DNA of 64,000 bases from Brucella pseudogrignonensis. Its GTDB lineage: Bacteria; Pseudomonadota; Alphaproteobacteria; Rhizobiales; Rhizobiaceae. The notes beneath the pieces were generated by a model. The model did not search any database and was not told the DNA's origin. It worked only from the letters and a program-made list of their open reading frames with translations. This document shows, piece after piece, positions 1 through 64,000 of the stretch. Positions within the stretch are counted from its first letter, which is position 1; each line of letters opens with the position of its first letter. The translations under genes were made by a program, and so were the position numbers. The DNA lies in contig NZ_JAVLAT010000001.1 of NCBI RefSeq assembly GCF_032190615.1, positions 2,240,501 through 2,304,500 on the forward strand, in the 5' to 3' direction.

Positions 1-530
1 CCGGCCTGCTGACGCTTGAAGGGCTGGATGAGGTGCCTCTAACAAAGCGGCTGCTAGATATTGTCAGAGCGCGTTATCCGGCACTTGATGCCGTGCGCAC
101 CGGGCATGAGCTAGTGCGTCGTCAGATCACGATCATGGTCGAAGACGTGATTGCTGAATCACAACGCCGTATCGCGAATGCCAATCCTCAAAGTGTTGAT
201 GACGTGCATGCGCAACCACACGCGCTTGTAGGCTTTTCGGATACGATGCGCGATGAAGAAAAAACGCTGAAACGCTTTTTGTTCAAGAACCTTTATTTTC
301 ATGACAGTGTCGTGGTTCGCAGGCATGCTGCGGATAAGATTGTTCAAGACCTATTCGATATTTCATTTGAAAAACCATCCATCATGCCAGCCGAGTGGCA
401 AGCAGACTGGGAAGTGCTTGATCAAGCAGGCAAGGCACGCCGTGTTGCCGACTATCTGGCGGGTATGACTGACAATTATGCCGTGCGCGAACACCGACGA
501 TTGTTTGACCACACACCCGATTTAGCTTAA
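1..530 (+). CDS. dGTPase-like protein (HD superfamily), C-terminal part
   Basis: The reading frame is open from the left window edge (frame 3) and ends at a TAA at 528-530, so this is the last ~175 residues of a longer gene. The visible part resembles the C-terminal helical region of deoxyguanosinetriphosphate triphosphohydrolase-like proteins: [12 protein letters not shown], then a P-rich segment with PAEW, then [13 protein letters not shown] and EHRRLFD, which is the usual end of this family. The catalytic HD motifs would lie upstream of the window and cannot be checked. These enzymes split dNTPs into deoxynucleoside and triphosphate. It precedes argS by about 118 bases on the same strand, an order common in Rhizobiales. 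The GTG at 33 is an internal codon, not the start. Confidence 0.8.
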
Positions 531-648
531 TCGGAGCTTAACGAAGCGGATGCTGGCGCTAAAACGCGTTGGTATGGCTGTTATTTTTATGACGAGCCAA
601 GGCCGGAAAACACAATTATAGCCGGACAGAAGCCTGACAGGACGAACC

Positions 649-2406
649 ATGAATATCTTTGCAGATTTCGACGCACGTATCAAAAAAACGTTGCAAGAGG
701 TTGATCTGAAAACGAAAGATGGCAGCGAGCTTGATCTGTCGCGTATCAGCGTTGAGCCGCCACGCGACGCATCGCATGGTGATATTGCAACCAATGCTGC
801 CATGGTGCTTTCCAGGGCTGTTGGTCAGAATCCGCGCGAGCTTGCAACGGCAATTGCCGATGCTTTGAAGTCCGATGAAGACGTCGCAAGTGTCGATGTT
901 GCAGGTCCGGGCTTCATTAATCTGCGTTTGAAGGACGCATACTGGCAGCGCGAGTTGCAGGGCATGCTCAATGAAGCGACCGATTTTGGCCGCTCAAAGC
1001 TCGGCGCTGGCAAAAAAGTCAATGTTGAATATGTTTCGGCAAACCCGACCGGCCCAATGCATGTCGGCCATTGCCGCGGCGCCGTTGTCGGTGACGTGCT
1101 TGCTAACCTGCTAAAATTCGCTGGCTTCGATGTCGTCAAAGAATATTACATCAATGATGCGGGCGCACAGATCGACGTGCTGGCCAATTCTGCGATGCTG
1201 CGTTATCGCGAAGCACTGGGCGAAAATATCGGCGAAATTCCTGCCGGTCTTTATCCTGGCGATTATCTGGTGCCAGTCGGCGAGGCGCTTGCCAAGGAAT
1301 TTGGCAAGACGCTTCTGGAAATGCCGGAAGAAGAAGCACTCGTTCTGGTGAAAGAACGCACCATCAACGCAATGATGGCAATGATTCGCGCAGATCTTGA
1401 TGCGCTCAATGTTCATCATGACGTGTTCTATTCTGAGCGCACGCTGCATGCCGATCATGCACGCGCCATTCGCGCTGCAATCAACGATCTGACGCTTAAG
1501 GGCCACGTTTATAAGGGCAAGCTGCCACCGCCAAAGGGCCAGCTGCCAGAAGAGTGGGAAGATCGCGAGCAGACCTTGTTCCGCTCGACTGAAGTGGGTG
1601 ATGATATTGACCGTCCGCTGATGAAGTCAGACGGCGCATTCACTTATTTTGCGGCTGACGTTGCTTACTTCAAAGACAAATATGACCGTGGTTTCAATGA
1701 GATGGTCTATGTGCTTGGCGCAGACCATGGCGGCTATGTAAAGCGTCTTGAAGCTGTTGCACGTGCTGTTTCTGACGGAAAGGCCAAGCTGACAGTGCTG
1801 CTTTGCCAATTGGTAAAACTGTTCCGCGATGGTGAACCCGTGCGTATGTCGAAGCGTTCGGGCGAATTCATCACGCTGCGCGAAGTGGTGGATGAGGTTG
1901 GTCGCGATCCGGTCCGTTTCATGATGCTTTACCGGAAGAACGATGCGCCGCTTGATTTCGATTTTGCGAAAGTAACGGAGCAGTCGAAGGACAATCCGGT
2001 GTTCTACGTGCAATACGCGTCAGCGCGTTGCCATTCGGTCTTCCGTCAGGCTGTTGATCAGCTTGGGCTTACCGATCTGGATCGCGTTTCGCTTGGTTCA
2101 CACCTCCACAAGCTGACCGATGAGAGCGAAATTGCACTCATCCGCAAGCTTGCTGAATACCCACGTTTGATCGAAGCTGCGGCTACCCATCAGGAGCCTC
2201 ATCGTCTCGCTTTTTACCTTTATGACCTTGCCAGCGCGCTACATTCGCAATGGAATAAGGGTACAGAAAACCCAGACTTACGTTTTATTAAGGTTAACGA
2301 TCCAGAATTGTCACTAGCAAGGCTAGGGCTGGTGCAGGTCGTTTCCGATGTTCTGACTTCTGGTTTGACGATTATCGGTGCGGATGCTCCAACGGAAATG
2401 CGCTAA
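649..2406 (+). CDS. argS: Arginyl-tRNA synthetase
   Basis: Class I aminoacyl-tRNA synthetase that charges tRNA-Arg in the cytoplasm. The 585-residue product has the usual family length. The N-terminal ~100 residues match the Arg-tRNA synthetase additional domain; the HIGH-type signature HVGH follows GPM at about residue 137; the KMSKS-type loop reads RMSKRSGEF near residue 399; the C-terminal anticodon-binding helical domain ends in the typical LGL-containing segment and a short tail. The ATG at 649 follows a purine-rich stretch (GACAGGACGAACC). It stands between the dGTPase-like gene and the SPOR protein gene, all on the same strand. Confidence 0.97.
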
Positions 2407-2467
2407 GACGAACTGATCACTCGCAAGTTCAACAACAGTGTTGAGTGGGTGGTGGTAAGTCAAAAAG

Positions 2468-2506
2468 ATGGAAGACCGATGACGGGTTAAGTCACCGGCC
2501 TTCCAT
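2468..2506 (+). other. Imperfect hairpin downstream of argS
   Basis: Inverted repeat with arms at 2468-2483 and 2491-2506 (14 of 16 positions pair) and a 7-base loop, lying 62 bases after the argS stop. No T-run follows, so it is a weak candidate for an intrinsic terminator and could instead be an RNA-stabilising end or a processing site. No gene is seen in 2407-2608. Confidence 0.4.
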
Positions 2507-2608
2507 AAGGCGCAAGTAACTTCCGTCAACTTTTGCCCACATTGCCTCGCTAAAATGTGATGTATCGAGACGTCTTGCGACGTCCAGGGTTTGAGTTAGG
2601 AACACACC

Positions 2609-5545
2609 ATGACGGACAGCAGTGCTAATCCCCGTAATTACGGCGAGCGTCCGCTGCACGAAGACGATCCGCTGATGGAACTATCAAGGATCATGGACTT
2701 CGGCGCGTCTGCTGATACCAATGTCGCCCAAAATGACTACCGGGGCGACTACCGGCCTGAGCCAAATTTTGATTCTGGTGACAGCGAGATAGCGTTCGAT
2801 CTTGAGCGTGAGTTGCTTGGTGATTTTGGTGATGAGCCAGAGCCACAGCAATATACGGTGCCATTTTCGTCTAATTCTTATCAGGATGAAGCGCCGGTTC
2901 TGCATGAGGACCATCTGGCGTCCGCTCTTGAAGAAGAATTTGATCTTCAGATGGATGCGCATGAACCAGCCGCTCAGCCTGTCGCGCCTGCGCAGTCTTT
3001 TGAGTTTGTAGAAGCTGATCGCACGGAACCCGTGCCGCAGTTCGATTACAATGATTATTCTGAAGCGCGCACAGCATACGAAGACATTCATCCGGATGCT
3101 TATGCTCCAGCCGCCGCCCCTTTAGAGCAGTACTATTCAAACTACGAATCCCCTGAATTTCAGGAGTCGGAATCGCAATTTTCTGATCCCTATGCGGACG
3201 AAGCTGCTGGATATGCAACACCTAGCCAGAACATCGACAATGAATGGGAAATCCCATCCGCTGCACCGTTTGAAGCCCCCCAGCCTGTAGAGCCGCCACA
3301 TCAGGCTCTATCGCTAGAAGACGAGCTGGAAAGCTTGCTGTTTGGTGAAGAGGCGCAGGCTTCGTCAGCGCCAGAATCAGTTTATCAGCCAGCCTATCAA
3401 GATGAGCCGCAGCAGTTTGAAAACGACGCACCTCGTTTTGAGAGCAATGTCGCTGAAGAGCCAGTGCACAAAGAACCTGCGTTTGACGACTTCTCGCTGG
3501 AAGATCCGCAGGCCTTCGCTCCTGTTGAGTCCGCGACCAGTTACGCTCCCGAAAGCTATGCACCGCAAACAGAGTCGCGTGCGGAAGCTCCTGCTTATCC
3601 GCATTACACGTTGAGCAATTTTGCAGCGGGTGCTGCGACTGCTGGCATTTTGTCTTCAGAGCCAGTGCAGCATGCTGCCCCCGCTTTCGAATCAGAACAG
3701 GCTGAACTCGAAGACGATTTTTCGTTTGGCGACGACTTCTCGCTGTCAGATGAGCCAGATTTTGCACGCGCTGTTTCAGAATCAACCGATGACGATCAGT
3801 CTGGTCTGGAAGAAATTTCGTTCAGTGAAGACGACTTTGGTTTTGAGCCTTCGGGGGACGCAGCTTCTGCTGCGCCTGATGATGCCTCGGCTGTCTTTAC
3901 CGAAGAAGATTTCTTCACGGATGAAGATTTTGATCTGTCGCCGGATGAAGATGAAGAGCCAGTCAGTCAGCCTGCTTATGCGCATGCAACGTATAGCGAC
4001 GAAGATCGCCATCCATCAGCGCCATCATTTACAAACTATGCCGATCAGCGTTCGATCTTTGCAGCACCGGCGCCTGAAATCGAAACGCTAAGCGTCTCTG
4101 AAGGCAAGGTTGATCAAACCCATTCGCTCGACTTGCCAGAAGTCAGCTATGGCGATGAAGATGCCGGCGCATCGCTGAGTGATCTGGAAGCTGAATTTGC
4201 TGAAGTGTTCAGCACCATCGATGTCGATGAATCGGCTGCGAAGGTCGAAGTCCAGAGCGAAGCTGACAAAGCTTTCGAAGATATCTTCCGCGAAAGCGCA
4301 TCGTCTTACATGCCAAGTGGTGGCGTAGCGGCTGGTGCAGCCCTTGGTCTTGGCGCTGCCGCCGCAACCGTTGCTTATGGACGCGCCAACCCAACGATCC
4401 CGTCAGCAACGCCACAAAATGCCGCTGCAAATAGTGACGACTTTTACAATCATTGGGCTGCACAGGGCGCGCAGACCATGGAAGGCGGCGAATTCGGCAC
4501 GCGTGCCGGTGGTATGCAGCCGGAAGACGATCTTGGTGTCGCTGCTGAAGCCTATCGTAATCGTCCTGTTCGTGGACGTCGCGGCCTGATCCTTGCAAGC
4601 GTCGCGGGTTTGGCTGTTCTCATCGGTGGCATTGGCTATCACTTCCTTGGTGGCAGCGGTTCCGGCGAACCTGTTGTGATTCGTGCGGATAACCAGCCGA
4701 TTAAGATACAGCCGGAAAATCCGGGCGGTGCGACTGTTCCTAATCAGGATAAGGCCGTTTACGACCGCGTTGCAGGCACATTGCCGAATAATCCTGAACA
4801 GAAGTCGCTTATTTCTGCGGGTGAAGAGCCTGTCGATCTTGGCGCTCAGGATAATGATGTTGGTATGGATGATGGTCCAGAACCAAACACAGCAGCCGCG
4901 TCTCATTCTGGACAGGACGCACCACTGATCCAGCCACGCGAAGTGGAAACAATGATCGTGCGTCCAGACGGTTCGATCGTTCAGGCACAGCAGCCTGCGC
5001 AGACGGCACCACAGCCGACTGCTCCAGTCGCTGCGACCAACAATGATGCGCCGATTGCACCACCAGCTGAAACCGATGAAATCGGAGCGCTTGCTGCTGC
5101 CGGTGAACTTCAGCCTCCTGTTACCAATACGCAGACTGCACAGCCGGCAACACAGGCTCCAGCGGTACCTGTTCGTGCGCCTGTGATTCCTTCGCGCCCT
5201 GCTGAACAGCCAACCACGATTGTTGGCAACGTCCCGCAACGCACACAGACGCCAGCACAGGCAGCCCCTGCAGCTGCTCCACAGGTCGCATCTGCGGCTG
5301 GTGGTGGTTATTTCATCCAGATCGCTTCGCAGCCATCTGCTGAACTGGCACAGAAGTCTTATGCGAATATGGCTCAGCGTTATGGCAGCGTGATCGGTGG
5401 CCGTGCCGTTGATATTAAGCGCGCCGATATTCCGAACAAGGGCACTTATTACCGTGTTCGAGTTCAGGCTGGTTCGAAAGAAGAGGCAAATGCGCTTTGC
5501 GGTCGCTTTAAGACGGCGGGTGGTAGCTGCTTTGTAACGCAGTAA
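2609..5545 (+). CDS. Large SPOR-domain membrane protein
   Basis: Predicted 978-residue single-pass membrane protein. Residues 1 to ~650 are very acidic, rich in D/E/P/Q/S and low in complexity, so probably disordered and cytoplasmic, with a small Ala/Gly-rich hydrophobic patch near 570-592. A transmembrane segment follows basic residues (RGRRG) at about 657-679. Then comes a Pro/Gln/Ala-rich linker of ~210 residues and a C-terminal SPOR domain (about 898-978, starting GGGYFIQIASQ, with YYRVRVQAG near the end). SPOR domains bind denuded glycan strands at the division septum, so a role in division or envelope maintenance is likely but inferred. SPOR proteins in this position next to nagZ are common in Rhizobiales. 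ATG at 2609 follows TTAGGAAC. A strong terminator follows. Confidence 0.88.
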   Translation: MTDSSANPRNYGERPLHEDDPLMELSRIMDFGASADTNVAQNDYRGDYRPEPNFDSGDSEIAFDLERELLGDFGDEPEPQQYTVPFSSNSYQDEAPVLHEDHLASALEEEFDLQMDAHEPAAQPVAPAQSFEFVEADRTEPVPQFDYNDYSEARTAYEDIHPDAYAPAAAPLEQYYSNYESPEFQESESQFSDPYADEAAGYATPSQNIDNEWEIPSAAPFEAPQPVEPPHQALSLEDELESLLFGEEAQASSAPESVYQPAYQDEPQQFENDAPRFESNVAEEPVHKEPAFDDFSLEDPQAFAPVESATSYAPESYAPQTESRAEAPAYPHYTLSNFAAGAATAGILSSEPVQHAAPAFESEQAELEDDFSFGDDFSLSDEPDFARAVSESTDDDQSGLEEISFSEDDFGFEPSGDAASAAPDDASAVFTEEDFFTDEDFDLSPDEDEEPVSQPAYAHATYSDEDRHPSAPSFTNYADQRSIFAAPAPEIETLSVSEGKVDQTHSLDLPEVSYGDEDAGASLSDLEAEFAEVFSTIDVDESAAKVEVQSEADKAFEDIFRESASSYMPSGGVAAGAALGLGAAAATVAYGRANPTIPSATPQNAAANSDDFYNHWAAQGAQTMEGGEFGTRAGGMQPEDDLGVAAEAYRNRPVRGRRGLILASVAGLAVLIGGIGYHFLGGSGSGEPVVIRADNQPIKIQPENPGGATVPNQDKAVYDRVAGTLPNNPEQKSLISAGEEPVDLGAQDNDVGMDDGPEPNTAAASHSGQDAPLIQPREVETMIVRPDGSIVQAQQPAQTAPQPTAPVAATNNDAPIAPPAETDEIGALAAAGELQPPVTNTQTAQPATQAPAVPVRAPVIPSRPAEQPTTIVGNVPQRTQTPAQAAPAAAPQVASAAGGGYFIQIASQPSAELAQKSYANMAQRYGSVIGGRAVDIKRADIPNKGTYYRVRVQAGSKEEANALCGRFKTAGGSCFVTQ

Positions 5546-5568
5546 CAATTGGATTAATGAATTTGAAG

Positions 5569-5592
5569 AGGGCGGCTTTGGCCGCCCTTTTT
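5569..5592 (+). terminator. Intrinsic terminator after the SPOR gene
   Basis: GC-rich stem AGGGCGGC/GCCGCCCT (5569-5576 with 5581-5588), 4-base loop, then a T-run to 5592. It separates the SPOR gene from nagZ. Confidence 0.9.
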
Positions 5593-5672
5593 CGTGAGAC
5601 TACCAAGCTGAATGTTTTTCGGTTAAGTCATAATCACTGATTTTGAGTGCAAATGAATCGAAGGAATATCGC

Positions 5673-6692
5673 ATGAGCGAATGCAAGGCGTGGATTGCAG
5701 GTGTAGCCGGTACAAAGCTGACGCCAGATGAGATAGCCTTCTTCCGTGATGAAAAGCCTTGGGGCTTTATTCTCTTCGCACGCAATGTCGAAAGCCTTGA
5801 GCAGGTTGCTGATCTGACCGCACAATTGCGCGACGCGACAGATCGCCCGCAAATGCCGGTGTTTATTGATCAGGAAGGTGGACGCGTGCAGCGCCTTCGT
5901 CCGCCACTGGTTCCAAATTATCCGGCAGCTGCGGAAATTGGTGCGATCTACAATCGCGATCATGATGCTGGCCTGCGCGCAGCATGGCTTCATGCACGGT
6001 TGCATGCATTCGACCTGCTTAAAGTTGGGGTGAATGCCGATTGTCTGCCCGTTCTCGATGTGCCGATAGACGGAGCGCATGATGTGATCGGTGCACGCGC
6101 TTATTCTAAAAATCCTCAAGAAGTGGCGCTGATGGGACGCGCTGCAGCTGAGGGTTTGCTTGCGGGTGGCGTTTTGCCGGTTATCAAGCATATGCCGGGA
6201 CATGGTCGCGCATTCAGTGATACGCATAAAGAACTGGCGCGAGTTGATGTGCCCTTGTCTGAGCTGGTCGCGCATGATTTCGTGCCATTCAAAGCACTCA
6301 ATGATTTGCCAATGGCAATGACTGCGCATGTGATCTTTGACAGCCTTGATCCGAAGAACCCGTCAACGCTTTCGCCAACGGTTATCAATACTGTCATTCG
6401 TGACGTCATCCAGTTTGATGGTTTGATCATCAGCGATGATATTTCGATGAAGGCGCTGTCCGGCGATATTGGCGATATTGCCGAAGGCATCACCAATGCG
6501 GGTTGCGATATTGTTCTTTATTGCGCGGGCGTGATGGAAGAACTCAAAAAGGTTGCGCCTCGTGTTCCAATTTTGGAGGGCAAGTCGCTCAGGCGTGCAG
6601 ACCTTGCTGAAGTTTATGCGGGTGAGCCTGATTTGTCTGATGAAGCGGAACTGCGCGAAGAGTTTGGACAGCTGTTTCAAGCAATAGCTTAA
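5673..6692 (+). CDS. nagZ: Beta-N-acetylhexosaminidase NagZ
   Basis: Cytoplasmic glycoside hydrolase family 3 enzyme that removes GlcNAc from anhydromuropeptides during peptidoglycan recycling. The family signature KHMPGHGRAFSDTHKELA is intact, including the catalytic-loop His/Asp pair, and the nucleophile Asp is expected in the ISDDISMKAL segment. 339 residues, usual for NagZ. An upstream in-frame TTG exists at 5643, but ATG 5673 has AAGGA seven bases upstream and gives the normal N-terminus (MSECKAWIAG). anmK, which acts later in the same recycling pathway, lies at 50.9 kb. The next gene is scpA. Confidence 0.94.
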   Translation: MSECKAWIAGVAGTKLTPDEIAFFRDEKPWGFILFARNVESLEQVADLTAQLRDATDRPQMPVFIDQEGGRVQRLRPPLVPNYPAAAEIGAIYNRDHDAGLRAAWLHARLHAFDLLKVGVNADCLPVLDVPIDGAHDVIGARAYSKNPQEVALMGRAAAEGLLAGGVLPVIKHMPGHGRAFSDTHKELARVDVPLSELVAHDFVPFKALNDLPMAMTAHVIFDSLDPKNPSTLSPTVINTVIRDVIQFDGLIISDDISMKALSGDIGDIAEGITNAGCDIVLYCAGVMEELKKVAPRVPILEGKSLRRADLAEVYAGEPDLSDEAELREEFGQLFQAIA

Positions 6693-6771
6693 CAGGCGAT
6701 TCTTAGGATAAGATGTCCTCAAAAGGTCAGTGGGGTTTATGCGCTGACCATCAGGACGACAGGAAAACCGC

Positions 6772-7623
6772 GTGGCCGGATCAGAAACCAACACAAGCAG
6801 CAAAGACGGTGCAAATGTGCCGATGGATGCTCTGTGGCAAAATGAATCTGAAATCGACGATGGCGAACCCTCACTGTTAGTCGATGTGCAGGGCTTTGAA
6901 GGTCCGCTGGATTTGCTGCTTCATCTTGCGCGAACGCAGCGTGTTGATCTCTCCCGCATATCTGTTTTGGCGCTTGCGGAACAATATCTGGGCTTCGTCG
7001 AGCAGGCGCAGGCTCTCAAGCTCGAACTGGCTGCCGATTATCTCGTGATGGCGGCATGGCTTGCTTATTTGAAGTCCAAGCTTCTGATTCCTAAACAGAA
7101 GGGCGATGACGAAGCCACAGGTGAAGAGCTAATCGCCACGCTGCAATTCCGTCTGAAGCGTCTTGAAGCAATGCGCGACGCTGCGGCAAATCTCGTTAAC
7201 CGCAAACGGCTGGGACGAGATGTTTTTGCGCGTGGAATGCCAGAACTGGTTGTCGTGGATCGTTCAAGCCAGTTTTCTGCTACGCTTTATGAGTTGCTGA
7301 CCGCTTATACATCGCAACGTCAACGTCAGAGCGTGACACATGTTCAGATCGAAAAACGTGCCGTCTGGTCTTTGAAGGAAGCACGCAGTGCGCTTGTGCG
7401 GCTGATGGGAATAAGTGACGACTGGATTTCGCTCGACCGCTTCCTGATTAATTATGCACTGACACCGCAAGAACGCGCATCGGCCTTGGCAAGCTCGTTT
7501 GCTGCAAGTTTAGAGCTCGTCCGTGAAGGTAAGCTTGAGGTCCGTCAGAATGCGCCTTTTGAGCCGATTTATATGCGTGTTCAGGCTGGAATGAATGAAC
7601 TGGATGAGGACGCGGATGTCTGA
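6772..7623 (+). CDS. scpA: Segregation and condensation protein A
   Basis: Kleisin subunit of the Smc-ScpAB condensin complex that organises and segregates the chromosome. 283 residues; the N-terminal Smc-binding region starts with FEGPLDLLLHLARTQRVDL, the conserved opening of ScpA, and the C-terminal winged-helix part is present. The proposed start is GTG 6772; an internal ATG (MDALWQN) could also serve. It overlaps scpB by 8 bases, so the two are translationally coupled. Confidence 0.93.
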   Translation: MAGSETNTSSKDGANVPMDALWQNESEIDDGEPSLLVDVQGFEGPLDLLLHLARTQRVDLSRISVLALAEQYLGFVEQAQALKLELAADYLVMAAWLAYLKSKLLIPKQKGDDEATGEELIATLQFRLKRLEAMRDAAANLVNRKRLGRDVFARGMPELVVVDRSSQFSATLYELLTAYTSQRQRQSVTHVQIEKRAVWSLKEARSALVRLMGISDDWISLDRFLINYALTPQERASALASSFAASLELVREGKLEVRQNAPFEPIYMRVQAGMNELDEDADV

Positions 7624-8326
7624 GACAGAAATCGAGATTGATGACTTTGACGACAATGCTGAAACTCCAGAATCATCAATGACACTTGCTGAGTTCAGCC
7701 GGATCGCCGAGGCTATTATTTTTGCTTCCGCAGAACCTGTGACGGAACGTGCCTTGTCGGAGCGTCTGCCGGGCAATGCCGATTTACCCGCTGTGCTCAA
7801 TCATTTGCAAAAAATCTATGAGGGCAGGGGCGTCAATCTGGTTCAGGTTGGCACAGCATGGGCTTTTCGCACGGCACCTGATCTCGGATTTCTTTTAAGC
7901 CGTGAAACAGTTCAGCAACGCAAACTATCGCGTGCGGCGATGGAAGTGCTGGCAATCATTGCCTATCATCAGCCTGTGACACGCGCAGAACTGGAAGATA
8001 TTCGCGGCGTCGAAACATCCAAGGGTACGCTTGATGTGTTGATGGAAACTGGCTGGATCAAACTGCGTGGTCGCCGCCGCACGCCGGGTCGCCCGGTGAC
8101 TTATGGCACGACAGACGCATTCCTCGACCAGTTTGGCCTACCGGAGATTCGTGATCTTCCGGGGTTGGAAGAATTACGCGGGGCAGGGCTATTGTCAGCG
8201 CGCACTCCGTCCGGTTTTTCTGTCCCGGTTCCCAATGTTGATCCCGATGAGTTGACAGCCGACGAAGAACCGCTGGAGGATATCGATCTTGAAGGATTGG
8301 GGTTGCTAGCACCGCGCGGTGATTGA
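7616..8326 (+). CDS. scpB: Segregation and condensation protein B
   Basis: Winged-helix partner of ScpA in the Smc complex. The segment RAAMEVLAIIAYHQPVTRAE followed by DIRGV is the family hallmark, and GRRRTPGRPVTYGTT is the usual C-terminal wing. The track can be extended upstream to 7595, but ATG 7616 has TGAGGA just upstream and starts inside the scpA stop region, the normal coupling for this pair. 236 residues. An acidic tail ends the protein. The Tat genes follow after ~140 bases. Confidence 0.93.
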   Translation: MSETEIEIDDFDDNAETPESSMTLAEFSRIAEAIIFASAEPVTERALSERLPGNADLPAVLNHLQKIYEGRGVNLVQVGTAWAFRTAPDLGFLLSRETVQQRKLSRAAMEVLAIIAYHQPVTRAELEDIRGVETSKGTLDVLMETGWIKLRGRRRTPGRPVTYGTTDAFLDQFGLPEIRDLPGLEELRGAGLLSARTPSGFSVPVPNVDPDELTADEEPLEDIDLEGLGLLAPRGD

Positions 8327-8466
8327 TTTAAAGCAAGATACGACAAATAAAATTGGTGTATCTTCGTTCACGGTCACACTTCTGTTTGAAAGATTTGTTG
8401 AAAACGCTTAAATCGTAATCAGCAATACAGAAATACGCCGTGGATCACGGCATTGAGAGGAATAAA

Positions 8467-8712
8467 ATGGGTAGCTTTTCAATTTGGCACTGGCTGATCG
8501 TTCTCGCGGTTGTGCTGCTTCTGTTCGGTCGTGGCAAAATTCCTGAACTGATGGGCGATGTTGCCAAGGGCATCAAGAACTTCAAGCAGGGCATGTCTGA
8601 AGAAGACGCTGCGAAGGAGGATGCTAAGGCTGATGCCAATGGTGTTGGTCGTACGATTGATGCGCGCGCTGACGATACCGTTAAGGATGTCAAGAAGACG
8701 ACAAAGTCCTGA
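8467..8712 (+). CDS. tatA: Twin-arginine translocase subunit TatA
   Basis: Small membrane protein that forms the pore-like assembly of the Tat pathway for folded proteins. 81 residues: N-terminal membrane helix after GSFSIWHW, the hinge motif [10 protein letters not shown], an amphipathic helix ([14 protein letters not shown]) and a charged tail. ATG 8467 is chosen over the upstream in-frame codon at 8440 because GAGAGG precedes it and because MGSFSIWHW is the typical N-terminus. First gene of tatABC. Confidence 0.95.
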
Positions 8713-8864
8713 TGTGATCTGCTTTGGCTGCGTGCAATAGGGTGCGCAGCATAAATAAAAAATCCAAGCTGATCACGAGTAGCCTCCATAGAGGTCAATT
8801 TGTGATTTGAAATGCGGTTTTCCGCCGAAATACAAGGCGCGCGCAAAAGCGCGGAGTATCAAAT

Positions 8865-9539
8865 ATGTTGGATATCGGTTGGTCTGAACTGCTGATTATC
8901 GCGATCGTGATGATCGTGGTGGTGGGGCCTAAGGATTTGCCGAAGATGCTCAGAGCTTTCGGCAAAGCAACAGCGCGGATGCGAAGTACGGCCAATGAAT
9001 TTCGCAATCAGTTCAATGAAGCTTTGAAAGAGGCCGAACTTGAAGATGTGAAGAACATTGTCGATGAAGCACGCAAGCTTGATCCGCGCTCGAAGCTTAC
9101 GCAGGTCTTCGACCCGATTCGTAGTGCTGGAGAGGATATTCGGGCTGGTCTCCAGTCGACGACATCCATGTCACCGGCTGAGCCTGAAAAATTTTCAGAA
9201 GTGACGACGCCTGTTGAGCCAAATGGCGCAACGGTTCCTGTTGAAGGTCCGGTCGAAAAGCCGGTTGCTAAGCCAAAGGCACCACGCAAGAAGGCTGCTC
9301 CAGCTGCGGCAGTAGAAACGCCTGTTGCGGAAACGCCGGTTAAGGCAAAGCCAAGAGCAGCTAAACCGAAGGCTGTTGTTGCTAAATCCGAAACAGTTGC
9401 AAAGCCTGCTGCGACTAAGCCCGCGACAGTCGCTGCCGCGAAGAAACCAGCTGTGCCAAAAGCTACGACCAGAAAGGTTGTCGCTCCTGCTAAAAAGACC
9501 ACAAAAAAGACGACTGACAAGACAGGAAGCAAAGCGTGA
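8865..9539 (+). CDS. tatB: Twin-arginine translocase subunit TatB
   Basis: Part of the TatBC receptor for twin-arginine signal peptides. The N-terminus (MLDIGWSELLIIAIV) and the hinge VVVGPKDLPKMLRAFG are typical TatB. After the amphipathic helix (to ~residue 80) comes a long Lys/Ala/Pro/Val-rich tail that makes up about half of the 224 residues; such low-complexity tails are usual in Rhizobiales TatB. It overlaps tatC by 4 bases (GTGA). A gap of ~150 bases separates it from tatA. Confidence 0.94.
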   Translation: MLDIGWSELLIIAIVMIVVVGPKDLPKMLRAFGKATARMRSTANEFRNQFNEALKEAELEDVKNIVDEARKLDPRSKLTQVFDPIRSAGEDIRAGLQSTTSMSPAEPEKFSEVTTPVEPNGATVPVEGPVEKPVAKPKAPRKKAAPAAAVETPVAETPVKAKPRAAKPKAVVAKSETVAKPAATKPATVAAAKKPAVPKATTRKVVAPAKKTTKKTTDKTGSKA

Positions 9540-10360
9540 AACGGGATGAGGCCGAAATTGAACAGAGCGCCGCACCTCTGCTCGAACATCTGATTGAACT
9601 GCGCCGTCGCCTGATCTGGGCGATTTTGGCGTTCTTTGTCGCTTTTGTTTTCTGTTTTGCTTTTGCCAAGCATCTCTTCAACTTGCTCGTCGTGCCCTAT
9701 CAATGGGCAATCGATTGGGCAGGTATGGATCGCTCGAAAGCAGAACTGATCTATACAGCACCACAGGAATTCTTCTTCACACAGGTGAAAGTCGCCATGT
9801 TTGGCGGCATTGTGCTCGCATTCCCGATCATCGCGGCGCAGATTTATAAGTTCGTCGCTCCGGGTCTTTATAAGCATGAGCGCATGGCATTTTTGCCGTT
9901 CCTCATTGCTTCGCCGATTCTGTTCCTGATTGGCGGCGCACTGGTTTATTTCTTCTTTACACCGATGGTGATGTGGTTCTTCCTTGCAATGCAGCAGTCG
10001 GGTGGAAACGGTGAAGTGCAGATTTCGCTTCTGCCAAAGGTCTCTGAATATCTGAGCCTCATCATGACGCTCATTTTTGCCTTTGGTCTGGTTTTCCAGT
10101 TGCCAGTCGTTACAAGTCTTCTGACGCGGGCAGGTTTGCTGACATCCGAAGGACTGAGAGACAAGCGCAAATATGCGATTGTGATTGCCTTCGTGGTTGC
10201 CGCGGTTTTGACACCGCCAGACCCGGCAAGCCAGATCGGTCTTGCCATACCAACGATCCTTCTCTACGAGATTTCTATCATATTGGCCCGAATGATCGAG
10301 AAGCAGCGGAAAGAAGCGAAAGACGAGGCTGACGCCGAGGACAGCGCTCCGACTTCCTGA
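9536..10360 (+). CDS. tatC: Sec-independent protein translocase subunit TatC
   Basis: Core six-helix membrane component of the Tat receptor. 274 residues; the family start motif [17 protein letters not shown] and the conserved F-x-x-x-K-V-A periplasmic segment ([15 protein letters not shown]) are present, as is [10 protein letters not shown] near the C-terminus. Start is GTG 9536, overlapping the tatB stop. Ends in an acidic cytoplasmic tail. Confidence 0.96.
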
Positions 10361-10378
10361 TCTGGACTTATGTTAAAC

Positions 10379-10402
10379 AGAGGCTGCATGATCGCAGCCT
10401 CT
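10379..10402 (+). terminator. Hairpin between tatC and serS
   Basis: Perfect 9-bp stem AGAGGCTGC/GCAGCCTCT with a 6-base loop. The following sequence ATCTTGTTA has only a weak T-run, so termination may be partial. Confidence 0.6.
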
Positions 10403-10434
10403 ATCTTGTTAAATTACACGAAACGGCTTTTCCC

Positions 10435-11718
10435 ATGCTCGACATCAAATGGATTCGCGAAAACCCTGAAGCTCTTGATAAGGCGCTTGCCAAGCGCGGA
10501 TCAGAGTCGCGCTCGTCCGAACTGATCGCGCTGGATGAAAAGCGCCGTGAGCATGTCGGCAAGGTTCAGGCTGCTCAGGAACGCCGCAATGCCGCTTCTA
10601 AAGAAATCGGCAAGGCTATGGCCGAGAAAGACGCTGAAACCGCTGATCGACTGAAGGCGGAAGTTGGCGAGCTGAAGGCTTTTTTGACGGAAGCCGAAGA
10701 AACCGAACGTCGTCTGATCAGAGAACTCAATGACGCGCTTTCCACGCTTCCAAATGTTCCAGCGGATGATGTGCCGCTTGGCGAAGACGAGGCAGGCAAC
10801 GTCGAAATCCGTCGCATCGGAAATCAGCGTAATTTTTCGTTCACACCAAAAGAACATTATGAGCTTGGTGAAGCGCTTGGCTTCATGGATTTTGAACGTG
10901 CCGCAAAAATTGCAGGCTCGCGCTTTACGGTTCTCAAAGGACCCCTTGCGCGTCTTGAGCGTGCACTTGGCCAATTCATGCTTGATCTGCACACCACTGA
11001 GCACGGCTACGTGGAAACCATGCCGCCGCTGATGGTGCGTGACGAAGCTGTTTATGGCACGGGTCAGTTGCCGAAATTCACCGAAGATCTTTTCCGCACG
11101 ACGGATGGTCGTTGGCTCATTCCAACGGCAGAAGTGCCGCTGACCAATCTGGTTGCGGATGAAATCGTTGACGTGAAAACTCTGCCGCAGCGTTATACAG
11201 CATTGACGCCATGTTTCCGCTCGGAAGCGGGTTCTTCCGGCCGTGATACACGCGGCATGCTGCGCCAGCATCAGTTCCTCAAAGTGGAAATGGTTTCGAT
11301 CACCGATGCAGACAGCTCGGCTGCGGAACATGAACGCATGACCGCTTGTGCAGAAGAAGTGCTGAAACGCCTTGGCCTGCCGTTCCGCACGGTTGTGCTT
11401 TGCACCGGCGACATGGGCTTTGGCGCGCAGAAGACCTACGATATCGAAGTGTGGATGCCGGGCCAGAATGCTTATCGCGAAATCTCGAGCTGCTCGGTTT
11501 GTGGTGACTTCCAGGGCCGTCGCATGAATGCGCGCTATCGTCCGGAAGCGGAAAAAGCGACGCGCTTTGTGCACACGCTCAACGGTTCGGGCGTCGCTGT
11601 TGGCCGCGCATTAATTGCTGTTATGGAAAATTATCAGCAAGAAGACGGCAGCATTCATATTCCTGAAGCATTACAGCCATACATGGGCGGCCTTACGCGC
11701 ATCGAGAAAGCAGCGTAG
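10435..11718 (+). CDS. serS: Seryl-tRNA synthetase
   Basis: Class II synthetase that charges tRNA-Ser (and tRNA-Sec where present). 427 residues with the N-terminal coiled-coil arm (about 30-105), motif 2 in [17 protein letters not shown], and motif 3 in [19 protein letters not shown]. It is followed by surE after ~34 bases on the same strand, so serS-surE-pcm-nlpD-like could be one transcript. Confidence 0.97.
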
Positions 11719-11752
11719 TTAAATCTTATGATCTGAATGAAGGAGTGAAGAC

Positions 11753-12535
11753 GTGCGAATTTTGCTGACGAACGATGATGGTATCCACGCTGAAGGCCTC
11801 GCAGTTCTGGAGCGTATCGCACGCAAGCTCTCAGATGATGTCTGGGTTGTCGCTCCTGAAACAGACCAGAGCGGTCTTGCGCATTCGCTCACCCTGTCAG
11901 AGCCGCTTCGTCTGCGCCAGATCGATGAACGTCATTTTGCACTGCGCGGCACACCGACCGATTGCGTTATTATGGGCGTGCGTCATGTACTGCCGGGAGC
12001 GCCTGACCTTATCCTGTCTGGTGTCAATTCCGGTGCCAACATGGCTGACGATGTGACTTACTCCGGCACTGTTGCAGGTGCTATGGAAGGCACACTTCTC
12101 GGCGTGAAGGCAATCGCGCTCTCGCAGGAATATGATTACGATGATGGCCGTCGCGTTCTGCCTTGGGAAACCGCAGAAGCGCATGCGCCTGAGTTGATCA
12201 AAAAGCTGGTTGAAGCTGGTTGGCCTGAAGGCGTTTTGATCAATTTGAATTTCCCGAATTGCGCGCCTGATGAAGTCAAAGGCACGCGCGTTACTGCGCA
12301 GGGCAAACTCAGCCACGATGCACGTCTTGATGAGCGCCGTGATGGTCGCGGTTTCCCTTATTTCTGGCTGCAATTTGGTCGGACGAAGGCCGAGGTTGCG
12401 GTGGACAGTGATGTTGCTGCGATCAAGGGTGATTTTATTTCTGTTACACCACTTCAGCTTGATCTCACTGCGCAGAAGGTTCGTGCAGATCTAAGCAAAG
12501 CACTGGGTGTTGAAGCTCTGGGGGTCGAAGCATGA
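11753..12535 (+). CDS. surE: 5'/3'-nucleotidase SurE
   Basis: Metal-dependent phosphatase acting on nucleoside monophosphates. The metal-binding N-terminus [14 protein letters not shown] and the [20 protein letters not shown] segment are intact. Starts at GTG 11753, preceded by AAGGAG. 260 residues. The last residues [11 protein letters not shown] come from a tandem duplication of an almost identical 15-base unit just before the stop. It overlaps pcm by 4 bases (ATGA). Confidence 0.95.
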
Positions 12536-13200
12536 ATCAGGCTGTGTCTGAACGCCCGCAGCTTTCGGACAGGGAAGGATTTGCATCCTTCGTTATGCGC
12601 ATGAGGGCGCGTGGCATCAATGATGCCCGCCTTTTTGGTGCGATTGAAGCAACGCCACGTCAGAGCTTTATGGGCTCTGCGTGGTCGCATCTTGCTTACA
12701 GCCAGCGCACAGCGCCGCTTGATTGCGGCGAATATATTGAAGGCATCGACGATCAGGCACGCGTGATCGCAGCACTTGATCTTGAACCAGGACATCGTGT
12801 TTTGGAAATCGGCACAGGGTCTGGTTTCACTGCGGCGGTCATGTCGATTTTGTCGGGCCGTGTGACAACGGTTGAGCGTTATCGCAAGCTTTGTGATCGT
12901 GCCTTGCAGCAGTTTGTCACGCTTAAGCGCGAAAACATCATGGTTAAACATGCGGACGGTCGCCATGGCATGCCGGGTGGGCCATTTGACCGAATCATAA
13001 TCTGGTTAGCGTGCGAAGATATTCCGCGTCATTTCGTGGAGCTTCTTGCAACGCATGGCGTTCTGGTAGCACCAGTCGGCCCGAGTGACGATGTCCAGAT
13101 GGTTACGCGCATTGCGAAAGTTGGTAGCCGTTTTGAACAGGCCAATATTATGCCTGTTCGTTATCAGCCATTTATTGAAGGCATTTCCTCGGTATTGTAA
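12532..13200 (+). CDS. pcm: Protein-L-isoaspartate O-methyltransferase family
   Basis: SAM-dependent methyltransferase of the Pcm family, which starts repair of isoaspartyl residues. 222 residues; the SAM-binding motif [16 protein letters not shown] is clear. The conserved GQTISxP loop of characterised Pcm enzymes is replaced here by GEYIEGID (about residues 64-71), so the substrate may differ from classic Pcm. Coupled to surE by a 4-base overlap and followed by an nlpD-like gene, the same order as in gammaproteobacteria. Confidence 0.85.
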
Positions 13201-13394
13201 GAAATTTGCTCGCTACTTAATCCGGGCAAAATTCAGCTTTTGCAGCCTATAGCTCCGTGTGTTGTGGTGTTTTTGTGCACGTATGGTGTCTAATTGGTGA
13301 ATATTTTTTATAAGAAATGTCCATTCTTAACCAGCGAGTAACATTAACGCGTTTTAATGAGTCCAAGTGAGTTCTAGAGTTGGGCGAGTTGATC

Positions 13395-14600
13395 ATGCGT
13401 TTTCCAATATTGCAGCATACGTCTGAACGTCTCCTGCGAAATGCAGCGATCGTTTTGATTGCCGGATTTGGTGCAGGGTGTAGCGCCGACACAATGCGCT
13501 TTACCGATGGCATGTTTACCGGTTCCACGCCTAATCAGCGTGTTGTTCAGCAGCAGCCGGCTAATGATGTTTACGCATCTGCACCGATAGCCGCGGCGCC
13601 ACCTGTTTCAAGTGGTTCGGTTCAGCGCAACAGTCTGCCACCAGTGTCTTCGGCACCAGTTGCTGCTGCTGCAACGCAGGCACAAAATCAGGTGAACCAG
13701 GCGCGTGACGTGGCAACGAGCCATGTCAACAATGCCGGAACGCAGGTCGCAAGTGCTGCCGGTGCTGCAAACAATGCAGCCGCTAATGCGAAGTCGAATG
13801 TTCTCGGGCAATTGCCAGCAACTGCAAATGGCGCGCCAATTCCTGTTGCCGGTCATGTTGCAGCACCAGTAGCTGCCACAGCTGCAGGTGGCTATGCCGT
13901 CAAATCAGGTGATTCGCTTTTCTCGATTGCGCAGAAGCACAATGTACCAATTGAGCAGTTGAAGCAGGCGAATGGCCTTTCAAACGGTGCAATCCGTGTA
14001 GGCCAGAATCTTGTTATTCCATCCGCTGCAGCGGGTGCCGCAACACAGGTTGCAGCCGTATCGCCACAGCCGGTAAAGCCAGCCGTCACAGCTCCAGTGC
14101 AGACTGCTTCGGTTGCGCCGAATGAAGCTTCAAACGTCAAGCCTTACACGCCGCCATCAGCGAGCAATAAAGTCATCGAAGATGCTGAGAAGGATCAGTC
14201 CGCAGCACCATCTTCGACCGGGATTTCGCAGATGCGCTGGCCGGTTCGCGGTCGCGTTCTCGCAAGCTTCGGTCAGCGTGACGGCACTTCCGTTAACGAC
14301 GGTATCGACATCATGGTGCCGGAAGGCACTCCTGTAAAAGCTGCTGAAAATGGCGTCGTTATCTATTCCGGCGATGGTCTGAAGGAATTCGGACAGACGG
14401 TGTTGATCCGCCACGATAATGGCCTTGTGACTGTTTACGGACATAACAGCCAGATCCTCGTGCAGCGCGGCCAGAAGGTTCGTCGCGGTGAAGATATTGC
14501 AAAGTCGGGCATGAGCGGCAACGCGAAATCGCCAAAGCTGCACTTTGAAGTCCGCAAGAACTCGTCGCCGGTCAATCCTTCCAAATATTTGGAATCATAA
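13395..14600 (+). CDS. NlpD-like lipoprotein with LysM and M23 domains
   Basis: Probable outer-membrane lipoprotein of 401 residues. The signal peptide ends in the lipobox GFGAGC (Cys at about 26). A Ser/Ala/Gln-rich linker is followed by a LysM domain (AVKSGDSLFSIAQKHNVPIE..., about 175-215) that binds peptidoglycan, a second linker, and a C-terminal M23 (LytM) domain starting MRWPVRGRVLASFG. The M23 zinc-ligand motifs look incomplete (DGIDIMVPEGTPV instead of HxGxDI; LHFEVRK has only one His of the usual HxH), so it may be a non-catalytic LytM factor that activates amidases, as E. coli NlpD does. ATG 13395 preferred over TTG 13380. Confidence 0.88.
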   Translation: MRFPILQHTSERLLRNAAIVLIAGFGAGCSADTMRFTDGMFTGSTPNQRVVQQQPANDVYASAPIAAAPPVSSGSVQRNSLPPVSSAPVAAAATQAQNQVNQARDVATSHVNNAGTQVASAAGAANNAAANAKSNVLGQLPATANGAPIPVAGHVAAPVAATAAGGYAVKSGDSLFSIAQKHNVPIEQLKQANGLSNGAIRVGQNLVIPSAAAGAATQVAAVSPQPVKPAVTAPVQTASVAPNEASNVKPYTPPSASNKVIEDAEKDQSAAPSSTGISQMRWPVRGRVLASFGQRDGTSVNDGIDIMVPEGTPVKAAENGVVIYSGDGLKEFGQTVLIRHDNGLVTVYGHNSQILVQRGQKVRRGEDIAKSGMSGNAKSPKLHFEVRKNSSPVNPSKYLES

Positions 14601-14624
14601 GTGAAATTCGATCAAAGAATTAAG

Positions 14625-14652
14625 AAAGGCGGGTCTCAGGCCCGCCTTTTTT
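14625..14652 (+). terminator. Intrinsic terminator after the nlpD-like gene
   Basis: 9-bp stem AAAGGCGGG/CCCGCCTTT (14625-14633 with 14641-14649), 7-base loop, T-run to 14652. Confidence 0.92.
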
Positions 14653-14669
14653 ATTGGGCTTTTCTTAAC

Positions 14670-14712
14670 GCGCATCTTGACCGAAAAACGTCTCACACTT
14701 TTCGGGATGCGC
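14670..14712. repeat. Partial copy of the dispersed palindromic repeat
   Basis: Nested inverted repeat: outer arms GCGCATC/GATGCGC, inner arms CCGAAAA/TTTTCGG. It matches one half of the elements at 18506, 25571 and 30992, and lies immediately 3' of the DUF815 gene, between convergent genes. Confidence 0.65.
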
Positions 14713-14713
14713 T

Positions 14714-15577
14714 TTATATCGCCTTACCAAGTCGGCCAGCCAGATCCTGAATATATTGCCAGGCAACACGACCGGAGCGATTGCCGCGTGTGGTTGACCA
14801 TGTCAACGCTTCTGCATGCAATAGCTTTGGATCGTAATCCAATTGGTAATTGGCAGCATAGCCATCGACCATCGCCAGATAATCTTCCTGATTACATTTG
14901 TGGAAGCCTAGCCACAGGCCGAAGCGGTCAGACAGCGACACTTTTTCTTCAATCGCTTCCGATGGATTGACCGCCGTTGAACGTTCATTATCGATCATGT
15001 CACGCGGCATCAGGTGACGACGATTGGACGTCGCATAGAAAACCACATTGTCCGGACGACCTTCCACACCACCTTCAAGTGCGGCTTTGAGCGACTTGTA
15101 TGATGTATCATCGTGATCGAATGACAGATCATCGCAGAACAGAATGAAGCGATAGGGCGTTTCCTTGATGAGTTTCATCAGGGCAGGGAGGCTGTCGATA
15201 TCTTCACGATGAATTTCAACGAGTTTCAGCGGAAGCTTATCGGCCTGTTCCGCATTGACGCTGGCCTGTGCTGCCTTGACGAGCGATGATTTGCCCATGC
15301 CGCGTGCACCCCAAAGAAGCACATTATTAGCCGGATAACCTTTTGCAAAGCGGCGCGTATTATCGACAAGCTGATCACGCACGAGATCGACGCCACGGAT
15401 AAGTCCAATATCGACGCGATTGACACGCTTCACCGCATCAAGCGTCAGACGCTCAGGCGCCCAGACAAAACAATTTGCAGATTCAAAATCAGGTGTTGCT
15501 GGCTGCGGTGGCGCAATGCGTTCCAGGGCCGCGATCAGGCGGTCGAGTTTCTGGCTTAATATATTTTCGGTCGTCAT
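14714..15577 (-). CDS. DUF815 family AAA-type ATPase
   Basis: 287-residue predicted P-loop ATPase. Walker A is GARGMGKSSLVKA (about residues 89-101) and Walker B is RFILFCDDLSFD. The segment LWGARGMGKSS and the late TSNRRHLMP (sensor-like) fit DUF815, a widespread family of unknown cellular function. Transcribed opposite to its neighbours; its 3' end meets the nlpD-like gene, and it is divergent from yajC. Confidence 0.88.
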   Translation of the reverse strand: MTTENILSQKLDRLIAALERIAPPQPATPDFESANCFVWAPERLTLDAVKRVNRVDIGLIRGVDLVRDQLVDNTRRFAKGYPANNVLLWGARGMGKSSLVKAAQASVNAEQADKLPLKLVEIHREDIDSLPALMKLIKETPYRFILFCDDLSFDHDDTSYKSLKAALEGGVEGRPDNVVFYATSNRRHLMPRDMIDNERSTAVNPSEAIEEKVSLSDRFGLWLGFHKCNQEDYLAMVDGYAANYQLDYDPKLLHAEALTWSTTRGNRSGRVAWQYIQDLAGRLGKAI

Positions 15578-15738
15578 TCCATGCCCTCAGATGGTGAGGA
15601 TGATGGCTTAACATGCAACAACCTGCAGGAAAAGTGTGTGGCTATGGCTGCATGAAGCCATCGTCGGTTGCAATTGGCGCACTAACCATTGTAATGCCAT
15701 TAAGAATTTGTCTTTTGAGACTTCCAGAGGAGTAACTA

Positions 15739-16080
15739 ATGTTTGTAACACCAGCTTATGCTCAGGCTTCCGGTGGCGCTATGGGGCCAGATATGCTCAT
15801 GAGCATTCTGCCTTTCGTCCTGATTTTCGTTATCATGTATTTCCTCATCATTCGTCCACAGCGGACCCAGATGAAGAAGCGTCAGGAAATGCTCGCAGCC
15901 GTTCGTCGCGGTGATACAGTTGTAACTGGTGGCGGCATTGTCGGTAAGGTCCAGAAGGTCCACGACGATGGTGAACTTGACGTTGAAATTGCTGAAGGCG
16001 TGAAGATTCGCGTTCTGCGCAGCGCTCTTTCGGAAGTGCGCGTTAAGGGCGAACCAGTCGCTGATAACAAGAATAAGTAA
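15739..16080 (+). CDS. yajC: Preprotein translocase subunit YajC
   Basis: Small Sec-associated membrane protein, 113 residues. One N-terminal membrane helix (ILPFVLIFVIMYFLIIRPQ) followed by the invariant RPQRTQMKKRQEML and the basic/acidic domain with GDTVVTGGGIVGKV. ATG 15739 is preceded by GAGGAG. It lies upstream of secDF, the typical order, but a strong hairpin separates the two. Confidence 0.95.
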   Translation: MFVTPAYAQASGGAMGPDMLMSILPFVLIFVIMYFLIIRPQRTQMKKRQEMLAAVRRGDTVVTGGGIVGKVQKVHDDGELDVEIAEGVKIRVLRSALSEVRVKGEPVADNKNK

Positions 16081-16090
16081 TTTTTGATTT

Positions 16091-16137
16091 GAACAGGCCC
16101 CGATAAGGATTCCCTAACCGGGGCCTGTTCATTATTG
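16091..16137 (+). terminator. Strong hairpin between yajC and secDF
   Basis: 12-bp perfect stem GAACAGGCCCCG/CGGGGCCTGTTC (16091-16102 with 16119-16130), 16-base loop, then ATTATTG. Probably a terminator or attenuator that lowers secDF expression relative to yajC. Confidence 0.7.
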
Positions 16138-16228
16138 TGAGGCCTGCGTAAAGCGCACGCTTCCCACAAAACCGGCTGCACTATGCATCCGGTTTAAGTT
16201 CTTCCAGCCGAAACGGAATTGCTGCCCG

Positions 16229-18505
16229 ATGCTATATTTTTCACGTTGGAAATCGGCTTTGATCTGGTTGGCAATTATCGCCAGCTTCATCATTGCATCG
16301 CCTAATTTTTTCTCGCGTGAAACTCTGGCTAATCTGCCGGGCTTTCTGCCGACCAAACAGGTCGCACTCGGGCTTGATCTGTCGGGTGGTTCACGCCTTG
16401 TGCTTCAGGTACAGAATCTTGGCCGAGGCGATGTCGACCGCACAAAAGACGTTATGCGTCAGCGACTTGAGGAATTGGGTTACGGCAACCCGATTGTTGA
16501 TGAAGAAGGCCGCAATCGTATTCGCGTTGAAGTTCCGGGCCTCTACGACGCCCAGCTTCTAAAAGATATTCTCAGCATTCGTGGCGAACTTTCATTCCTT
16601 GCAGTCGATGACAGCATGTCGCCTGATGATGTTATCCGCGGTGGCGCTTCGCCGACGGATAGCTCGATTATTTATTCTTCTGACGATCCGCCCGTTGGCT
16701 ACCTCGTAAAAAAACAGCCAATTTTCACGGGGGCGGACGTTGTCGATGCAAAAGCGACACTTGGCGGCGATGACAATGAACCTGTCATCACTCTGACACT
16801 GGATGAGAAGGGGCGCAGCGCTCTCGCAGCCGCGACCGCTCAGGTCACCGATAAGACTTTTGCCATCGTCGTTGATAATCAGGTCGTTTCCGCACCTGTC
16901 GTTGACGAGCCGCTTGATACCGATGAATTGCAGATTTCCGGCGCTTTTGATTTGCAATCGGCCAACAATATGTCGGTTGTTCTGCGTTCCGGTGCTTTAC
17001 CTAAGGCTGTCACCGTTCTTGAAGAGCGCACAATTGCATCCGCGCTTGGCGACGATTATGCGAGTGCTGCGGTTTCTGCAGCATTGCTCGCAATGTTGCT
17101 CGTCGGTCTGTTTATGATCCTGTCCTATGGCGTCCTCGGCGTGATTGCCATGGTGGCGCTCGTCGTCAATATGGTCATTCTCGTTGCTGTCATATCACTG
17201 ATTGGGGCGTCCATTACGCTTGCGAGCGTTGCGGGTATCGTGCTGATTATCGGTATGGCGGTTGACGCCAATATTCTGATTTATGAACGTGTTCGAGAAG
17301 ATAGACGCAAGGGCTATTCCGTCGTTCAGGCAATGGAATCTGGCTTTTATCGCGCGCTCTCAACGATTGTTGACGCCAATTTGACCACGATGATTGCAGC
17401 ACTCGTGCTGTTCCTGATGGGGTCCGGTCCGGTTCATGGTTTTGCGCTTACCGTTACAATCGGCATTTTGACGACACTGTTCACGACACTGACCTTCACG
17501 CGTTTGCTGATTGCCCAATGGGTGCGAACTGCAAAGCCGAAGGAAATTCCGAAGCGCCGTTTGAAACTGGTGCCGACAGTTACGCATATTCCGTTTATGC
17601 GTCTCCAGTTCGTAACGCTTGCGATTTCGGTCCTGGCTTCGGCAATCGTTGTCGCGCTCTTCGTCAACATTGGCTTCAACTACGGCATTGATTTCCGTGG
17701 CGGTTCAATGGTCGAATTGCAGGCGCGCAGCGGTGATGCAGATCTGCCAGATATTGAAGAGCGCATGAGCGAGCTGAATATCGACAGCGCGCGCGTGCTG
17801 CCTGCAAAGTCGCCACGCTCAGCTCTTGTTATCATCGGCAGTCAGGAAGTGGGTGACGATGCCGAGCAGACCGTTGCAGTGAAACTGCGTGGCGAGTTCG
17901 AGCAGGACTATTCGTTCCAGCGTGTTGAAGTGGTTGGCCCGACAGTATCCGAGCAGCTTTCACAGGCAGGGCTCCTGGCACTATTCTTGTCGCTCGCTGG
18001 TATCTTTGTTTATGTCTGGGTGAGATTCCGCTGGCAGCTGGCGCTCGGTGCGGTTCTTTCAACACTTCACGACGTTATCATTCTGGCGGGCGTGTTCATT
18101 GTCTTCCGCATGGAATTCAATCTATGGAGTGTGGCTGCGGTTCTGACGATCATCGGTTACTCGCTTAACGATACTATCGTGATCTATGACCGCGTGCGTG
18201 AAAATCTGCGCCGTTACAGCAGTGCACCATTGCCCGCAATTATCGATGCCTCGATCAATCAAACCTTGTCGCGTACTTTGCCGACGGCTTTTGTGACTTT
18301 CATTGCGCATATTCCGCTCTATATGTTTGGTGGTGCGGATATTCGAATGTTCGCACTGGCGCTGAGCGTGGGTATTATCGTTGCGACGTACTCTTCGATC
18401 TTTATCGCAGCACCTTTGCTGGTTCAGTTTGGCCTCAAGCCTCGCGAAGCAGATAGAGATGCAATGAGTGATGATCTTGAGCAGTCGCTCAATCTGGATA
18501 ATTAA
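16229..18505 (+). CDS. secDF: Fused protein translocase subunits SecD and SecF
   Basis: Proton-driven auxiliary complex of the Sec translocon, here one 758-residue polypeptide. The SecD half has the first membrane helix, the hallmark [15 protein letters not shown] (about 48-62), the periplasmic domain, and the helix bundle with [17 protein letters not shown]. The SecF half begins near residue 455 with [19 protein letters not shown] and ends with [18 protein letters not shown]. Fusions of secD and secF are usual in Rhizobiales. ATG 16229 starts [11 protein letters not shown]. Two complex I assembly-factor homologues follow. Confidence 0.96.
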
Positions 18506-18603
18506 AGCACATCCCGAAAAGTGGGAACCGGTTTTCGGAACAAGATGTGCGCAAAAAATGGACAGAGCATTTCTAATGACTCAATCTGAACTGGGAATGC
18601 TCT
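18506..18603. repeat. Dispersed palindromic intergenic repeat, copy A
   Basis: About 98 bases in two palindromic halves. The first half is AGCACATC-CCGAAAA ... TTTTCGG-AACAA-GATGTGC around AACCGG; the second half has arms GAGCATTTC and GGAATGCTC. The same sequence in reverse orientation is found at 25571-25674, and a more diverged copy at 30992-31096. It sits between secDF and the Mth938-like gene, inside an apparent operon. Confidence 0.85.
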
Positions 18604-18606
18604 GAC

Positions 18607-18996
18607 ATGGCTAAGGGTATAGAAATTCGCGAAGCCCATTTTCCGGGCCGCGCACCGATTGATGCCTATGGCAATGGCGGATTCCGCTTTGCTGATATGT
18701 CGCATATCGGGTCAATCCTTTGCCTGCCATCCGGTATTCATGGCTGGAAGCCGCAGACACCACCCATTATTTCGGTGAAAGATCTGGGCGCTATTCTGGA
18801 ACAGGCGAATGATATCGAAATCCTGCTGGTGGGTACGGGTATGGATTTGCGCCGAATCCCGGAAGATGTACGCGCTGTGCTACGCGAACATCGTATTTCG
18901 TCTGATCCGATGAGCACAGGCGCTGCTGTGCGTACTTATAATGTTTTGCTTGCGGAAGATCGTGCGGTTGCAGCTGCGCTGCTTGCGGTAGACTGA
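18607..18996 (+). CDS. Mth938-like (DUF498) protein, NDUFAF3 homologue
   Basis: 129-residue protein of the Mth938-like family. The conserved core is visible in ILLVGTGMDLRRIPEDVRAVLREHRIS followed by DPMSTGAAVRTYNVLLAEDRAVAAALLAV. The human homologue NDUFAF3 is a mitochondrial complex I assembly factor; the bacterial role is not settled. Gene order after secDF is conserved in alphaproteobacteria and has been used to link the family to membrane protein insertion. ATG 18607; the next gene starts 4 bases after the stop. Confidence 0.88.
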   Translation: MAKGIEIREAHFPGRAPIDAYGNGGFRFADMSHIGSILCLPSGIHGWKPQTPPIISVKDLGAILEQANDIEILLVGTGMDLRRIPEDVRAVLREHRISSDPMSTGAAVRTYNVLLAEDRAVAAALLAVD

Positions 18997-19000
18997 ACTG

Positions 19001-19834
19001 ATGAACCAGAATCAAGAACATTGCCTGGCGCTTTTGCGTGAGGCTGACCGGGATCGTTATCTTTCAGTGCTTTATGCGCCGGAAGAAAAGCGGGGTGCGC
19101 TTGCGGCACTTTATGCATTCAATGCGGAAATTGCGCGAATTCGCGATCTGGTTCATGAGCCATTGCCCGGTGAAGTGCGTCTGCAATGGTGGCGTGATCT
19201 GATCAATGGCGAGGCGCGAGGAAGTGCTGAAGCACATCCTTTGGCAGCAGCACTGCTCGAGACGATAAGCAAATATGATCTGCCGCGCGTGGCTTTCGAT
19301 AATTATTGCGAAGCGCGTATTTTCGATCTCTATGATGATACGATGCCAAGCCGGAATGATCTGGAAGGCTATTGCGGAGAAACCGCTTCTGCTTTGATTC
19401 AGCTTGGCACACTTATTCTTGATCGTAATGCTGCGCAGGCGCACACAGAAACGATCGGCCACGCAGGTGTTGCGCAGGCGGTTACTGGCTTGTTGCGTCT
19501 TTTGCCGATTCATCGTCGTCGCGGACAGCTTTATGTGCCTGCGGATATGTTGCAGGCGGTTGGCGTGTCGCGTGAAGCATTTCTGGCTAATGACGACAAA
19601 TCTGCTCATGAGCGGGTTGTCAGTGTGATGATTGCGCTCGCACGCGAACATCTGGCGATTTTTGATAAGGCAAAGAAAGATTTGCCGAAAAGCCTCGGCC
19701 CGGCATTTCTGCCTATGGCGCTTGTCCCGGCCTATCTCAATGCCATTGAGCGATTGGGCAGCAAGGCCGCCGATCAGGTTGCGGACCTTTCGGCTATACG
19801 AAAACAATGGCTGATGTTTAGAGCTGGTTTTTAA
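19001..19834 (+). CDS. Squalene/phytoene synthase-fold protein, NDUFAF6-like
   Basis: 277 residues with the overall pattern of the trans-isoprenyl diphosphate synthase head-to-head family: LYAFNAEIARIRDLV (about 37-51), QWWRDLI, GYCGETASALIQLG (about 123-136), and TGLLRLLPIHRRRGQLYVPADML (from residue 162). Real phytoene or squalene synthases carry Asp-rich DxxxD motifs at the first and last of these places (for example ILRDVGED); here both are lost (EIARIRD and LLRLLPIH). It is therefore probably not a synthase and is closer to NDUFAF6, a complex I assembly factor. It follows the NDUFAF3-like gene by 4 bases. Confidence 0.82.
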   Translation: MNQNQEHCLALLREADRDRYLSVLYAPEEKRGALAALYAFNAEIARIRDLVHEPLPGEVRLQWWRDLINGEARGSAEAHPLAAALLETISKYDLPRVAFDNYCEARIFDLYDDTMPSRNDLEGYCGETASALIQLGTLILDRNAAQAHTETIGHAGVAQAVTGLLRLLPIHRRRGQLYVPADMLQAVGVSREAFLANDDKSAHERVVSVMIALAREHLAIFDKAKKDLPKSLGPAFLPMALVPAYLNAIERLGSKAADQVADLSAIRKQWLMFRAGF

Positions 19835-19839
19835 ACGAA

Positions 19840-19872
19840 TAAGGCGGTTTTCTGAAAAGGAAAACCGCCTTA
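19840..19872. terminator. Bidirectional terminator between convergent genes
   Basis: 12-bp stem AAGGCGGTTTTC/GAAAACCGCCTT (19841-19852 with 19860-19871) between the NDUFAF6-like gene and trmFO. A/T-rich flanks make it usable from both sides. Confidence 0.85.
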
Positions 19873-19900
19873 TCTCATCGATCTTTATTTTATTTCTGAA

Positions 19901-21307
19901 CTATGCGTTGTTGCTCAGCCATTCCTTAAAATCGGTCAGTGCGCGTGCAGACAAAGCACGCTTTTTCGCAATCGTCTTTTCCTTGCCGCGAAGGCGCTTG
20001 CCTTCAGTTTTTGGCACTTCGATTGGCGGGAATAGGCCGAAATTCACATTCATCGGTTGGAACGAACGCTTGCCCGGCTCTGCATCATCAGCAACGATGT
20101 GACCGCCAGTGATGTGGCCGAGCAGCGCACCAAATGCAGTGGTGAGTGGTGGCGCGACTGGTGTTTTGCAAAGCTTTTCGGCAGCGGTGAAACGCCCAGC
20201 CAGAAGACCAATGGCAGATGATTCGACATAGCCTTCGCAACCGGTGATCTGGCCTGCAAAACGCACGCTTTCGCGTGATTTGAGACGCAGCACATTATCG
20301 AGCAGCACTGGCGAATTGAGATAGGTATTGCGGTGCAAGCCGCCAAGACGGGCAAATTCTGCGTTCTCAAGACCGGGGATCATCTTGAAGATACCGGTCT
20401 GTGAACCGTATTTCAGCTTCGTTTGAAAACCGACCATGTTGTAAAGCGTGCCAAGCGCATTGTCCTGACGCAACTGCACGACAGCATAGGCCTTGACGGT
20501 CGGATTGTGCTCATTGGTGAGGCCCATTGGCTTCATCGGGCCATGGCGCAAAGTTTCAGCGCCGCGCTCTGCCATGACTTCGATTGGCAGACAGCCATCA
20601 AAATAGGGCGTACCTTCCCATTCCTTGAAATCTGTCGTGTCGCCTTCGATGAGGGCCGCAACGAAAGCCTCATACTGCTCCTTGTCCATAGGGCAGTTGA
20701 TGTAATCCTTGCCGGTGCCGCCTGGGCCAACCTTGTCGTAGCGCGACTGGAACCAGCAGACATCCATATTGATCGAATCAAAATGCACGATCGGCGCGAT
20801 GGCGTCGAAGAATGCCAAAGCATTCGCACCGGTTTGTGCCTGAATAGATTCAGCTAATGAAGGCGCCGTCAGAGGGCCAGTCGCGACAATTGCCTGCCCC
20901 CATTCTTCTGGCGGCAAACCAGTGATTTCTTCGCGTTCAATGGTGATCAGCGGATGCGCCTCAAGCTTTGCGGTCACAGCCTGCGAAAAGCCATCGCGAT
21001 CGACCGCCAAAGCACCACCGGCCGGGACCTGATTGGCATCGGCGCAGGCCATGATCAGCGATCCCGCAAGGCGCATTTCTGCGTGAAGCACGCCAACAGC
21101 ATTTGTTTCAGCATCGTCCGAGCGGAATGAATTGGAACAAACCAGTTCTGCAAGATTATCTGTCTTGTGCGCATCGGTGCCGCGAACGGGGCGCATTTCA
21201 TGCAGAATAACTGGCACGCCAGCTTGCGCAAGCTGCCATGCGGCTTCTGATCCAGCGAGGCCGCCGCCGATGACATGTACGGGGGAGAGATTTGTATCTT
21301 TTGACAT
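19901..21307 (-). CDS. trmFO: Folate/FAD-dependent tRNA m5U54 methyltransferase TrmFO
   Basis: Makes 5-methyluridine at tRNA position 54 using methylene-THF and FADH2. The FAD-binding N-terminus [18 protein letters not shown] and the family segments [22 protein letters not shown] and [12 protein letters not shown] are present; the C-terminus has [12 protein letters not shown]. The frame extends to 21331, but the AAGGAGG in that extension lies about 12 bases before ATG 21307, which gives the normal N-terminus [12 protein letters not shown]. 468 residues. The DUF1127/hairpin locus is upstream on the same strand. Confidence 0.95.
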
Positions 21308-21379
21308 GGCAATCCCATACCTCCTTTGCATGCCGCCTTCAATGGGAGAAGAGCGTCGCGGTAGTGTAAACAGGTGCCA

Positions 21380-21428
21380 GAAAAACTAATGGCATCCATC
21401 GCGGGAGGAGGTGCGATGGATGCCATTA
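21380..21428 (-). terminator. Terminator hairpin of the DUF1127/RNA locus
   Basis: On the minus strand a perfect 16-bp stem (21413-21428 with 21387-21402) closes a 10-base loop containing CCTCCTCCC, and GTTTTTC follows the stem. It is the last of four such hairpins and looks like an intrinsic terminator that also shows the anti-SD motif in its loop. Confidence 0.85.
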
Positions 21429-21540
21429 TTGTCAGACCGGAATTGGGAGGAGGAGAGTCCGGTCCTATAGTATCGCAAAGCTTGGGAGGAGGAGTGCTTT
21501 GCGACGAGCCGAGCCTGATGGGAGGAGGATTCAGGCCCAG
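21387..21540 (-). ncRNA. Four CCTCCTCCC-loop hairpins (CcsR/cuckoo-type small RNAs)
   Basis: Read on the minus strand there are four consecutive stem-loops, each with CCTCCTCCC in the loop. The loop motifs lie at 21520-21528, 21484-21492, 21445-21453 and 21403-21411 (spacing 36, 39 and 42). Stems: 21513-21518/21531-21536, 21473-21481/21496-21504, 21435-21441/21458-21464, 21387-21402/21413-21428. The stem sequences differ from each other while the loops are identical, so the loop is the selected part. CCUCCUCCC is complementary to Shine-Dalgarno sequences. The arrangement downstream of a DUF1127 gene matches the CcsR1-4 small RNAs of Rhodobacter and the cuckoo RNA family described for alphaproteobacteria. 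With two hairpins per RNA, two small RNAs are expected, cut from one transcript. Confidence 0.85.
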
Positions 21541-21572
21541 CAAATTTGAATTCGTTTTAAAGTCCGTTAGAC

Positions 21573-21719
21573 TTAACGACCCTTGGACTGACGCGCTACA
21601 TATGGGATGTCTGCGCGGGAAATGCCAAGATCATTGAGTTCGCGAGTCGAAAGCTGGTTAAGCTCGTTGACTGTGTCGCGGTAACGGCGCCAATTGCTGT
21701 AAGAGCGGATAAGGTTCAT
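21573..21719 (-). CDS. DUF1127 small Arg-rich protein
   Basis: 48-residue protein, too short for usual gene calling. It starts MNLIRSYSNWRRYRDTVNEL and continues with NQLSTRELNDLGISRADIP, the hallmark of DUF1127 (YjiS-like) proteins. AAGGA precedes the ATG by about nine bases. In Rhodobacter sphaeroides the equivalent protein CcaF1 is an RNA-binding protein involved in maturation of the CcsR RNAs; here too the four CCTCCTCCC hairpins start ~33 bases after the stop. In other species DUF1127 proteins affect phosphate, carbon and RNA metabolism. The upstream region 21720-21989 between this gene and the DUF2157 gene must hold two divergent promoters; no convincing -35/-10 pair was assigned. Confidence 0.93.
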   Translation of the reverse strand: MNLIRSYSNWRRYRDTVNELNQLSTRELNDLGISRADIPYVARQSKGR

Positions 21720-21989
21720 GGTGGTATTCCTTCATCGTTGAGGAACTGATTATCAATTCATCTTGTTTGTTGCTCATGATATAACGCATTGTTTTCGCTA
21801 CTTGCAGACCCAAGTTTGCATAGCTGCTTTGCGGGCTCCGCACGGCGCTCTAAATCGATTAGACTGGTGAAGCACAAAATTGCCGTAATGGGTTAGAACG
21901 TATTTGTTTGCCGGCTGGTGAGTTTCCTATATGTTCTTAGCCACTTGGTAGGTTGATACCGTCAACGGATAGATTCTTCGGGAGTTGTT

Positions 21990-23114
21990 TTGTCGTTTTC
22001 AGTTTCAGTAGAGCGCCTCGTCGCGCGCTGGCAGCAAGAAGGCCTTATTGATGCAGATACTGCATCGCGACTGAACGCTGACCTTGAAAAACGTGGACCC
22101 CGGTTCAGCCTTGGTTCGGTTCTGGCAACACTCGGCGGGCTTTTGCTGGGTGCCGCCGTCATCATGTTGGTGGCGGCGAACTGGCAAGATATGCCGCGCA
22201 TGGCGCGTATCGGCTTGATCTTCGCATTGATATGGGTTTGCTATGTCGGTGGTGCCTGGCGGCAGATGCGCGGTGATACTGTGTTGCCGCAGGCTCTCTA
22301 TATAATTGCCGCCGCATCATTCGGTGCCGGTATCGCGCTTGTCGGGCAGATGTATCATATGTCGGGCGATGTGCATTCTGCTGCCGTCGTCTGGGCGGTT
22401 GGCGTTTTTGCCTCGGCCTTCCTTCTTCGTTCTTCCGTGCTCACGGCTTTTGGCGCGGCAGTCGCTTGCTTTTATCTCTCAACCTACTTTTTCGACAATG
22501 ATTATGGCAGTTTGAGCTATCGCTGGATCGGGCCCTTGTTAGTTCTGGTGGGAGCTATTGCTGCACGCTTCACACAATCTCGACATGCGGCGCATATATT
22601 GTGCCTGTTTGTTTTGGGATGGGCTGCACTTCTTTATTCTGAGAACGAGAGTCGTTTCATTCTCGGTATGATGTTAATTGTTGGCATTGGCTTCATGCTT
22701 GCGGATGCTTTCGCACATGACCCACTTCAGAAACTGACACGCTTCGCACATCCGCTTGCATCTTACGGGCTGCTGCTTGCATTGCTGGCGTTGGGTATTC
22801 TCCAGCTCGACACCATGCTTTCGACGATCTTCGACAAAGACGTGACGCAAGATGTTGTCTTTGGCATTATCATTCTGGCGCTTGCAGTCGGCGCGCTTGC
22901 ACTGTGCGGGCGGGATAATGGCAGCTTACGTTCGATTGCTTATGCAGCTTTTTCATTTGAAGTGCTTTATCTGGCCTTTACAACCGTCGGCTCAATGATC
23001 GGTACATCGGGCTTTTTCCTGATCGCCGGTGTTCTGGTTCTTCTTCTTGCAGCCTTTGTCCGCCGTATGGAAAACAGGTTCGGACGAAAGCGCCAAGGGG
23101 AGTTGAAGCTATGA
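21990..23114 (+). CDS. DUF2157 domain polytopic membrane protein
   Basis: 374 residues. The N-terminal soluble part SVERLVARWQQEGLIDADTASRLNADLE is the typical DUF2157 opening, followed by about ten hydrophobic segments beginning at ~residue 45 (LGSVLATLGGLLLGAAVIML, then AANW, also conserved). Function unknown. The start is TTG 21990, with GGGAG upstream; no ATG lies nearby. It overlaps the next gene by 4 bases (ATGA), and the pair DUF2157 plus GDYXXLXY protein recurs in many bacteria. Confidence 0.85.
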   Translation: MSFSVSVERLVARWQQEGLIDADTASRLNADLEKRGPRFSLGSVLATLGGLLLGAAVIMLVAANWQDMPRMARIGLIFALIWVCYVGGAWRQMRGDTVLPQALYIIAAASFGAGIALVGQMYHMSGDVHSAAVVWAVGVFASAFLLRSSVLTAFGAAVACFYLSTYFFDNDYGSLSYRWIGPLLVLVGAIAARFTQSRHAAHILCLFVLGWAALLYSENESRFILGMMLIVGIGFMLADAFAHDPLQKLTRFAHPLASYGLLLALLALGILQLDTMLSTIFDKDVTQDVVFGIIILALAVGALALCGRDNGSLRSIAYAAFSFEVLYLAFTTVGSMIGTSGFFLIAGVLVLLLAAFVRRMENRFGRKRQGELKL

Positions 23115-23683
23115 GCTTATTAAAGAGTAAGTGGCTTTATGCTGGTGCGGTTGTCGCTGCCGCGCTTCAGACAGGCATTCTTTACGCAAGCATTGAGGAA
23201 CGCGCCTCTGTACTGCGCTCTGGTCATGAGGTCGTACTGCAGACGCGCCCTGTTGATCCTCGAGACCTGATGCGTGGTGATTATGTGATCCTTGGCTATG
23301 ACATCACGTCGATTGACCGCAAGTTGATCAATGGGTCGCCTGTCGATGGTTCTCGCACTGTTTATGTATCTTTGAAGCCTGGTGATGGCGGCATTTGGCA
23401 CGTGGCGCGCGCATCTTTCACACCTTTTACGGACCTCGCCTTGGATGAGGTGCAGATTCGTGGAGAATCGACCTATGCGATTTCAGACTATCCAGATGCC
23501 ACGCTCACTTTGCGCTACGGCATTGAGCGTTATTATGTTCCTGAGGGCGAGGGGCGTGTGATTGAGGATAGCCAACGCGATCTGGAAATCACTGCGGTCG
23601 TTGCGGTGAATGATGCAGGGACCGCTGTAATCAAAGCTTTGCGTGATAAAGGAACCCAACTTTACGAAGAGCCGCTCTATTAA
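23111..23683 (+). CDS. GDYXXLXY domain protein
   Basis: 190 residues. One N-terminal hydrophobic helix (WLYAGAVVAAALQTGILYASI) acts as an anchor or signal; then comes VVLQTRPVDPRDLMRGDYVILGYDI, which contains the defining GDYxxLxY motif. The rest is predicted beta-rich and periplasmic. Function unknown. Translationally coupled to the DUF2157 membrane protein, so the two very likely work together. Confidence 0.87.
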   Translation: MSLLKSKWLYAGAVVAAALQTGILYASIEERASVLRSGHEVVLQTRPVDPRDLMRGDYVILGYDITSIDRKLINGSPVDGSRTVYVSLKPGDGGIWHVARASFTPFTDLALDEVQIRGESTYAISDYPDATLTLRYGIERYYVPEGEGRVIEDSQRDLEITAVVAVNDAGTAVIKALRDKGTQLYEEPLY

Positions 23684-23804
23684 TCGGGCTTTGAATAAAA
23701 AGAGCTTGGCTAAGGCGATAAGATCGCTATATAGGGGCGGAAAGCACGAAGGCGCTTCGGCTTGAAAGAGCTGAAAATCAATCTTGCAAAACGGCTTTTT
23801 TCCT

Positions 23805-23832
23805 TTGAACCGGGAAAATTGAGTGTTATAGA
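23805..23832 (+). promoter_or_regulatory. Candidate promoter of tRNA-Leu
   Basis: TTGAAC at 23805-23810 and TATAGA at 23827-23832 with a 16-base spacer, about 75 bases upstream of the tRNA. A second candidate (TTGGCT 23706-23711, TATATA 23728-23733, also 16 apart) lies further upstream. By eye only. Confidence 0.4.
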
Positions 23833-23907
23833 GACGCGCGCTTTCGAGAGGCGGTTCAATACCTGAGACGATAATGTGTGTTCGGTGGAGTGCACGTCGG
23901 TTCAGAA

Positions 23908-23990
23908 GCGGATATGGCGAAATTGGTAGACGCACCAGATTTAGGTTCTGGCGGGAGACCGTGGGGGTTCGAGTCCCTCTATCCGCACCA
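23908..23990 (+). tRNA. tRNA-Leu (anticodon UAG)
   Basis: 83-base tRNA beginning GCGGATA and ending TATCCGCACCA with CCA encoded. The acceptor arms GCGGATA/TATCCGC pair; the anticodon stem CCAGA/TCTGG closes the loop TTTAGGT, giving anticodon TAG; there is a variable arm of the class II type (CGGGAGACCGTG) and a T-loop GTTCGAGTC. Reads CUA and related Leu codons. It stands alone upstream of tig. Confidence 0.97.
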
Positions 23991-24076
23991 ACTGCCTCAA
24001 GGCAAAGAATTTCTCTCCCGCGACAAGGCAAAAGCGCCGGCAACGGCGGGACAATGATAGAAGTGAAGGTTTGAAC

Positions 24077-25504
24077 ATGCAGGTTACCGAAACGCTTAAT
24101 GAAGGGCTGAAGCGCGAGATTAAAGTCGTGGTTCCTGCCGGAGATCTCGAAGCGAAGCTCTCTGAACGCCTAGAGACCGCGCGCGGTCGTGCTAAGATCA
24201 ACGGTTTCCGTCCAGGTAAGGTGCCAACTGCGCACCTGCGCAAGACCTACGGTAAGTCCTTCATGGCAGAGATCGTGAACGAAATCCTCAATGATTCGTC
24301 GCGCTCGATTCTTGCTGACCGCAACGAAAAGTCGGCAACCCAGCCAGTCGTTTCGATGTCGGAAGACGAAAAAGAAGCTGAAAAGGTTCTCGACGGCAAG
24401 GCCGATTTCGTTTTCTCGCTGACTTACGAAGTTCTGCCAAAGATCGAAGTCAAGGATTTCAGCAAGATCGCTGTAACCCGTGAAGTTGTCGACATTTCGG
24501 AAGAAGAAGTTGACGAACAGGTTAAGCGCATTGCTTCCTCGACCCGCACTTATGAAGCGAAGAAGGGCAAAGCTGAAAACGAAGATCGCGTAACGATCGA
24601 CTATCTCGGCAAGCTCGACGGCGAAGCCTTTGAAGGCGGCGCAGACACCGACGCTCAGCTCGTTCTTGGTTCGAACCAGTTCATTCCTGGATTTGAAGAA
24701 CAGCTCGTTGGCGTTAAGGCGGGCGATGAGAAGGTTATCAACGTAACTTTCCCTGCTGAATACGGCGCAGCACATCTTGCTGGCAAAGAAGCGACCTTCG
24801 ATATCACTGTTAAGGGCGTTGAAAAGGCTGGAGAACTCGTTCTCGACGACGAAACTGCAAAGAAGCTCGGCATTGAGTCGCTTGAGCGTCTGCGTCAGGT
24901 TGTTCGTGAGCAGATCGAAAGCCAGTACGGCCAGATTACCCGTCAAAAGGTAAAGCGTCAGATTCTTGACGCGCTCGATGGCGATTACGCTTTTGAAACC
25001 CCTGAAAAGCTGGTTGAAGCCGAATTCAACAACATCTGGCAGCAGATCAACTTCGACCTGCAGCAGGCTGGTCGTACGTTTGAAGACGAAGAAACTACGG
25101 AAGAAGCTGCTCGCGAAGAATATCGCAAGCTTGCTGAACGCCGCGTTCGTCTCGGTCTGGTTCTCTCCGAAATCGGCGAAAAGGCTGGCGTAGAAGTAAC
25201 TGAAGAAGAACTGCAGCGCGCAGTTTACGATCAGGTACGTCGCTACCCAGGTCAGGAAAAAGAAATCTACGAATTCCTGCGCAAGACGCCGGATGCAGTT
25301 GCTAACCTTCGTGCACCGATCTTTGAAGAAAAGGTCGTTGATCATCTGCTCGCAAACATCAACGTGACCGATAAGAAGGTTTCGAAGGAAGTGCTGACTG
25401 CAGAAGACGAAGAAGGTTCGGAAGCAAAGCCTGCTAAGAAGGCAGCAGCCAAGAAGAAGGCCGCTCCTAAGAAGAAGGCAGAAGAAAAGTCCGACGAGGC
25501 TTAA
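24077..25504 (+). CDS. tig: Trigger factor
   Basis: Ribosome-bound chaperone and prolyl isomerase. 475 residues: N-terminal ribosome-binding domain with the signature GFRPGKVP (residues ~43-50), FKBP-type PPIase domain starting [19 protein letters not shown], and the helical C-terminal chaperone arms. It ends in a Lys/Ala-rich tail ([19 protein letters not shown]). ATG 24077 with GAAGG upstream is preferred over TTG 24071. A strong terminator follows. Confidence 0.96.
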
Positions 25505-25531
25505 TTCTCTCTCTGACGTGAATATGGAATT

Positions 25532-25554
25532 GGCCGCGCATTGCGCGGCCTTTT
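25532..25554 (+). terminator. Intrinsic terminator of tig
   Basis: 8-bp stem GGCCGCGC/GCGCGGCC (25532-25539 with 25543-25550), 3-base loop, then TTTTCTGTTT. Confidence 0.9.
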
Positions 25555-25570
25555 CTGTTTGACCACGGCT

Positions 25571-25674
25571 AGAGCATTTCCATTTTTGATTGAATCAGAA
25601 AAAGTGCTCTATCTTTTTGTTTTTATGCACATCTAGTTCCGAAAACCGGTTCCCACTTTTCGGGATGTGCTCTA
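25571..25674. repeat. Dispersed palindromic intergenic repeat, copy B
   Basis: The reverse complement of copy A (18506-18603), with the same two palindromic halves: GAGCATTTCC ... GTGCTC, then GCACATCTAGTT-CCGAAAACCGG ... CACTTTTCGG-GATGTGC. Lies between tig and gatB; no gene is seen in 25505-25766 apart from the tig terminator. Confidence 0.85.
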
Positions 25675-25766
25675 ATTGACTGGCCGAAAAGCTTGCATCC
25701 TATAGGGGTTTGCTCTAGCCAGTAATCAATCAGTTTTTAGCTCAATCCGAATATTTGCGAGCCAGC

Positions 25767-27269
25767 ATGACCCTTATTGATACGCGCACACCAGAACCGA
25801 AACGCTTCATCTCTGGCGCCACCGGCGACTGGGAAGTCGTCATTGGCATGGAAGTCCACGCACAGGTCACCTCCGAATCGAAGCTCTTCTCCGGTTCGTC
25901 CACAGCGTTCGGCGCGGAGCCGAATGCCAATGTGTCTTTGGTCGATGCTGCGATGCCGGGCATGTTGCCGGTGATCAATATTGAATGCGTCAAGCAGGCT
26001 GTGCGTACCGGCATTGGTCTCAACGCACAGGTCAATTTGAAGTCGGTTTTCGACCGTAAGAACTACTTCTATCCAGATCTGCCGCAGGGCTATCAGATTT
26101 CGCAGTTCAAGCAGCCAATCATTGGCGAAGGCAAGATCATGATCTCGGTTGGTCCCGACAATAAGGGCCAGTTCGAAGACGTTGAGATTGGTATTGAGCG
26201 TTTGCATCTGGAACAGGATGCGGGTAAGTCGATCCATGATCAGCATCCGACCATGTCCTATGTAGATCTGAATCGCTCTGGCGTGGCGCTGATGGAAATC
26301 GTTTCCAAGCCTGATCTGCGCTCATCGGATGAAGCGCGTGCTTATCTGACCAAGCTGCGCACGATTGTCCGCTATCTTGGCACTTGCGACGGCAACATGG
26401 ATGAAGGCTCTATGCGTGCCGACGTGAACGTTTCCGTTCGTCGTCCGGGCGGTGAGTTCGGAACACGCTGCGAAATCAAGAATGTCAACTCGATCCGCTT
26501 TGTTGGTCAGGCAATTGAATATGAAGCACGTCGCCAGATTGCTATTCTGGAAGACGGCGGTTCTATCGATCAGGAAACACGTCTGTTTGATCCGGTGAAG
26601 GGTGAAACTCGTTCGATGCGCTCCAAGGAAGAAGCGCATGACTATCGCTATTTTCCGGATCCAGACTTGCTGCCGCTTGAATTTGATCAGGCATTTGTTG
26701 ATGCACTCGCTGCTGATCTGCCGGAATTACCAGACGTCAAGAAAGATCGCTTTGTCGAAAAGCTCGGCATCTCGGTTTACGACGCGTCGATTCTCGTCAG
26801 TGAAAAAGCCATTGCCGATTATTACGAAGTCGTTTGTGATGGTCGTGATGGCAAACTGGCGGCAAACTGGGTCATCAACGATCTTCTTGGTGCGCTGAAC
26901 AAGGCGGGCAAGGACATTGAAGAATCGCCTGTTACGCCTGCACAGCTCGGTGCGATCATTGATCTGATTAAGGACGGTACAATTTCCGGCAAGATCGCCA
27001 AGGAATTGTTTGAAATCGTCTGGAACGAAGGTGGTGAACCGAAGCAGATTGTCGAAGATCGCGGCATGAAGCAGGTGACTGATACCGGCGCGATTGAGAA
27101 GGCTGTTGACGACATCATTGCAGCCAACCCGGAAAAGGCTCAGCAGGCCAAGGAAAAGCCAAGCATGGCTGGCTGGTTTGTTGGACAGGTGATGAAGGCT
27201 ACGGGCGGCAAGGCTAACCCGCAGGCCGTTAACGATCTGGTTAAGTCCAAGCTCGGGATTGAAGAATAA
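25767..27269 (+). CDS. gatB: Asp-tRNA(Asn)/Glu-tRNA(Gln) amidotransferase subunit B
   Basis: Subunit of the GatCAB complex that converts mischarged Glu-tRNA(Gln) and Asp-tRNA(Asn). 500 residues. The PET112-type start [12 protein letters not shown], the [13 protein letters not shown] segment, [13 protein letters not shown] and the C-terminal YqeY-like tail domain are all present. ATG 25767 preferred to the TTG at 25755. gatA and gatC are not in this window. The stop shares its last base with the ATG of the acetyltransferase gene. Confidence 0.96.
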
Positions 27270-27772
27270 TGTGGGTTCGCAGCGCCAGTGAAGCGGATCT
27301 GAAGGCTGTGCACGAATTGCTGGTTTCAACTTGGCATGCGACTTTCGATGATATTCTTGGTCAGGAGACGGTGAATGCCGTCACTGGCCAATGGCATTCT
27401 GTTGCAGCACTCAAGGCCAATCTCAAGAAGCCATATTCGGAATTCATCGTTGCAGACAACGGTGAGGGCGGTATCGACGGGATGGCTTTTGCAAGTCAGA
27501 CCGGAGAAGGAAAAGCCTCGCTTCATCAGCTTTACGTTCGGCCTGAGACGCAGGTTCAGGGCATCGGTACGATGCTTCTGGCGGAAATTGAAATGGCTTT
27601 TCCCGGCGTTAATACGATGCATCTTGAAGTCATCGAGCGCAACGTAAAGTCTGTTCGTTTTTACGAGCGTAAAGGCTATGCGCAGGTCGGCCGCAGCGAA
27701 GATTGGGGCGATCCCAATTGCAAAGAGCCAGTGCTGATTATGGAAAAGTCTCTTGAAGGCTGGAGCATGTAG
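27269..27772 (+). CDS. GNAT family N-acetyltransferase
   Basis: 167-residue single-domain GNAT protein. The acetyl-CoA-binding loop is LYVRPETQVQGIGTMLLAEIE (Q/R-x-x-G-x-G/A type), and the motif B region reads LEVIERNVKSVRFYERKGYAQVG. The substrate cannot be told; RimI-like or small-molecule acetylation are both possible. One-base overlap with gatB suggests co-transcription. Confidence 0.85.
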   Translation: MWVRSASEADLKAVHELLVSTWHATFDDILGQETVNAVTGQWHSVAALKANLKKPYSEFIVADNGEGGIDGMAFASQTGEGKASLHQLYVRPETQVQGIGTMLLAEIEMAFPGVNTMHLEVIERNVKSVRFYERKGYAQVGRSEDWGDPNCKEPVLIMEKSLEGWSM

Positions 27773-27904
27773 CAACTCTTTGCTGCTGCATCATACTCTT
27801 GTGACAGCGGCAACTTGCCCCTTGCCTTGTGCCTTTGATAGGGCCATAAGCGTTCAAAACCCGGCAGTTATTCTGCCTGTGGCAATAACGGATCTGGATA
27901 GGTC

Positions 27905-28315
27905 ATGAAAACATTTATTACGCAAGTCTTCACGTGGTGGAATAGCCAGACGCTTGGCACCCGCCTTCATACCTGGCGCAAAGGCGAACGGGTTGGCGAA
28001 GATGAGTTTGGTAATATCTACTATCAGGGTGGCAAAGACTCTGAAGGTCGTACCCGTCGCTGGGTGATTTTCAACGGTTATGCAGAAGCAAGCTCGATCC
28101 CTCCGGGCTGGCATGGGTGGATTCATCACCGCGTTGATACACCGCCAAGCAAGGAAGACTACAAGCCACGTGACTGGCAGAAGCCACATTTGCAGAACCT
28201 TACAGGTTCGCCACTCGCTTATCGTCCAAAGGGCGCGATTGCTATTCCGGGAACAACACCGGGCGAACGTCCGCGCGTTACGGGTGAATATGACGCCTGG
28301 ACACCGGGTAACTAA
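27905..28315 (+). CDS. NDUFA12 (B17.2) family complex I subunit
   Basis: 136-residue protein with the family core FGNIYYQGGKDSEGRTRRWVIFNG and PPGWHGWIHHRVDTPP. This supernumerary subunit is shared by alphaproteobacterial and mitochondrial NADH:ubiquinone oxidoreductase, where it contacts the peripheral arm. The N-terminal hydrophobic segment is short. The nuo operon is not in this window. Followed by its own terminator. Confidence 0.92.
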   Translation: MKTFITQVFTWWNSQTLGTRLHTWRKGERVGEDEFGNIYYQGGKDSEGRTRRWVIFNGYAEASSIPPGWHGWIHHRVDTPPSKEDYKPRDWQKPHLQNLTGSPLAYRPKGAIAIPGTTPGERPRVTGEYDAWTPGN

Positions 28316-28328
28316 TTAAGCAGAAAAT

Positions 28329-28356
28329 ACGGCATGATTATTCATGCCGTTTTTTA
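28329..28356 (+). terminator. Intrinsic terminator after the NDUFA12 gene
   Basis: 9-bp stem ACGGCATGA/TCATGCCGT (28329-28337 with 28342-28350), 4-base loop, six Ts. Confidence 0.92.
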
Positions 28357-28509
28357 TTGCGCGCGGTTTGCGTAAATGGGCTGAGGATATATGCCTCTGC
28401 TGTGTGACGATACGGCATTGTTGCTTGCGACTGGGCAACGAATCGTCACATTTGATCCCTAGGAATTATCCCGGCGCTATAATTAACCAGATTGATACGG
28501 ATATCCGTT

Positions 28510-28965
28510 TTGACGAAGTATTCTCCCAGCACGGCTATAAACGGTAAAAACTGGTTCAAGCAGACATCTAAGGCTGCTTTGCTCGCGCTGTTGGTTGGTT
28601 CGTTCAGCTTCAATGCAGCTTATGCCGAGCGTATTTCTAATCCCGTTGCAGAGTTTTCGGGGCTGGATAAGATCACAGGCCGTATTACCAGCTTTGACGT
28701 TTATATTAATGAGACCGTGCAGTTCGGTGCGCTACAGGTAACGCCGAAGGTTTGCTATTCGCGTACCGAGAGCGAAACTCCGCGTACCGATAGTTTTGTC
28801 GAAGTTGATGAAATTACGCTTGATCGTAAGATTCGTCGCATCTTCACCGGCTGGATGTTTGCTGATAGCCCGGGTCTGAATGCCGTTGAGCATCCGATCT
28901 ATGACGTATGGCTGAAAGACTGTAAACAGAAATCTGATGTTCCACCGCCGGATCAGCGTAAGTAA
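28510..28965 (+). CDS. DUF2155 exported protein
   Basis: About 151 residues. A Sec signal peptide (KAALLALLVGSFSFNAAYA) is followed by the DUF2155 domain: AEFSGLDKITGRITSFDVYINE, FGALQVTPKVCYSR, RRIFTGWMFADSPGLNAVEHPIYDVWL. Members often carry the two Cys seen here (KVCYS and LKDCK). Function unknown. There is no in-frame ATG; TTG 28510 or TTG 28492 are candidates, and a TATAAT at 28478-28483 suggests transcription starts near 28490, which favours 28510. In Rhizobiales the gene usually sits next to the NDUFA12 gene and aat, as here. Confidence 0.82.
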   Translation: MTKYSPSTAINGKNWFKQTSKAALLALLVGSFSFNAAYAERISNPVAEFSGLDKITGRITSFDVYINETVQFGALQVTPKVCYSRTESETPRTDSFVEVDEITLDRKIRRIFTGWMFADSPGLNAVEHPIYDVWLKDCKQKSDVPPPDQRK

Positions 28966-28974
28966 TCATTAGAT

Positions 28975-29589
28975 TTAAAAAATGGCATTGCCCTGAAGCG
29001 CTTCATCAAGAAGCGCTTCATATTTTTTGCGCTTCACTTCGATTGCGCCAAAGCGCTCAAGGTGGGCTGTGGTAAATTGCGTATCCAGCAGCACAAATCC
29101 CTGTTTCTTCAGGTGCTCAACGAGATAAGCAAGGCAGACCTTTGATGCGTCGCGCTTGCGAGTGAACATGCTTTCGCCGAAGAAAGCGCGGCCCAGCGTT
29201 ACGCCATATAGCCCGCCAACCAGCTGACCGTCATGCCATGCTTCAACCGTGTGGCAATGACCAGCCTCAAAAAGCTTACCATAGGCCTCGCGGATGGGAG
29301 CGTTGATCCATGTTCGCGCACGTTCGCCGGAGCCACACGCGCAGCCGTCGATAACGCCCTCAAAATCACTGTCGAGCTTAATTTCAAAAACAGCTTGTCG
29401 GATAGTTTTTTGCAGGCTTTTCGGAACGTGAAAGCCATCAAGCGGGATGATGCCGCGCTTATCAGGTCGAACCCAGAAAATCTCGGGATCGTCCGCTTCT
29501 TCTGCCATAGGGAAAACCCCGGTGGCATAGGCCCGCAGGAGCAATTCCGGGTCGATTGAATAGTCGTCCGGGGAAGCTCCTGCGGTCAA
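28975..29589 (-). CDS. aat: Leucyl/phenylalanyl-tRNA--protein transferase
   Basis: Adds Leu or Phe to N-terminal Lys/Arg of proteins, making them ClpAP/ClpS substrates (N-degron pathway). 204 residues. Conserved parts: [59 protein letters not shown] (within it the E-A-W segment), and FLDTQF-like [18 protein letters not shown]. The frame runs into accC, but TTG 29589 with AGGTG upstream leaves a 5-base gap to accC and gives the usual length. Probably co-transcribed with accBC. Confidence 0.93.
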
Positions 29590-29594
29590 TTTAC

Positions 29595-30953
29595 TTATGC
29601 ACCTGATGTTTCTGACTGCTGAGCCAGATACTTCTCCAGCCAATGGATATCATAATCACCATTAGCAATGTCCTGATTGGAAATCAGGTCCTGGAAAAGG
29701 GGCAGGGTCGTCTTGACACCATCGACCACGAACTCATCAAGTGCGCGACGCAGACGCATCATGCATTCAACACGGTTGCGGCCGTGTACGATCAGCTTGC
29801 CGATGAGGCTATCGTAATATGGCGGAATGCGGTATCCGGAGTAAACGCCCGAATCCACACGGATGCCAAGGCCACCCGGCGTATGATAATGGGTGATCAA
29901 GCCCGGTGAAGGCGTGAAGTTGCGCGGATCTTCAGCATTGATGCGGCATTCAATGGCATGGCCATGGAAGCGAACATCGCTCTGCTTGACGGAAAGGCCG
30001 AGACCAGCTGCTACGCGGATCTGCTCGTGAACGAGGTCGATGCCGGTAATAGCTTCAGTGACTGGATGCTCCACCTGAAGACGGGTGTTCATTTCGATGA
30101 AATAGAACTCGCCGTTTTCATAGAGAAATTCGATCGTGCCTGCGCCGCGATAGCCCATATCGGCCACAGCATTGGCACAGATCATGCCGATCTTGTCGCG
30201 TGCTTCCGCATTCAACGCTGGCGAATTGGCTTCTTCCCAGACCTTCTGGTGACGACGCTGCAACGAGCAGTCGCGTTCGCCAAGATGGATTGCATTGCCG
30301 GCACCATCGCCCATGACCTGTACTTCGATGTGACGCGGCTTTTCGAGATATTTCTCGATGTAAACTGCATCATCACCAAAAGCTGCACCCGCTTCGGTAC
30401 GCGCTGTGGCAAGTGCTACGGCCAGATCATCTTCAGTGCGCGCGACCTTCATACCGCGGCCACCACCACCGGCAGATGCCTTGATGATGACTGGATAGCC
30501 GATTTCTTTTGCGATGCGCTTGGCTTCGCCTTCGTCGGTTACGCCACCATCTGAACCGGGAACGACTGGGATGCCGAGGCGCTTAGCGGTGCGCTTGGCT
30601 TCAATCTTGTCGCCCATGATACGGATATGCGAAGAAGTTGGTCCGATGAAGGTAATGCCATGTGCTTCAAGAATCTCAGCGAACTTGGCATTCTCGGAAA
30701 GGAAACCGTAGCCCGGATGGATTGCGTCCGCGCCGGTGATTTCACAGGCGGCAACGATTTGATGAATATTCAGGTAGCTGTCGCGTGATGGAGGCGGTCC
30801 AATGCACACGCTTTCGTCAGCAAGACGAACATGCATCGCATCGGCGTCTGCCGTGGAATGAACTGCGACCGTCTTGATGCCCAGTTCTTTACAAGCCCTG
30901 AGCACACGAAGAGCGATTTCGCCACGATTGGCTATGAGTATCTTTTGAAACAT
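29595..30953 (-). CDS. accC: Acetyl-CoA carboxylase, biotin carboxylase subunit
   Basis: Carboxylates the biotin of AccB using ATP and bicarbonate, the first step of fatty acid synthesis. 452 residues: start [17 protein letters not shown], glycine-rich ATP-grasp loop [13 protein letters not shown], and the metal-binding [19 protein letters not shown] 30953 is chosen over 30974 because it gives the canonical N-terminus. accB lies upstream, separated by a repeat element. Confidence 0.97.
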
Positions 30954-30991
30954 TGCGCTTTGCTGCCCGTTCATTGAATAAGCCTGAATTC

Positions 30992-31096
30992 TAAAGCATG
31001 TCTCTCAAAAGTGGAAACCGGTTTTGAGATAAAGACATGCTTAAAAACAAAGAGATAGAGCGAGTGTTGAGGATACCATAGGGTGCGACACGCTCT
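30992..31096. repeat. Dispersed palindromic intergenic repeat, copy C
   Basis: Diverged member of the family at 18506 and 25571: AAAGCATGTC-TCTCAAAA-GTGGAAACCGG-TTTTGAGA-TAAA-GACATGCTT, then the second half with arms AGAGCG...CGCTCT. Inner arms changed together (TCAAAA/TTTTGA instead of CGAAAA/TTTTCG), so the fold is kept. Lies between accB and accC. Confidence 0.8.
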
Positions 31097-31115
31097 AATG
31101 ACCCAATGGGTCGTC

Positions 31116-31583
31116 TTATTCAATGACGACAAGTGGTTCGCCGAATTCAACAGGCGCTGCATCTTCAACCAGAATTGCCTTAACCGTGCCAGCACGTGGA
31201 GCGGCGATCTGGTTCATTGTCTTCATAGCTTCGATGATGAGAAGGGTCTGGCCTTCCTTAACCTGTGTGCCAACTTCGATGAAGTTGCGTGCGCCAGGAG
31301 CGGGCGCGAGATAGGCCGTGCCGACCATTGGTGAAGGAACCGCATTCTTGCTAAGTTCCGCTTTGGTCGGCTCTGTGGCTACAGCAGCAGTAGCAACAGG
31401 TGCAGCGGCAGCAACCGGTGCTGCCTGCATGACAGTTGCCGCTGCCTGAACCGTTACATTGCGCGAAACGCGAATGCGGAGTTCACCATGTTCGACTTCG
31501 ATATCGGTGAGGTCGGTTTCATTGAGAATGTTCGCGAGATCGCGGATTGTATCTTTATCGATGACGGAAGTTTTGCTGGACAT
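31116..31583 (-). CDS. accB: Biotin carboxyl carrier protein of acetyl-CoA carboxylase
   Basis: 155 residues. An N-terminal domain is followed by an Ala/Val/Pro-rich linker (about 46-75) and the biotinyl domain with the EAMKTMNQI motif; Lys121 is the biotin site. Forms acetyl-CoA carboxylase with AccC (next gene) and AccAD (not in the window). Lies 17 bases after aroQ on the same strand. Confidence 0.97.
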
Positions 31584-31600
31584 ATCAGGCCCCTTTACGC

Positions 31601-32062
31601 TTACCCGTTGTTTTCTTCTTCTTTGGCAATTGCCGCGAGTGCGCGCAGGCCGAGCAGGTATCCTTCCGCGCCAAAGCCGCAGATAACGCCCTTGGCGACT
31701 GCGGAGACATAGGAATGATGCCGGAACGCTTCACGCGCATGAATATTCGACAGATGCACCTCAACAACCGTTACCTTGGCCGAGCGGATTGCATCGTGAA
31801 TAGCAACCGAAGTATGACTGTAAGCAGCCGGGTTTATCAGGACATAGGCGTTTTTATTGCCTGCTTCCTGAATCCAGCTGACCAGATCACCTTCGTAATT
31901 CGTCTGACGAAAATCGACAGTAAGGCCCAGTTGTTCAGATTCGCGTTTGCAGCTCGCTTCGATATCATCGAGCGTTGCCACACCGTAGATGCCCGGCTCG
32001 CGCTTCCCAAGAAGATTGAGATTGGGGCCGTTCAAAACAAAAACCGTTTTTACCATGTTCAT
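31601..32062 (-). CDS. aroQ: 3-dehydroquinate dehydratase, type II
   Basis: Third step of the shikimate pathway. 153 residues with [20 protein letters not shown] (catalytic Tyr), [16 protein letters not shown] and [18 protein letters not shown], all typical of the type II dodecameric enzyme. Start ATG 32062 or 32056; neither has a strong Shine-Dalgarno. aroQ-accB-accC-aat in this order is common in Rhizobiales. Confidence 0.96.
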
Positions 32063-32250
32063 CCGTTATGGATTACGGGCCTATTACGAAATTTCGATTA
32101 CACTTCGCATTCCATATAGAGAGGTTAGACGCAAGCTGAAACCCTCTAAATTAATGCTAATGTTACACCACAGCGTTTTTCCCGCTATTCTTTGTGGAAT
32201 GAATGCAATTTGTGGCAAAAATAGTCACTTATTTGTTTTGGCGAGTGGAT

Positions 32251-32279
32251 CGCGCCCTGAAGAAAAACTGCAGGGCGCG
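32251..32279. other. Hairpin after the DsbA-like gene
   Basis: 9-bp inverted repeat CGCGCCCTG/CAGGGCGCG (32251-32259 with 32271-32279). On the minus strand it lies just after the stop of the DsbA-like gene, so it is a candidate terminator, but the T-run is in the loop and not after the stem. Confidence 0.45.
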
Positions 32280-32291
32280 CTCCTAATCGGC

Positions 32292-33092
32292 TCAGCTTTT
32301 ATCAGCTGTACGTGCAGCGGCGATTCTTTCGATCAGACCTTCGGCACCGATTGCACCCGGCACCAGATCGTTTCCGATGATGTAAGATGGCGTTCCGGTG
32401 ATGTTAAGCTTTTGTGCGAGCTGATAGGTTTCCTGGAAAGCTTTTGTGATCGCAGGGTCTTTCATCTTCTCGCGAAGCTGGACTTCATCAGCACCAAGCT
32501 TGACTGCGTCGGCGATAGCTGAGGCTTCGGTTGCGCGTTCCTGTGCGCCTAAAAGAACTTCATGATACTCGACATATTTTTCCGGCATCAAAGCTTTGAA
32601 AGCCTGCGCGACAACATGCGCGCGCATCGAGTCTGGTCCGAGGATCGGAAATTCCTTCATCACGAAGCGAACATTCTTATCGTTTTTGAGGATCGCTTCC
32701 ATGTCGGGCAGGGCGCGTTTGCAATAGCCGCAATTATAATCGAAAAACTCATAAACCGTGACGTCACCGTCTGGATTACCAAACACTGCGTCATGTGCAG
32801 GATTGAAAAGCTGATCCTGACTGGAAGCCAGAACCTGCTTCACCTGTTCTTGAGCTGCCTCTGCCTGTTTAGTTTCAAGGGCAGTTTGCACTTCGACCAT
32901 GATTTCCGGGTTCTGTAGCAAATAATTGCGCACAATGCTTTCGACAGCCTGTTGGGTCATCGCAGGTGCCGCAGCCGCCTCAATCGGGGCAACTGGCGCT
33001 GGATGCTTCTCAGTTCCTGCATAATAGCCGAGAGCGAGGGCTCCGGCACCAATGATGCCGCCTGCCAATCCGCCTAAAATTACGTTCTTCAT
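32292..33092 (-). CDS. DsbA-family thiol:disulfide oxidoreductase
   Basis: 266 residues. An N-terminal hydrophobic segment (VILGGLAGGIIGAGALALGYYAG) anchors or exports the protein, and a helical region follows. The thioredoxin-fold domain has active site CGYC (Cys121 and Cys124) after VYEFFDYN and the cis-Pro loop ITGTPSYIIGN. Likely periplasmic disulfide oxidase of the Com1/BdbD-like type rather than classic DsbA. ATG 33092 gives MKNVILGG. Downstream of the M48 protease gene on the same strand. Confidence 0.9.
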   Translation of the reverse strand: MKNVILGGLAGGIIGAGALALGYYAGTEKHPAPVAPIEAAAAPAMTQQAVESIVRNYLLQNPEIMVEVQTALETKQAEAAQEQVKQVLASSQDQLFNPAHDAVFGNPDGDVTVYEFFDYNCGYCKRALPDMEAILKNDKNVRFVMKEFPILGPDSMRAHVVAQAFKALMPEKYVEYHEVLLGAQERATEASAIADAVKLGADEVQLREKMKDPAITKAFQETYQLAQKLNITGTPSYIIGNDLVPGAIGAEGLIERIAAARTADKS

Positions 33093-33125
33093 ATCGATCA
33101 CTTTCTTACGTTCTGAAAAACTGCT

Positions 33126-33150
33126 CAGACATTCTCAATTGGAATGTCTG
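33126..33150 (-). terminator. Hairpin between the M48 protease and DsbA-like genes
   Basis: 9-bp stem CAGACATTC/GAATGTCTG (33126-33134 with 33142-33150); on the minus strand AGCAGTTTTTC follows. Likely terminator of the protease gene. Confidence 0.7.
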
Positions 33151-33154
33151 GGGA

Positions 33155-34564
33155 TTATTTTTTCTTCGTTTTGGCGTTGATGATGTCTTGCGCGCGCAGC
33201 CAGTCGGGCGTTCCCCGTTTCATCTGTTTTTGAGCGCGAATAGCAAAAATTTGGGCCTGCTGTAGGTTGCCGGAATAGTAGTTCATGTCTGCCGTTGCAA
33301 GATCAGCACGCGCCATATCGCCAGACTGGCCATAAGCCTGTGCGAGATAACCATATCCTCCCGGAAATTCGGGGTCGGCTGCAATCCCTGCTTTTAGCTC
33401 CTTGATTGCATTCGGCATATTAGCTTTGGTGCCGGTCAGCATTAAAGCACGACCATAGCTCATCCGCAGCAATGGTGACTTGCGCGTATCCAACGCAACG
33501 GCGCGCTGGAATGCTTTTGCAGCACCTTGAGCGTCGTTGGCCTTGATCAGCACTTCGCCCATCATTTCATGGAAATACGGATTTTTTGGCTGTTCTTTAA
33601 TCAGCGCTTCGAACTTCGGAATTGCGGAACGCGCCGAGCCGTTCAGGTAAGTTGTGATTGCACTGCCGTAACGCGCAGGCAAGCCACCGGGATTGGCTTT
33701 AAACATGCGTTGCAATGCGCCCATATTGTTAGAATAGGCAGCAATCTTAGCACGCGCCATATCATGTCTGAGCTGAAGAGCGGCTGAGTCCGTCTTGTTG
33801 TAATTTGGACTCTTTTTTGCGAGCTCCTGCAGATTGGCTATGCGTTCACGCGGCAACGGGTGGCTGATGCGATACTGATCGATCTGCGTGCCTGAAAGCG
33901 AAAGGGCAGAAGCAAACCGCTGGAATGTATCGAGCATTCCTTTTGTCGATTGGCCAGTTGCATTGAGATAATTCACCGCCAGACGATCCGCAGTGATTTC
34001 TTCAGTGCGCTGATAGCTCAACAGGCTGCGCATCGCCATTTCGTTACTACCCATGGCAATGCCACCGCCAGCACCCGCAGCGCCGCTGCTGCCTGATGCT
34101 GCACCCGCAACGCCAACGCCAACGCCAAGCAACATGCCGATAACCGCCATCGTGCGGGCACGGCTTAATTGTTCACGCAAACGGTCCTGATGGCCGCCTG
34201 CAATATGGCCTGCTTCATGTGCAATTACGCCGATAATTTCATTGGGCGTTTCGGACTGCATGATTGCGCCGGTATTGATGAAAATACGGCGTCCATCAAC
34301 AAAAGCATTGAAGCTTTGGGAATTGACGAGAATGACGCGGACACCGCGTCCACCCAGATTAGCTGCTTTAAGGATTGGTCCAGCATAATCCGCAACAAGC
34401 GCTTCAATCTCAGCATCACGCACAACCGGAACGCCACCACCACGTGACTGAGCCTGTGCAGGCAATACGCCCGTAACGCCGATAGCAAGTGCCGCAAAAG
34501 CGGCTACGGAACGGCGGATGACGCGGCGGAAAGAAAACGCTTCCATCGGAAAAGTTGCAGACAT
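33155..34564 (-). CDS. M48 zinc metalloprotease with TPR repeats (BepA-like)
   Basis: 469 residues. Signal peptide ending around PAQAQS, then the M48 domain with zinc motif HEAGH (residues ~116-120) followed by IAGGHQDR, a Gly/Ala-rich segment (GVGVAGAASGSSGAAGAGG), the third ligand region EITADRLAVNY, and C-terminal tetratricopeptide repeats (about 290-460; NPYFHEMMGEVLIKANDAQG and similar). Domain order fits BepA/YfgC, a periplasmic protease and chaperone for outer-membrane protein assembly. ATG 34564 (MSATFPMEAF) chosen; 34585 is possible. Confidence 0.9.
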   Translation of the reverse strand: MSATFPMEAFSFRRVIRRSVAAFAALAIGVTGVLPAQAQSRGGGVPVVRDAEIEALVADYAGPILKAANLGGRGVRVILVNSQSFNAFVDGRRIFINTGAIMQSETPNEIIGVIAHEAGHIAGGHQDRLREQLSRARTMAVIGMLLGVGVGVAGAASGSSGAAGAGGGIAMGSNEMAMRSLLSYQRTEEITADRLAVNYLNATGQSTKGMLDTFQRFASALSLSGTQIDQYRISHPLPRERIANLQELAKKSPNYNKTDSAALQLRHDMARAKIAAYSNNMGALQRMFKANPGGLPARYGSAITTYLNGSARSAIPKFEALIKEQPKNPYFHEMMGEVLIKANDAQGAAKAFQRAVALDTRKSPLLRMSYGRALMLTGTKANMPNAIKELKAGIAADPEFPGGYGYLAQAYGQSGDMARADLATADMNYYSGNLQQAQIFAIRAQKQMKRGTPDWLRAQDIINAKTKKK

Positions 34565-34747
34565 GCTCCCCATTATGCCTCTCATCCTGCTTAAAAGAAA
34601 ATGATGCGAATCTTAAAGGTCAAATCTACTTTAAGGGCTTTATCTCAATCTTCATCGCTGTTTTTACCAAAGCCGCTGTTGCTTTACCAATTCGGCGATT
34701 ATAGGGCGAGGGAGTAACATTGCATTCCCTGCATTTTGGAGACTAAG

Positions 34748-35911
34748 TTGAATACTCTTTCACACCGAAGCGCGGTCGAACCGTTTCACGCCATGGATGT
34801 TCTGGCGGAGGCCAATCGTCGTCGTGCGGCGGGCCATCCGATAATTTCGATGGCAGTAGGCCAGCCAGCAGACCCTGCGCCGCAAATTGTGCGGCTGGCT
34901 GCGGAACGCGCCCTGAAAGATGGTCGCATCGGTTACACCGATGCACTTGGTCTCATCGAACTGCGTGAGGCGATTGCTGCGCATTATGCGCAGTGCTATG
35001 GCGTATCTGTTTCGCCTCAGCGTATTGCGATTACCACAGGCTCATCGGCTGCGTTTAATCTGGCATTTCTGGTCTATTTCGATCCGGGCGACCGTGTTGC
35101 AATCACGCGTCCGGGTTATCCGGCCTATCGCAACATTCTGACGGCGCTTGGCCTTGAAGTGGTTGAAATCGCCAATGAAGGCGGCGCATCAGGTGCACTG
35201 ACCGCTCAGGCATTGGCAGCTGCTCATGCGGAAAAGCCGTTGAAGGGCGTGCTTTTTGCAAGCCCGGCCAACCCAACGGGTGCCGTGATAGACAAACCAG
35301 AACTCAAGGCAATCATTGAAACAGCGCAGGAACTCGGCATTCGCGTTATTTCGGATGAAATTTATCACCGCCTTTCTTATGAAGCCGAAGATGTAACTGC
35401 TTTGCAGATTTCAGATGATGTGACGATCATCAACTCGTTCTCAAAATATTATTGCATGACCGGTTGGCGCATTGGCTGGATGGTGTTGCCGGAAGCTGAT
35501 GTGCGGGCAATCGAGTGCCTCGGTCAGAGCCTTTATATTTCAGCGCCTGAACTTTCGCAGCGCGCTGCAATCGAAGCATTCAATGCGACCGCTGAGCTTG
35601 AGCGCGTGAAAGATCGCTATCGCCAGAACCGCAAAATCCTGCTCGATCATCTTCCAACAATGGGATTGAGCCTTGCTGCACCGATGGATGGCGCATTCTA
35701 CGCCTATTGTGATGTTTCTCGCTTCACCAATGACAGCATGGAATTTGCACGTCAGATGATCGCTGAAACCAATATTGCCGCCACACCGGGTCGCGATTTT
35801 GATCCGATTGATGGTCATCGAACTATGCGATTTTCTTATGCGGGCAGCATTGAGGAAATAGAGGAAGTGGTACGTCGTCTTGAAGCTTGGCTGCCACAGC
35901 AAAAGGCCTGA
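34748..35911 (+). CDS. Class I/II pyridoxal phosphate aminotransferase
   Basis: 387-residue fold-type I aminotransferase. PLP-binding Lys233 lies in NSFSKYYCMTGWRIGW; the FASPANPTGAVID and ITTGSSAAFNLAF segments are typical. Similar to aspartate/aromatic aminotransferases; the substrate is not clear from sequence. TTG 34748 is the likely start, because GGAG (34737-34740) lies eight bases upstream and inside the longer frame that begins at 34736. Confidence 0.87.
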   Translation: MNTLSHRSAVEPFHAMDVLAEANRRRAAGHPIISMAVGQPADPAPQIVRLAAERALKDGRIGYTDALGLIELREAIAAHYAQCYGVSVSPQRIAITTGSSAAFNLAFLVYFDPGDRVAITRPGYPAYRNILTALGLEVVEIANEGGASGALTAQALAAAHAEKPLKGVLFASPANPTGAVIDKPELKAIIETAQELGIRVISDEIYHRLSYEAEDVTALQISDDVTIINSFSKYYCMTGWRIGWMVLPEADVRAIECLGQSLYISAPELSQRAAIEAFNATAELERVKDRYRQNRKILLDHLPTMGLSLAAPMDGAFYAYCDVSRFTNDSMEFARQMIAETNIAATPGRDFDPIDGHRTMRFSYAGSIEEIEEVVRRLEAWLPQQKA

Positions 35912-35964
35912 CCATAAAACACCAGAGCGCTTCAAACTTTTCGGAGCGCGCTCTAAACCTAAAA

Positions 35965-35990
35965 GAAAACCGGCGTTTCCGCCGGTTTTC
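35965..35990. terminator. Bidirectional terminator between convergent genes
   Basis: 10-bp stem GAAAACCGGC/GCCGGTTTTC (35965-35974 with 35981-35990), 6-base loop, between the aminotransferase gene and rne. A smaller palindrome, AGAGCGC...GCGCTCT, lies just before it at ~35925-35953. Confidence 0.85.
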
Positions 35991-36019
35991 TTATATTCTA
36001 CATCAGAGTGTGGCTGGGT

Positions 36020-38800
36020 TTAGAAAAATCCCTTTTTCTGCCACCAGCCGCCGCGCTTTGGCTTCTGTTCCTCTGTTTCACTGGACGTAACCACAGGCTC
36101 GGTGACCTTTTCAGGTTCTGCAACCTTCTTTGGTTCCTCAACAGCTGCGACTTCCGCTTCAATTGACACGTCTTCGGCTTCTGTCTTAGCAGCCGCTTTG
36201 CGGGTACGGCGCTTCGGCTTTGCAGCCTCAACCTCTTCCGCAGCGACGGCGACTTCTGCGGTTACGTCTTCTTCAGTGACCTTCTTGCGACCACGCGTCT
36301 TGCGCGCAGGTTTGGCTTGTTCTTCGACCGGATCCGCCGCAACAACATCGTCATTCGCAGCTTCTTCGCTCTTTGCAGCCTTGCGACCACGCGGCTTGCG
36401 TGCCGGCTTTGCAGCGTTTTCGTCTGCTTCAACAACAGCAGTTGGTTCAACTGCTACTGGCGCTTCAACCGTTACGGTTTCGACCGCCACCACTTCGTTG
36501 GCAACGACTTCAGCAGCCTTTTTCTCAACCCGTGAAGGAATGACTGGCGTATAGCCAACAAACTCTGGATCAGGAACTTTCTTAGCGTGAAAGTCATCCT
36601 CACGACGATTTTTGCGACCTCCGCGGCGACCACGACGACGCTTCTTGCGACGATCTTCTTCGCTCAACGAACCATTGCTCGGCGATAATTTGTCTTCATC
36701 ATCATCGTCGTCCGAGGCTTCCGAACCGGAATCCGCCTGTGCAGACTGCTCACCACCTTCACGATCGCGACCACCACGACGACGGCGACGCTTACGGCGC
36801 TTGCGATCGCCTTCTTCGCTGCTTTCTTCGCGAGCAGGTGCCTCGGCGGCGATTTCTTCTTCGGCCTCATCCTCATCCAGCGGAATATCCGGATCGTTCA
36901 GATCATCTTCATAGACGATTGGTGCAGCAGGATGAATTGTGATTGGACGCGTCGATGGCGCACCCTTGTCGATGACAAAATGCTGATGGCCCACGCTATC
37001 GTCGGCATCAATGCTGATTGCAGCGCCGAAACGGCCTTCAAGCTCTGCCAGCAATTCGCGCTTATTGTTCAGTACGTAAAGCGCCGAAGCAACCGGAGTG
37101 CGCACAGTGATGTCATAGCCCGAATGGCGCAGAAGATAATCTTCAATGCCACGAATGATATGCAGCGCCATGGACGAGTCGGAGCGAACATGTCCGGTTC
37201 CACCACAATGCTGGCACACCTGCATCGTGCTTTCGAGCACCGACGCACGAATGCGCTGACGCGACATTTCGAGAAGGCCGAAATGCGAAATGCGGCCAAC
37301 CTGAATGCGGGCACGATCGTCTTTCAGACAATCCTTCATCTTCTTTTCGACAGCGCGGTTGTTGCGCTTTTCTTCCATGTCGATGAAGTCGACGACAATC
37401 AGACCGGCAAGATCGCGCAAGCGAAGCTGACGCGCGACTTCTTCAGCCGCTTCCAGATTGGTCTGAAGTGCAGTGTCCTCAATCGAATGTTCACGGGTCG
37501 AACGACCTGAGTTGACGTCGATTGCAACCAGAGCTTCGGTCTGATTGATAATCAGATAACCGCCAGATTTCAGCGTAACCTGCGGCAGAAGCATGCGATC
37601 AAGCTGTGCTTCCAGACCATACCGCGTGAAAATCGGAACCTGTTCGCGGTAGGGCTGAACAACCTTGGCATGCGTTGGCATCAGCATACGCATGAACTCT
37701 TTTGCTTCACGGTAGCCGGTTTCACCCGCAACGAGAATTTCCGAGATTTCCTTGTTGTAGAGATCACGGATCGAGCGCTTGATCAGACTGCCTTCTTCAT
37801 AAACGAGCGAAGGAGCCGTTGATTGCAGCGTCAGCGTGCGGACATTTTCCCACATACGCATCAGGTATTCGTAGTCGCGCCTGACTTCCTGCTTTGTGCG
37901 ATTGGCACCAGCGGTACGCAAGATCACGCCCATGCCCTGCGGCACTTCGAGTTCTTTGACGATATCCTTAAGACGCTTGCGATCCTGAATATTGGTGATT
38001 TTGCGCGAAATGCCACCACCGCGCGCAGTGTTTGGCATCAGCACCGAATAACGACCTGCAAGTGACAAATAGGTCGTAAGAGCCGCGCCTTTATTGCCGC
38101 GCTCTTCCTTCACCACCTGAACCAGAATGATCTGGCGGCGCTTAATCACTTCCTGAATGTTGTACTGACGGCGATTGGTGCGAACATGCGATGGAAGCTC
38201 TTCCATGGCATCTTCGGAACCAACCGATTCAACCATATCTTCTTCGTTTTCGACTTCGTTGTCGTCACTGTCGCTATCGTTGGCTTCGATAGATTCTGAA
38301 ACAACATCACCAGCCTGCTTCATCAAAGCGATGGCAGGTGTACCCGCGACGTAATTTACGAATGCCGGACCAACTGGCTCTGCAGCAGGCACTCCGTCTT
38401 TAGCAAAGTTACCATGCTGGCCATCGCGACGGCCACGACGACGATGACGGCGCGAACGATCACTGTTCTTTGCTTTTGGTTCGTCGTCTTCGTCCTCATC
38501 TTCGGCGCGCGCGGCTTTCGCTTCTGCTTCAAGCAGAGCAAGGCGATCAGCAACCGGGATCTGATAATAATCAGGATGAATTTCAGAGAATGCAAGGAAG
38601 CCATGGCGATTGCCGCCATATTCCACGAATGCAGCCTGAAGGGATGGTTCGACGCGTGTAACGCGTGCGAGATAGATATTTCCCTTCAGTTGCTTCTTAT
38701 GTTCCGACTCAAAGTCGAATTCTTCAATTTTGTTCCCGCGCGTCACGATAACGCGCGTCTCCTCCGGGTGGGAGGCATCGATAAGCATTTTGTTGGACAT
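36020..38800 (-). CDS. rne: Ribonuclease E
   Basis: Main endoribonuclease of mRNA decay and rRNA/tRNA processing, scaffold of the degradosome. 926 residues: S1 domain beginning GNIYLARVTRVEPSLQAAF, interrupted by a long acidic/Arg-rich insertion (about residues 105-240) typical of Alphaproteobacteria; catalytic DNase I-like part with ALVAIDVNSGRST and GLIVVDFIDMEEKRNNR; Zn-link CQHCGG; and a disordered C-terminal half rich in Lys/Arg/Glu (RKRRKRRRRRGG, repeated KPARKxRGRK) for RNA and partner binding. ATG 38800 (MSNKMLIDASH) is chosen over the longer frame to 38914. Confidence 0.95.
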   Translation of the reverse strand: MSNKMLIDASHPEETRVIVTRGNKIEEFDFESEHKKQLKGNIYLARVTRVEPSLQAAFVEYGGNRHGFLAFSEIHPDYYQIPVADRLALLEAEAKAARAEDEDEDDEPKAKNSDRSRRHRRRGRRDGQHGNFAKDGVPAAEPVGPAFVNYVAGTPAIALMKQAGDVVSESIEANDSDSDDNEVENEEDMVESVGSEDAMEELPSHVRTNRRQYNIQEVIKRRQIILVQVVKEERGNKGAALTTYLSLAGRYSVLMPNTARGGGISRKITNIQDRKRLKDIVKELEVPQGMGVILRTAGANRTKQEVRRDYEYLMRMWENVRTLTLQSTAPSLVYEEGSLIKRSIRDLYNKEISEILVAGETGYREAKEFMRMLMPTHAKVVQPYREQVPIFTRYGLEAQLDRMLLPQVTLKSGGYLIINQTEALVAIDVNSGRSTREHSIEDTALQTNLEAAEEVARQLRLRDLAGLIVVDFIDMEEKRNNRAVEKKMKDCLKDDRARIQVGRISHFGLLEMSRQRIRASVLESTMQVCQHCGGTGHVRSDSSMALHIIRGIEDYLLRHSGYDITVRTPVASALYVLNNKRELLAELEGRFGAAISIDADDSVGHQHFVIDKGAPSTRPITIHPAAPIVYEDDLNDPDIPLDEDEAEEEIAAEAPAREESSEEGDRKRRKRRRRRGGRDREGGEQSAQADSGSEASDDDDDEDKLSPSNGSLSEEDRRKKRRRGRRGGRKNRREDDFHAKKVPDPEFVGYTPVIPSRVEKKAAEVVANEVVAVETVTVEAPVAVEPTAVVEADENAAKPARKPRGRKAAKSEEAANDDVVAADPVEEQAKPARKTRGRKKVTEEDVTAEVAVAAEEVEAAKPKRRTRKAAAKTEAEDVSIEAEVAAVEEPKKVAEPEKVTEPVVTSSETEEQKPKRGGWWQKKGFF

Positions 38801-39536
38801 AATTGTCTTTCTTACCGGCGATAAGACGCAAGCCGCGTGCGCCGGACGAAACCCTGAAGGCTGTCGTCCTGGCTGGGGAGCATCTGCCGGATGATAATGG
38901 GTTCGTCGGAACAAAAGCTGCTGTGTTTGCGCGCGATGGCCAACTGGCGATCACGGTCTTCAGGCTTGCAATGGTCAGTCTTGCTTGACCCATAGCTGTT
39001 CCGTTCGAAACGACCTCATACATGGCCCGAAAAAGCCGGGCCGACCTGTTTGCTCTTTTCAGAGCGCTGGCGACAGCGCGTATCCATGCGCAGTCGGCCG
39101 ATTAAAAAACGGAGGCGGCGGGGATGCCGTATTCCGCTGAATTCTGTGCGGGCTAGGGGGTAGTGAATACCATACATCACTGTTTTAGCTATCTTTCGTC
39201 GCGATCCGTATTGAAAACCGGCAAACGATTCTGACAGCTATTCCGAAGCCTATTTAAGCTTTTATGGCGTCGTTCGCGCTATGACAAGTATGAATATCAG
39301 TTGACACCGTGATCGCAATTTTGCCGAAAGGTGATTATAGAACGGGCAATGACCTGTGCTGTTGGTCAAAAGCCGGGATCAAAGCCTTTGTTAACCATAA
39401 TTCGATACGGTTTGATTGATCAAATGTACGCATCCATATGCTTTGGCCAAAATGGCCAACTTTCGATGAATTCATAATGTTTAGATCGCGAACACCTATG
39501 CATTGTCTGAGCCTGCAAAATATTGCCAGAAATAAA
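38801..39536. other. Long intergenic region: rne leader and amidase promoter region
   Basis: 736 bases without a convincing gene between divergent rne and the amidase gene. The rne-proximal half (38801 to ~39120) is GC-rich and, read on the minus strand, folds locally: GGCCCG/CGGGCC around GCTTTTT (39025-39043) and GGTCA/TGACC (38968-38985). It is probably a long rne 5' leader, as expected for an autoregulated RNase E mRNA. The other half (39120-39536) is more A/T-rich, with TTAACCATAA and TTGATTGATC but no clear promoter pair. Short frames here show no coding character. Confidence 0.5.
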
Positions 39537-40745
39537 ATGAACGCGCGAAATATGTTCGTGCTTTTGGCGATGCTATGCGCTGCGTTGTTGCATATCAGTC
39601 AGGCGAAGGCCGCCAGCAATGCGCCGCTGTCTGCATTGACCTATCGCATGGCTGGCGATGATTTGCGTATGCGCGTTGTTGTGATGTTTGATCAGGAGCC
39701 GAAATTTTCGACACTCCTTTTGGCTAATCCTCATAGGCTGGTTTTTGACCTTCCTGAAACGCGCTTTGGTTTTGATGAAAACAGCCTGGCGGCGAGGGGG
39801 ATTGTCTCGCGTGTGCGCTATGGTTCTATTGGCAAGAATCGCTCGCGCCTCATTCTGACATTGCGCGGTCCGTTTGATGTTGAAAACGTTCAGGTGATTA
39901 AAAACGAAACGACGTCAGGATATCGTCTTGTTGCAGACATCGTGGCGACGTCCGATCAGCAATTTGAAGCGAAGCTTGCGGCACCACACGATGTAACCGG
40001 ATCGACGAGCCTAAAAGTTGCGTCACCTTCGATCGATAGTGAACCGCGTCCGTTTATCGTGATGATTGATCCGGGGCATGGCGGCATTGATAGCGGTGCA
40101 GAAAGCCTGAGCGGTATTAAAGAGAAGGATTTGACGCTCGCATTCGGTGAGGAGTTACGTGATCGTCTCGCTAAAGAAAGCAACATAAAGGTTTTAATGA
40201 CCCGCGATGATGACACGTTCCTGCGTTTGTCAGAACGGGTGCGTCTTGCGCGACAATATTCAGCTGACCTTTTCATTTCTATCCACGCGGATACGATCAA
40301 TCAGGGTGATATCCGGGGCGCTACTGTTTATACAATCTCTGACAAGGCATCTGACTCCGTCGCACGCGCGATGGCTGAGCGTGAAAATAAGTCGGATAGC
40401 ATTGGTGGTGCTGTTCCTGAAGAGCTACCTGAAGTTGCCGATATTCTGCTCGATCTCACACGTCGCGAAACGCATACGTTTTCGCTGAGCTTTGCTGAGA
40501 AAGTGATCGGAGCCTTGCAAGGTGAAGTTAACCTGATCAACAATCCGCATCGGTTTGCTGGTTTTCAAGTGCTGCGTGCGCCGGATGTGCCGTCAGTGTT
40601 GATCGAGATCGGTTATCTTTCAAATGCGGAAGATGAGAAACTCATCAGTAATCCGCAATGGCGTCGCAAGCTGGCAGATCGCATTGCGACGGCAATAAAG
40701 GCGTTTGAATTGCAAAAGCACCCTGGGACTTTGTCGCGAGGTTAA
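39537..40745 (+). CDS. N-acetylmuramoyl-L-alanine amidase with AMIN domain (AmiC-like)
   Basis: 402 residues from the chosen start. Signal peptide MNARNMFVLLAMLCAALLHISQAKA; AMIN domain (about 35-140; LRMRVVVMFDQEP, NPHRLVFDLPETRF) for envelope targeting; amidase_3 catalytic domain starting FIVMIDPGHGGIDSGA with zinc ligands in PGHGG, the following Glu and IHAD, and the late IEIGYLSN. Cleaves septal peptidoglycan; LytM factors such as the NlpD-like protein at 13.4 kb are typical activators. Alternative ATGs at 39438, 39477 and 39498 would put a long extra segment before the signal peptide. Upstream of PBP1A. Confidence 0.9.
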   Translation: MNARNMFVLLAMLCAALLHISQAKAASNAPLSALTYRMAGDDLRMRVVVMFDQEPKFSTLLLANPHRLVFDLPETRFGFDENSLAARGIVSRVRYGSIGKNRSRLILTLRGPFDVENVQVIKNETTSGYRLVADIVATSDQQFEAKLAAPHDVTGSTSLKVASPSIDSEPRPFIVMIDPGHGGIDSGAESLSGIKEKDLTLAFGEELRDRLAKESNIKVLMTRDDDTFLRLSERVRLARQYSADLFISIHADTINQGDIRGATVYTISDKASDSVARAMAERENKSDSIGGAVPEELPEVADILLDLTRRETHTFSLSFAEKVIGALQGEVNLINNPHRFAGFQVLRAPDVPSVLIEIGYLSNAEDEKLISNPQWRRKLADRIATAIKAFELQKHPGTLSRG

Positions 40746-40996
40746 AATAATGTAATGTTTAGTGGGGGTTGATATTTCTCCCCGCTTATAAGATGCATGC
40801 ATGCAACAGTTTTACGTATTTTTATTGTCGGTACGCGTTTGTATGACTTTAAATCGGTAAAAACTTGGAAATGATCTTGCCTTTGACGCATTTGCTGGTC
40901 AGTAACCACCTATTGCCGAAATGGCGCTGATTAACGAGCATGATTGTTAGTTGCTCCCTAATTTTTCGAACGATCTGAAGGCAGGATTCCGCATCT

Positions 40997-43462
40997 ATGG
41001 TAAGGCTTATCGGATATTTCTTCGGTATAGGTACAGTTTTCGCGCTCATTGTAGCTGGCGGAGTTGCTGTTTATATCGGGAGTGTAACCAAAGAGTTGCC
41101 TGACTACGAAGTGCTCGCAAAATACGAGCCTCCTGTCATGACGCGCGTTCACGCATCTGACGGTAGTCTGATGGCTGAATATGCACGGGAAAGGCGGATG
41201 TATCTGCCAATCCAAGCGGTGCCAAATCGTGTAAAAGCTGCCTTTATTTCTGCAGAAGATAAAACCTTCTATGAGCATCATGGTCTTGATTTTGGTGGCC
41301 TCGCTCGGGCGGTGGTGACCAATGTGAAGAATATGGGATCCGGTCGCCGACCCGTTGGCGCTTCGACGATCACACAGCAGGTCGCGAAAAATTTCCTTTT
41401 GAGTTCAAATCAGACTTACGATCGCAAAATAAAAGAAGCGATTCTTGCGATGCGTATCGAGCAGGCCTACTCGAAAGACCGCATTTTAGAGCTTTACCTC
41501 AATGAAATTTTCTTTGGTCTTGGTTCCTATGGTATCGCTAGCGCTGCACTAACCTATTTCGACAAGTCAGTCGGTGAATTGAGCATTGCGGATGCCGCTT
41601 ATCTGGCTGCGCTGCCAAAAGGCCCCAACAATTATCACCCATTCCGTTACCCGGATCGCGCGATGGAACGGCGCAACTGGGTTATCGATCGTATGGCTGA
41701 GAACGGCTATATTACGACGCAGGAAGCTGATGAAGCTAAGAAGCAGCCGCTTGGTGTAAACCCACGGACGGCAACTCATTATCTCTTTGCTTCTGAATAT
41801 TTTAGTGAAGAAGTACGCCGTCAGATTATCCAGAAATACGGTGTTGATGCGCTGTATGAAGGTGGCCTGTCTGTTCGTACAACACTTAATCCTACGATGC
41901 AGACCGAAGCACGTAAGTCGCTGCAAACTGCTCTTCTGCGCTACGATGAAGCGCGTGGCTGGCGCGGCCCTCTGAAACATGCCGAGCTGGGCAGTGACTG
42001 GGCGGCGGCATTTGGCGATATGCAGTCATTTGAAGACGTGCCAGAATGGCAGTTGGCTGTTGTTCTAAATGTATCTGGTGCTGGCGCCGACATTGGTTTG
42101 CAGCCTGCTATTGACGGTTCTGGTTTCCGCGGAAAAGAGCGCAAGCGGGGGTTCATTGCTGCTGATGACATGAAGTGGGCGATGCGTGTTACCAATATCG
42201 ACGGTAAGCGCGGTAGCGCCAAGTCTCCGGAAGGTGTCTTGAAAACCGGAGATATCGTCTATGTGTCCAAAGCTGGTGACGGTGAATCACGTTTCCGTCT
42301 GCAGCAGCCTCCAAAGCTTCAGGGCGCAATGGTTGCTATGGATCCGCACACTGGCCGCGTTCTTGCGATGGTTGGCGGATTCTCGTATGGGCAATCGGAG
42401 TTTAACCGTGCAACGCAGGCTTATCGTCAGCCTGGCTCTTCATTCAAGCCATTCGTTTATGCAGCGGCACTCGACAATGGCTATACGCCTGCGTCTGTTG
42501 TGCTTGATGGACCTCTTGAAGTTAATCAGGGCGGCGCGCTTGGGGTGTGGGCTCCGAAAAACTATTCGGGCAAATTTTCTGGTCCATCGACACTTCGCTA
42601 CGGCATTGAACAATCGCGTAACGTTATGACCGTTCGTCTTGCGCAAGACATGGGCATGAAGACTGTTGCGGAATATGCTGAGCGGTTCGGTATCTATGAC
42701 AAGATGTTACCAGTTTTGTCTATGTCGTTGGGTGCTGGTGAAACCACTGTGCTGAGAATGGTGACGGCTTATTCGGTCATCGCGAATGGCGGGCAGAGTA
42801 TTACACCTTCAATGATTGATCGTATTCAGGATCGTTACGGCAAAACAGTCTTCAAACATGACGGGCGTCAGTGTGAAGGTTGTAATGCGCAGCAATGGTC
42901 GGGGCAGGAAGAGCCGACATTGATCGATAATCGCGATCAGGTTCTTGATCCGATGACCGCTTACCAGATTACATCAATGATGGAAGGCGTCGTTCAGCGC
43001 GGTACAGCACAGTTGCTAAAGAGCCTCGACCGTCCGCTGGCTGGTAAGACAGGTACGACAAACGACGAAAAAGATGCTTGGTTTGTTGGCTTTACTCCTG
43101 ATCTCGTTGTTGGCGTCTTCATGGGCTATGACACACCAACACCACTGGGTCGCGGTGGTACGGGTGGCGGTTTGGCTGCTCCGGTGTTCAAAGACTTTAT
43201 GACTCAAGCTCTGGCCGGTACGCCAAAAGTCGATTTCCGCGTACCAGAAGGCATGACGTTGATCGCGATTAACCGTAAAACTGGTATGCGTACCAATCAG
43301 GGTGATCCAAACCTCATCATGGAAGCTTTTAAGCCGGGAACAGGTCCATCGGATAGCTATTCAGTTATTGGTATGGATCAGTATCGTGAAGGATCGCCGG
43401 TTCAGCCGCAATCGCCACAAGCGACCCGAGCAATCAATTCGGGTTCGGGTGGACTTTACTGA
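40997..43462 (+). CDS. mrcA: Penicillin-binding protein 1A (class A)
   Basis: Bifunctional peptidoglycan synthase, 821 residues. N-terminal membrane anchor (about 5-28); GT51 glycosyltransferase domain with ISAEDKTFYEHHGLDF (from ~86) and ASTITQQVAKNFLLSS; an intermediate OB-like region; transpeptidase domain with SSFK (Ser481 nucleophile, Lys484), the SRN motif in EQSRNVMTVRL, and KTG at 684-686 (LAGKTGTTND). Symbol follows the E. coli name. No gene is seen in the 251 bases before it. Confidence 0.94.
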   Translation: MVRLIGYFFGIGTVFALIVAGGVAVYIGSVTKELPDYEVLAKYEPPVMTRVHASDGSLMAEYARERRMYLPIQAVPNRVKAAFISAEDKTFYEHHGLDFGGLARAVVTNVKNMGSGRRPVGASTITQQVAKNFLLSSNQTYDRKIKEAILAMRIEQAYSKDRILELYLNEIFFGLGSYGIASAALTYFDKSVGELSIADAAYLAALPKGPNNYHPFRYPDRAMERRNWVIDRMAENGYITTQEADEAKKQPLGVNPRTATHYLFASEYFSEEVRRQIIQKYGVDALYEGGLSVRTTLNPTMQTEARKSLQTALLRYDEARGWRGPLKHAELGSDWAAAFGDMQSFEDVPEWQLAVVLNVSGAGADIGLQPAIDGSGFRGKERKRGFIAADDMKWAMRVTNIDGKRGSAKSPEGVLKTGDIVYVSKAGDGESRFRLQQPPKLQGAMVAMDPHTGRVLAMVGGFSYGQSEFNRATQAYRQPGSSFKPFVYAAALDNGYTPASVVLDGPLEVNQGGALGVWAPKNYSGKFSGPSTLRYGIEQSRNVMTVRLAQDMGMKTVAEYAERFGIYDKMLPVLSMSLGAGETTVLRMVTAYSVIANGGQSITPSMIDRIQDRYGKTVFKHDGRQCEGCNAQQWSGQEEPTLIDNRDQVLDPMTAYQITSMMEGVVQRGTAQLLKSLDRPLAGKTGTTNDEKDAWFVGFTPDLVVGVFMGYDTPTPLGRGGTGGGLAAPVFKDFMTQALAGTPKVDFRVPEGMTLIAINRKTGMRTNQGDPNLIMEAFKPGTGPSDSYSVIGMDQYREGSPVQPQSPQATRAINSGSGGLY

Positions 43463-43613
43463 CCTTCCCCTCTTTACACTGCGTCGCGTGCTAACTATGG
43501 TCCGCGGCGCTTGGATGGCTGTTTGCCAATCCTTTTAAAAGTGCGAGGCTTGCTCTGATAGAGCATATGTTCTCTCCACATATATGCAGAATAATTGAAG
43601 GAACGATTTGCCC

Positions 43614-44742
43614 ATGCGCGCGGAAATCGAGACGCTGGTTGACGAAATCCAGCAGGCCATAAGCCTGCTGAGGAGGCATCTTTGACTGGGATCAGGCAAT
43701 TAAACGTCTGGGCTATCTGAACCAGAGAGCTGAAGATCCTACCCTTTGGAATGATGCACAGGAAGCCCAGAAGCTGATGCGTGAGCGCCAGCAGCTGGAA
43801 GATAGCATCAACGGCATCAATACACTTAGACAGACACTCAATGACAGTATCGAACTCATCGCCATGGGCGAAGAGGAAGGCGATAAGTCGATCATTGCTG
43901 ATGCTGAAAACACCATTCGCGATCTGAAGAAGGAAGTCGATAGTCGACAGATCGACATGCTGCTTTCAGGCGAGGCTGATGCGAATGACACCTATCTTGA
44001 AGTCCATGCTGGCGCAGGCGGCACGGAAAGTCAGGATTGGGCGTCAATGCTTTTGCGTATGTATACGCGTTGGGCAGAGCGCAGCGGACGCAAAGTCGAA
44101 GTCATGGAAGTGCATTACGGCGAAGAAGCAGGCATCAAGTCGGCGTCGATCCTCATCAAGGGTCATAATTCCTATGGCATGGCAAAGACGGAATCCGGCG
44201 TTCATCGTCTCGTCCGTATTTCGCCTTACGATTCGAATGCGCGTCGTCATACATCCTTTGCAAGTATCTGGGTTTATCCGGTCATCGATGACAATATTGA
44301 TGTGCAGGTAACAGAAGCAGATGTTCGCATCGATACCTATCGCGCCTCCGGTGCAGGCGGTCAGCACGTCAACACAACTGACTCGGCAGTCCGCATTACA
44401 CACATTGCTTCAGGCATTGTCGTACAGTGTCAGGCAGAACGTTCGCAGCACAAAAACCGTGAAAAAGCCTGGGCTATGCTCCGTGCCCGTCTTTACGAGG
44501 AAGAGCTGAAGAAGCGCGAAGAAGCGACTGACGCCGCCAATGCCAGTAAAACTGATATTGGTTGGGGACATCAGATCCGCTCTTACGTCTTGCAACCTTA
44601 TCAGCTCGTCAAGGATCTGCGTACCGGTGTTGAAAGCACCAACCCGCAGGAAGTGCTTGATGGTGCTGTTACCCCATTCATGGAAGCCGCTCTTGCGCAC
44701 CGCATTCATGGTGGGGCTGAGCTAATCGAAGACATTGATTGA
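43614..44742 (+). CDS. prfB: Peptide chain release factor 2, with programmed +1 frameshift
   Basis: Releases finished peptides at UGA and UAA. The coding sequence is split: codons 1-23 from ATG 43614 end at an in-frame TGA at 43683-43685; translation continues in the +1 frame from 43684 (GAC) to 44742, giving 375 residues. The GGQ loop is [16 protein letters not shown]. The stop-recognition tripeptide region reads [17 protein letters not shown], that is SPY where E. coli RF2 has SPF. AAGGA lies ten bases before the ATG. The frameshift makes RF2 level self-regulated. Confidence 0.95.
43671..43686 (+). promoter_or_regulatory. prfB frameshift signal
   Basis: AGGAGG (43671-43676), three bases, then CTT TGA C (43680-43686). 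An internal Shine-Dalgarno three bases before the slippery CTT and the poor stop context TGAC is the classic RF2 +1 frameshift site. Low RF2 lets the ribosome slip; high RF2 terminates at the TGA. Confidence 0.95.
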
Positions 44743-44765
44743 TCTTCGTATTGATAAAGATGCTA

Positions 44766-44792
44766 AAAACCCGGCTATATGCCGGGTTTTTT
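44766..44792. terminator. Terminator of prfB
   Basis: 10-bp stem AAAACCCGGC/GCCGGGTTTT (44766-44775 with 44781-44790), 5-base loop, T-run to 44792. It lies between convergent genes and may also serve the small gene on the other strand. Confidence 0.9.
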
Positions 44793-44814
44793 ATGCAGCT
44801 TATTCTCGGAACAC

Positions 44815-45213
44815 TCAGGAGTCTTTTGATGCGGCGCGCTCTACAATCGGGCGGTTCTTGTGTGTGCGTGGGCCAGTGATGATCATGTCGATTTTCTGAA
44901 TTGTCAGCGCATCTTCCGGCGTCAAACGGTCTGGCTGAACAGAGATACCCGGAAGAGGTTCGGTTGGCATCTCAGGTAATGGCTGCAATACCGCTTGTTT
45001 TTTGAATATCGATGCGAGCTTGCTATTTGATTGTTGTGGCTTTTCAGTAAGCTTTTCGAACGTCGTATAAACTCCGCCCCCCACAGCAACAACGAAAGCT
45101 ACCGCACCAAAAATTGACGTTCGTACCCATTTCGTGGACCAGGGCCAAGCGGCAGGATTATTCAGATGCCCATTGCATCCGTCGTTTCCTGGTTTGTTCC
45201 ACTTTTTTATCAT
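44815..45213 (-). CDS. Small single-pass membrane protein of unknown function
   Basis: 132 residues, not recognised. After a ~30-residue N-terminus with two Trp and one Cys there is one membrane helix (SIFGAVAFVVAVGGGVYTTF, about 33-52). A Lys/Pro-rich linker and a C-terminal part LTPEDALTIQKIDMIITGPRT follow. ATG 45213 has only a weak ribosome-binding site. Convergent with prfB. Codon pattern looks native. Could be a periplasmic-facing accessory protein; no function is claimed. Confidence 0.65.
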   Translation of the reverse strand: MIKKWNKPGNDGCNGHLNNPAAWPWSTKWVRTSIFGAVAFVVAVGGGVYTTFEKLTEKPQQSNSKLASIFKKQAVLQPLPEMPTEPLPGISVQPDRLTPEDALTIQKIDMIITGPRTHKNRPIVERAASKDS

Positions 45214-45313
45214 GCTGGTCGTCTTTGCATCCCAGATATTTGATTCTATTGCATCTTATCATGGTTAACAAAGCTTTTCCGAAGCTTTCGCAATGCCTGC
45301 TTAAACGAGAATG

Positions 45314-45346
45314 AAAAAGGGCAATCACATTACCGGTATTGCCCTT
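45314..45346 (-). terminator. Terminator of bcp
   Basis: 9-bp stem AAGGGCAAT/ATTGCCCTT (45317-45325 with 45338-45346); on the minus strand the stem runs into TTTTT. Lies just after the bcp stop. Confidence 0.85.
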
Positions 45347-45355
45347 ATTGTTTGA

Positions 45356-45820
45356 TCAAAGTGCGCGTGCAGCCTCGAGTACGGCTTGCGCATGGCCATC
45401 GACTTTTACTTTTTCCCAGACCTTAGCAACACGACCTTCTGCATCGATCAGAAACGTAGTTCTTTCGACGCCCATATATTTGCGGCCATACATGCTCTTT
45501 TCGAGCCAGACACCGTAAGCTTCAAGCACTGTCTTGTCTTCATCTGCGGCCAGATCGACGGTCAACTCGTGCTTTTTGCGAAATTTCGCATGTTTATCCG
45601 CGCTATCCGGCGATAGACCAATGACACGTACATTCAGCTTGTCGAACTCAGGCTTGAGCTGAGAAAATGCTATGGCTTCTTTTGTGCAGCCAGAAGTATC
45701 ATCCTTTGGGTAGAAATAAAGAACGACTGGGTTTCCTTTGAGAGACGACAGATTAATGCTGTCATTATCAGAGGGCAAAGTGAAGTCCGGTGCGAGATCT
45801 CCAACTTGGGGACGAGCCAT
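45356..45820 (-). CDS. bcp: Thioredoxin-dependent peroxiredoxin, BCP/PrxQ type
   Basis: Reduces hydrogen peroxide and organic hydroperoxides. 154 residues. N-terminus VGDLAPDFTLPSDND, active site YPKDDTSGCTKEA with peroxidatic Cys45. The resolving Cys found five residues later in E. coli BCP is Ile here, so it should act as a 1-Cys enzyme or use a partner thiol. ATG 45820 (MARPQVGD) with AAAGG upstream is preferred over the frame to 45901. Confidence 0.93.
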   Translation of the reverse strand: MARPQVGDLAPDFTLPSDNDSINLSSLKGNPVVLYFYPKDDTSGCTKEAIAFSQLKPEFDKLNVRVIGLSPDSADKHAKFRKKHELTVDLAADEDKTVLEAYGVWLEKSMYGRKYMGVERTTFLIDAEGRVAKVWEKVKVDGHAQAVLEAARAL

Positions 45821-46069
45821 ATCTAAGCCTTTCTTTTGTGGATATACGGAGAAACTGCCTGTTACACTTAAAGCTATCGCATTCGTATCAGTCTTGTGCA
45901 ACGTAGCGTAACTCAGGCAGCGAAGTGTGTATCTTTAGGGAGATGCTAAAGAAGTGCAACGTCGGTTTGCTGATCGAACTTAGGCTAACAAAAACAGTAT
46001 ATTATCGAGTTCTCATGATTCCTTTCATGAGATGGTTTAAATAGAGAAATCAGGTGGTCGGCTGGAATA

Positions 46070-49000
46070 TTGACTGAGAAAGAGCACAAAATACGCTTTT
46101 CCAAGCGCGAGATGAAGAGAATCGTGCGCCTGGCGGCTGACGGAGATGATGGAGGCGTGTTCGTAATCGGGCGTCGTAAACGCTCATTTTTTTCGTTGTG
46201 CTCTCACGCTGTTCTGTCGCTATGTATCGCACTTGTTCTGATCGGCGGAGTTGGTTTTGTTATTTTGCGTGGTGGCGTGACCAGCAATATGCTCCGCGAA
46301 GAAGCTCAGAAAAATTTGACTCGTTTACTCGGTGATCGGGCATCTGCTTCAATTGGGAGTGCTGGATTTTCGCTAGATCAGAATAGCCTGGTGGCCTTAG
46401 AGGCCCGTGATGTGTCAATTTCTGATCCCGGGCAGCGCATCGAAATCCAGAATATTAAGTCGGTACGCTTGGGGCTTGCGCCGCTTCCGCTTTTGACCGG
46501 CAATGTGCGGGTTGCGGAATTGGAAATTGATGGCGCGGCGTTTGATTTGCCTGAACAGGAAGGAGCAGGGTTTTGGAAGTCTCTGCCTTATGACAAGCGC
46601 GGTTTTGTAGATTTTGATGTGCTTTCGGATGATCTTTTTTCTGCGATGCGCCGAAATCTTGAACTGTTACATGACCAGAATACAAAGGCTCTGAGCCTGA
46701 TGAATACAACGGTGCGGTTTAAGGCTGGGGATGAGCAGCAGAGCATAGAAATCAGAAAGCTGCGACTGATTGAAGATGCAGGCCGCATCAAGCTGGATGG
46801 AACTGTTGTATGGAACGGCAAGATAATTGCTGTTGACGGGAACATCGATCGCAAGGGTGAAGATAACGAACTTGATTCATTCAAGGTCAATATCAGTAAT
46901 ATTCCTCTCGATCTGGGTTCGTCTGCAGCGGTCGCACCAATAATTGATGGCAATCGGGTTAATCCCGCCCATTTTGAACTCAAAGGTAATGCAAGTCTCA
47001 CGCTCTCGGGAAAAACGGCTCATGCTGAAGAACCGGATACAATTGGCGCAGAGTTAGCCGTTGATGGCATCGACATGCAGCTTGGACGTGTTGAGGATGT
47101 GCGTGGATCGGCTGTGCTGAGGCTGGAGCATTCCGTTGGTAGTCAGAAGATTGAAGTGTTGCCGTCGCGTGTCCAGCTGGGTGGGTTGCAGGCTCAGTTC
47201 AATGGCGCTTTTGGACCAGATTTTCAGGCTCAGGATGCAGTTTCTGATCCTAGTTACCGCTTTGAAATACTGACAACTTCTGCGATCAGCATGCCAGCCG
47301 AATCGAGTGATCCACCACTTTCGTTTGGTGTGCGAATTGCTGGAAGTTTCCTATCAAAACAGCAGCGAATCCAGTTCTCAAATCTCGATGTTCAAACCGC
47401 AAGCGGCGAACTCTATGGCCAGGGCAGTATTGGTTTCGGGAGCGGTTCGCCGGAAATGATTTTCATGCTGCGCATTCCGGAAATGCCTGTCGCCGATGCA
47501 AAGCATCTTTGGCCTATTGACGTTGCTGACGGCGCACGTGCCTGGGTATTGAAGAATCTTTTTGGTGGTCGCCTGACAGATAGCCGCATCGAAATTTCTT
47601 TGGCAGGTGGTCGCTTTAATGGGCCCGGGCTTCCTCCACCGCTGACGGACGAAGAAATAAAAGCTGATTTTAATGTCGAACAGACGCGTTTTGATGTTAT
47701 TGGTGAATTGCCACCTGTTCGCGATGTCAACGGAACAGTGAGCGTTCGTGGTGCACGTACGACCATCAAGCTTGATAAGGGCGTTGCTTACACGCCTGAT
47801 AACCGACAGGCAGATGTTTCTGAAGGTACGTTGTTTATTCCCTGGGGACCGCAGCGTCCGGTTATTGCAAATCTTGATCTACTGGTGTCGGGACAAGCAG
47901 CCGCTATTGCAGAAATCGCTGGGAAAAAGCCGATTGATGTTCTTAAAAACGTGCCTTTCCTGCCGCAGGATGTCACTGGCGACGTTAAATCGCGCGTTAA
48001 AGTCAGTTTTGCAGTGTCGAAAGATCCGCCACCCGGAACTCTCAAGTGGGAAGCTGATATCGGCTTTAAAAACCTCTCTATAGGCAAACCTGTTGGTGGA
48101 TCAAAGGTTACTGATGCTGATGGAAATATAAAGGTTGATCAGACAGCTGCGATAATTACTGCTGATGCAAAGCTTGATGGTATTCCTGCCAAAATCACAA
48201 TGACCGAGCCTGTTGATCGTTCAGGGCCAGCAAAGCGCGACCAGCAAGTTCGACTCGAAATCGACGACAAGTCGCGTGATAAAGTGCTGCCGGGCTTAAA
48301 GGACGTCTTCTCAGGGCCAATTTCGATTGATCTTGGAATGGAAGAAAATGGCAAACGACATGTGGTGGCGAACCTTGACAAAACTCAGGTTGACTTACCT
48401 TGGCTCGGTTGGCGTAAGGGCAGCGGTATAGCGTCCAAAGCAGAGTTCGATCTCGTTAAAAGCACTGGCAGTGATGGCAAGATCGACATTCGCAACCTCG
48501 TGCTGACTGGTGATGCATTTGGCGCAAAGGGTAGCTTCTCTATTGCCGGTGGCGACCTACAGTCGGCAGATTTAACTGATGTGCGGCTTAATCGTTCTGA
48601 TAGGCTCTCCATAAAGGCCACTAAGGGAACGGGTGGATACCGCGTGAATGTCAGCGGTTCTAAGTTTGATGCACGATCGCTGATCAAGCAATTTTCTGAT
48701 GTAGGTAAGAAAACTGGTGGCTCCAAAGGCAACACTACACGCGTTGTTGTAAGCGCGCAGATTGATCAGGTTACAGGGTTTAATGATGAGACCCTGCGCA
48801 ATGTTGCCGTTTCTTATGAAAGTGCTGGAAGCAAAATCTCTGGTGTGTCCGTAAACGCCCAGACGTCTTCTGGGGAGTCATTTGTCGCCACTAATAATGA
48901 TCAGGGCGATGCGCGTTCTGTGTCTTTGCAGTCCAATGATGCTGGCGCGATCCTTCGTTTCTTTGATTTCTACGATAAGATGCGGGGCGGAAAAATTACA

Positions 49001-49507
49001 GTTGGCTTGGCGGGCCAGGGCAATGGTCCGTTGAGCGGTCAGATTGATGCCAGAAACTTTTCGATCATCAACGAGCCTCGCCTTGCAAAAATTGTTTCTT
49101 CTTCGCCATCAACAGGTGGCACAAGCCTCAATCAGGCCGTTAAACGTGATATCGACGTATCCCGAGTTGATGTGGAGCGCGGCTTCTCTTTGATAGAAAA
49201 AGGCACAGGATATTTGAAGCTTTCGAAGGGCGTTCTTCGATCGCCAACCGTTGGGGCAACGTTTCAGGGCACTCTTTATGATCCGCAGGGAAATATGTCG
49301 ATGACCGGCACATTCATGCCTGCTTATGGCGTGAACCGGATCTTCGGTGAAGTACCGATCTTTGGCGCGCTTTTGGGCAACGGACGTGATCGCGGTCTTT
49401 TGGGTATAACGTTCAAGCTTGAAGGTACCGCTAAAGCGCCACAAGTAATTGTCAACCCGATTTCAATTATTGCTCCCGGTATTTTTCGTTCGATCTTTGA
49501 GTTTTGA
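46070..49507 (+). CDS. AsmA/YhdP-like protein with DUF3971
   Basis: 1145 residues. A basic cytoplasmic N-terminus (GRRKRSFF) precedes one membrane helix (about 43-68), then a very long, beta-rich periplasmic region typical of AsmA-like proteins, with a DUF3971-type middle part (FEILTTSAISMPA, WPIDVADGARAWVLKNLFGGRLTD) and an AsmA-like C-terminal end (FQGTLYDPQGNMSMTGTFMPAYGVNRIFGEVPIFG). Such proteins form hydrophobic grooves thought to move phospholipids between membranes. Start is TTG 46070. Monocistronic, with a terminator shared with tyrS. Confidence 0.86.
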   Translation: MTEKEHKIRFSKREMKRIVRLAADGDDGGVFVIGRRKRSFFSLCSHAVLSLCIALVLIGGVGFVILRGGVTSNMLREEAQKNLTRLLGDRASASIGSAGFSLDQNSLVALEARDVSISDPGQRIEIQNIKSVRLGLAPLPLLTGNVRVAELEIDGAAFDLPEQEGAGFWKSLPYDKRGFVDFDVLSDDLFSAMRRNLELLHDQNTKALSLMNTTVRFKAGDEQQSIEIRKLRLIEDAGRIKLDGTVVWNGKIIAVDGNIDRKGEDNELDSFKVNISNIPLDLGSSAAVAPIIDGNRVNPAHFELKGNASLTLSGKTAHAEEPDTIGAELAVDGIDMQLGRVEDVRGSAVLRLEHSVGSQKIEVLPSRVQLGGLQAQFNGAFGPDFQAQDAVSDPSYRFEILTTSAISMPAESSDPPLSFGVRIAGSFLSKQQRIQFSNLDVQTASGELYGQGSIGFGSGSPEMIFMLRIPEMPVADAKHLWPIDVADGARAWVLKNLFGGRLTDSRIEISLAGGRFNGPGLPPPLTDEEIKADFNVEQTRFDVIGELPPVRDVNGTVSVRGARTTIKLDKGVAYTPDNRQADVSEGTLFIPWGPQRPVIANLDLLVSGQAAAIAEIAGKKPIDVLKNVPFLPQDVTGDVKSRVKVSFAVSKDPPPGTLKWEADIGFKNLSIGKPVGGSKVTDADGNIKVDQTAAIITADAKLDGIPAKITMTEPVDRSGPAKRDQQVRLEIDDKSRDKVLPGLKDVFSGPISIDLGMEENGKRHVVANLDKTQVDLPWLGWRKGSGIASKAEFDLVKSTGSDGKIDIRNLVLTGDAFGAKGSFSIAGGDLQSADLTDVRLNRSDRLSIKATKGTGGYRVNVSGSKFDARSLIKQFSDVGKKTGGSKGNTTRVVVSAQIDQVTGFNDETLRNVAVSYESAGSKISGVSVNAQTSSGESFVATNNDQGDARSVSLQSNDAGAILRFFDFYDKMRGGKITVGLAGQGNGPLSGQIDARNFSIINEPRLAKIVSSSPSTGGTSLNQAVKRDIDVSRVDVERGFSLIEKGTGYLKLSKGVLRSPTVGATFQGTLYDPQGNMSMTGTFMPAYGVNRIFGEVPIFGALLGNGRDRGLLGITFKLEGTAKAPQVIVNPISIIAPGIFRSIFEF

Positions 49508-49515
49508 TGGATAAC

Positions 49516-49545
49516 AAAAAAGCCCGGCTCAGCCGGGCTTTTTTT
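49516..49545. terminator. Bidirectional terminator between convergent genes
   Basis: 13-bp stem AAAAAAGCCCGGC/GCCGGGCTTTTTT (49516-49528 with 49532-49544), loop TCA; usable from both strands. Lies between the AsmA-like gene and tyrS. Confidence 0.93.
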
Positions 49546-49562
49546 ACGTGAATTTTATCCAA

Positions 49563-50816
49563 TTAAGCAGGACGGATCAGCACGTGACGCTTCTTGCCAA
49601 GCGAAACTTTGATAACGCCTTGATCGTTAAGTGCTGATGCATTGATCGACAAACGAGGGTCGGTCACAACTTCATCATTAATGCGAACTGCGCCGCCTTC
49701 AATGTGACGACGTGCTTCGCCATTGGTGGCGCAAAGTTCAGCAAGCACCATCAATGCAAGCACACCGATGCCATCATTGAGTGTCGCTTTGTGCACGCCA
49801 ACGGTCGGAAGATTTTCAGAAAGTTCACCGTCCTCAAACGTTTTGCGAGCGGTATCAGCGGCTTCTTCGGCTGTATCGCGACCATGTAGAATTGCGGTAA
49901 TCTCGGTGGCGAGGATTTTCTTCGCCTCGTTGATTTCAGAGCCACCGAGAGCTGCCAGCTTAGCGATCTCATCCAGTGGCAGCGTTGTGTAGAGCTTCAG
50001 GAAGCGTTCGACGTCTGCATCTTCTGTATTGCGCCAATACTGCCAGAAGTCATAGGCACTGAGCATATCTGCGTTTAGCCAGATCGCACCGCCCAGCGAC
50101 TTGCCCATCTTCTGGCCAGAAGCTGTGGTCAGCAATGGCGAGGTGAGGGCGTAGAGCTGTGGCGTACCCATACGGTGACCGAGATCGATACCGTTGATGA
50201 TATTGCCCCACTGATCGGAGCCGCCCATCTGAAGGCGTACGCCATAACGTTTGTTAAGCTCAACGAAGTCATAGGCCTGAAGAATCATGTAGTTAAATTC
50301 GAGGAACGAAAGCGACTGTTCACGATCCAGGCGTGTTTTGACAGAATCAAACGACAACATGCGGTTAACCGAGAAATGACGGCCAACATCGCGCAGGAAT
50401 TCGAGATAATTGATATCGCGCAGCCAGTCAGCATTGTTGACCATCAGCGCGTCTTTCGGACCGTTGCCGAAAGTCAGGTAGTTTGCGAAGACGCGTTTGA
50501 TACCGGCGATATTATCGGCAATGGTATCTTCGGTCATAAGCTTGCGTGCTTCATCCTTGAAGGATGGATCGCCAACCATGCCTGTGCCGCCACCCATAAG
50601 GGCTACAGCGCGATGGCCTGTATGTTGCAGCCAATGCAGCATCATGATCTGAATCAGGCCGCCTGCATGCAGGCTTGGCGCTGTCGGATCAAAGCCGATA
50701 TAGGCTGTCACGGTTTCCTTAACCAACAATTCGTCGAGGCCGCTTTCATCAGACATCTGATGAATAAAGCCGCGCTCGGAAAGCGTGCGAAGAAAATCGG
50801 ATTTAAAACCGGACAT
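49563..50816 (-). CDS. tyrS: Tyrosyl-tRNA synthetase
   Basis: Class I synthetase for tRNA-Tyr. 417 residues: [21 protein letters not shown] holds the HIGH-type motif (HAGG), GGSDQWGNI is a Tyr-recognition segment, KMGKS is the KMSKS loop, and a C-terminal S4 RNA-binding domain covers the last ~65 residues ([14 protein letters not shown]). Divergent from anmK, with ~115 bases between. Confidence 0.96.
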
Positions 50817-50930
50817 GCCCTTTTCCTGACTGATTAGGCGAGAATGAAATTAACAGTAATCAAGTGCTTACTGCCTTATGATATTTTGCCTTTAGCATTA
50901 TTCATGCAAAAATAACAAGGAAAGTCCGAT

Positions 50931-52058
50931 ATGGCCGATTTGAAACGCGCAATTGGGTTGATGAGCGGCACGTCGATGGATGGTATCGATATCGCGCTTG
51001 TCACCACCGATGGCGAGAGTTTGGTCGAACGCGGACCATCTAGTGCAGTTTCTTATTCTGATGGATTTCGCGCACGGTTGAAGGCAGCTCTTATTGATGC
51101 GCTTAGTATCAGTGATCGCAGTGAGCGTCCTGGCGTTCTCAGACAACTTGAACATGATCAAACCCTTCTTCATGCGATTGCCGTTCAGGATTTTCTCTAT
51201 GAGAATTCATTGGACCCGAAAGATATTGATGTGATCGGGTTCCATGGTCAGACCGTACTGCATCGCCCGCGCGAGGCGCTCACCGTTCAGATCGGCGATG
51301 GAGCATTGCTTGCCGCAGAAACCGGCATTCCTGTTGTTTATGACATGCGCGCAGAGGATATGCGGAATAGTGGTGAGGGTGCCCCGTTGATCCCGGCCTA
51401 TCATGCGGCTCTCGCTGCCAACTTGCCTTCAGGTCTTGAAGGGCCGGTCGTCTTCGTCAATATCGGCGGCATATCCAACCTCACTTATGTCGACGAAGCA
51501 GGCAGGCTGATGGCCTATGATAGCGGGCCGGGCAACATGCTGATTGATCAATGGATGGAACTGCATGAGCGGGGCAGCTATGACCCGGGCGGTATCACAG
51601 CAATGAGCGGTGTCGTTGATGATGCTCTGGCCGCTCGTTATCTCGATCACGCGTTTTTCAAAGGGAATCATCGCCGATCGCTGGATCGTGGCGATTTTAT
51701 CGTTCCGGCAAAAGATACTGTGGATTTAGCTACAGGTGCACGCACACTCGCATATGTGAGTGCAGCCTCCATTCTGCGTTCTGCATCGCATTTGCCGTCA
51801 CAGCCCCGTACTTATGTGGTGAGCGGCGGCGGACGTAAGAATGCGGCCATTATGTCTGAGCTGAGTGCGTTGACTGAACACGAAGGCGCTCGTGTCGTTG
51901 ACGCCGACAATGTTGGTATCGATGGCGATGCAATGGAAGCGGAAGCATGGGCCTATCTGGCTGTGCGATCCATGCGTGGGCTTCCACTGACATATCCAAC
52001 CACAACGGGTTGCGATAAGCCTGTGTCGGGCGGGGTTCTGGTTCTTCCGCCACAATAA
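50931..52058 (+). CDS. anmK: Anhydro-N-acetylmuramic acid kinase
   Basis: Converts anhydroMurNAc to MurNAc-6-phosphate in peptidoglycan recycling, downstream of NagZ. 375 residues. Nucleotide-binding N-terminus [16 protein letters not shown], then [26 protein letters not shown] and [13 protein letters not shown], all family signatures. ATG 50931 preceded by AAGGAAAG. anmK next to tyrS is a frequent pair in Alphaproteobacteria. Confidence 0.95.
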
Positions 52059-52087
52059 AAGCCCGGCGATCAAACACACCGGGCTTT
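52058..52087. terminator. Terminator between convergent anmK and hydrolase genes
   Basis: 9-bp stem AAAGCCCGG/CCGGGCTTT (52058-52066 with 52079-52087), 12-base loop; the first base is the last base of the anmK stop. Confidence 0.8.
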
Positions 52088-52110
52088 CATCAAGTCAAAC
52101 TATAAAGCGT

Positions 52111-52785
52111 TTAACGCAGACGCTTCTGGCGGACTTCAACCAGTTCGCCAGCAAGGCGACGATCCAGATATTCCGAGCACTCATCGATCAGAAGATCACC
52201 CTGTCCGGTGAAGAAGTGGTTCGCACCCGGCATTGTGTTCTGGGTGATCGTGATCCCCTTCTGTGTCTTAAGCTTGTCGACAAGCACCTGCACGTCCTTT
52301 GGAGGTGCAACCTTGTCCTGATCACCGTGAATGATCAGACCCGATGAAGGGCAAGGTGCGAGGAACGCGAAGTCATAGGTGTTTGGCTGCGGAGCGACTG
52401 AGATGAAGCCCTCGATTTCCGGGCGGCGCATCAGAAGCTGCATACCGATCCATGAACCAAACGAATAACCGGCAACCCAGCAATTCTTGGAATCTGGATG
52501 CAAAGCCTGAACCCAGTCAAGGGCGCTTGCCGCATCTGACAGTTCGCCAGCGCCGTGGTCGAACTCGCCCTGACTGCGGCCAATGCCACGGAAATTGAAG
52601 CGAAGCGTCGTAAAACCGCGCTGTTGAAACATGTAGAACAGATCATAAACGATCTTGTTGTTCATGGTTCCACCGAACTGCGGGTGCGGATGCAGGATAA
52701 GCGCTATTGGTGCGTTCTTTTCGCGTGAAGGCTGATAACGGCCTTCAAGGCGTCCGGCTGGGCCGTTGAAAATGACTTCTGGCAT
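52111..52785 (-). CDS. Alpha/beta hydrolase
   Basis: 224 residues, alpha/beta-hydrolase fold. Oxyanion segment LILHPHPQFGGTMNN, nucleophile elbow GYSFGSWIG (Ser), acid in IIHGDQDKVAPPKDV, and catalytic His in GANHFFTG. The HPHPxxGG start resembles the family annotated as KANL3/Tex30-like or CocE-like small hydrolases; the substrate is unknown. ATG 52785 (MPEVIFNGP) is preferred over the frame to 52821. Divergent from sufS2. Confidence 0.87.
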   Translation of the reverse strand: MPEVIFNGPAGRLEGRYQPSREKNAPIALILHPHPQFGGTMNNKIVYDLFYMFQQRGFTTLRFNFRGIGRSQGEFDHGAGELSDAASALDWVQALHPDSKNCWVAGYSFGSWIGMQLLMRRPEIEGFISVAPQPNTYDFAFLAPCPSSGLIIHGDQDKVAPPKDVQVLVDKLKTQKGITITQNTMPGANHFFTGQGDLLIDECSEYLDRRLAGELVEVRQKRLR

Positions 52786-52988
52786 GTGTACTCCGCTAGT
52801 GATCGGAAGATCGGCTCTCAAGTGGCGAACTTGACGTGGCAGTGCGCCGCTTCTAGAACCAATTTGAAATTTCGTTAGACTGGACCATAGTTCAGTACCT
52901 GATGTGGCTTAATAGGCTTTTCCTGACTGAAAATTCAAGAAAATTGCGCTTATCGCCACGTAAAGGCTTCGCTTAGGAGATAGTATCG

Positions 52989-54155
52989 GTGATCGGAACC
53001 GGCAAGAGGCTCTATCTGGACTATAATGCCAGTGCGCCATTGCTTGATGAAGCACGCAATGCGGTCATCGATGCATTAGGCATTACCGGCAACCCGTCAT
53101 CAGTGCATCGTGAAGGACGAGCCGCACGTGCATTGGTCGAATCGGCGCGGCGCAGTGTGGCAGCGCTTGTAAATGCTAAGTCGGACCATGTATTTTTCAC
53201 ATCGGGCGCGACTGAAGCCGGATCCACACTCCTGACACCAGTTTATATGATGGGCCGCTCCCCCGTGCGTCTGTCACATCTTTATATCAGCGCTACCGAG
53301 CATCCTTGCATGCTGGCCGGTGGGCAGTTCTTGCCAGAAAACATCTCCGTTATTCCCGTTGATGAAAACGGTATCCTGCGTCTTGAAGCTTTAGAACAGG
53401 CCTTAAAAGCTCACGACAAAAGCGCAGGCTTGCCGCTCGTTGCCGTTCAGGCAGCAAACAATGAAACTGGCGTGATCCAGCCAATCCGCGATATTGCAGC
53501 AATTGTCAAAGCGTCAGGCGGTATATTCGTCGTTGACGCTGTGCAGGCAGCAGGACGTATTAAATTAGATATTACAGATAATTGCGGTGATTACTTAATA
53601 ATCTCATCACACAAGATTGGTGGGCCGAAGGGTGTGGGTGCGGTTATCGCAATTTCTGATCTGATGATGCCAAAAGCACTGGTGCGCGGTGGCGGTCAGG
53701 AAAAGGGTCATCGGGCTGGCACCGAGGCGCTGCCACTTATTGCGGGCTTTGGGAGAGCAGCTGACGTTGCGGCGGAACGACTGAACGGCGATGGCTGGTC
53801 TTCGCAATTGCGTGACAGACTGGAAGCCGGGCTTATGGAAATAACACCCGATGCCACAATCCATGGCAAAGAAGTTGATCGTCTGCCAAACACGACGTTT
53901 TTCTCGCTCGACGGGCAAAAGGCTGAGACCGTCCAGATCGCATTTGATCTTGGCGGCATAGCTTTGTCGGCGGGCTCAGCGTGTTCGTCGGGCAAGGTGG
54001 GGCCGAGCCACGTGCTGGCCGCTATGGGGCATGAAGATGGTCCCGGCGCGATCCGCGTGTCACTTGAGCCAGAAGCCTCGGCAGAATCTGTTGATCAGTT
54101 CCTGGACGTTTTGCGCAAAATCGTCGCCCGTCACGAGCGTTCCAGACCCAGTTAA
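52989..54155 (+). CDS. sufS2: Cysteine desulfurase, IscS/NifS type, in the suf locus
   Basis: PLP enzyme that takes sulfur from cysteine for cluster assembly. 388 residues; PLP Lys209 in ISSHKIGGPKGVGAV, and the sulfur-carrying Cys332 in SAGSACSSGKVGPSHVL on a flexible loop, the group I (IscS/NifS) pattern. Start GTG 52989 with AGGAG upstream. In rhizobia this gene heads the sufS2BCDS1XA operon, hence the symbol. It is separated from sufB by 191 bases holding regulatory sites, so it may be only partly co-transcribed. Confidence 0.9.
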   Translation: MIGTGKRLYLDYNASAPLLDEARNAVIDALGITGNPSSVHREGRAARALVESARRSVAALVNAKSDHVFFTSGATEAGSTLLTPVYMMGRSPVRLSHLYISATEHPCMLAGGQFLPENISVIPVDENGILRLEALEQALKAHDKSAGLPLVAVQAANNETGVIQPIRDIAAIVKASGGIFVVDAVQAAGRIKLDITDNCGDYLIISSHKIGGPKGVGAVIAISDLMMPKALVRGGGQEKGHRAGTEALPLIAGFGRAADVAAERLNGDGWSSQLRDRLEAGLMEITPDATIHGKEVDRLPNTTFFSLDGQKAETVQIAFDLGGIALSAGSACSSGKVGPSHVLAAMGHEDGPGAIRVSLEPEASAESVDQFLDVLRKIVARHERSRPS

Positions 54156-54229
54156 AAGCAGAATCAGGCGTAAGCTGTAAATTATTCTTGAATTTTACTG
54201 GCAAATTTAAAGCTGGGCTTGAAATTGAG

Positions 54230-54246
54230 TTTAGAAAGGTTTTAAA
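54230..54246. promoter_or_regulatory. Irr-type (ICE-like) operator upstream of sufB
   Basis: TTTAGAA-AGG-TTTTAAA, a near-perfect inverted repeat (one mismatch) resembling the iron control element bound by Irr in Alphaproteobacteria, as I remember it: TTTAGAA-N3-TTCTAAA. It lies about 100 bases before the sufB ATG. Irr binds under low iron; suf genes are known iron-regulated targets in this order. Confidence 0.5.
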
Positions 54247-54270
54247 GAAGCGTCACGCACACTATATTGT

Positions 54271-54295
54271 GGCGACGATAACGGCTATCATCGCC
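54271..54295. promoter_or_regulatory. Palindrome upstream of sufB
   Basis: GGCGACGATA/TATCATCGCC, 10-base arms with one mismatch and a 5-base centre. It could be an operator for an iron or redox regulator such as RirA, or a hairpin in the sufB leader. No T-run follows, so it is not an obvious terminator. Confidence 0.45.
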
Positions 54296-54346
54296 CTGAC
54301 GTTTGCAACTGTCGAACCTTGAATTCGACGAGGATGGAGAACGCCA

Positions 54347-55870
54347 ATGCCTGCAGTGCAGGAGACCATTGATCAGGTTCGCGGCTTGGACGTGGACCAG
54401 TATAAGTACGGATTTGAGACAACTATCGAATCCGAGAAGGCCCCGAAGGGTCTGAACGAAGACATCATTCGCTTCATTTCTGCTAAAAAAGACGAGCCGG
54501 AATGGATGCTGGAGTGGCGTTTGAAAGCCTATGAACGCTGGCTTACCATGGAAGAGCCAACGTGGGCGCGCGTCGAATATCCAAAGATCGACTTTCAGGA
54601 TCTTTATTATTATGCAGCCCCGAAGAATCAGACCGGTCCGAAGTCGCTGGATGAAGTCGATCCGGAGCTACTTCGCACCTATGAAAAGCTCGGTATTCCG
54701 CTGCGCGAACAGGAAATCCTTGCTGGCGTGCGCAAGCAGGGCGATCCAAGCGAAATCGACGGCAATCCATCGGACAATGTCTATGCATCTGGCCGCGTGG
54801 CTGTTGATGCCGTTTTCGACAGTGTTTCGGTTGTCACGACCTTCAAGGCAGAGCTCGCCAAAGCTGGCGTGATCTTCTGCTCGATCTCGGAAGCCATTCG
54901 CGAGCATCCTGAACTGGTTCAGAAGTATCTCGCTTCGGTTGTTCCTGTTTCGGACAATTATTACGCGACACTGAATTCTGCTGTCTTCACCGATGGTTCG
55001 TTTGTCTATGTGCCAAAGGGCGTTCGCTGCCCGATGGAGCTTTCGACCTATTTCCGTATCAACGAAAAGAATACGGGTCAGTTTGAACGCACGCTGATCA
55101 TCGCGGAAGAGGGCGCTTACGTCTCCTATCTCGAAGGCTGCACTGCACCACAGCGTGATGAAAATCAGCTCCATGCAGCTGTTGTTGAACTGGTTGCGCT
55201 TGAAAATGCTGAGATCAAGTACTCGACTGTTCAGAACTGGTATCCGGGTGACAGCAACGGCAAGGGCGGCATCTACAATTTCGTGACCAAGCGTGGCGAT
55301 TGCCGTGGCGATAATTCCAAGATTTCATGGACGCAGGTTGAAACCGGCTCTGCGGTAACATGGAAATATCCGTCCTGCATTCTGCGTGGCGACAATTCGC
55401 GTGGTGAGTTCTACTCGATTGCCGTTTCCAACGGTTATCAGCAGATCGACAGTGGCACCAAGATGATTCACCTTGGCAAGAACACGTCGAGCCGCATCAT
55501 CTCCAAGGGTATTTCGGCAGGCAACTCCAACAATACCTATCGCGGACAGGTTTCTGCGCATCGCAAGGCCGAGAATGCCCGTAACTTCACCCAGTGCGAC
55601 TCGCTGCTGATCGGCAATGATTGCGGCGCGCATACTGTACCCTACATCGAGGCGAAAAACGCCACGGCACAGTTTGAGCACGAGGCAACCACCTCCAAGA
55701 TTTCCGAAGATCAGCTGTTCTACGTTATGCAGCGCGGTATCCCGGAAGAGGAGGCTATCGCCCTCATCGTCAATGGTTTTGTGAAGGAAGTCATTCAGGA
55801 ACTGCCAATGGAATTTGCTGTCGAAGCACAGAAGCTTATTGGCATTTCGCTTGAAGGCAGCGTCGGTTAA
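54347..55870 (+). CDS. sufB: Fe-S cluster scaffold protein SufB
   Basis: Scaffold of the SufBC2D complex on which Fe-S clusters are built. 507 residues. Family segments: [72 protein letters not shown], and the C-terminal [20 protein letters not shown] with conserved Cys. ATG 54347 is preceded by GATGGAGAACGCC. First of four suf genes with short gaps. Confidence 0.97.
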
Positions 55871-55975
55871 TCCGACGCGCTTTACTGCCTTACCGCATCC
55901 GATTTTCTGGCCAGCCCTTTAACTGGCATAAGCAGTCCCTCGCTGAGGCTGCGCTGAGAGACAAGGTTTATACCC

Positions 55976-56731
55976 ATGCTTGAGATCATCAACCTTCATG
56001 CAAAGATCGCTGACACGGATACAGAAATCATCCGTGGTCTGAACCTCACTGTAAACAAGGGCGAAGTTGCCGCTATTATGGGCCCGAATGGCTCTGGCAA
56101 ATCGACATTGTCCTATATCCTTGCAGGCCGCGACGATTACGACGTGACTGAAGGCGACATTCTTTACAACGGCGAGTCGATTCTCGAACTCGATCCTGCT
56201 GAACGCGCTGCCAAGGGCATCTTCCTTGCGTTCCAGTATCCGATGGAAATCCCAGGCGTTGCCACGATGGAGTTCCTGAAAGTTGCGATGAACAGCCAGC
56301 GCAAAGCGCGCGGCGAAGCAGAACTGAAGATTCCTGAATTCATCAAGCGCGTGAAGGATGCTGCTGGCGGCCTGAACATCGATATGAACATGCTCAAGCG
56401 TCCGCTGAATGTGGGCTTCTCGGGCGGCGAAAAGAAGCGTGCTGAAATTCTTCAGATGCAACTGCTGGAGCCAAGCCTTTGCGTTCTCGACGAAACCGAT
56501 TCCGGCCTCGACATCGATGCGCTGAAGATCGTTTCGGATGGCGTGAATGCGCTGCGTTCGCCAGACCGCGCCGTAATCGTGATTACTCACTATCAGCGTT
56601 TGCTTGATTATATCGTTCCAGACAGCGTGCATGTTCTTTACAAGGGACAGGTCATCAAGTCGGGCGATAAGACACTCGCAAATCACCTTGAAGAAAACGG
56701 CTATGCTGACATTATCGGCGAAGTAGCCTGA
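55976..56731 (+). CDS. sufC: Fe-S assembly ATPase SufC
   Basis: ABC-type ATPase that drives the SufBC2D scaffold. 251 residues: Walker A GPNGSGKST (36-44), Q-loop in LAFQYPMEIPGV, ABC signature FSGGEKKR, Walker B CVLDETDSGLD, H-loop VITHYQR. Lies 105 bases after sufB and 10 before sufD. Confidence 0.97.
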   Translation: MLEIINLHAKIADTDTEIIRGLNLTVNKGEVAAIMGPNGSGKSTLSYILAGRDDYDVTEGDILYNGESILELDPAERAAKGIFLAFQYPMEIPGVATMEFLKVAMNSQRKARGEAELKIPEFIKRVKDAAGGLNIDMNMLKRPLNVGFSGGEKKRAEILQMQLLEPSLCVLDETDSGLDIDALKIVSDGVNALRSPDRAVIVITHYQRLLDYIVPDSVHVLYKGQVIKSGDKTLANHLEENGYADIIGEVA

Positions 56732-56741
56732 GGAGCGGATT

Positions 56742-58010
56742 ATGAACATCCAGACCTCAAAACCAAGGACACCCGCTGAAAGCGCGCTTATCGACAGCTT
56801 CGCAACCCGTATGGGCGAGTTGCCGGGCAATGGCGATGTCGTCATTGCGCGTGACAATGCGCTGGAAGAACTGAAAATCAATGGTCTTCCGTCGCGTCGC
56901 ATTGAAAGCTGGCACTACACGGATTTCCGCACGCTGCTGAAAAGCGTGCCGGATTTCAATCCGACGGCTGGAACGAACGCGCTTCCAACATTGCTTGCAG
57001 GCTCGACTCTTCTTGCTGCAAGCAATGGTGCCGCACTGAGCGCCAAGGCTCCCGAAGGCGTGACACTGACGGCTGTGCGTGATGCGCTTTCTGATGGATC
57101 GCTCGTTCCGCAGCTTAGCGTTCGTGGCACTGACGACACGATTGGCCAGATCAATGCTGCCTATGTCAGCGATGGTTGGGCTGTTTCGATTGCTGATGAT
57201 GTTGAGCTTGAAGCCCCGCTTGAAATTCAGAACATCCAGAAGTCCGGGCAGGGGCATACACGCTTTCCGGTCGAAATTGGCTCGAATGCCAAGGCAACGA
57301 TCATCGAGCGCCAGACAGGCGGCGAGGACGATGCTTTCTCGACATCGGTAAGCAATGTGATTGTCGGCGATGGTGCTGATGTTATCTGGGTGATCCTGCG
57401 CGATTTCGGTCATTCGACGCAGCTTGCGCAGTTTAATGCAACGATTGGCGCAGGTTCGAAGCTCACGCTTTACATCGTCAATGCCGGTGGCAAGCTGATC
57501 CGTCAGGAAGTGCATCTGACTGTTGCAGGTGAGGATTCGGATTTTGAACTCCGTGGCCTCAATCTGTTGGCTGACGATTCCCACACCGACATCACCATGA
57601 CGGTTGCGCATCTGGTTGAGAATACACGTTCGACCCAGATCATCCGCAATGTGGTCAAGGACCGCGCACGCGGCGTTTTCCAGGGCATGATCCGTGTCGC
57701 ACAGATCGCTCAGAAAACCGATGCGCGCATGGCCTGCAATACGCTGCTGCTGTCTGATGATGGCGAGTTTGATGCAAAGCCTGAGCTTGAAATCTTTGCC
57801 GATGACGTTGCTTGCGGTCACGGTGCAACGGTGACTGAGCTTTCCAAAGACTATCTCTTCTATCTGATGGCACGCGGCGTTCCTGAAAACGAAGCCCGCG
57901 GTTTGCTGATCAAGGCATTCATTGCCGAGATCATTGAAGAGCTGGAGAATGAAGCTCTGGTAGAGGCACTGGAAGAAGTGCTCTCAAACTGGCTTTCAGC
58001 CCACGCTTGA
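56742..58010 (+). CDS. sufD: Fe-S cluster assembly protein SufD
   Basis: Partner of SufB in the scaffold. 422 residues. The N-terminal part has RRIESWHYTDFRTLLKS; the C-terminal beta-helix and tail have FQGMIRVAQIAQKTDARMACNTLLLSDDGEFDAKPELEI (split here by family motifs) and CGHGATVTELSKDYLFYLMARGVPENEA, the usual SufD ending. Followed at once by a hairpin terminator, before sufS. Confidence 0.96.
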   Translation: MNIQTSKPRTPAESALIDSFATRMGELPGNGDVVIARDNALEELKINGLPSRRIESWHYTDFRTLLKSVPDFNPTAGTNALPTLLAGSTLLAASNGAALSAKAPEGVTLTAVRDALSDGSLVPQLSVRGTDDTIGQINAAYVSDGWAVSIADDVELEAPLEIQNIQKSGQGHTRFPVEIGSNAKATIIERQTGGEDDAFSTSVSNVIVGDGADVIWVILRDFGHSTQLAQFNATIGAGSKLTLYIVNAGGKLIRQEVHLTVAGEDSDFELRGLNLLADDSHTDITMTVAHLVENTRSTQIIRNVVKDRARGVFQGMIRVAQIAQKTDARMACNTLLLSDDGEFDAKPELEIFADDVACGHGATVTELSKDYLFYLMARGVPENEARGLLIKAFIAEIIEELENEALVEALEEVLSNWLSAHA

Positions 58011-58016
58011 TTGAAC

Positions 58017-58047
58017 AAGGCGGAGTAAAAATCTACTCCGCCTTTTC
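58017..58047 (+). terminator. Intrinsic terminator inside the suf operon
   Basis: 11-bp perfect stem AAGGCGGAGTA/TACTCCGCCTT (58017-58027 with 58034-58044), 6-base loop, T-run through 58046. It begins seven bases after the sufD stop and ends 26 bases before the sufS start, so it should reduce read-through into sufS-sufT. Confidence 0.85.
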
Positions 58048-58072
58048 TGCCTCAATGGTAGAAGGAACGATC

Positions 58073-59317
58073 ATGAATCAAAAGAATCCGCTTATAGCGC
58101 GCTATGACGTCGAGGCGATCCGCAGAGATTTCCCCATCCTGTCGCGGCAGGTTCATGGCAAGCCGCTCGTTTATCTTGATAATGGTGCGTCCGCGCAAAA
58201 GCCGCAAAGCGTCATTGATGCGATCACCAATGCTTATTCAAATGAATATGCGAATGTGCATCGCGGTCTGCATTTTCTCTCCAATGCTGCGACCGACGCT
58301 TACGAAAAATCGCGCGAAACAGTCCGCCGCTTTCTGAATGCTAGTTCGATAGACGAAGTCGTCTTCACCAAAAATGCGACCGAAGCAATCAATACGGTTG
58401 CCTACGGCTATGGCATGCCACAGATTGGCGAGGGTGATGAAATCCTGCTGTCGATTATGGAACATCATTCCAATATCGTGCCATGGCATTTTATTCGAGA
58501 ACGTCAGGGCGCAAAGCTCGTCTTCACACCCGTTGATGACGAAGGCGTGTTCCATATCGAGGAATTTGAAAAGCGCCTGACCGAGCGTACTAAGCTTGTC
58601 GCCATTACTCATATGTCCAATGCGCTTGGCACAGTAACACCGATCAAAAAGATCGTCGAACTCGCCCATGCGCGTGGTATTCCGGTGCTGGTTGATGGCA
58701 GTCAGGGTGCGGTGCATATGCCTGTCGATGTGCAAGATCTTGGTTGTGACTGGTATGTCTTTACCGGACACAAGGTCTATGGTCCGTCCGGCATTGGTGT
58801 TCTTTATGGTCGCGCAGAAATGCTCGAAAAGATGCGCCCGTTTCAGGGCGGTGGCGAAATGATTGAGGAAGTGACGGAAGAAAACGTCACTTACAATCAC
58901 CCGCCGCATCGTTTTGAGGCAGGCACGCCGCCAATTGTTCAGGCAATTGGCCTTTGTGCAGCGCTTGAATATATGGAAAAAGTCGGCCGTCACGCGATTG
59001 CAGCGCATGAAGAAGACTTGCGCGACTATGCGAATGAGCAGTTGGGTAAGATCAATAGCTTACGCATTTATGGCAATGCGCCGGACAAGGGCGCTATTAT
59101 TTCGTTTGCGCTGGAAGGTATTCACGCGCATGACGTTTCGATGGTGATTGACCGGGCAGGGGTTGCGGTGCGTGCAGGCACACATTGCGCACAGCCGCTC
59201 TTGAAACGTTTTGGCGTCACCTCTACATGCCGTGCTTCATTCGCACTATATAATACACGCGCTGAAGTCGATGCATTGGCAGAAGCCTTGGAAAAGGCAA
59301 GGAAGTTTTTCGGATGA
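58073..59317 (+). CDS. sufS: Cysteine desulfurase SufS
   Basis: Group II cysteine desulfurase of the SUF system. 414 residues; PLP Lys234 in FTGHKVYGPSGIGVLYG, catalytic Cys372 in RAGTHCAQPLLKRFG. The frame is open back to 58007, but ATG 58073 has GAAGGAACG upstream and lies after the terminator hairpin. It overlaps the next gene by 4 bases (ATGA). The second desulfurase of the locus, besides sufS2. No sufE is seen here. Confidence 0.96.
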   Translation: MNQKNPLIARYDVEAIRRDFPILSRQVHGKPLVYLDNGASAQKPQSVIDAITNAYSNEYANVHRGLHFLSNAATDAYEKSRETVRRFLNASSIDEVVFTKNATEAINTVAYGYGMPQIGEGDEILLSIMEHHSNIVPWHFIRERQGAKLVFTPVDDEGVFHIEEFEKRLTERTKLVAITHMSNALGTVTPIKKIVELAHARGIPVLVDGSQGAVHMPVDVQDLGCDWYVFTGHKVYGPSGIGVLYGRAEMLEKMRPFQGGGEMIEEVTEENVTYNHPPHRFEAGTPPIVQAIGLCAALEYMEKVGRHAIAAHEEDLRDYANEQLGKINSLRIYGNAPDKGAIISFALEGIHAHDVSMVIDRAGVAVRAGTHCAQPLLKRFGVTSTCRASFALYNTRAEVDALAEALEKARKFFG

Positions 59318-59733
59318 CCGAGATTGAACAAAAAGTTCATGAGCAGACTGAAACCGCGATGGACGATGCAGGTGCATCGGCAGGGGATAAGTATGTTTTC
59401 TCCGCCTCTGCTATTCCACAGGAAGAATTGCTTCGCCTGACTGATGACATCATCAGCGCACTGAAGACAGTTTATGATCCTGAAATTCCAGCGGATATTT
59501 ACGAGCTTGGTCTGATCTATAAGATCGACATTGAAGATGACCGCACTGTCAAAATCGAAATGACACTGACCGCACCGGGTTGTCCGGTTGCTGGCGAAAT
59601 GCCGGGCTGGGTTGAGAATGCTGTCGGTGCAGTTGAAGGCGTTTCGATGGTCGAAGTGACGATGACTTTTGATCCGCCATGGTCAGCTGATCGTATGTCG
59701 GAAGAGGCACAGGTTGCCGTCGGCTGGTATTAA
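59314..59733 (+). CDS. sufT: SUF system protein SufT (DUF59/MIP18 family)
   Basis: 139 residues with a DUF59 domain: DDIISALKTVYDPEIPADIYELGLIYKI, then LTAPGCPVAGEMPGWVENAV with the conserved Cys, and VTMTFDPPWSADRMSEEA. Acts in Fe-S maturation or delivery. Coupled to sufS. In related genomes a sufA-type carrier often follows; here a terminator follows directly and no sufA is in the window. Confidence 0.9.
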   Translation: MTEIEQKVHEQTETAMDDAGASAGDKYVFSASAIPQEELLRLTDDIISALKTVYDPEIPADIYELGLIYKIDIEDDRTVKIEMTLTAPGCPVAGEMPGWVENAVGAVEGVSMVEVTMTFDPPWSADRMSEEAQVAVGWY

Positions 59734-59765
59734 AATAAAAGCCCCGCATTGCGGGGCTTTTATTT
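59733..59765. terminator. Bidirectional terminator ending the suf operon
   Basis: 15-bp stem AAATAAAAGCCCCGC/GCGGGGCTTTTATTT (59733-59747 with 59751-59765), loop ATT. Shared with the convergent glycosyltransferase gene. Confidence 0.93.
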
Positions 59766-60735
59766 AATGGCCGGTGGTATTGGCATAATGCATGGAATTT
59801 TTGCCAAAGCACCCTTGTAAAAGACCAACCAAACCGCCGAGTGCTGTTGCGGAGGAAACAAGACCCTGACCGCCACGGAATGGAATGGAAAGACTTGCAC
59901 CGATAAATTTAACCGCACGTCCTGCAATCTTTACAGGCAGCTTTTTCAGTGTTTTGTTCGGGTTCTCCCGATAACGGGCACCAAATTCCGTGATGTTATG
60001 ATCACGATTGCGGCGATAATGATAACTCAGCGTCAGGCGAGATGATGGCACTGTTTCATAGACGATAGCATCGCACGCCCAGCCTGTTTTGGCATGGAGT
60101 GATTTCGCTTTTGCCCACAGATTCCAGTCTTCGCCGCCTGTTAGTCCAAATTGGGAATCAAAGCGTAAACCAGTGGTTCGGAAGAAATCGAGCTTCCCCA
60201 TCCAGCTACCGGTGGCAACTTTAATAGAGTCGCTACGCCCCGCCTCGCATTTTAATCGACACTTTCGCTCTGACTTATAGCCACTACGCTCAATCCCCGA
60301 CCAAACAAGCTTTTGTAGAAGCGTCAGGTTTTCGTCAAAAGGCTTTGGTCTGACCGGGGAGCCAATAATATCAAGATCAAGACGATCCCGTTCAGCCAAC
60401 AGATTAATCAACCAATCCTGCTCAACGAACTCATCGTCATCGACATAAACCAGAAAATCAAAGCCGTGCTCAATTGAATGGTTCAGCGCTCGATTACGTG
60501 CTGATGATATTCCCAATACCTCTTCGACAACATATTCAATATTATCGTTTGGCATATTTGTACGGAATTGATTGATCGTCGCTTCAAGTGTTGGCGAAGC
60601 GTTATTTTCGACAACTAAAAATGAAATATCAGCATTATTTGGCTTTTTAATCGCCGCAAGCGACGAGAACAACATGCAGAGCATGTTTGGCCTGTTGCGT
60701 GTAGCAACTGAAATGCAGATTCGCCGTTGTGACAT
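59764..60735 (-). CDS. Family 2 glycosyltransferase
   Basis: 323 residues, GT-A fold. N-terminus ICISVATRNRPNMLCMLFSSL; the segment GISSARNRALNHSIEHG; metal/nucleotide motif VYVDDDEF (Asp99-101); acceptor/catalytic region GLTGGEDWNLWAKAK. C-terminal Gly-rich end. Probably adds sugars to a surface glycan; donor and acceptor unknown. Stand-alone, no neighbouring polysaccharide genes. The gene and especially its upstream 60736-60910 are more A/T-rich than the core around them, which hints at acquisition. No ORF is seen in that upstream stretch. Confidence 0.85.
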   Translation of the reverse strand: MSQRRICISVATRNRPNMLCMLFSSLAAIKKPNNADISFLVVENNASPTLEATINQFRTNMPNDNIEYVVEEVLGISSARNRALNHSIEHGFDFLVYVDDDEFVEQDWLINLLAERDRLDLDIIGSPVRPKPFDENLTLLQKLVWSGIERSGYKSERKCRLKCEAGRSDSIKVATGSWMGKLDFFRTTGLRFDSQFGLTGGEDWNLWAKAKSLHAKTGWACDAIVYETVPSSRLTLSYHYRRNRDHNITEFGARYRENPNKTLKKLPVKIAGRAVKFIGASLSIPFRGGQGLVSSATALGGLVGLLQGCFGKNSMHYANTTGH

Positions 60736-60911
60736 GATAGATTTCGCCCCGAAATATATCTGAAATATTATGCAAGCTTATTATTTAATAATTATGAATG
60801 CAATAGTTGAAATATTTCAATGCTAATAAGTTGGTATCATTGTGAATGATAACATCTCATTTAAGTATGTAAAAGTCTGGGGTTTTTGTGCTGCGCACCA
60901 GATACAAATAG

Positions 60912-60963
60912 TGGTGCCCCCAGAGAGACTCGAACTCCCGACCCCCTGATTACAAATCAGGAC
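60912..60963 (-). other. 3' part of tRNA-Thr(UGU): attachment site of the element
   Basis: On the minus strand this reads from the anticodon stem CCTGA, loop TTTGTAA (anticodon TGT), stem TCAGG, through the T-arm GGGAG-TTCGAGT-CTCTC to acceptor TGGGGGC and ACCA. The D-arm and the expected 5' acceptor GCCCCCA are missing: the upstream sequence does not fold as a tRNA. It is therefore a displaced 3' tRNA half, as left by a tyrosine integrase at a tRNA gene. The integrase gene begins 52 bases to the right. Confidence 0.82.
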
Positions 60964-61014
60964 CGAGGCCTTATTTTCTGGGCTTCTTAGCTCCCATGTT
61001 GCATTCTTGTCGCG

Positions 61015-62259
61015 TCAGATACCGCCTGAATAGATTGAGTCCGCTGCCGCAGCAAGCTCTTTTCCGTCATCATCACGCGGGAAAAGATGCCCGTATGTGT
61101 CCATTGTCATCGCAATTGTTGAATGCCCCATACGCTCCTGAACGAGCTTTGGAGGCAATTCCAAACCGCCGTCAGCCTTCCGATTTATGCACCAAGATGC
61201 GTACCAATGTCGCAGGCAGTGCATGCCGGTGTATTTAGCTTCAAAGACTGACTCGCCATTCTCGTCTTTATCGCCACTATCGATGGAGACGCCAGCAGCT
61301 ATCCAAGCTGGATGAAGGCCACGCCGGAGAATGTTCCGAAGTCCTTCAACATTGCCTGCCCCATTCGGAAACACCAATTCAAGAACCGTTACGGGATTTC
61401 CGTCAGCATCCTTTTTGCCGGTATCGCGGCGAGGGCAGGCGAGCTTCCATTCCTTCAGTGTATTAATGACCAGAGGCGGAACAGGTATAGTCCGCTCACC
61501 TGAAATTGATTTAGGCTTGCCAATGTCATCGTAGCGATCCGCACGTTGATGAACGCGCAAAGTCTTTTTCTCAAAGTCTACATCTTCCCAGCGCAAACCA
61601 CGAAGCTCGGAGGCGCGAAGCCCGGTAAAGATTGCCGTCATGATCAATGGTCGCCAGCGTCCCGAAATCGAACCAAGAAGCGCGGTTATCTCTTCACGTG
61701 CAGGAATATCAATACCGACCTTTAAACGGCCTTTCTGACGCTTCTCTGAGCGGCTTGCGCCTTTGCCTCGTTTGGCCTGCATCTCTCTTGCTGCATTGCG
61801 CACCACAAGACCACGCTCCTGTGCATCTGCCAGCATCGTTCCAAGAGTCGTGAGTGTCCGCTTGATCATAAAAGCCGACCTGTCCGCGTTGCGCAACTCG
61901 TCCTCGTAGGCCCGTAAGCGAACCGTGTTGAGTGCTGTCAGCTTCGCAGAGCCAAGGAAGGGCGCGATGTGCAGGCGCAGTGTCCGCTCGTAATCCTCGA
62001 CCGATGATCGTTCAAGATCAGAGCGTTTCACCGCAGCTATCCAGAGCTTGCCAGCCTCATAGACAGTTACTGTTGCACTGTCAGCGACATGCGTACCTTC
62101 GCGCACTTCGACCTTTGCCGTGGCTTCAAAATCAACGGCCTCTTTTTTGCGGTCAAACGTCTTGAGGCGGCGCTTGCCATGCAGATCGACATAATCAACC
62201 ACCCATGCCGATTTCTGTTCGCCCTTCGGCGTTGTCCATTCTCGTTTGCGTATAGACAT
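61015..62259 (-). CDS. int: Tyrosine-type site-specific integrase
   Basis: 414 residues. N-terminal arm-binding part (to ~70), core-binding SAM-like domain (about 70-160), a basic linker (QAKRGKGASRSEKRQKGR), and catalytic domain with Arg215 (TGLRASELRGLRW), His347 and Arg350 (MHCLRHWYASW), His379 (ERMGHS) and nucleophile Tyr389 (MDTYGHLF). All five catalytic residues are present. Its stop is 52 bases from the tRNA-Thr fragment. Start ATG 62259 overlaps the upstream gene's TGA by one base, so the two are co-transcribed. Confidence 0.95.
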   Translation of the reverse strand: MSIRKREWTTPKGEQKSAWVVDYVDLHGKRRLKTFDRKKEAVDFEATAKVEVREGTHVADSATVTVYEAGKLWIAAVKRSDLERSSVEDYERTLRLHIAPFLGSAKLTALNTVRLRAYEDELRNADRSAFMIKRTLTTLGTMLADAQERGLVVRNAAREMQAKRGKGASRSEKRQKGRLKVGIDIPAREEITALLGSISGRWRPLIMTAIFTGLRASELRGLRWEDVDFEKKTLRVHQRADRYDDIGKPKSISGERTIPVPPLVINTLKEWKLACPRRDTGKKDADGNPVTVLELVFPNGAGNVEGLRNILRRGLHPAWIAAGVSIDSGDKDENGESVFEAKYTGMHCLRHWYASWCINRKADGGLELPPKLVQERMGHSTIAMTMDTYGHLFPRDDDGKELAAAADSIYSGGI

Positions 62260-62960
62260 CAGAATGGGAAGTCCGGGTCAGTATCTTTATTCAAGTTCCT
62301 GCGGTTCTCTTCCATCTGAATTCGATCCCACAGCGACATGTTGGCATACTGAATTTGTTTCTCGAGTTTGTCTTTTGGAATGCTATCCAGAATTGCTTTT
62401 GCGCCTTCTACATCGTTCTCGCTCAACCGTTTTGTGAATTCAGCGAAGTCGTACTTGGGTAAGACCTCGGATAGATAAACGGCATCATGAAGTGGGTTAG
62501 CCTTTTCAGGTGGCGGCACAGCGTATTTTTCTGGACGCCCCACGACTTCCATAGCCCGAAGCTCTTCATCGCTATATTCTGGCTCGTACAAGTCTGCTTC
62601 AATTTCGGCTTGGCGCTCTCGATAATTCGACCACAGTTCGCCAACTGCATCTCTGGTTTCTGGATCAACATCAGTCACACGTCCGGTAATGATGCCGTGA
62701 ACAGTCTCTTCAAAGTCAGTGATAAATTGTTGAACGCGTGGATCCGTTTTCCCGGCAGACAGCAGAGACAGTGCGTCACCAAGCTCTTGCAGGCGTTTTC
62801 CTAAAGGCCACTGTTCAGGCCATTCGCGCTCAAGTACGCGAACGATTTCATAATTCATACTCGTGCCTTCCCGATCAGCATGAGCTTTGATCCGGTCACG
62901 CAGGCCATCTGGTAGCCTAAGCACGTATTTGTCTTGGGGTTGCACAGGTTTTTTTATCAT
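62259..62960 (-). CDS. Arc-type ribbon-helix-helix DNA-binding protein
   Basis: 233 residues. Residues ~9-45 (DKYVLRLPDGLRDRIKAHAD and GTSMNYEIVRVLEREW) match the Arc/MetJ ribbon-helix-helix pattern: a beta strand with alternating residues, then two helices. The remaining ~185 residues are acidic and helical and not recognised; they may mediate oligomerisation. ATG 62960 is chosen over GTG 62993 because operator 1 (62963-62975) lies directly before it. Probable autorepressor of its own gene and int. Transcribed with int, divergent from the excisionase-like gene. Confidence 0.78.
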   Translation of the reverse strand: MIKKPVQPQDKYVLRLPDGLRDRIKAHADREGTSMNYEIVRVLEREWPEQWPLGKRLQELGDALSLLSAGKTDPRVQQFITDFEETVHGIITGRVTDVDPETRDAVGELWSNYRERQAEIEADLYEPEYSDEELRAMEVVGRPEKYAVPPPEKANPLHDAVYLSEVLPKYDFAEFTKRLSENDVEGAKAILDSIPKDKLEKQIQYANMSLWDRIQMEENRRNLNKDTDPDFPF

Positions 62961-62962
62961 GG

Positions 62963-63035
62963 TGGCTACAAGCCATAAAAAACGGGTTGACACAATACTG
63001 GCTATCAGCCATGGTTAACAAATGGCTACCAGCCA
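62963..63035. promoter_or_regulatory. Three TGGCT-N3-AGCCA operators in the divergent control region
   Basis: Three 13-base palindromes: TGGCTACAAGCCA (62963-62975), TGGCTATCAGCCA (62999-63011) and TGGCTACCAGCCA (63023-63035). Arms are identical in all three; centres differ. Starts are 36 and 24 bases apart, roughly whole helical turns. They cover the space between the Arc-type gene and the excisionase-like gene and are the expected targets of the Arc-type protein. Confidence 0.82.
62992..63021 (-). promoter_or_regulatory. Candidate promoter for the Arc-type gene and int
   Basis: On the minus strand TTGTTA (63016-63021) and TATTGT (62992-62997) with an 18-base spacer that contains operator 2, while operator 3 overlaps the upstream side. 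On the plus strand a TTGACA (62987-62992) could be the -35 of the rightward promoter, though no good -10 was found at 16-18 bases. Confidence 0.45.
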
Positions 63036-63069
63036 TTACAATAACTACACCTGATAGGATGGCGCGAAA

Positions 63070-63258
63070 ATGGCAGAGTCAGAAACTAAAATCGATTTGA
63101 TCTGGGGCATTAATGCGATTGCGAAGCTGATCGGACGAACCGACAGGCAGGCTTTCCACATGGCAAGCACAGGACAAATCCCAGCAAAGAAAGTCGGGGG
63201 GCGTTGGTGCGCTGAACGCGGCGAACTGGTGGCTTTCTTCAAAGGGAAAGCCGCATGA
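63070..63258 (+). CDS. Excisionase/AlpA-like small DNA-binding protein
   Basis: 62 residues. IWGINAIAKLIGRTDRQAFH has the helix-turn-helix of the MerR/AlpA/excisionase group, followed by GQIPAKKVGGRWCAERGELVAFF, a wing with the common G-G-R-W pattern. ATG 63070 follows AGGA. As the first rightward gene opposite the regulator and integrase it is a candidate recombination directionality factor or activator. Overlaps the next gene by 4 bases. Confidence 0.75.
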   Translation: MAESETKIDLIWGINAIAKLIGRTDRQAFHMASTGQIPAKKVGGRWCAERGELVAFFKGKAA

Positions 63259-63560
63259 CCCAGAAAGCAAAAAGCCCGGCAGTGCGCCAACACTTGCCGA
63301 GCCGAGTTCAAACCCAGACTAAAGGATTGAAGAACATGGACAGCAATAGCACACAGAACGCCGGGGGCGCAACTGAGTTGCCGGTTGAACGGGTAAACCG
63401 CTTATCGCGGGAATTATCCGAAGCGCTCAACGGATGGATGGACGGCGAATTTATGGCCGTGATCCTGCCATCCACACGCGGCAACGGCTACCCGATTATG
63501 TTCGGGAACATCGACAATCAGAAAGAAGCTCTTGAGGTCATGGCGGGGAGGGCAATTTGA
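63255..63560 (+). CDS. Unknown protein of the integrated element
   Basis: 101 residues from ATG 63255, which overlaps the preceding stop (ATGA). The first 27 residues look unstructured; ATG 63336 (MDSNSTQN) has AAGGA about nine bases upstream and may be the real start, giving 74 residues. The later part has ELPVERVNRLSRELSEALN and FMAVILPSTRGNGYPIMFG. Not recognised. Shares its last base with the next ATG. Confidence 0.6.
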   Translation: MTQKAKSPAVRQHLPSRVQTQTKGLKNMDSNSTQNAGGATELPVERVNRLSRELSEALNGWMDGEFMAVILPSTRGNGYPIMFGNIDNQKEALEVMAGRAI

Positions 63561-63829
63561 TGGCTGGCGCAAGAATTATTCGTACTCAACACGATGAGAT
63601 TGCCGACTTAGAAACTCCGATTTGTGATGCCGAAAATTCAATCTCAATTTTACAGCGCCTGCTCGACATGAATTTCAGCAAGCCTCACACAGAATTAACA
63701 GGAAGCCCCGAACGGTTTCACCTTAGCGAAAGCCAAGTCTCGGACATGCTTTTCGCCGCGAACTTGGTCATGACCTCTGTAGCCCACATAAAAGCGCAGT
63801 GGGACGTAGCTTTGGAGGCAAGACGATGA
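63560..63829 (+). CDS. Small unknown protein of the integrated element
   Basis: 89 residues starting at ATG 63560, one-base overlap with the previous TGA. N-terminal helix HDEIADLETPICDAENSISI looks like a short coiled coil; a second helical part is SESQVSDMLFAANLVMTSVAH. No family recognised. The next gene starts inside its stop (ATGA). Confidence 0.6.
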   Translation: MAGARIIRTQHDEIADLETPICDAENSISILQRLLDMNFSKPHTELTGSPERFHLSESQVSDMLFAANLVMTSVAHIKAQWDVALEARR

Positions 63830-64000
63830 GTGGCCTTCAACACCTTATCACTATGCACAAGGCAACCATGGCCGTTTATAACGGCGTCCCTGACGATGAT
63901 TGGCCAGATATTGCGGATCAAGTCTCAGCGACGATTGAAACCTCACGCGCCGAGATTGTGAAGTATCGGCCTCACTCACTGCATGAAATGCACCGCAAAG
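63826..64000 (+). CDS. Unknown protein of the integrated element, cut by the window end
   Basis: Open frame from ATG 63826, overlapping the previous stop by 4 bases, to the window edge (58 codons seen). Begins MSGLQHLITMHKATMAVYNG and continues with DDDWPDIADQVSATIETSRAEIV. GGAGG lies about 12 bases upstream. Not recognised; its chained overlap with the genes before it supports that it is real. Confidence 0.55.
   Translation, partial: MSGLQHLITMHKATMAVYNGVPDDDWPDIADQVSATIETSRAEIVKYRPHSLHEMHRK

What the first reader, a model, noticed from the sequence alone, without database searches (positions are those of the whole stretch)
21380..21719. DUF1127 gene followed by four anti-Shine-Dalgarno hairpins: a CcsR/cuckoo-type RNA locus
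On the minus strand a 48-residue DUF1127 protein is followed by four stem-loops. Each shows CCTCCTCCC in the loop, while the stems have unrelated sequences; the last one has a 16-bp stem and a T-run and doubles as terminator. Seen directly: four identical 9-base loops at regular 36-42 base spacing. Known: in Rhodobacter the CcaF1 (DUF1127)-CcsR1-4 operon has this layout and is induced by stress sigma factors; related cuckoo RNAs occur in other alphaproteobacteria. Inferred: here two small RNAs, two loops each, are cut from the DUF1127 mRNA and target mRNAs carrying GGGAGGAGG-like ribosome sites. The locus would be missed by protein-based annotation.
Basis: partly seen in the sequence, partly recalled or inferred. 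Interest (0 to 1): 0.88.

Follow-up and report, generated by a model that had tools for sequence, protein, structure and literature searches.

The report
Small-protein gene with ribosome-site-blocking RNA tail
A tiny bacterial gene is followed on the same strand by four RNA hairpins that each carry a sequence able to mask the start sites of other genes' messages; this is a known arrangement in related bacteria, and its control region suggests which regulator switches it on here.

Summary
On the minus strand a 48-aa DUF1127 ORF (21719-21573) is followed by four stem-loops with CCTCCTCCC in the loop; the last looks like a terminator. All 35 genomes held for the genus (Brucella in the wide sense) keep ORF and array, and the stems covary.

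The kind is known. Rfam calls hairpins 2-4 as the sRNA family ar14 (83.3 bits, cut-off 58.8). DUF1127 plus such hairpins has a published name, the CIN1 locus of "cuckoo" RNAs, as in Rhodobacter CcaF1-CcsR.

RNA annotation does see the locus. It fits ar14 better than CcsR1 (29.6 bits, cut-off 65.3). The promoter shows no RpoH or EcfG site (0 of 35) but an invariant box fitting the published VtlR/LsrB box (35 of 35). The same box precedes all four ar14 loci of this genome (or their DUF1127 gene), a third DUF1127 gene, and the AbcR gene beside a vtlR-like gene; it is absent before the other AbcR gene. So the "small protein" genes of the VtlR regulon probably also make anti-Shine-Dalgarno RNAs. 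Processing into two RNAs of two loops is untested. New member of a known kind, with a testable regulatory link.

The parts
21817..21831 (-). LysR-type (VtlR/LsrB-like) box CAAAGCAGCTATGCA, 111 bases before the DUF1127 ATG
   Evidence: fits the box GCAT-N3-TG-N3-T of PMC7486931 read on the other strand and CAATGCAGCCATGCA of PMC12595884 with 2 mismatches; GCAGCTATGCA in 35 of 35 genus genomes
21779..21784 (-). TTATAT, candidate -10 element
   Evidence: [CT]TATAT at this aligned place in all 35 rows of the upstream alignment; the consensus promoter scan did not list it
21573..21719 (-). DUF1127 small protein gene, 48 aa
   Evidence: Pfam PF06568 63.2 bits; ORF kept in 35 of 35
21508..21541 (-). 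hairpin H1, loop CCTCCTCCC; outside the ar14 match, inside a sub-threshold CcsR1 match 21545-21467
   Evidence: 8 of 11 pairs with a change on both sides
21472..21505 (-). hairpin H2, loop CCTCCTCCC
   Evidence: 6 of 10 pairs with a change on both sides (helices 2 and 3)
21433..21465 (-). hairpin H3, loop CCTCCTCCC
   Evidence: 2 of 8 pairs with a change on both sides
21388..21427 (-). hairpin H4, loop CCTCCTCCC, followed by a T-rich stretch; probable terminator
   Evidence: 6 of 15 pairs with a change on both sides
21387..21512 (-). match to Rfam RF02344 ar14 (H2-H4)
   Evidence: 83.3 bits, gathering 58.8

Best explanation
This is a CIN1-type operon: a DUF1127 gene whose 3' tail is an ar14/cuckoo RNA array with four anti-Shine-Dalgarno loops, in a Brucella-group genome. 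Transcription starts below a LysR-type box and is most likely switched on by VtlR (LsrB). One transcript would run through the DUF1127 gene and stop at H4. An endonuclease, probably RNase E, would cut the tail free. The loops, presented on stems of no fixed sequence, would pair with GGGAGGAG-like ribosome sites and stop translation of those messages. Shown here: ORF, hairpins, covariation, conservation, Rfam membership, the box and its placement. From published relatives: VtlR/LsrB activation, RNase E processing, silencing through the loops. Inferred: that all of this holds for this locus.
For: Rfam ar14 over cut-off. DUF1127 by Pfam. 35 of 35 genus genomes keep ORF, array and box. Covariation. 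Upstream of trmFO in 80 named relatives, 48 loci hold at least one array and 28 DUF1127-then-array chains occur; 24 of 28 have the VtlR box within 170 bases before the first DUF1127 gene, against 4 of 112 control windows (p = 6e-19, rows not independent). A first pass that measured from the nearest DUF1127 gene gave 16 of 28; the anchor was then moved to the first gene of each chain. In this genome the box stands before 4 of 4 ar14 loci (window and C2:1077623 before their DUF1127 gene, C1:1734060 and C2:954898 before the array), before the DUF1127 gene at C1:1731382 and before the AbcR gene next to trxB and a LysR gene; it is absent before the second AbcR gene and from the 2.7 kb round the DUF1127 gene at C2:913825. 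Papers: LsrB activates NfeR1, an ar14 RNA, and its loops silence mRNAs (PMC10746234, passages and section 5; PMC7143759, passages); VtlR activates DUF1127 genes in Brucella (PMC12595884, passages) and directly activates one in Agrobacterium (PMC7486931, passages and sections 9, 10); DUF1127-CcsR is one transcript cut by RNase E (PMC10253847, passages).
Against: No RNA data: neither the transcript nor its cutting is shown. Only 8 of 32 stand-alone arrays near trmFO have the box (control 4 of 128), and 4 of 28 DUF1127-array chains lack it; 35 of 68 DUF1127-only chains have it (control 22 of 264), so the box may belong to the DUF1127 gene rather than to the array. Twelve of 35 genus arrays have fewer than four exact CTCCTCCC loops (10 have three, 2 have two), and two have lost the motif in H4. 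The box is defined from few published sites. NfeR1's LsrB site is written differently in PMC10746234 (TGCA-N6-GCAT) and that form was not tested. Transport genes are not significantly enriched among GGGAGGAG sites.
Confidence: 0.8

Rival explanations
1. A CcsR-like locus proper: two RNAs of two hairpins each, driven by a stress sigma factor.
For: H1+H2 match CcsR1 at 29.6 bits, E 2e-5. H1 and H2 are only 2 bases apart, while the H2-H3 and H3-H4 linkers are 5-6 bases and A/T-rich, so a cut between H2 and H3 is possible.
Against: CcsR1 is far below its cut-off of 65.3, ar14 above its own. 0 of 35 RpoH-like or EcfG-like sites, 35 of 35 LysR-type boxes (consensus patterns recalled). Spacings of H2-H4 (37, 42 in L041) equal those of three-loop arrays in relatives (37, 40-42).
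Confidence: 0.1
2. The array acts only in cis, as terminator and 3' stabiliser of the DUF1127 message, with no partner messages.
For: It lies 27-70 bases after the stop codon in 29 of 35 genus genomes (111-216 in the other six) and ends in a strong hairpin with a T-rich tail.
Against: A stabiliser would need the stems, not the loops: the stems change freely with compensation while the loop motif is kept. Two of the four ar14 loci of this genome stand alone without a DUF1127 gene. The loops of NfeR1 silence mRNAs (PMC10746234, PMC7143759, passages).
Confidence: 0.07
3. The array encodes a proline-rich peptide: in the window all four motifs lie in one open frame and read Pro-Pro-Pro (ORF 21543-21055).
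For: The open frame is in the ORF list; spacings 36, 39, 42 are all multiples of three.
Against: Three or more exact motifs lie in one open frame in only 14 of 35 orthologous arrays; stems change by pairing, which coding does not explain.
Confidence: 0.02

Closest known systems
ar14 sRNA family (Rfam RF02344), with NfeR1 of Sinorhizobium meliloti
   Same: hairpins with the anti-Shine-Dalgarno motif in the loops and stems of variable sequence; LsrB/VtlR-type control; same gene neighbourhood upstream of trmFO as the arrays of Sinorhizobium glycinis, which score 120 and 106 bits
   Different: NfeR1 is described as a separate three-loop sRNA with its own promoter; here the array has four loops and directly follows a DUF1127 gene. 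NfeR1's NtrC site is reported not evident in Brucella (PMC10746234, section 5)
CIN1 locus / cuckoo RNA (Reinkensmeier and Giegerich 2015; paper not held, known here through PMC10253847 and PMC7143759)
   Same: short DUF1127 gene associated with CcsR-like anti-Shine-Dalgarno hairpins
   Different: nothing found that excludes it; whether this species was in that study is not known to me
CcaF1-CcsR1-4 operon of Rhodobacter sphaeroides
   Same: DUF1127 gene, then hairpin RNAs, then terminator (PMC10253847, passages)
   Different: RpoHI/RpoHII promoter and four two-loop RNAs there; VtlR-type box and four single hairpins here; CcsR1 model below cut-off
SmelA075 and SmelA099 of S. meliloti
   Same: three and four hairpins with CCUCCUCCC loops (PMC3927594, section 21)
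   Different: described there as trans-encoded sRNAs; no DUF1127 mention (term search)
VtlR-activated small-protein genes of Brucella abortus/melitensis and atu1667 of Agrobacterium
   Same: short DUF1127 genes under a VtlR box (PMC12595884, PMC7486931)
   Different: the passages and sections that I saw treat them as protein genes and do not mention a hairpin tail

Membership tests
Rfam ar14 | covariance-model score over the gathering threshold | tested here: met
   83.3 bits against 58.8, model 1-123 complete
Rfam ar14 | three hairpins with the anti-Shine-Dalgarno motif in every loop | tested here: met
   H2-H4; a fourth hairpin H1 is extra
Rfam ar14 | expressed as a trans-acting sRNA | not testable with these tools
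   no RNA sequencing data
CIN1 locus (cuckoo RNA with DUF1127) | short DUF1127 gene next to CcsR-like hairpins | tested here: met
   definition taken from one sentence of PMC10253847
CIN1 locus (cuckoo RNA with DUF1127) | match to the thermodynamic matcher of the cuckoo paper | not testable with these tools
   paper not held
Rfam CcsR1 | score over the gathering threshold | tested here: not met
   29.6 bits against 65.3
CcaF1-CcsR operon | RpoHI/RpoHII promoter | tested here: not met
   0 of 35 by recalled consensus patterns; simple patterns can miss real sites
CcaF1-CcsR operon | RNase E cutting of one precursor | not testable with these tools
   needs RNA data
VtlR/LsrB regulon | VtlR box before the transcription start | tested here: met
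   35 of 35 genus genomes; AbcR next to the vtlR-like gene as positive control
VtlR/LsrB regulon | binding and dependence on VtlR | not testable with these tools
   bench work; published for relatives only

The most novel reading that the evidence does not exclude
In Brucella-group bacteria VtlR/LsrB runs one regulon of anti-Shine-Dalgarno RNAs: AbcR and four ar14 arrays (13 loops in this genome), two of them carried as 3' tails of DUF1127 messages. The 'small protein' genes of the VtlR regulon would then act largely through their RNA tails, and NfeR1 of the rhizobia would be the same array after separation from its DUF1127 gene, which still lies nearby with a VtlR box of its own.
Probability: 0.45. 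Interest if true: 0.6.

Novelty: new member of a known kind. Interest (0 to 1): 0.4.

Why it matters
Published work on VtlR in Brucella reports that DUF1127 proteins are strongly VtlR-dependent yet that their deletion or supply does not explain the vtlR mutant (PMC12595884, passages). If the same transcripts carry ar14 arrays, part of the regulon's output is RNA, and constructs that hold only the coding part would miss it. The link between two separately studied lines (VtlR small proteins; NfeR1/ar14 RNAs) can be tested in existing RNA data.

Tried and rejected
Considered and set aside: stress-sigma promoters (0 of 35); a proline-rich peptide (14 of 35 in frame); mir-124, sR9, sR19 and other weak Rfam hits in the same stretch, chance or strand artefacts of a strong hairpin; the 87-aa plus-strand ORF 21374-21637, antisense to the array.

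Led nowhere or weak: likeness of the loops to the tail of 16S rRNA could not be checked, the pattern gave 0 matches in the genome, so either my recalled pattern is wrong for this genome or the stretch is masked. GGGAGGAG before ATG: 24 places, control 0; 2 lie antisense to ar14 arrays, 5 are copies of one 17-aa ORF, 2 are ORFs of 3 and 11 aa, 15 are ORFs of 100 aa or more, 13 distinct; 5 of 13 are uptake proteins. Control sites: TAAGGAGG 6 places against 4; GAAGGAGA 38 places against 3, of which 30 were given as loci and examined, 13 distinct ORFs of 100 aa or more, 1 uptake protein. p = 0.16.

Not done: structure prediction, a covariance model of the four-hairpin form, boxes of the three longer DUF1127 genes listed.

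Full report
What is there. The minus strand of 21831-21377 holds, in order, a LysR-type box (21831-21817), a TTATAT element (21784-21779), a 48-aa DUF1127 ORF (21719-21573) and four hairpins H1-H4 (21541-21388) with CCTCCTCCC in each loop, the last followed by a T-rich stretch. Downstream on the same strand lies trmFO (NCBIfam 680.9 bits, cut-off 262). The four motifs are the only ones in the 64-kb window, 0.125 being expected per strand.

Which genome. The TrmFO protein is 95% identical to that of Brucella rhizosphaerae, the nearest named record returned (the search may leave out the window's own genome). The genome has 4.45 Mb in 7 contigs. I place it in Brucella in the wide sense.

Known family. 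Rfam ar14 covers H2-H4 at 83.3 bits (cut-off 58.8); CcsR1 covers H1-H2 at 29.6 bits (cut-off 65.3). Over 60 relatives, 45 have an ar14 match at E 0.001 or better and 37 a match over the cut-off, with strict filters; 0 of 14 control genomes do. This genome has four ar14 loci; two directly follow a DUF1127 gene (window; C2:1077623) and two stand alone (C1:1734060; C2:954898).

Conservation. All 35 genomes held for the genus, this one included, have the locus (six completed). The ORF, at least two exact CTCCTCCC motifs and the core GCAGCTATGCA occur in 35 of 35. Four exact CTCCTCCC motifs occur in 23, three in 10 and two in 2; in L160 and L162 the H4 loop has lost the motif. On an alignment of 35 arrays (34 distinct) the structure of the window's array has 95.5% of cells paired and 22 of 44 pairs with a change on both sides, against 10.1 in shuffles and 2-5 when slid. 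The structure was taken from one of the rows, which favours it on cells paired; the free RNAalifold structure agrees, with 18 of 38 pairs changed on both sides.

Neighbourhood across the order. In 80 named trmFO loci, 48 hold at least one array of two or more motifs within 60 bases. With DUF1127 genes found by a regular expression, there are 28 DUF1127-then-array chains (in 27 loci: Brucella, Phyllobacterium, Mesorhizobium, Pseudaminobacter, Aurantimonas, Aureimonas, Chelativorans, Oricola, Roseibium, Pleomorphomonas and others), 32 array-only chains and 68 DUF1127-only chains. In Sinorhizobium, Shinella and most Rhizobium loci the arrays stand before separate DUF1127 genes. Arrays range from two motifs to nine; Aurantimonas L073 has five pairs, Pseudaminobacter L053 three triples.

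The promoter. The published VtlR box is GCAT-N3-TG-N3-T (PMC7486931, passages) or CAATGCAGCCATGCA (PMC12595884, passages). The window's CAAAGCAGCTATGCA fits the first on the other strand and differs from the second at 2 of 15 places. Of 28 DUF1127-array chains, 24 have the box within 170 bases before the first gene, against 4 of 112 control windows; of 68 DUF1127-only chains 35 (control 22 of 264); of 32 array-only chains 8 (control 4 of 128). Measured from the nearest DUF1127 gene instead, it was 16 of 28; the change of anchor was made because Mesorhizobium-type loci have two DUF1127 genes in a row. The rows are related, so the p-values overstate.

Checks within the genome. The box also precedes the other three ar14 loci (C2:1077623 before its DUF1127 gene; C1:1734060 and C2:954898 before the array) and the DUF1127 gene at C1:1731382. 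The AbcR gene (ar15) that lies next to a LysR gene and trxB, the published vtlR neighbourhood, has the box at -63; the second AbcR gene has none in 170 bases. The 2.7 kb round the DUF1127 gene at C2:913825 has none. This agrees with reports that VtlR activates abcR2 and three DUF1127 genes while a fourth lacks the motif (PMC12595884, PMC9751625, passages). That these are the same genes was not tested by sequence; NCBIfam has no model that names the LysR gene as VtlR. Three longer DUF1127 genes were not examined.

How it most likely works. VtlR activates one transcript; the DUF1127 protein is made from its 5' part; the tail is cut free and its loops pair with ribosome sites. LsrB activation and loop-dependent silencing are published for NfeR1 (PMC10746234, passages and section 5; PMC7143759, passages), RNase E cutting with the help of the DUF1127 protein for CcaF1-CcsR (PMC10253847, passages). 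DUF1127 proteins can also act through protein contact (PMC12501420, passages), so the protein need not serve the RNA. Targets here are only sketched: GGGAGGAG before ATG at 24 places against 0 in the reversed pattern, with no significant excess of uptake genes.

In print. The pairing of DUF1127 and such RNAs (PMC10253847, passages) and four-hairpin forms (PMC3927594, section 21) are published. Searches of the held library listed no paper holding VtlR or LsrB together with both DUF1127 and cuckoo RNA or NfeR1; PMC12595884, PMC11975290 and PMC12501420 hold VtlR or LsrB and DUF1127 but not the RNA terms, PMC10746234 the reverse. The cuckoo paper of 2015, the CcaF1 paper of 2021 and the Brucella small-protein paper of 2018 are not held, and the first VtlR paper was not looked up, so earlier notice cannot be excluded.

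Noticed in passing
window 21543-21055, minus strand: An open frame reads all four motifs as Pro-Pro-Pro; kept in one frame in 14 of 35 orthologous arrays.
   Followed up: yes
L121 (own genome C1:1731382): Third short DUF1127 gene with the VtlR box and no hairpin array; its leader holds GGGAGGAAGG and a three-codon ORF.
   Followed up: no
L122 (own genome C2:1077408): The second DUF1127-ar14 locus lies beside a glycine riboswitch and glycine-cleavage genes, about 5.5 kb from an AbcR gene.
   Followed up: partly
L073, L053, L117: Long arrays: five two-motif units in Aurantimonas, three triples in Pseudaminobacter, nine motifs in Pleomorphomonas.
   Followed up: no
own genome C1:10375, C2:1372901, C5:5435, C6:13264, C7:15105: The same GGGAGGAGGCAAGATATG and 17-aa ORF in five copies; a 60-aa ORF is likewise repeated near contig ends, perhaps a repeated mobile element.
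   Followed up: no
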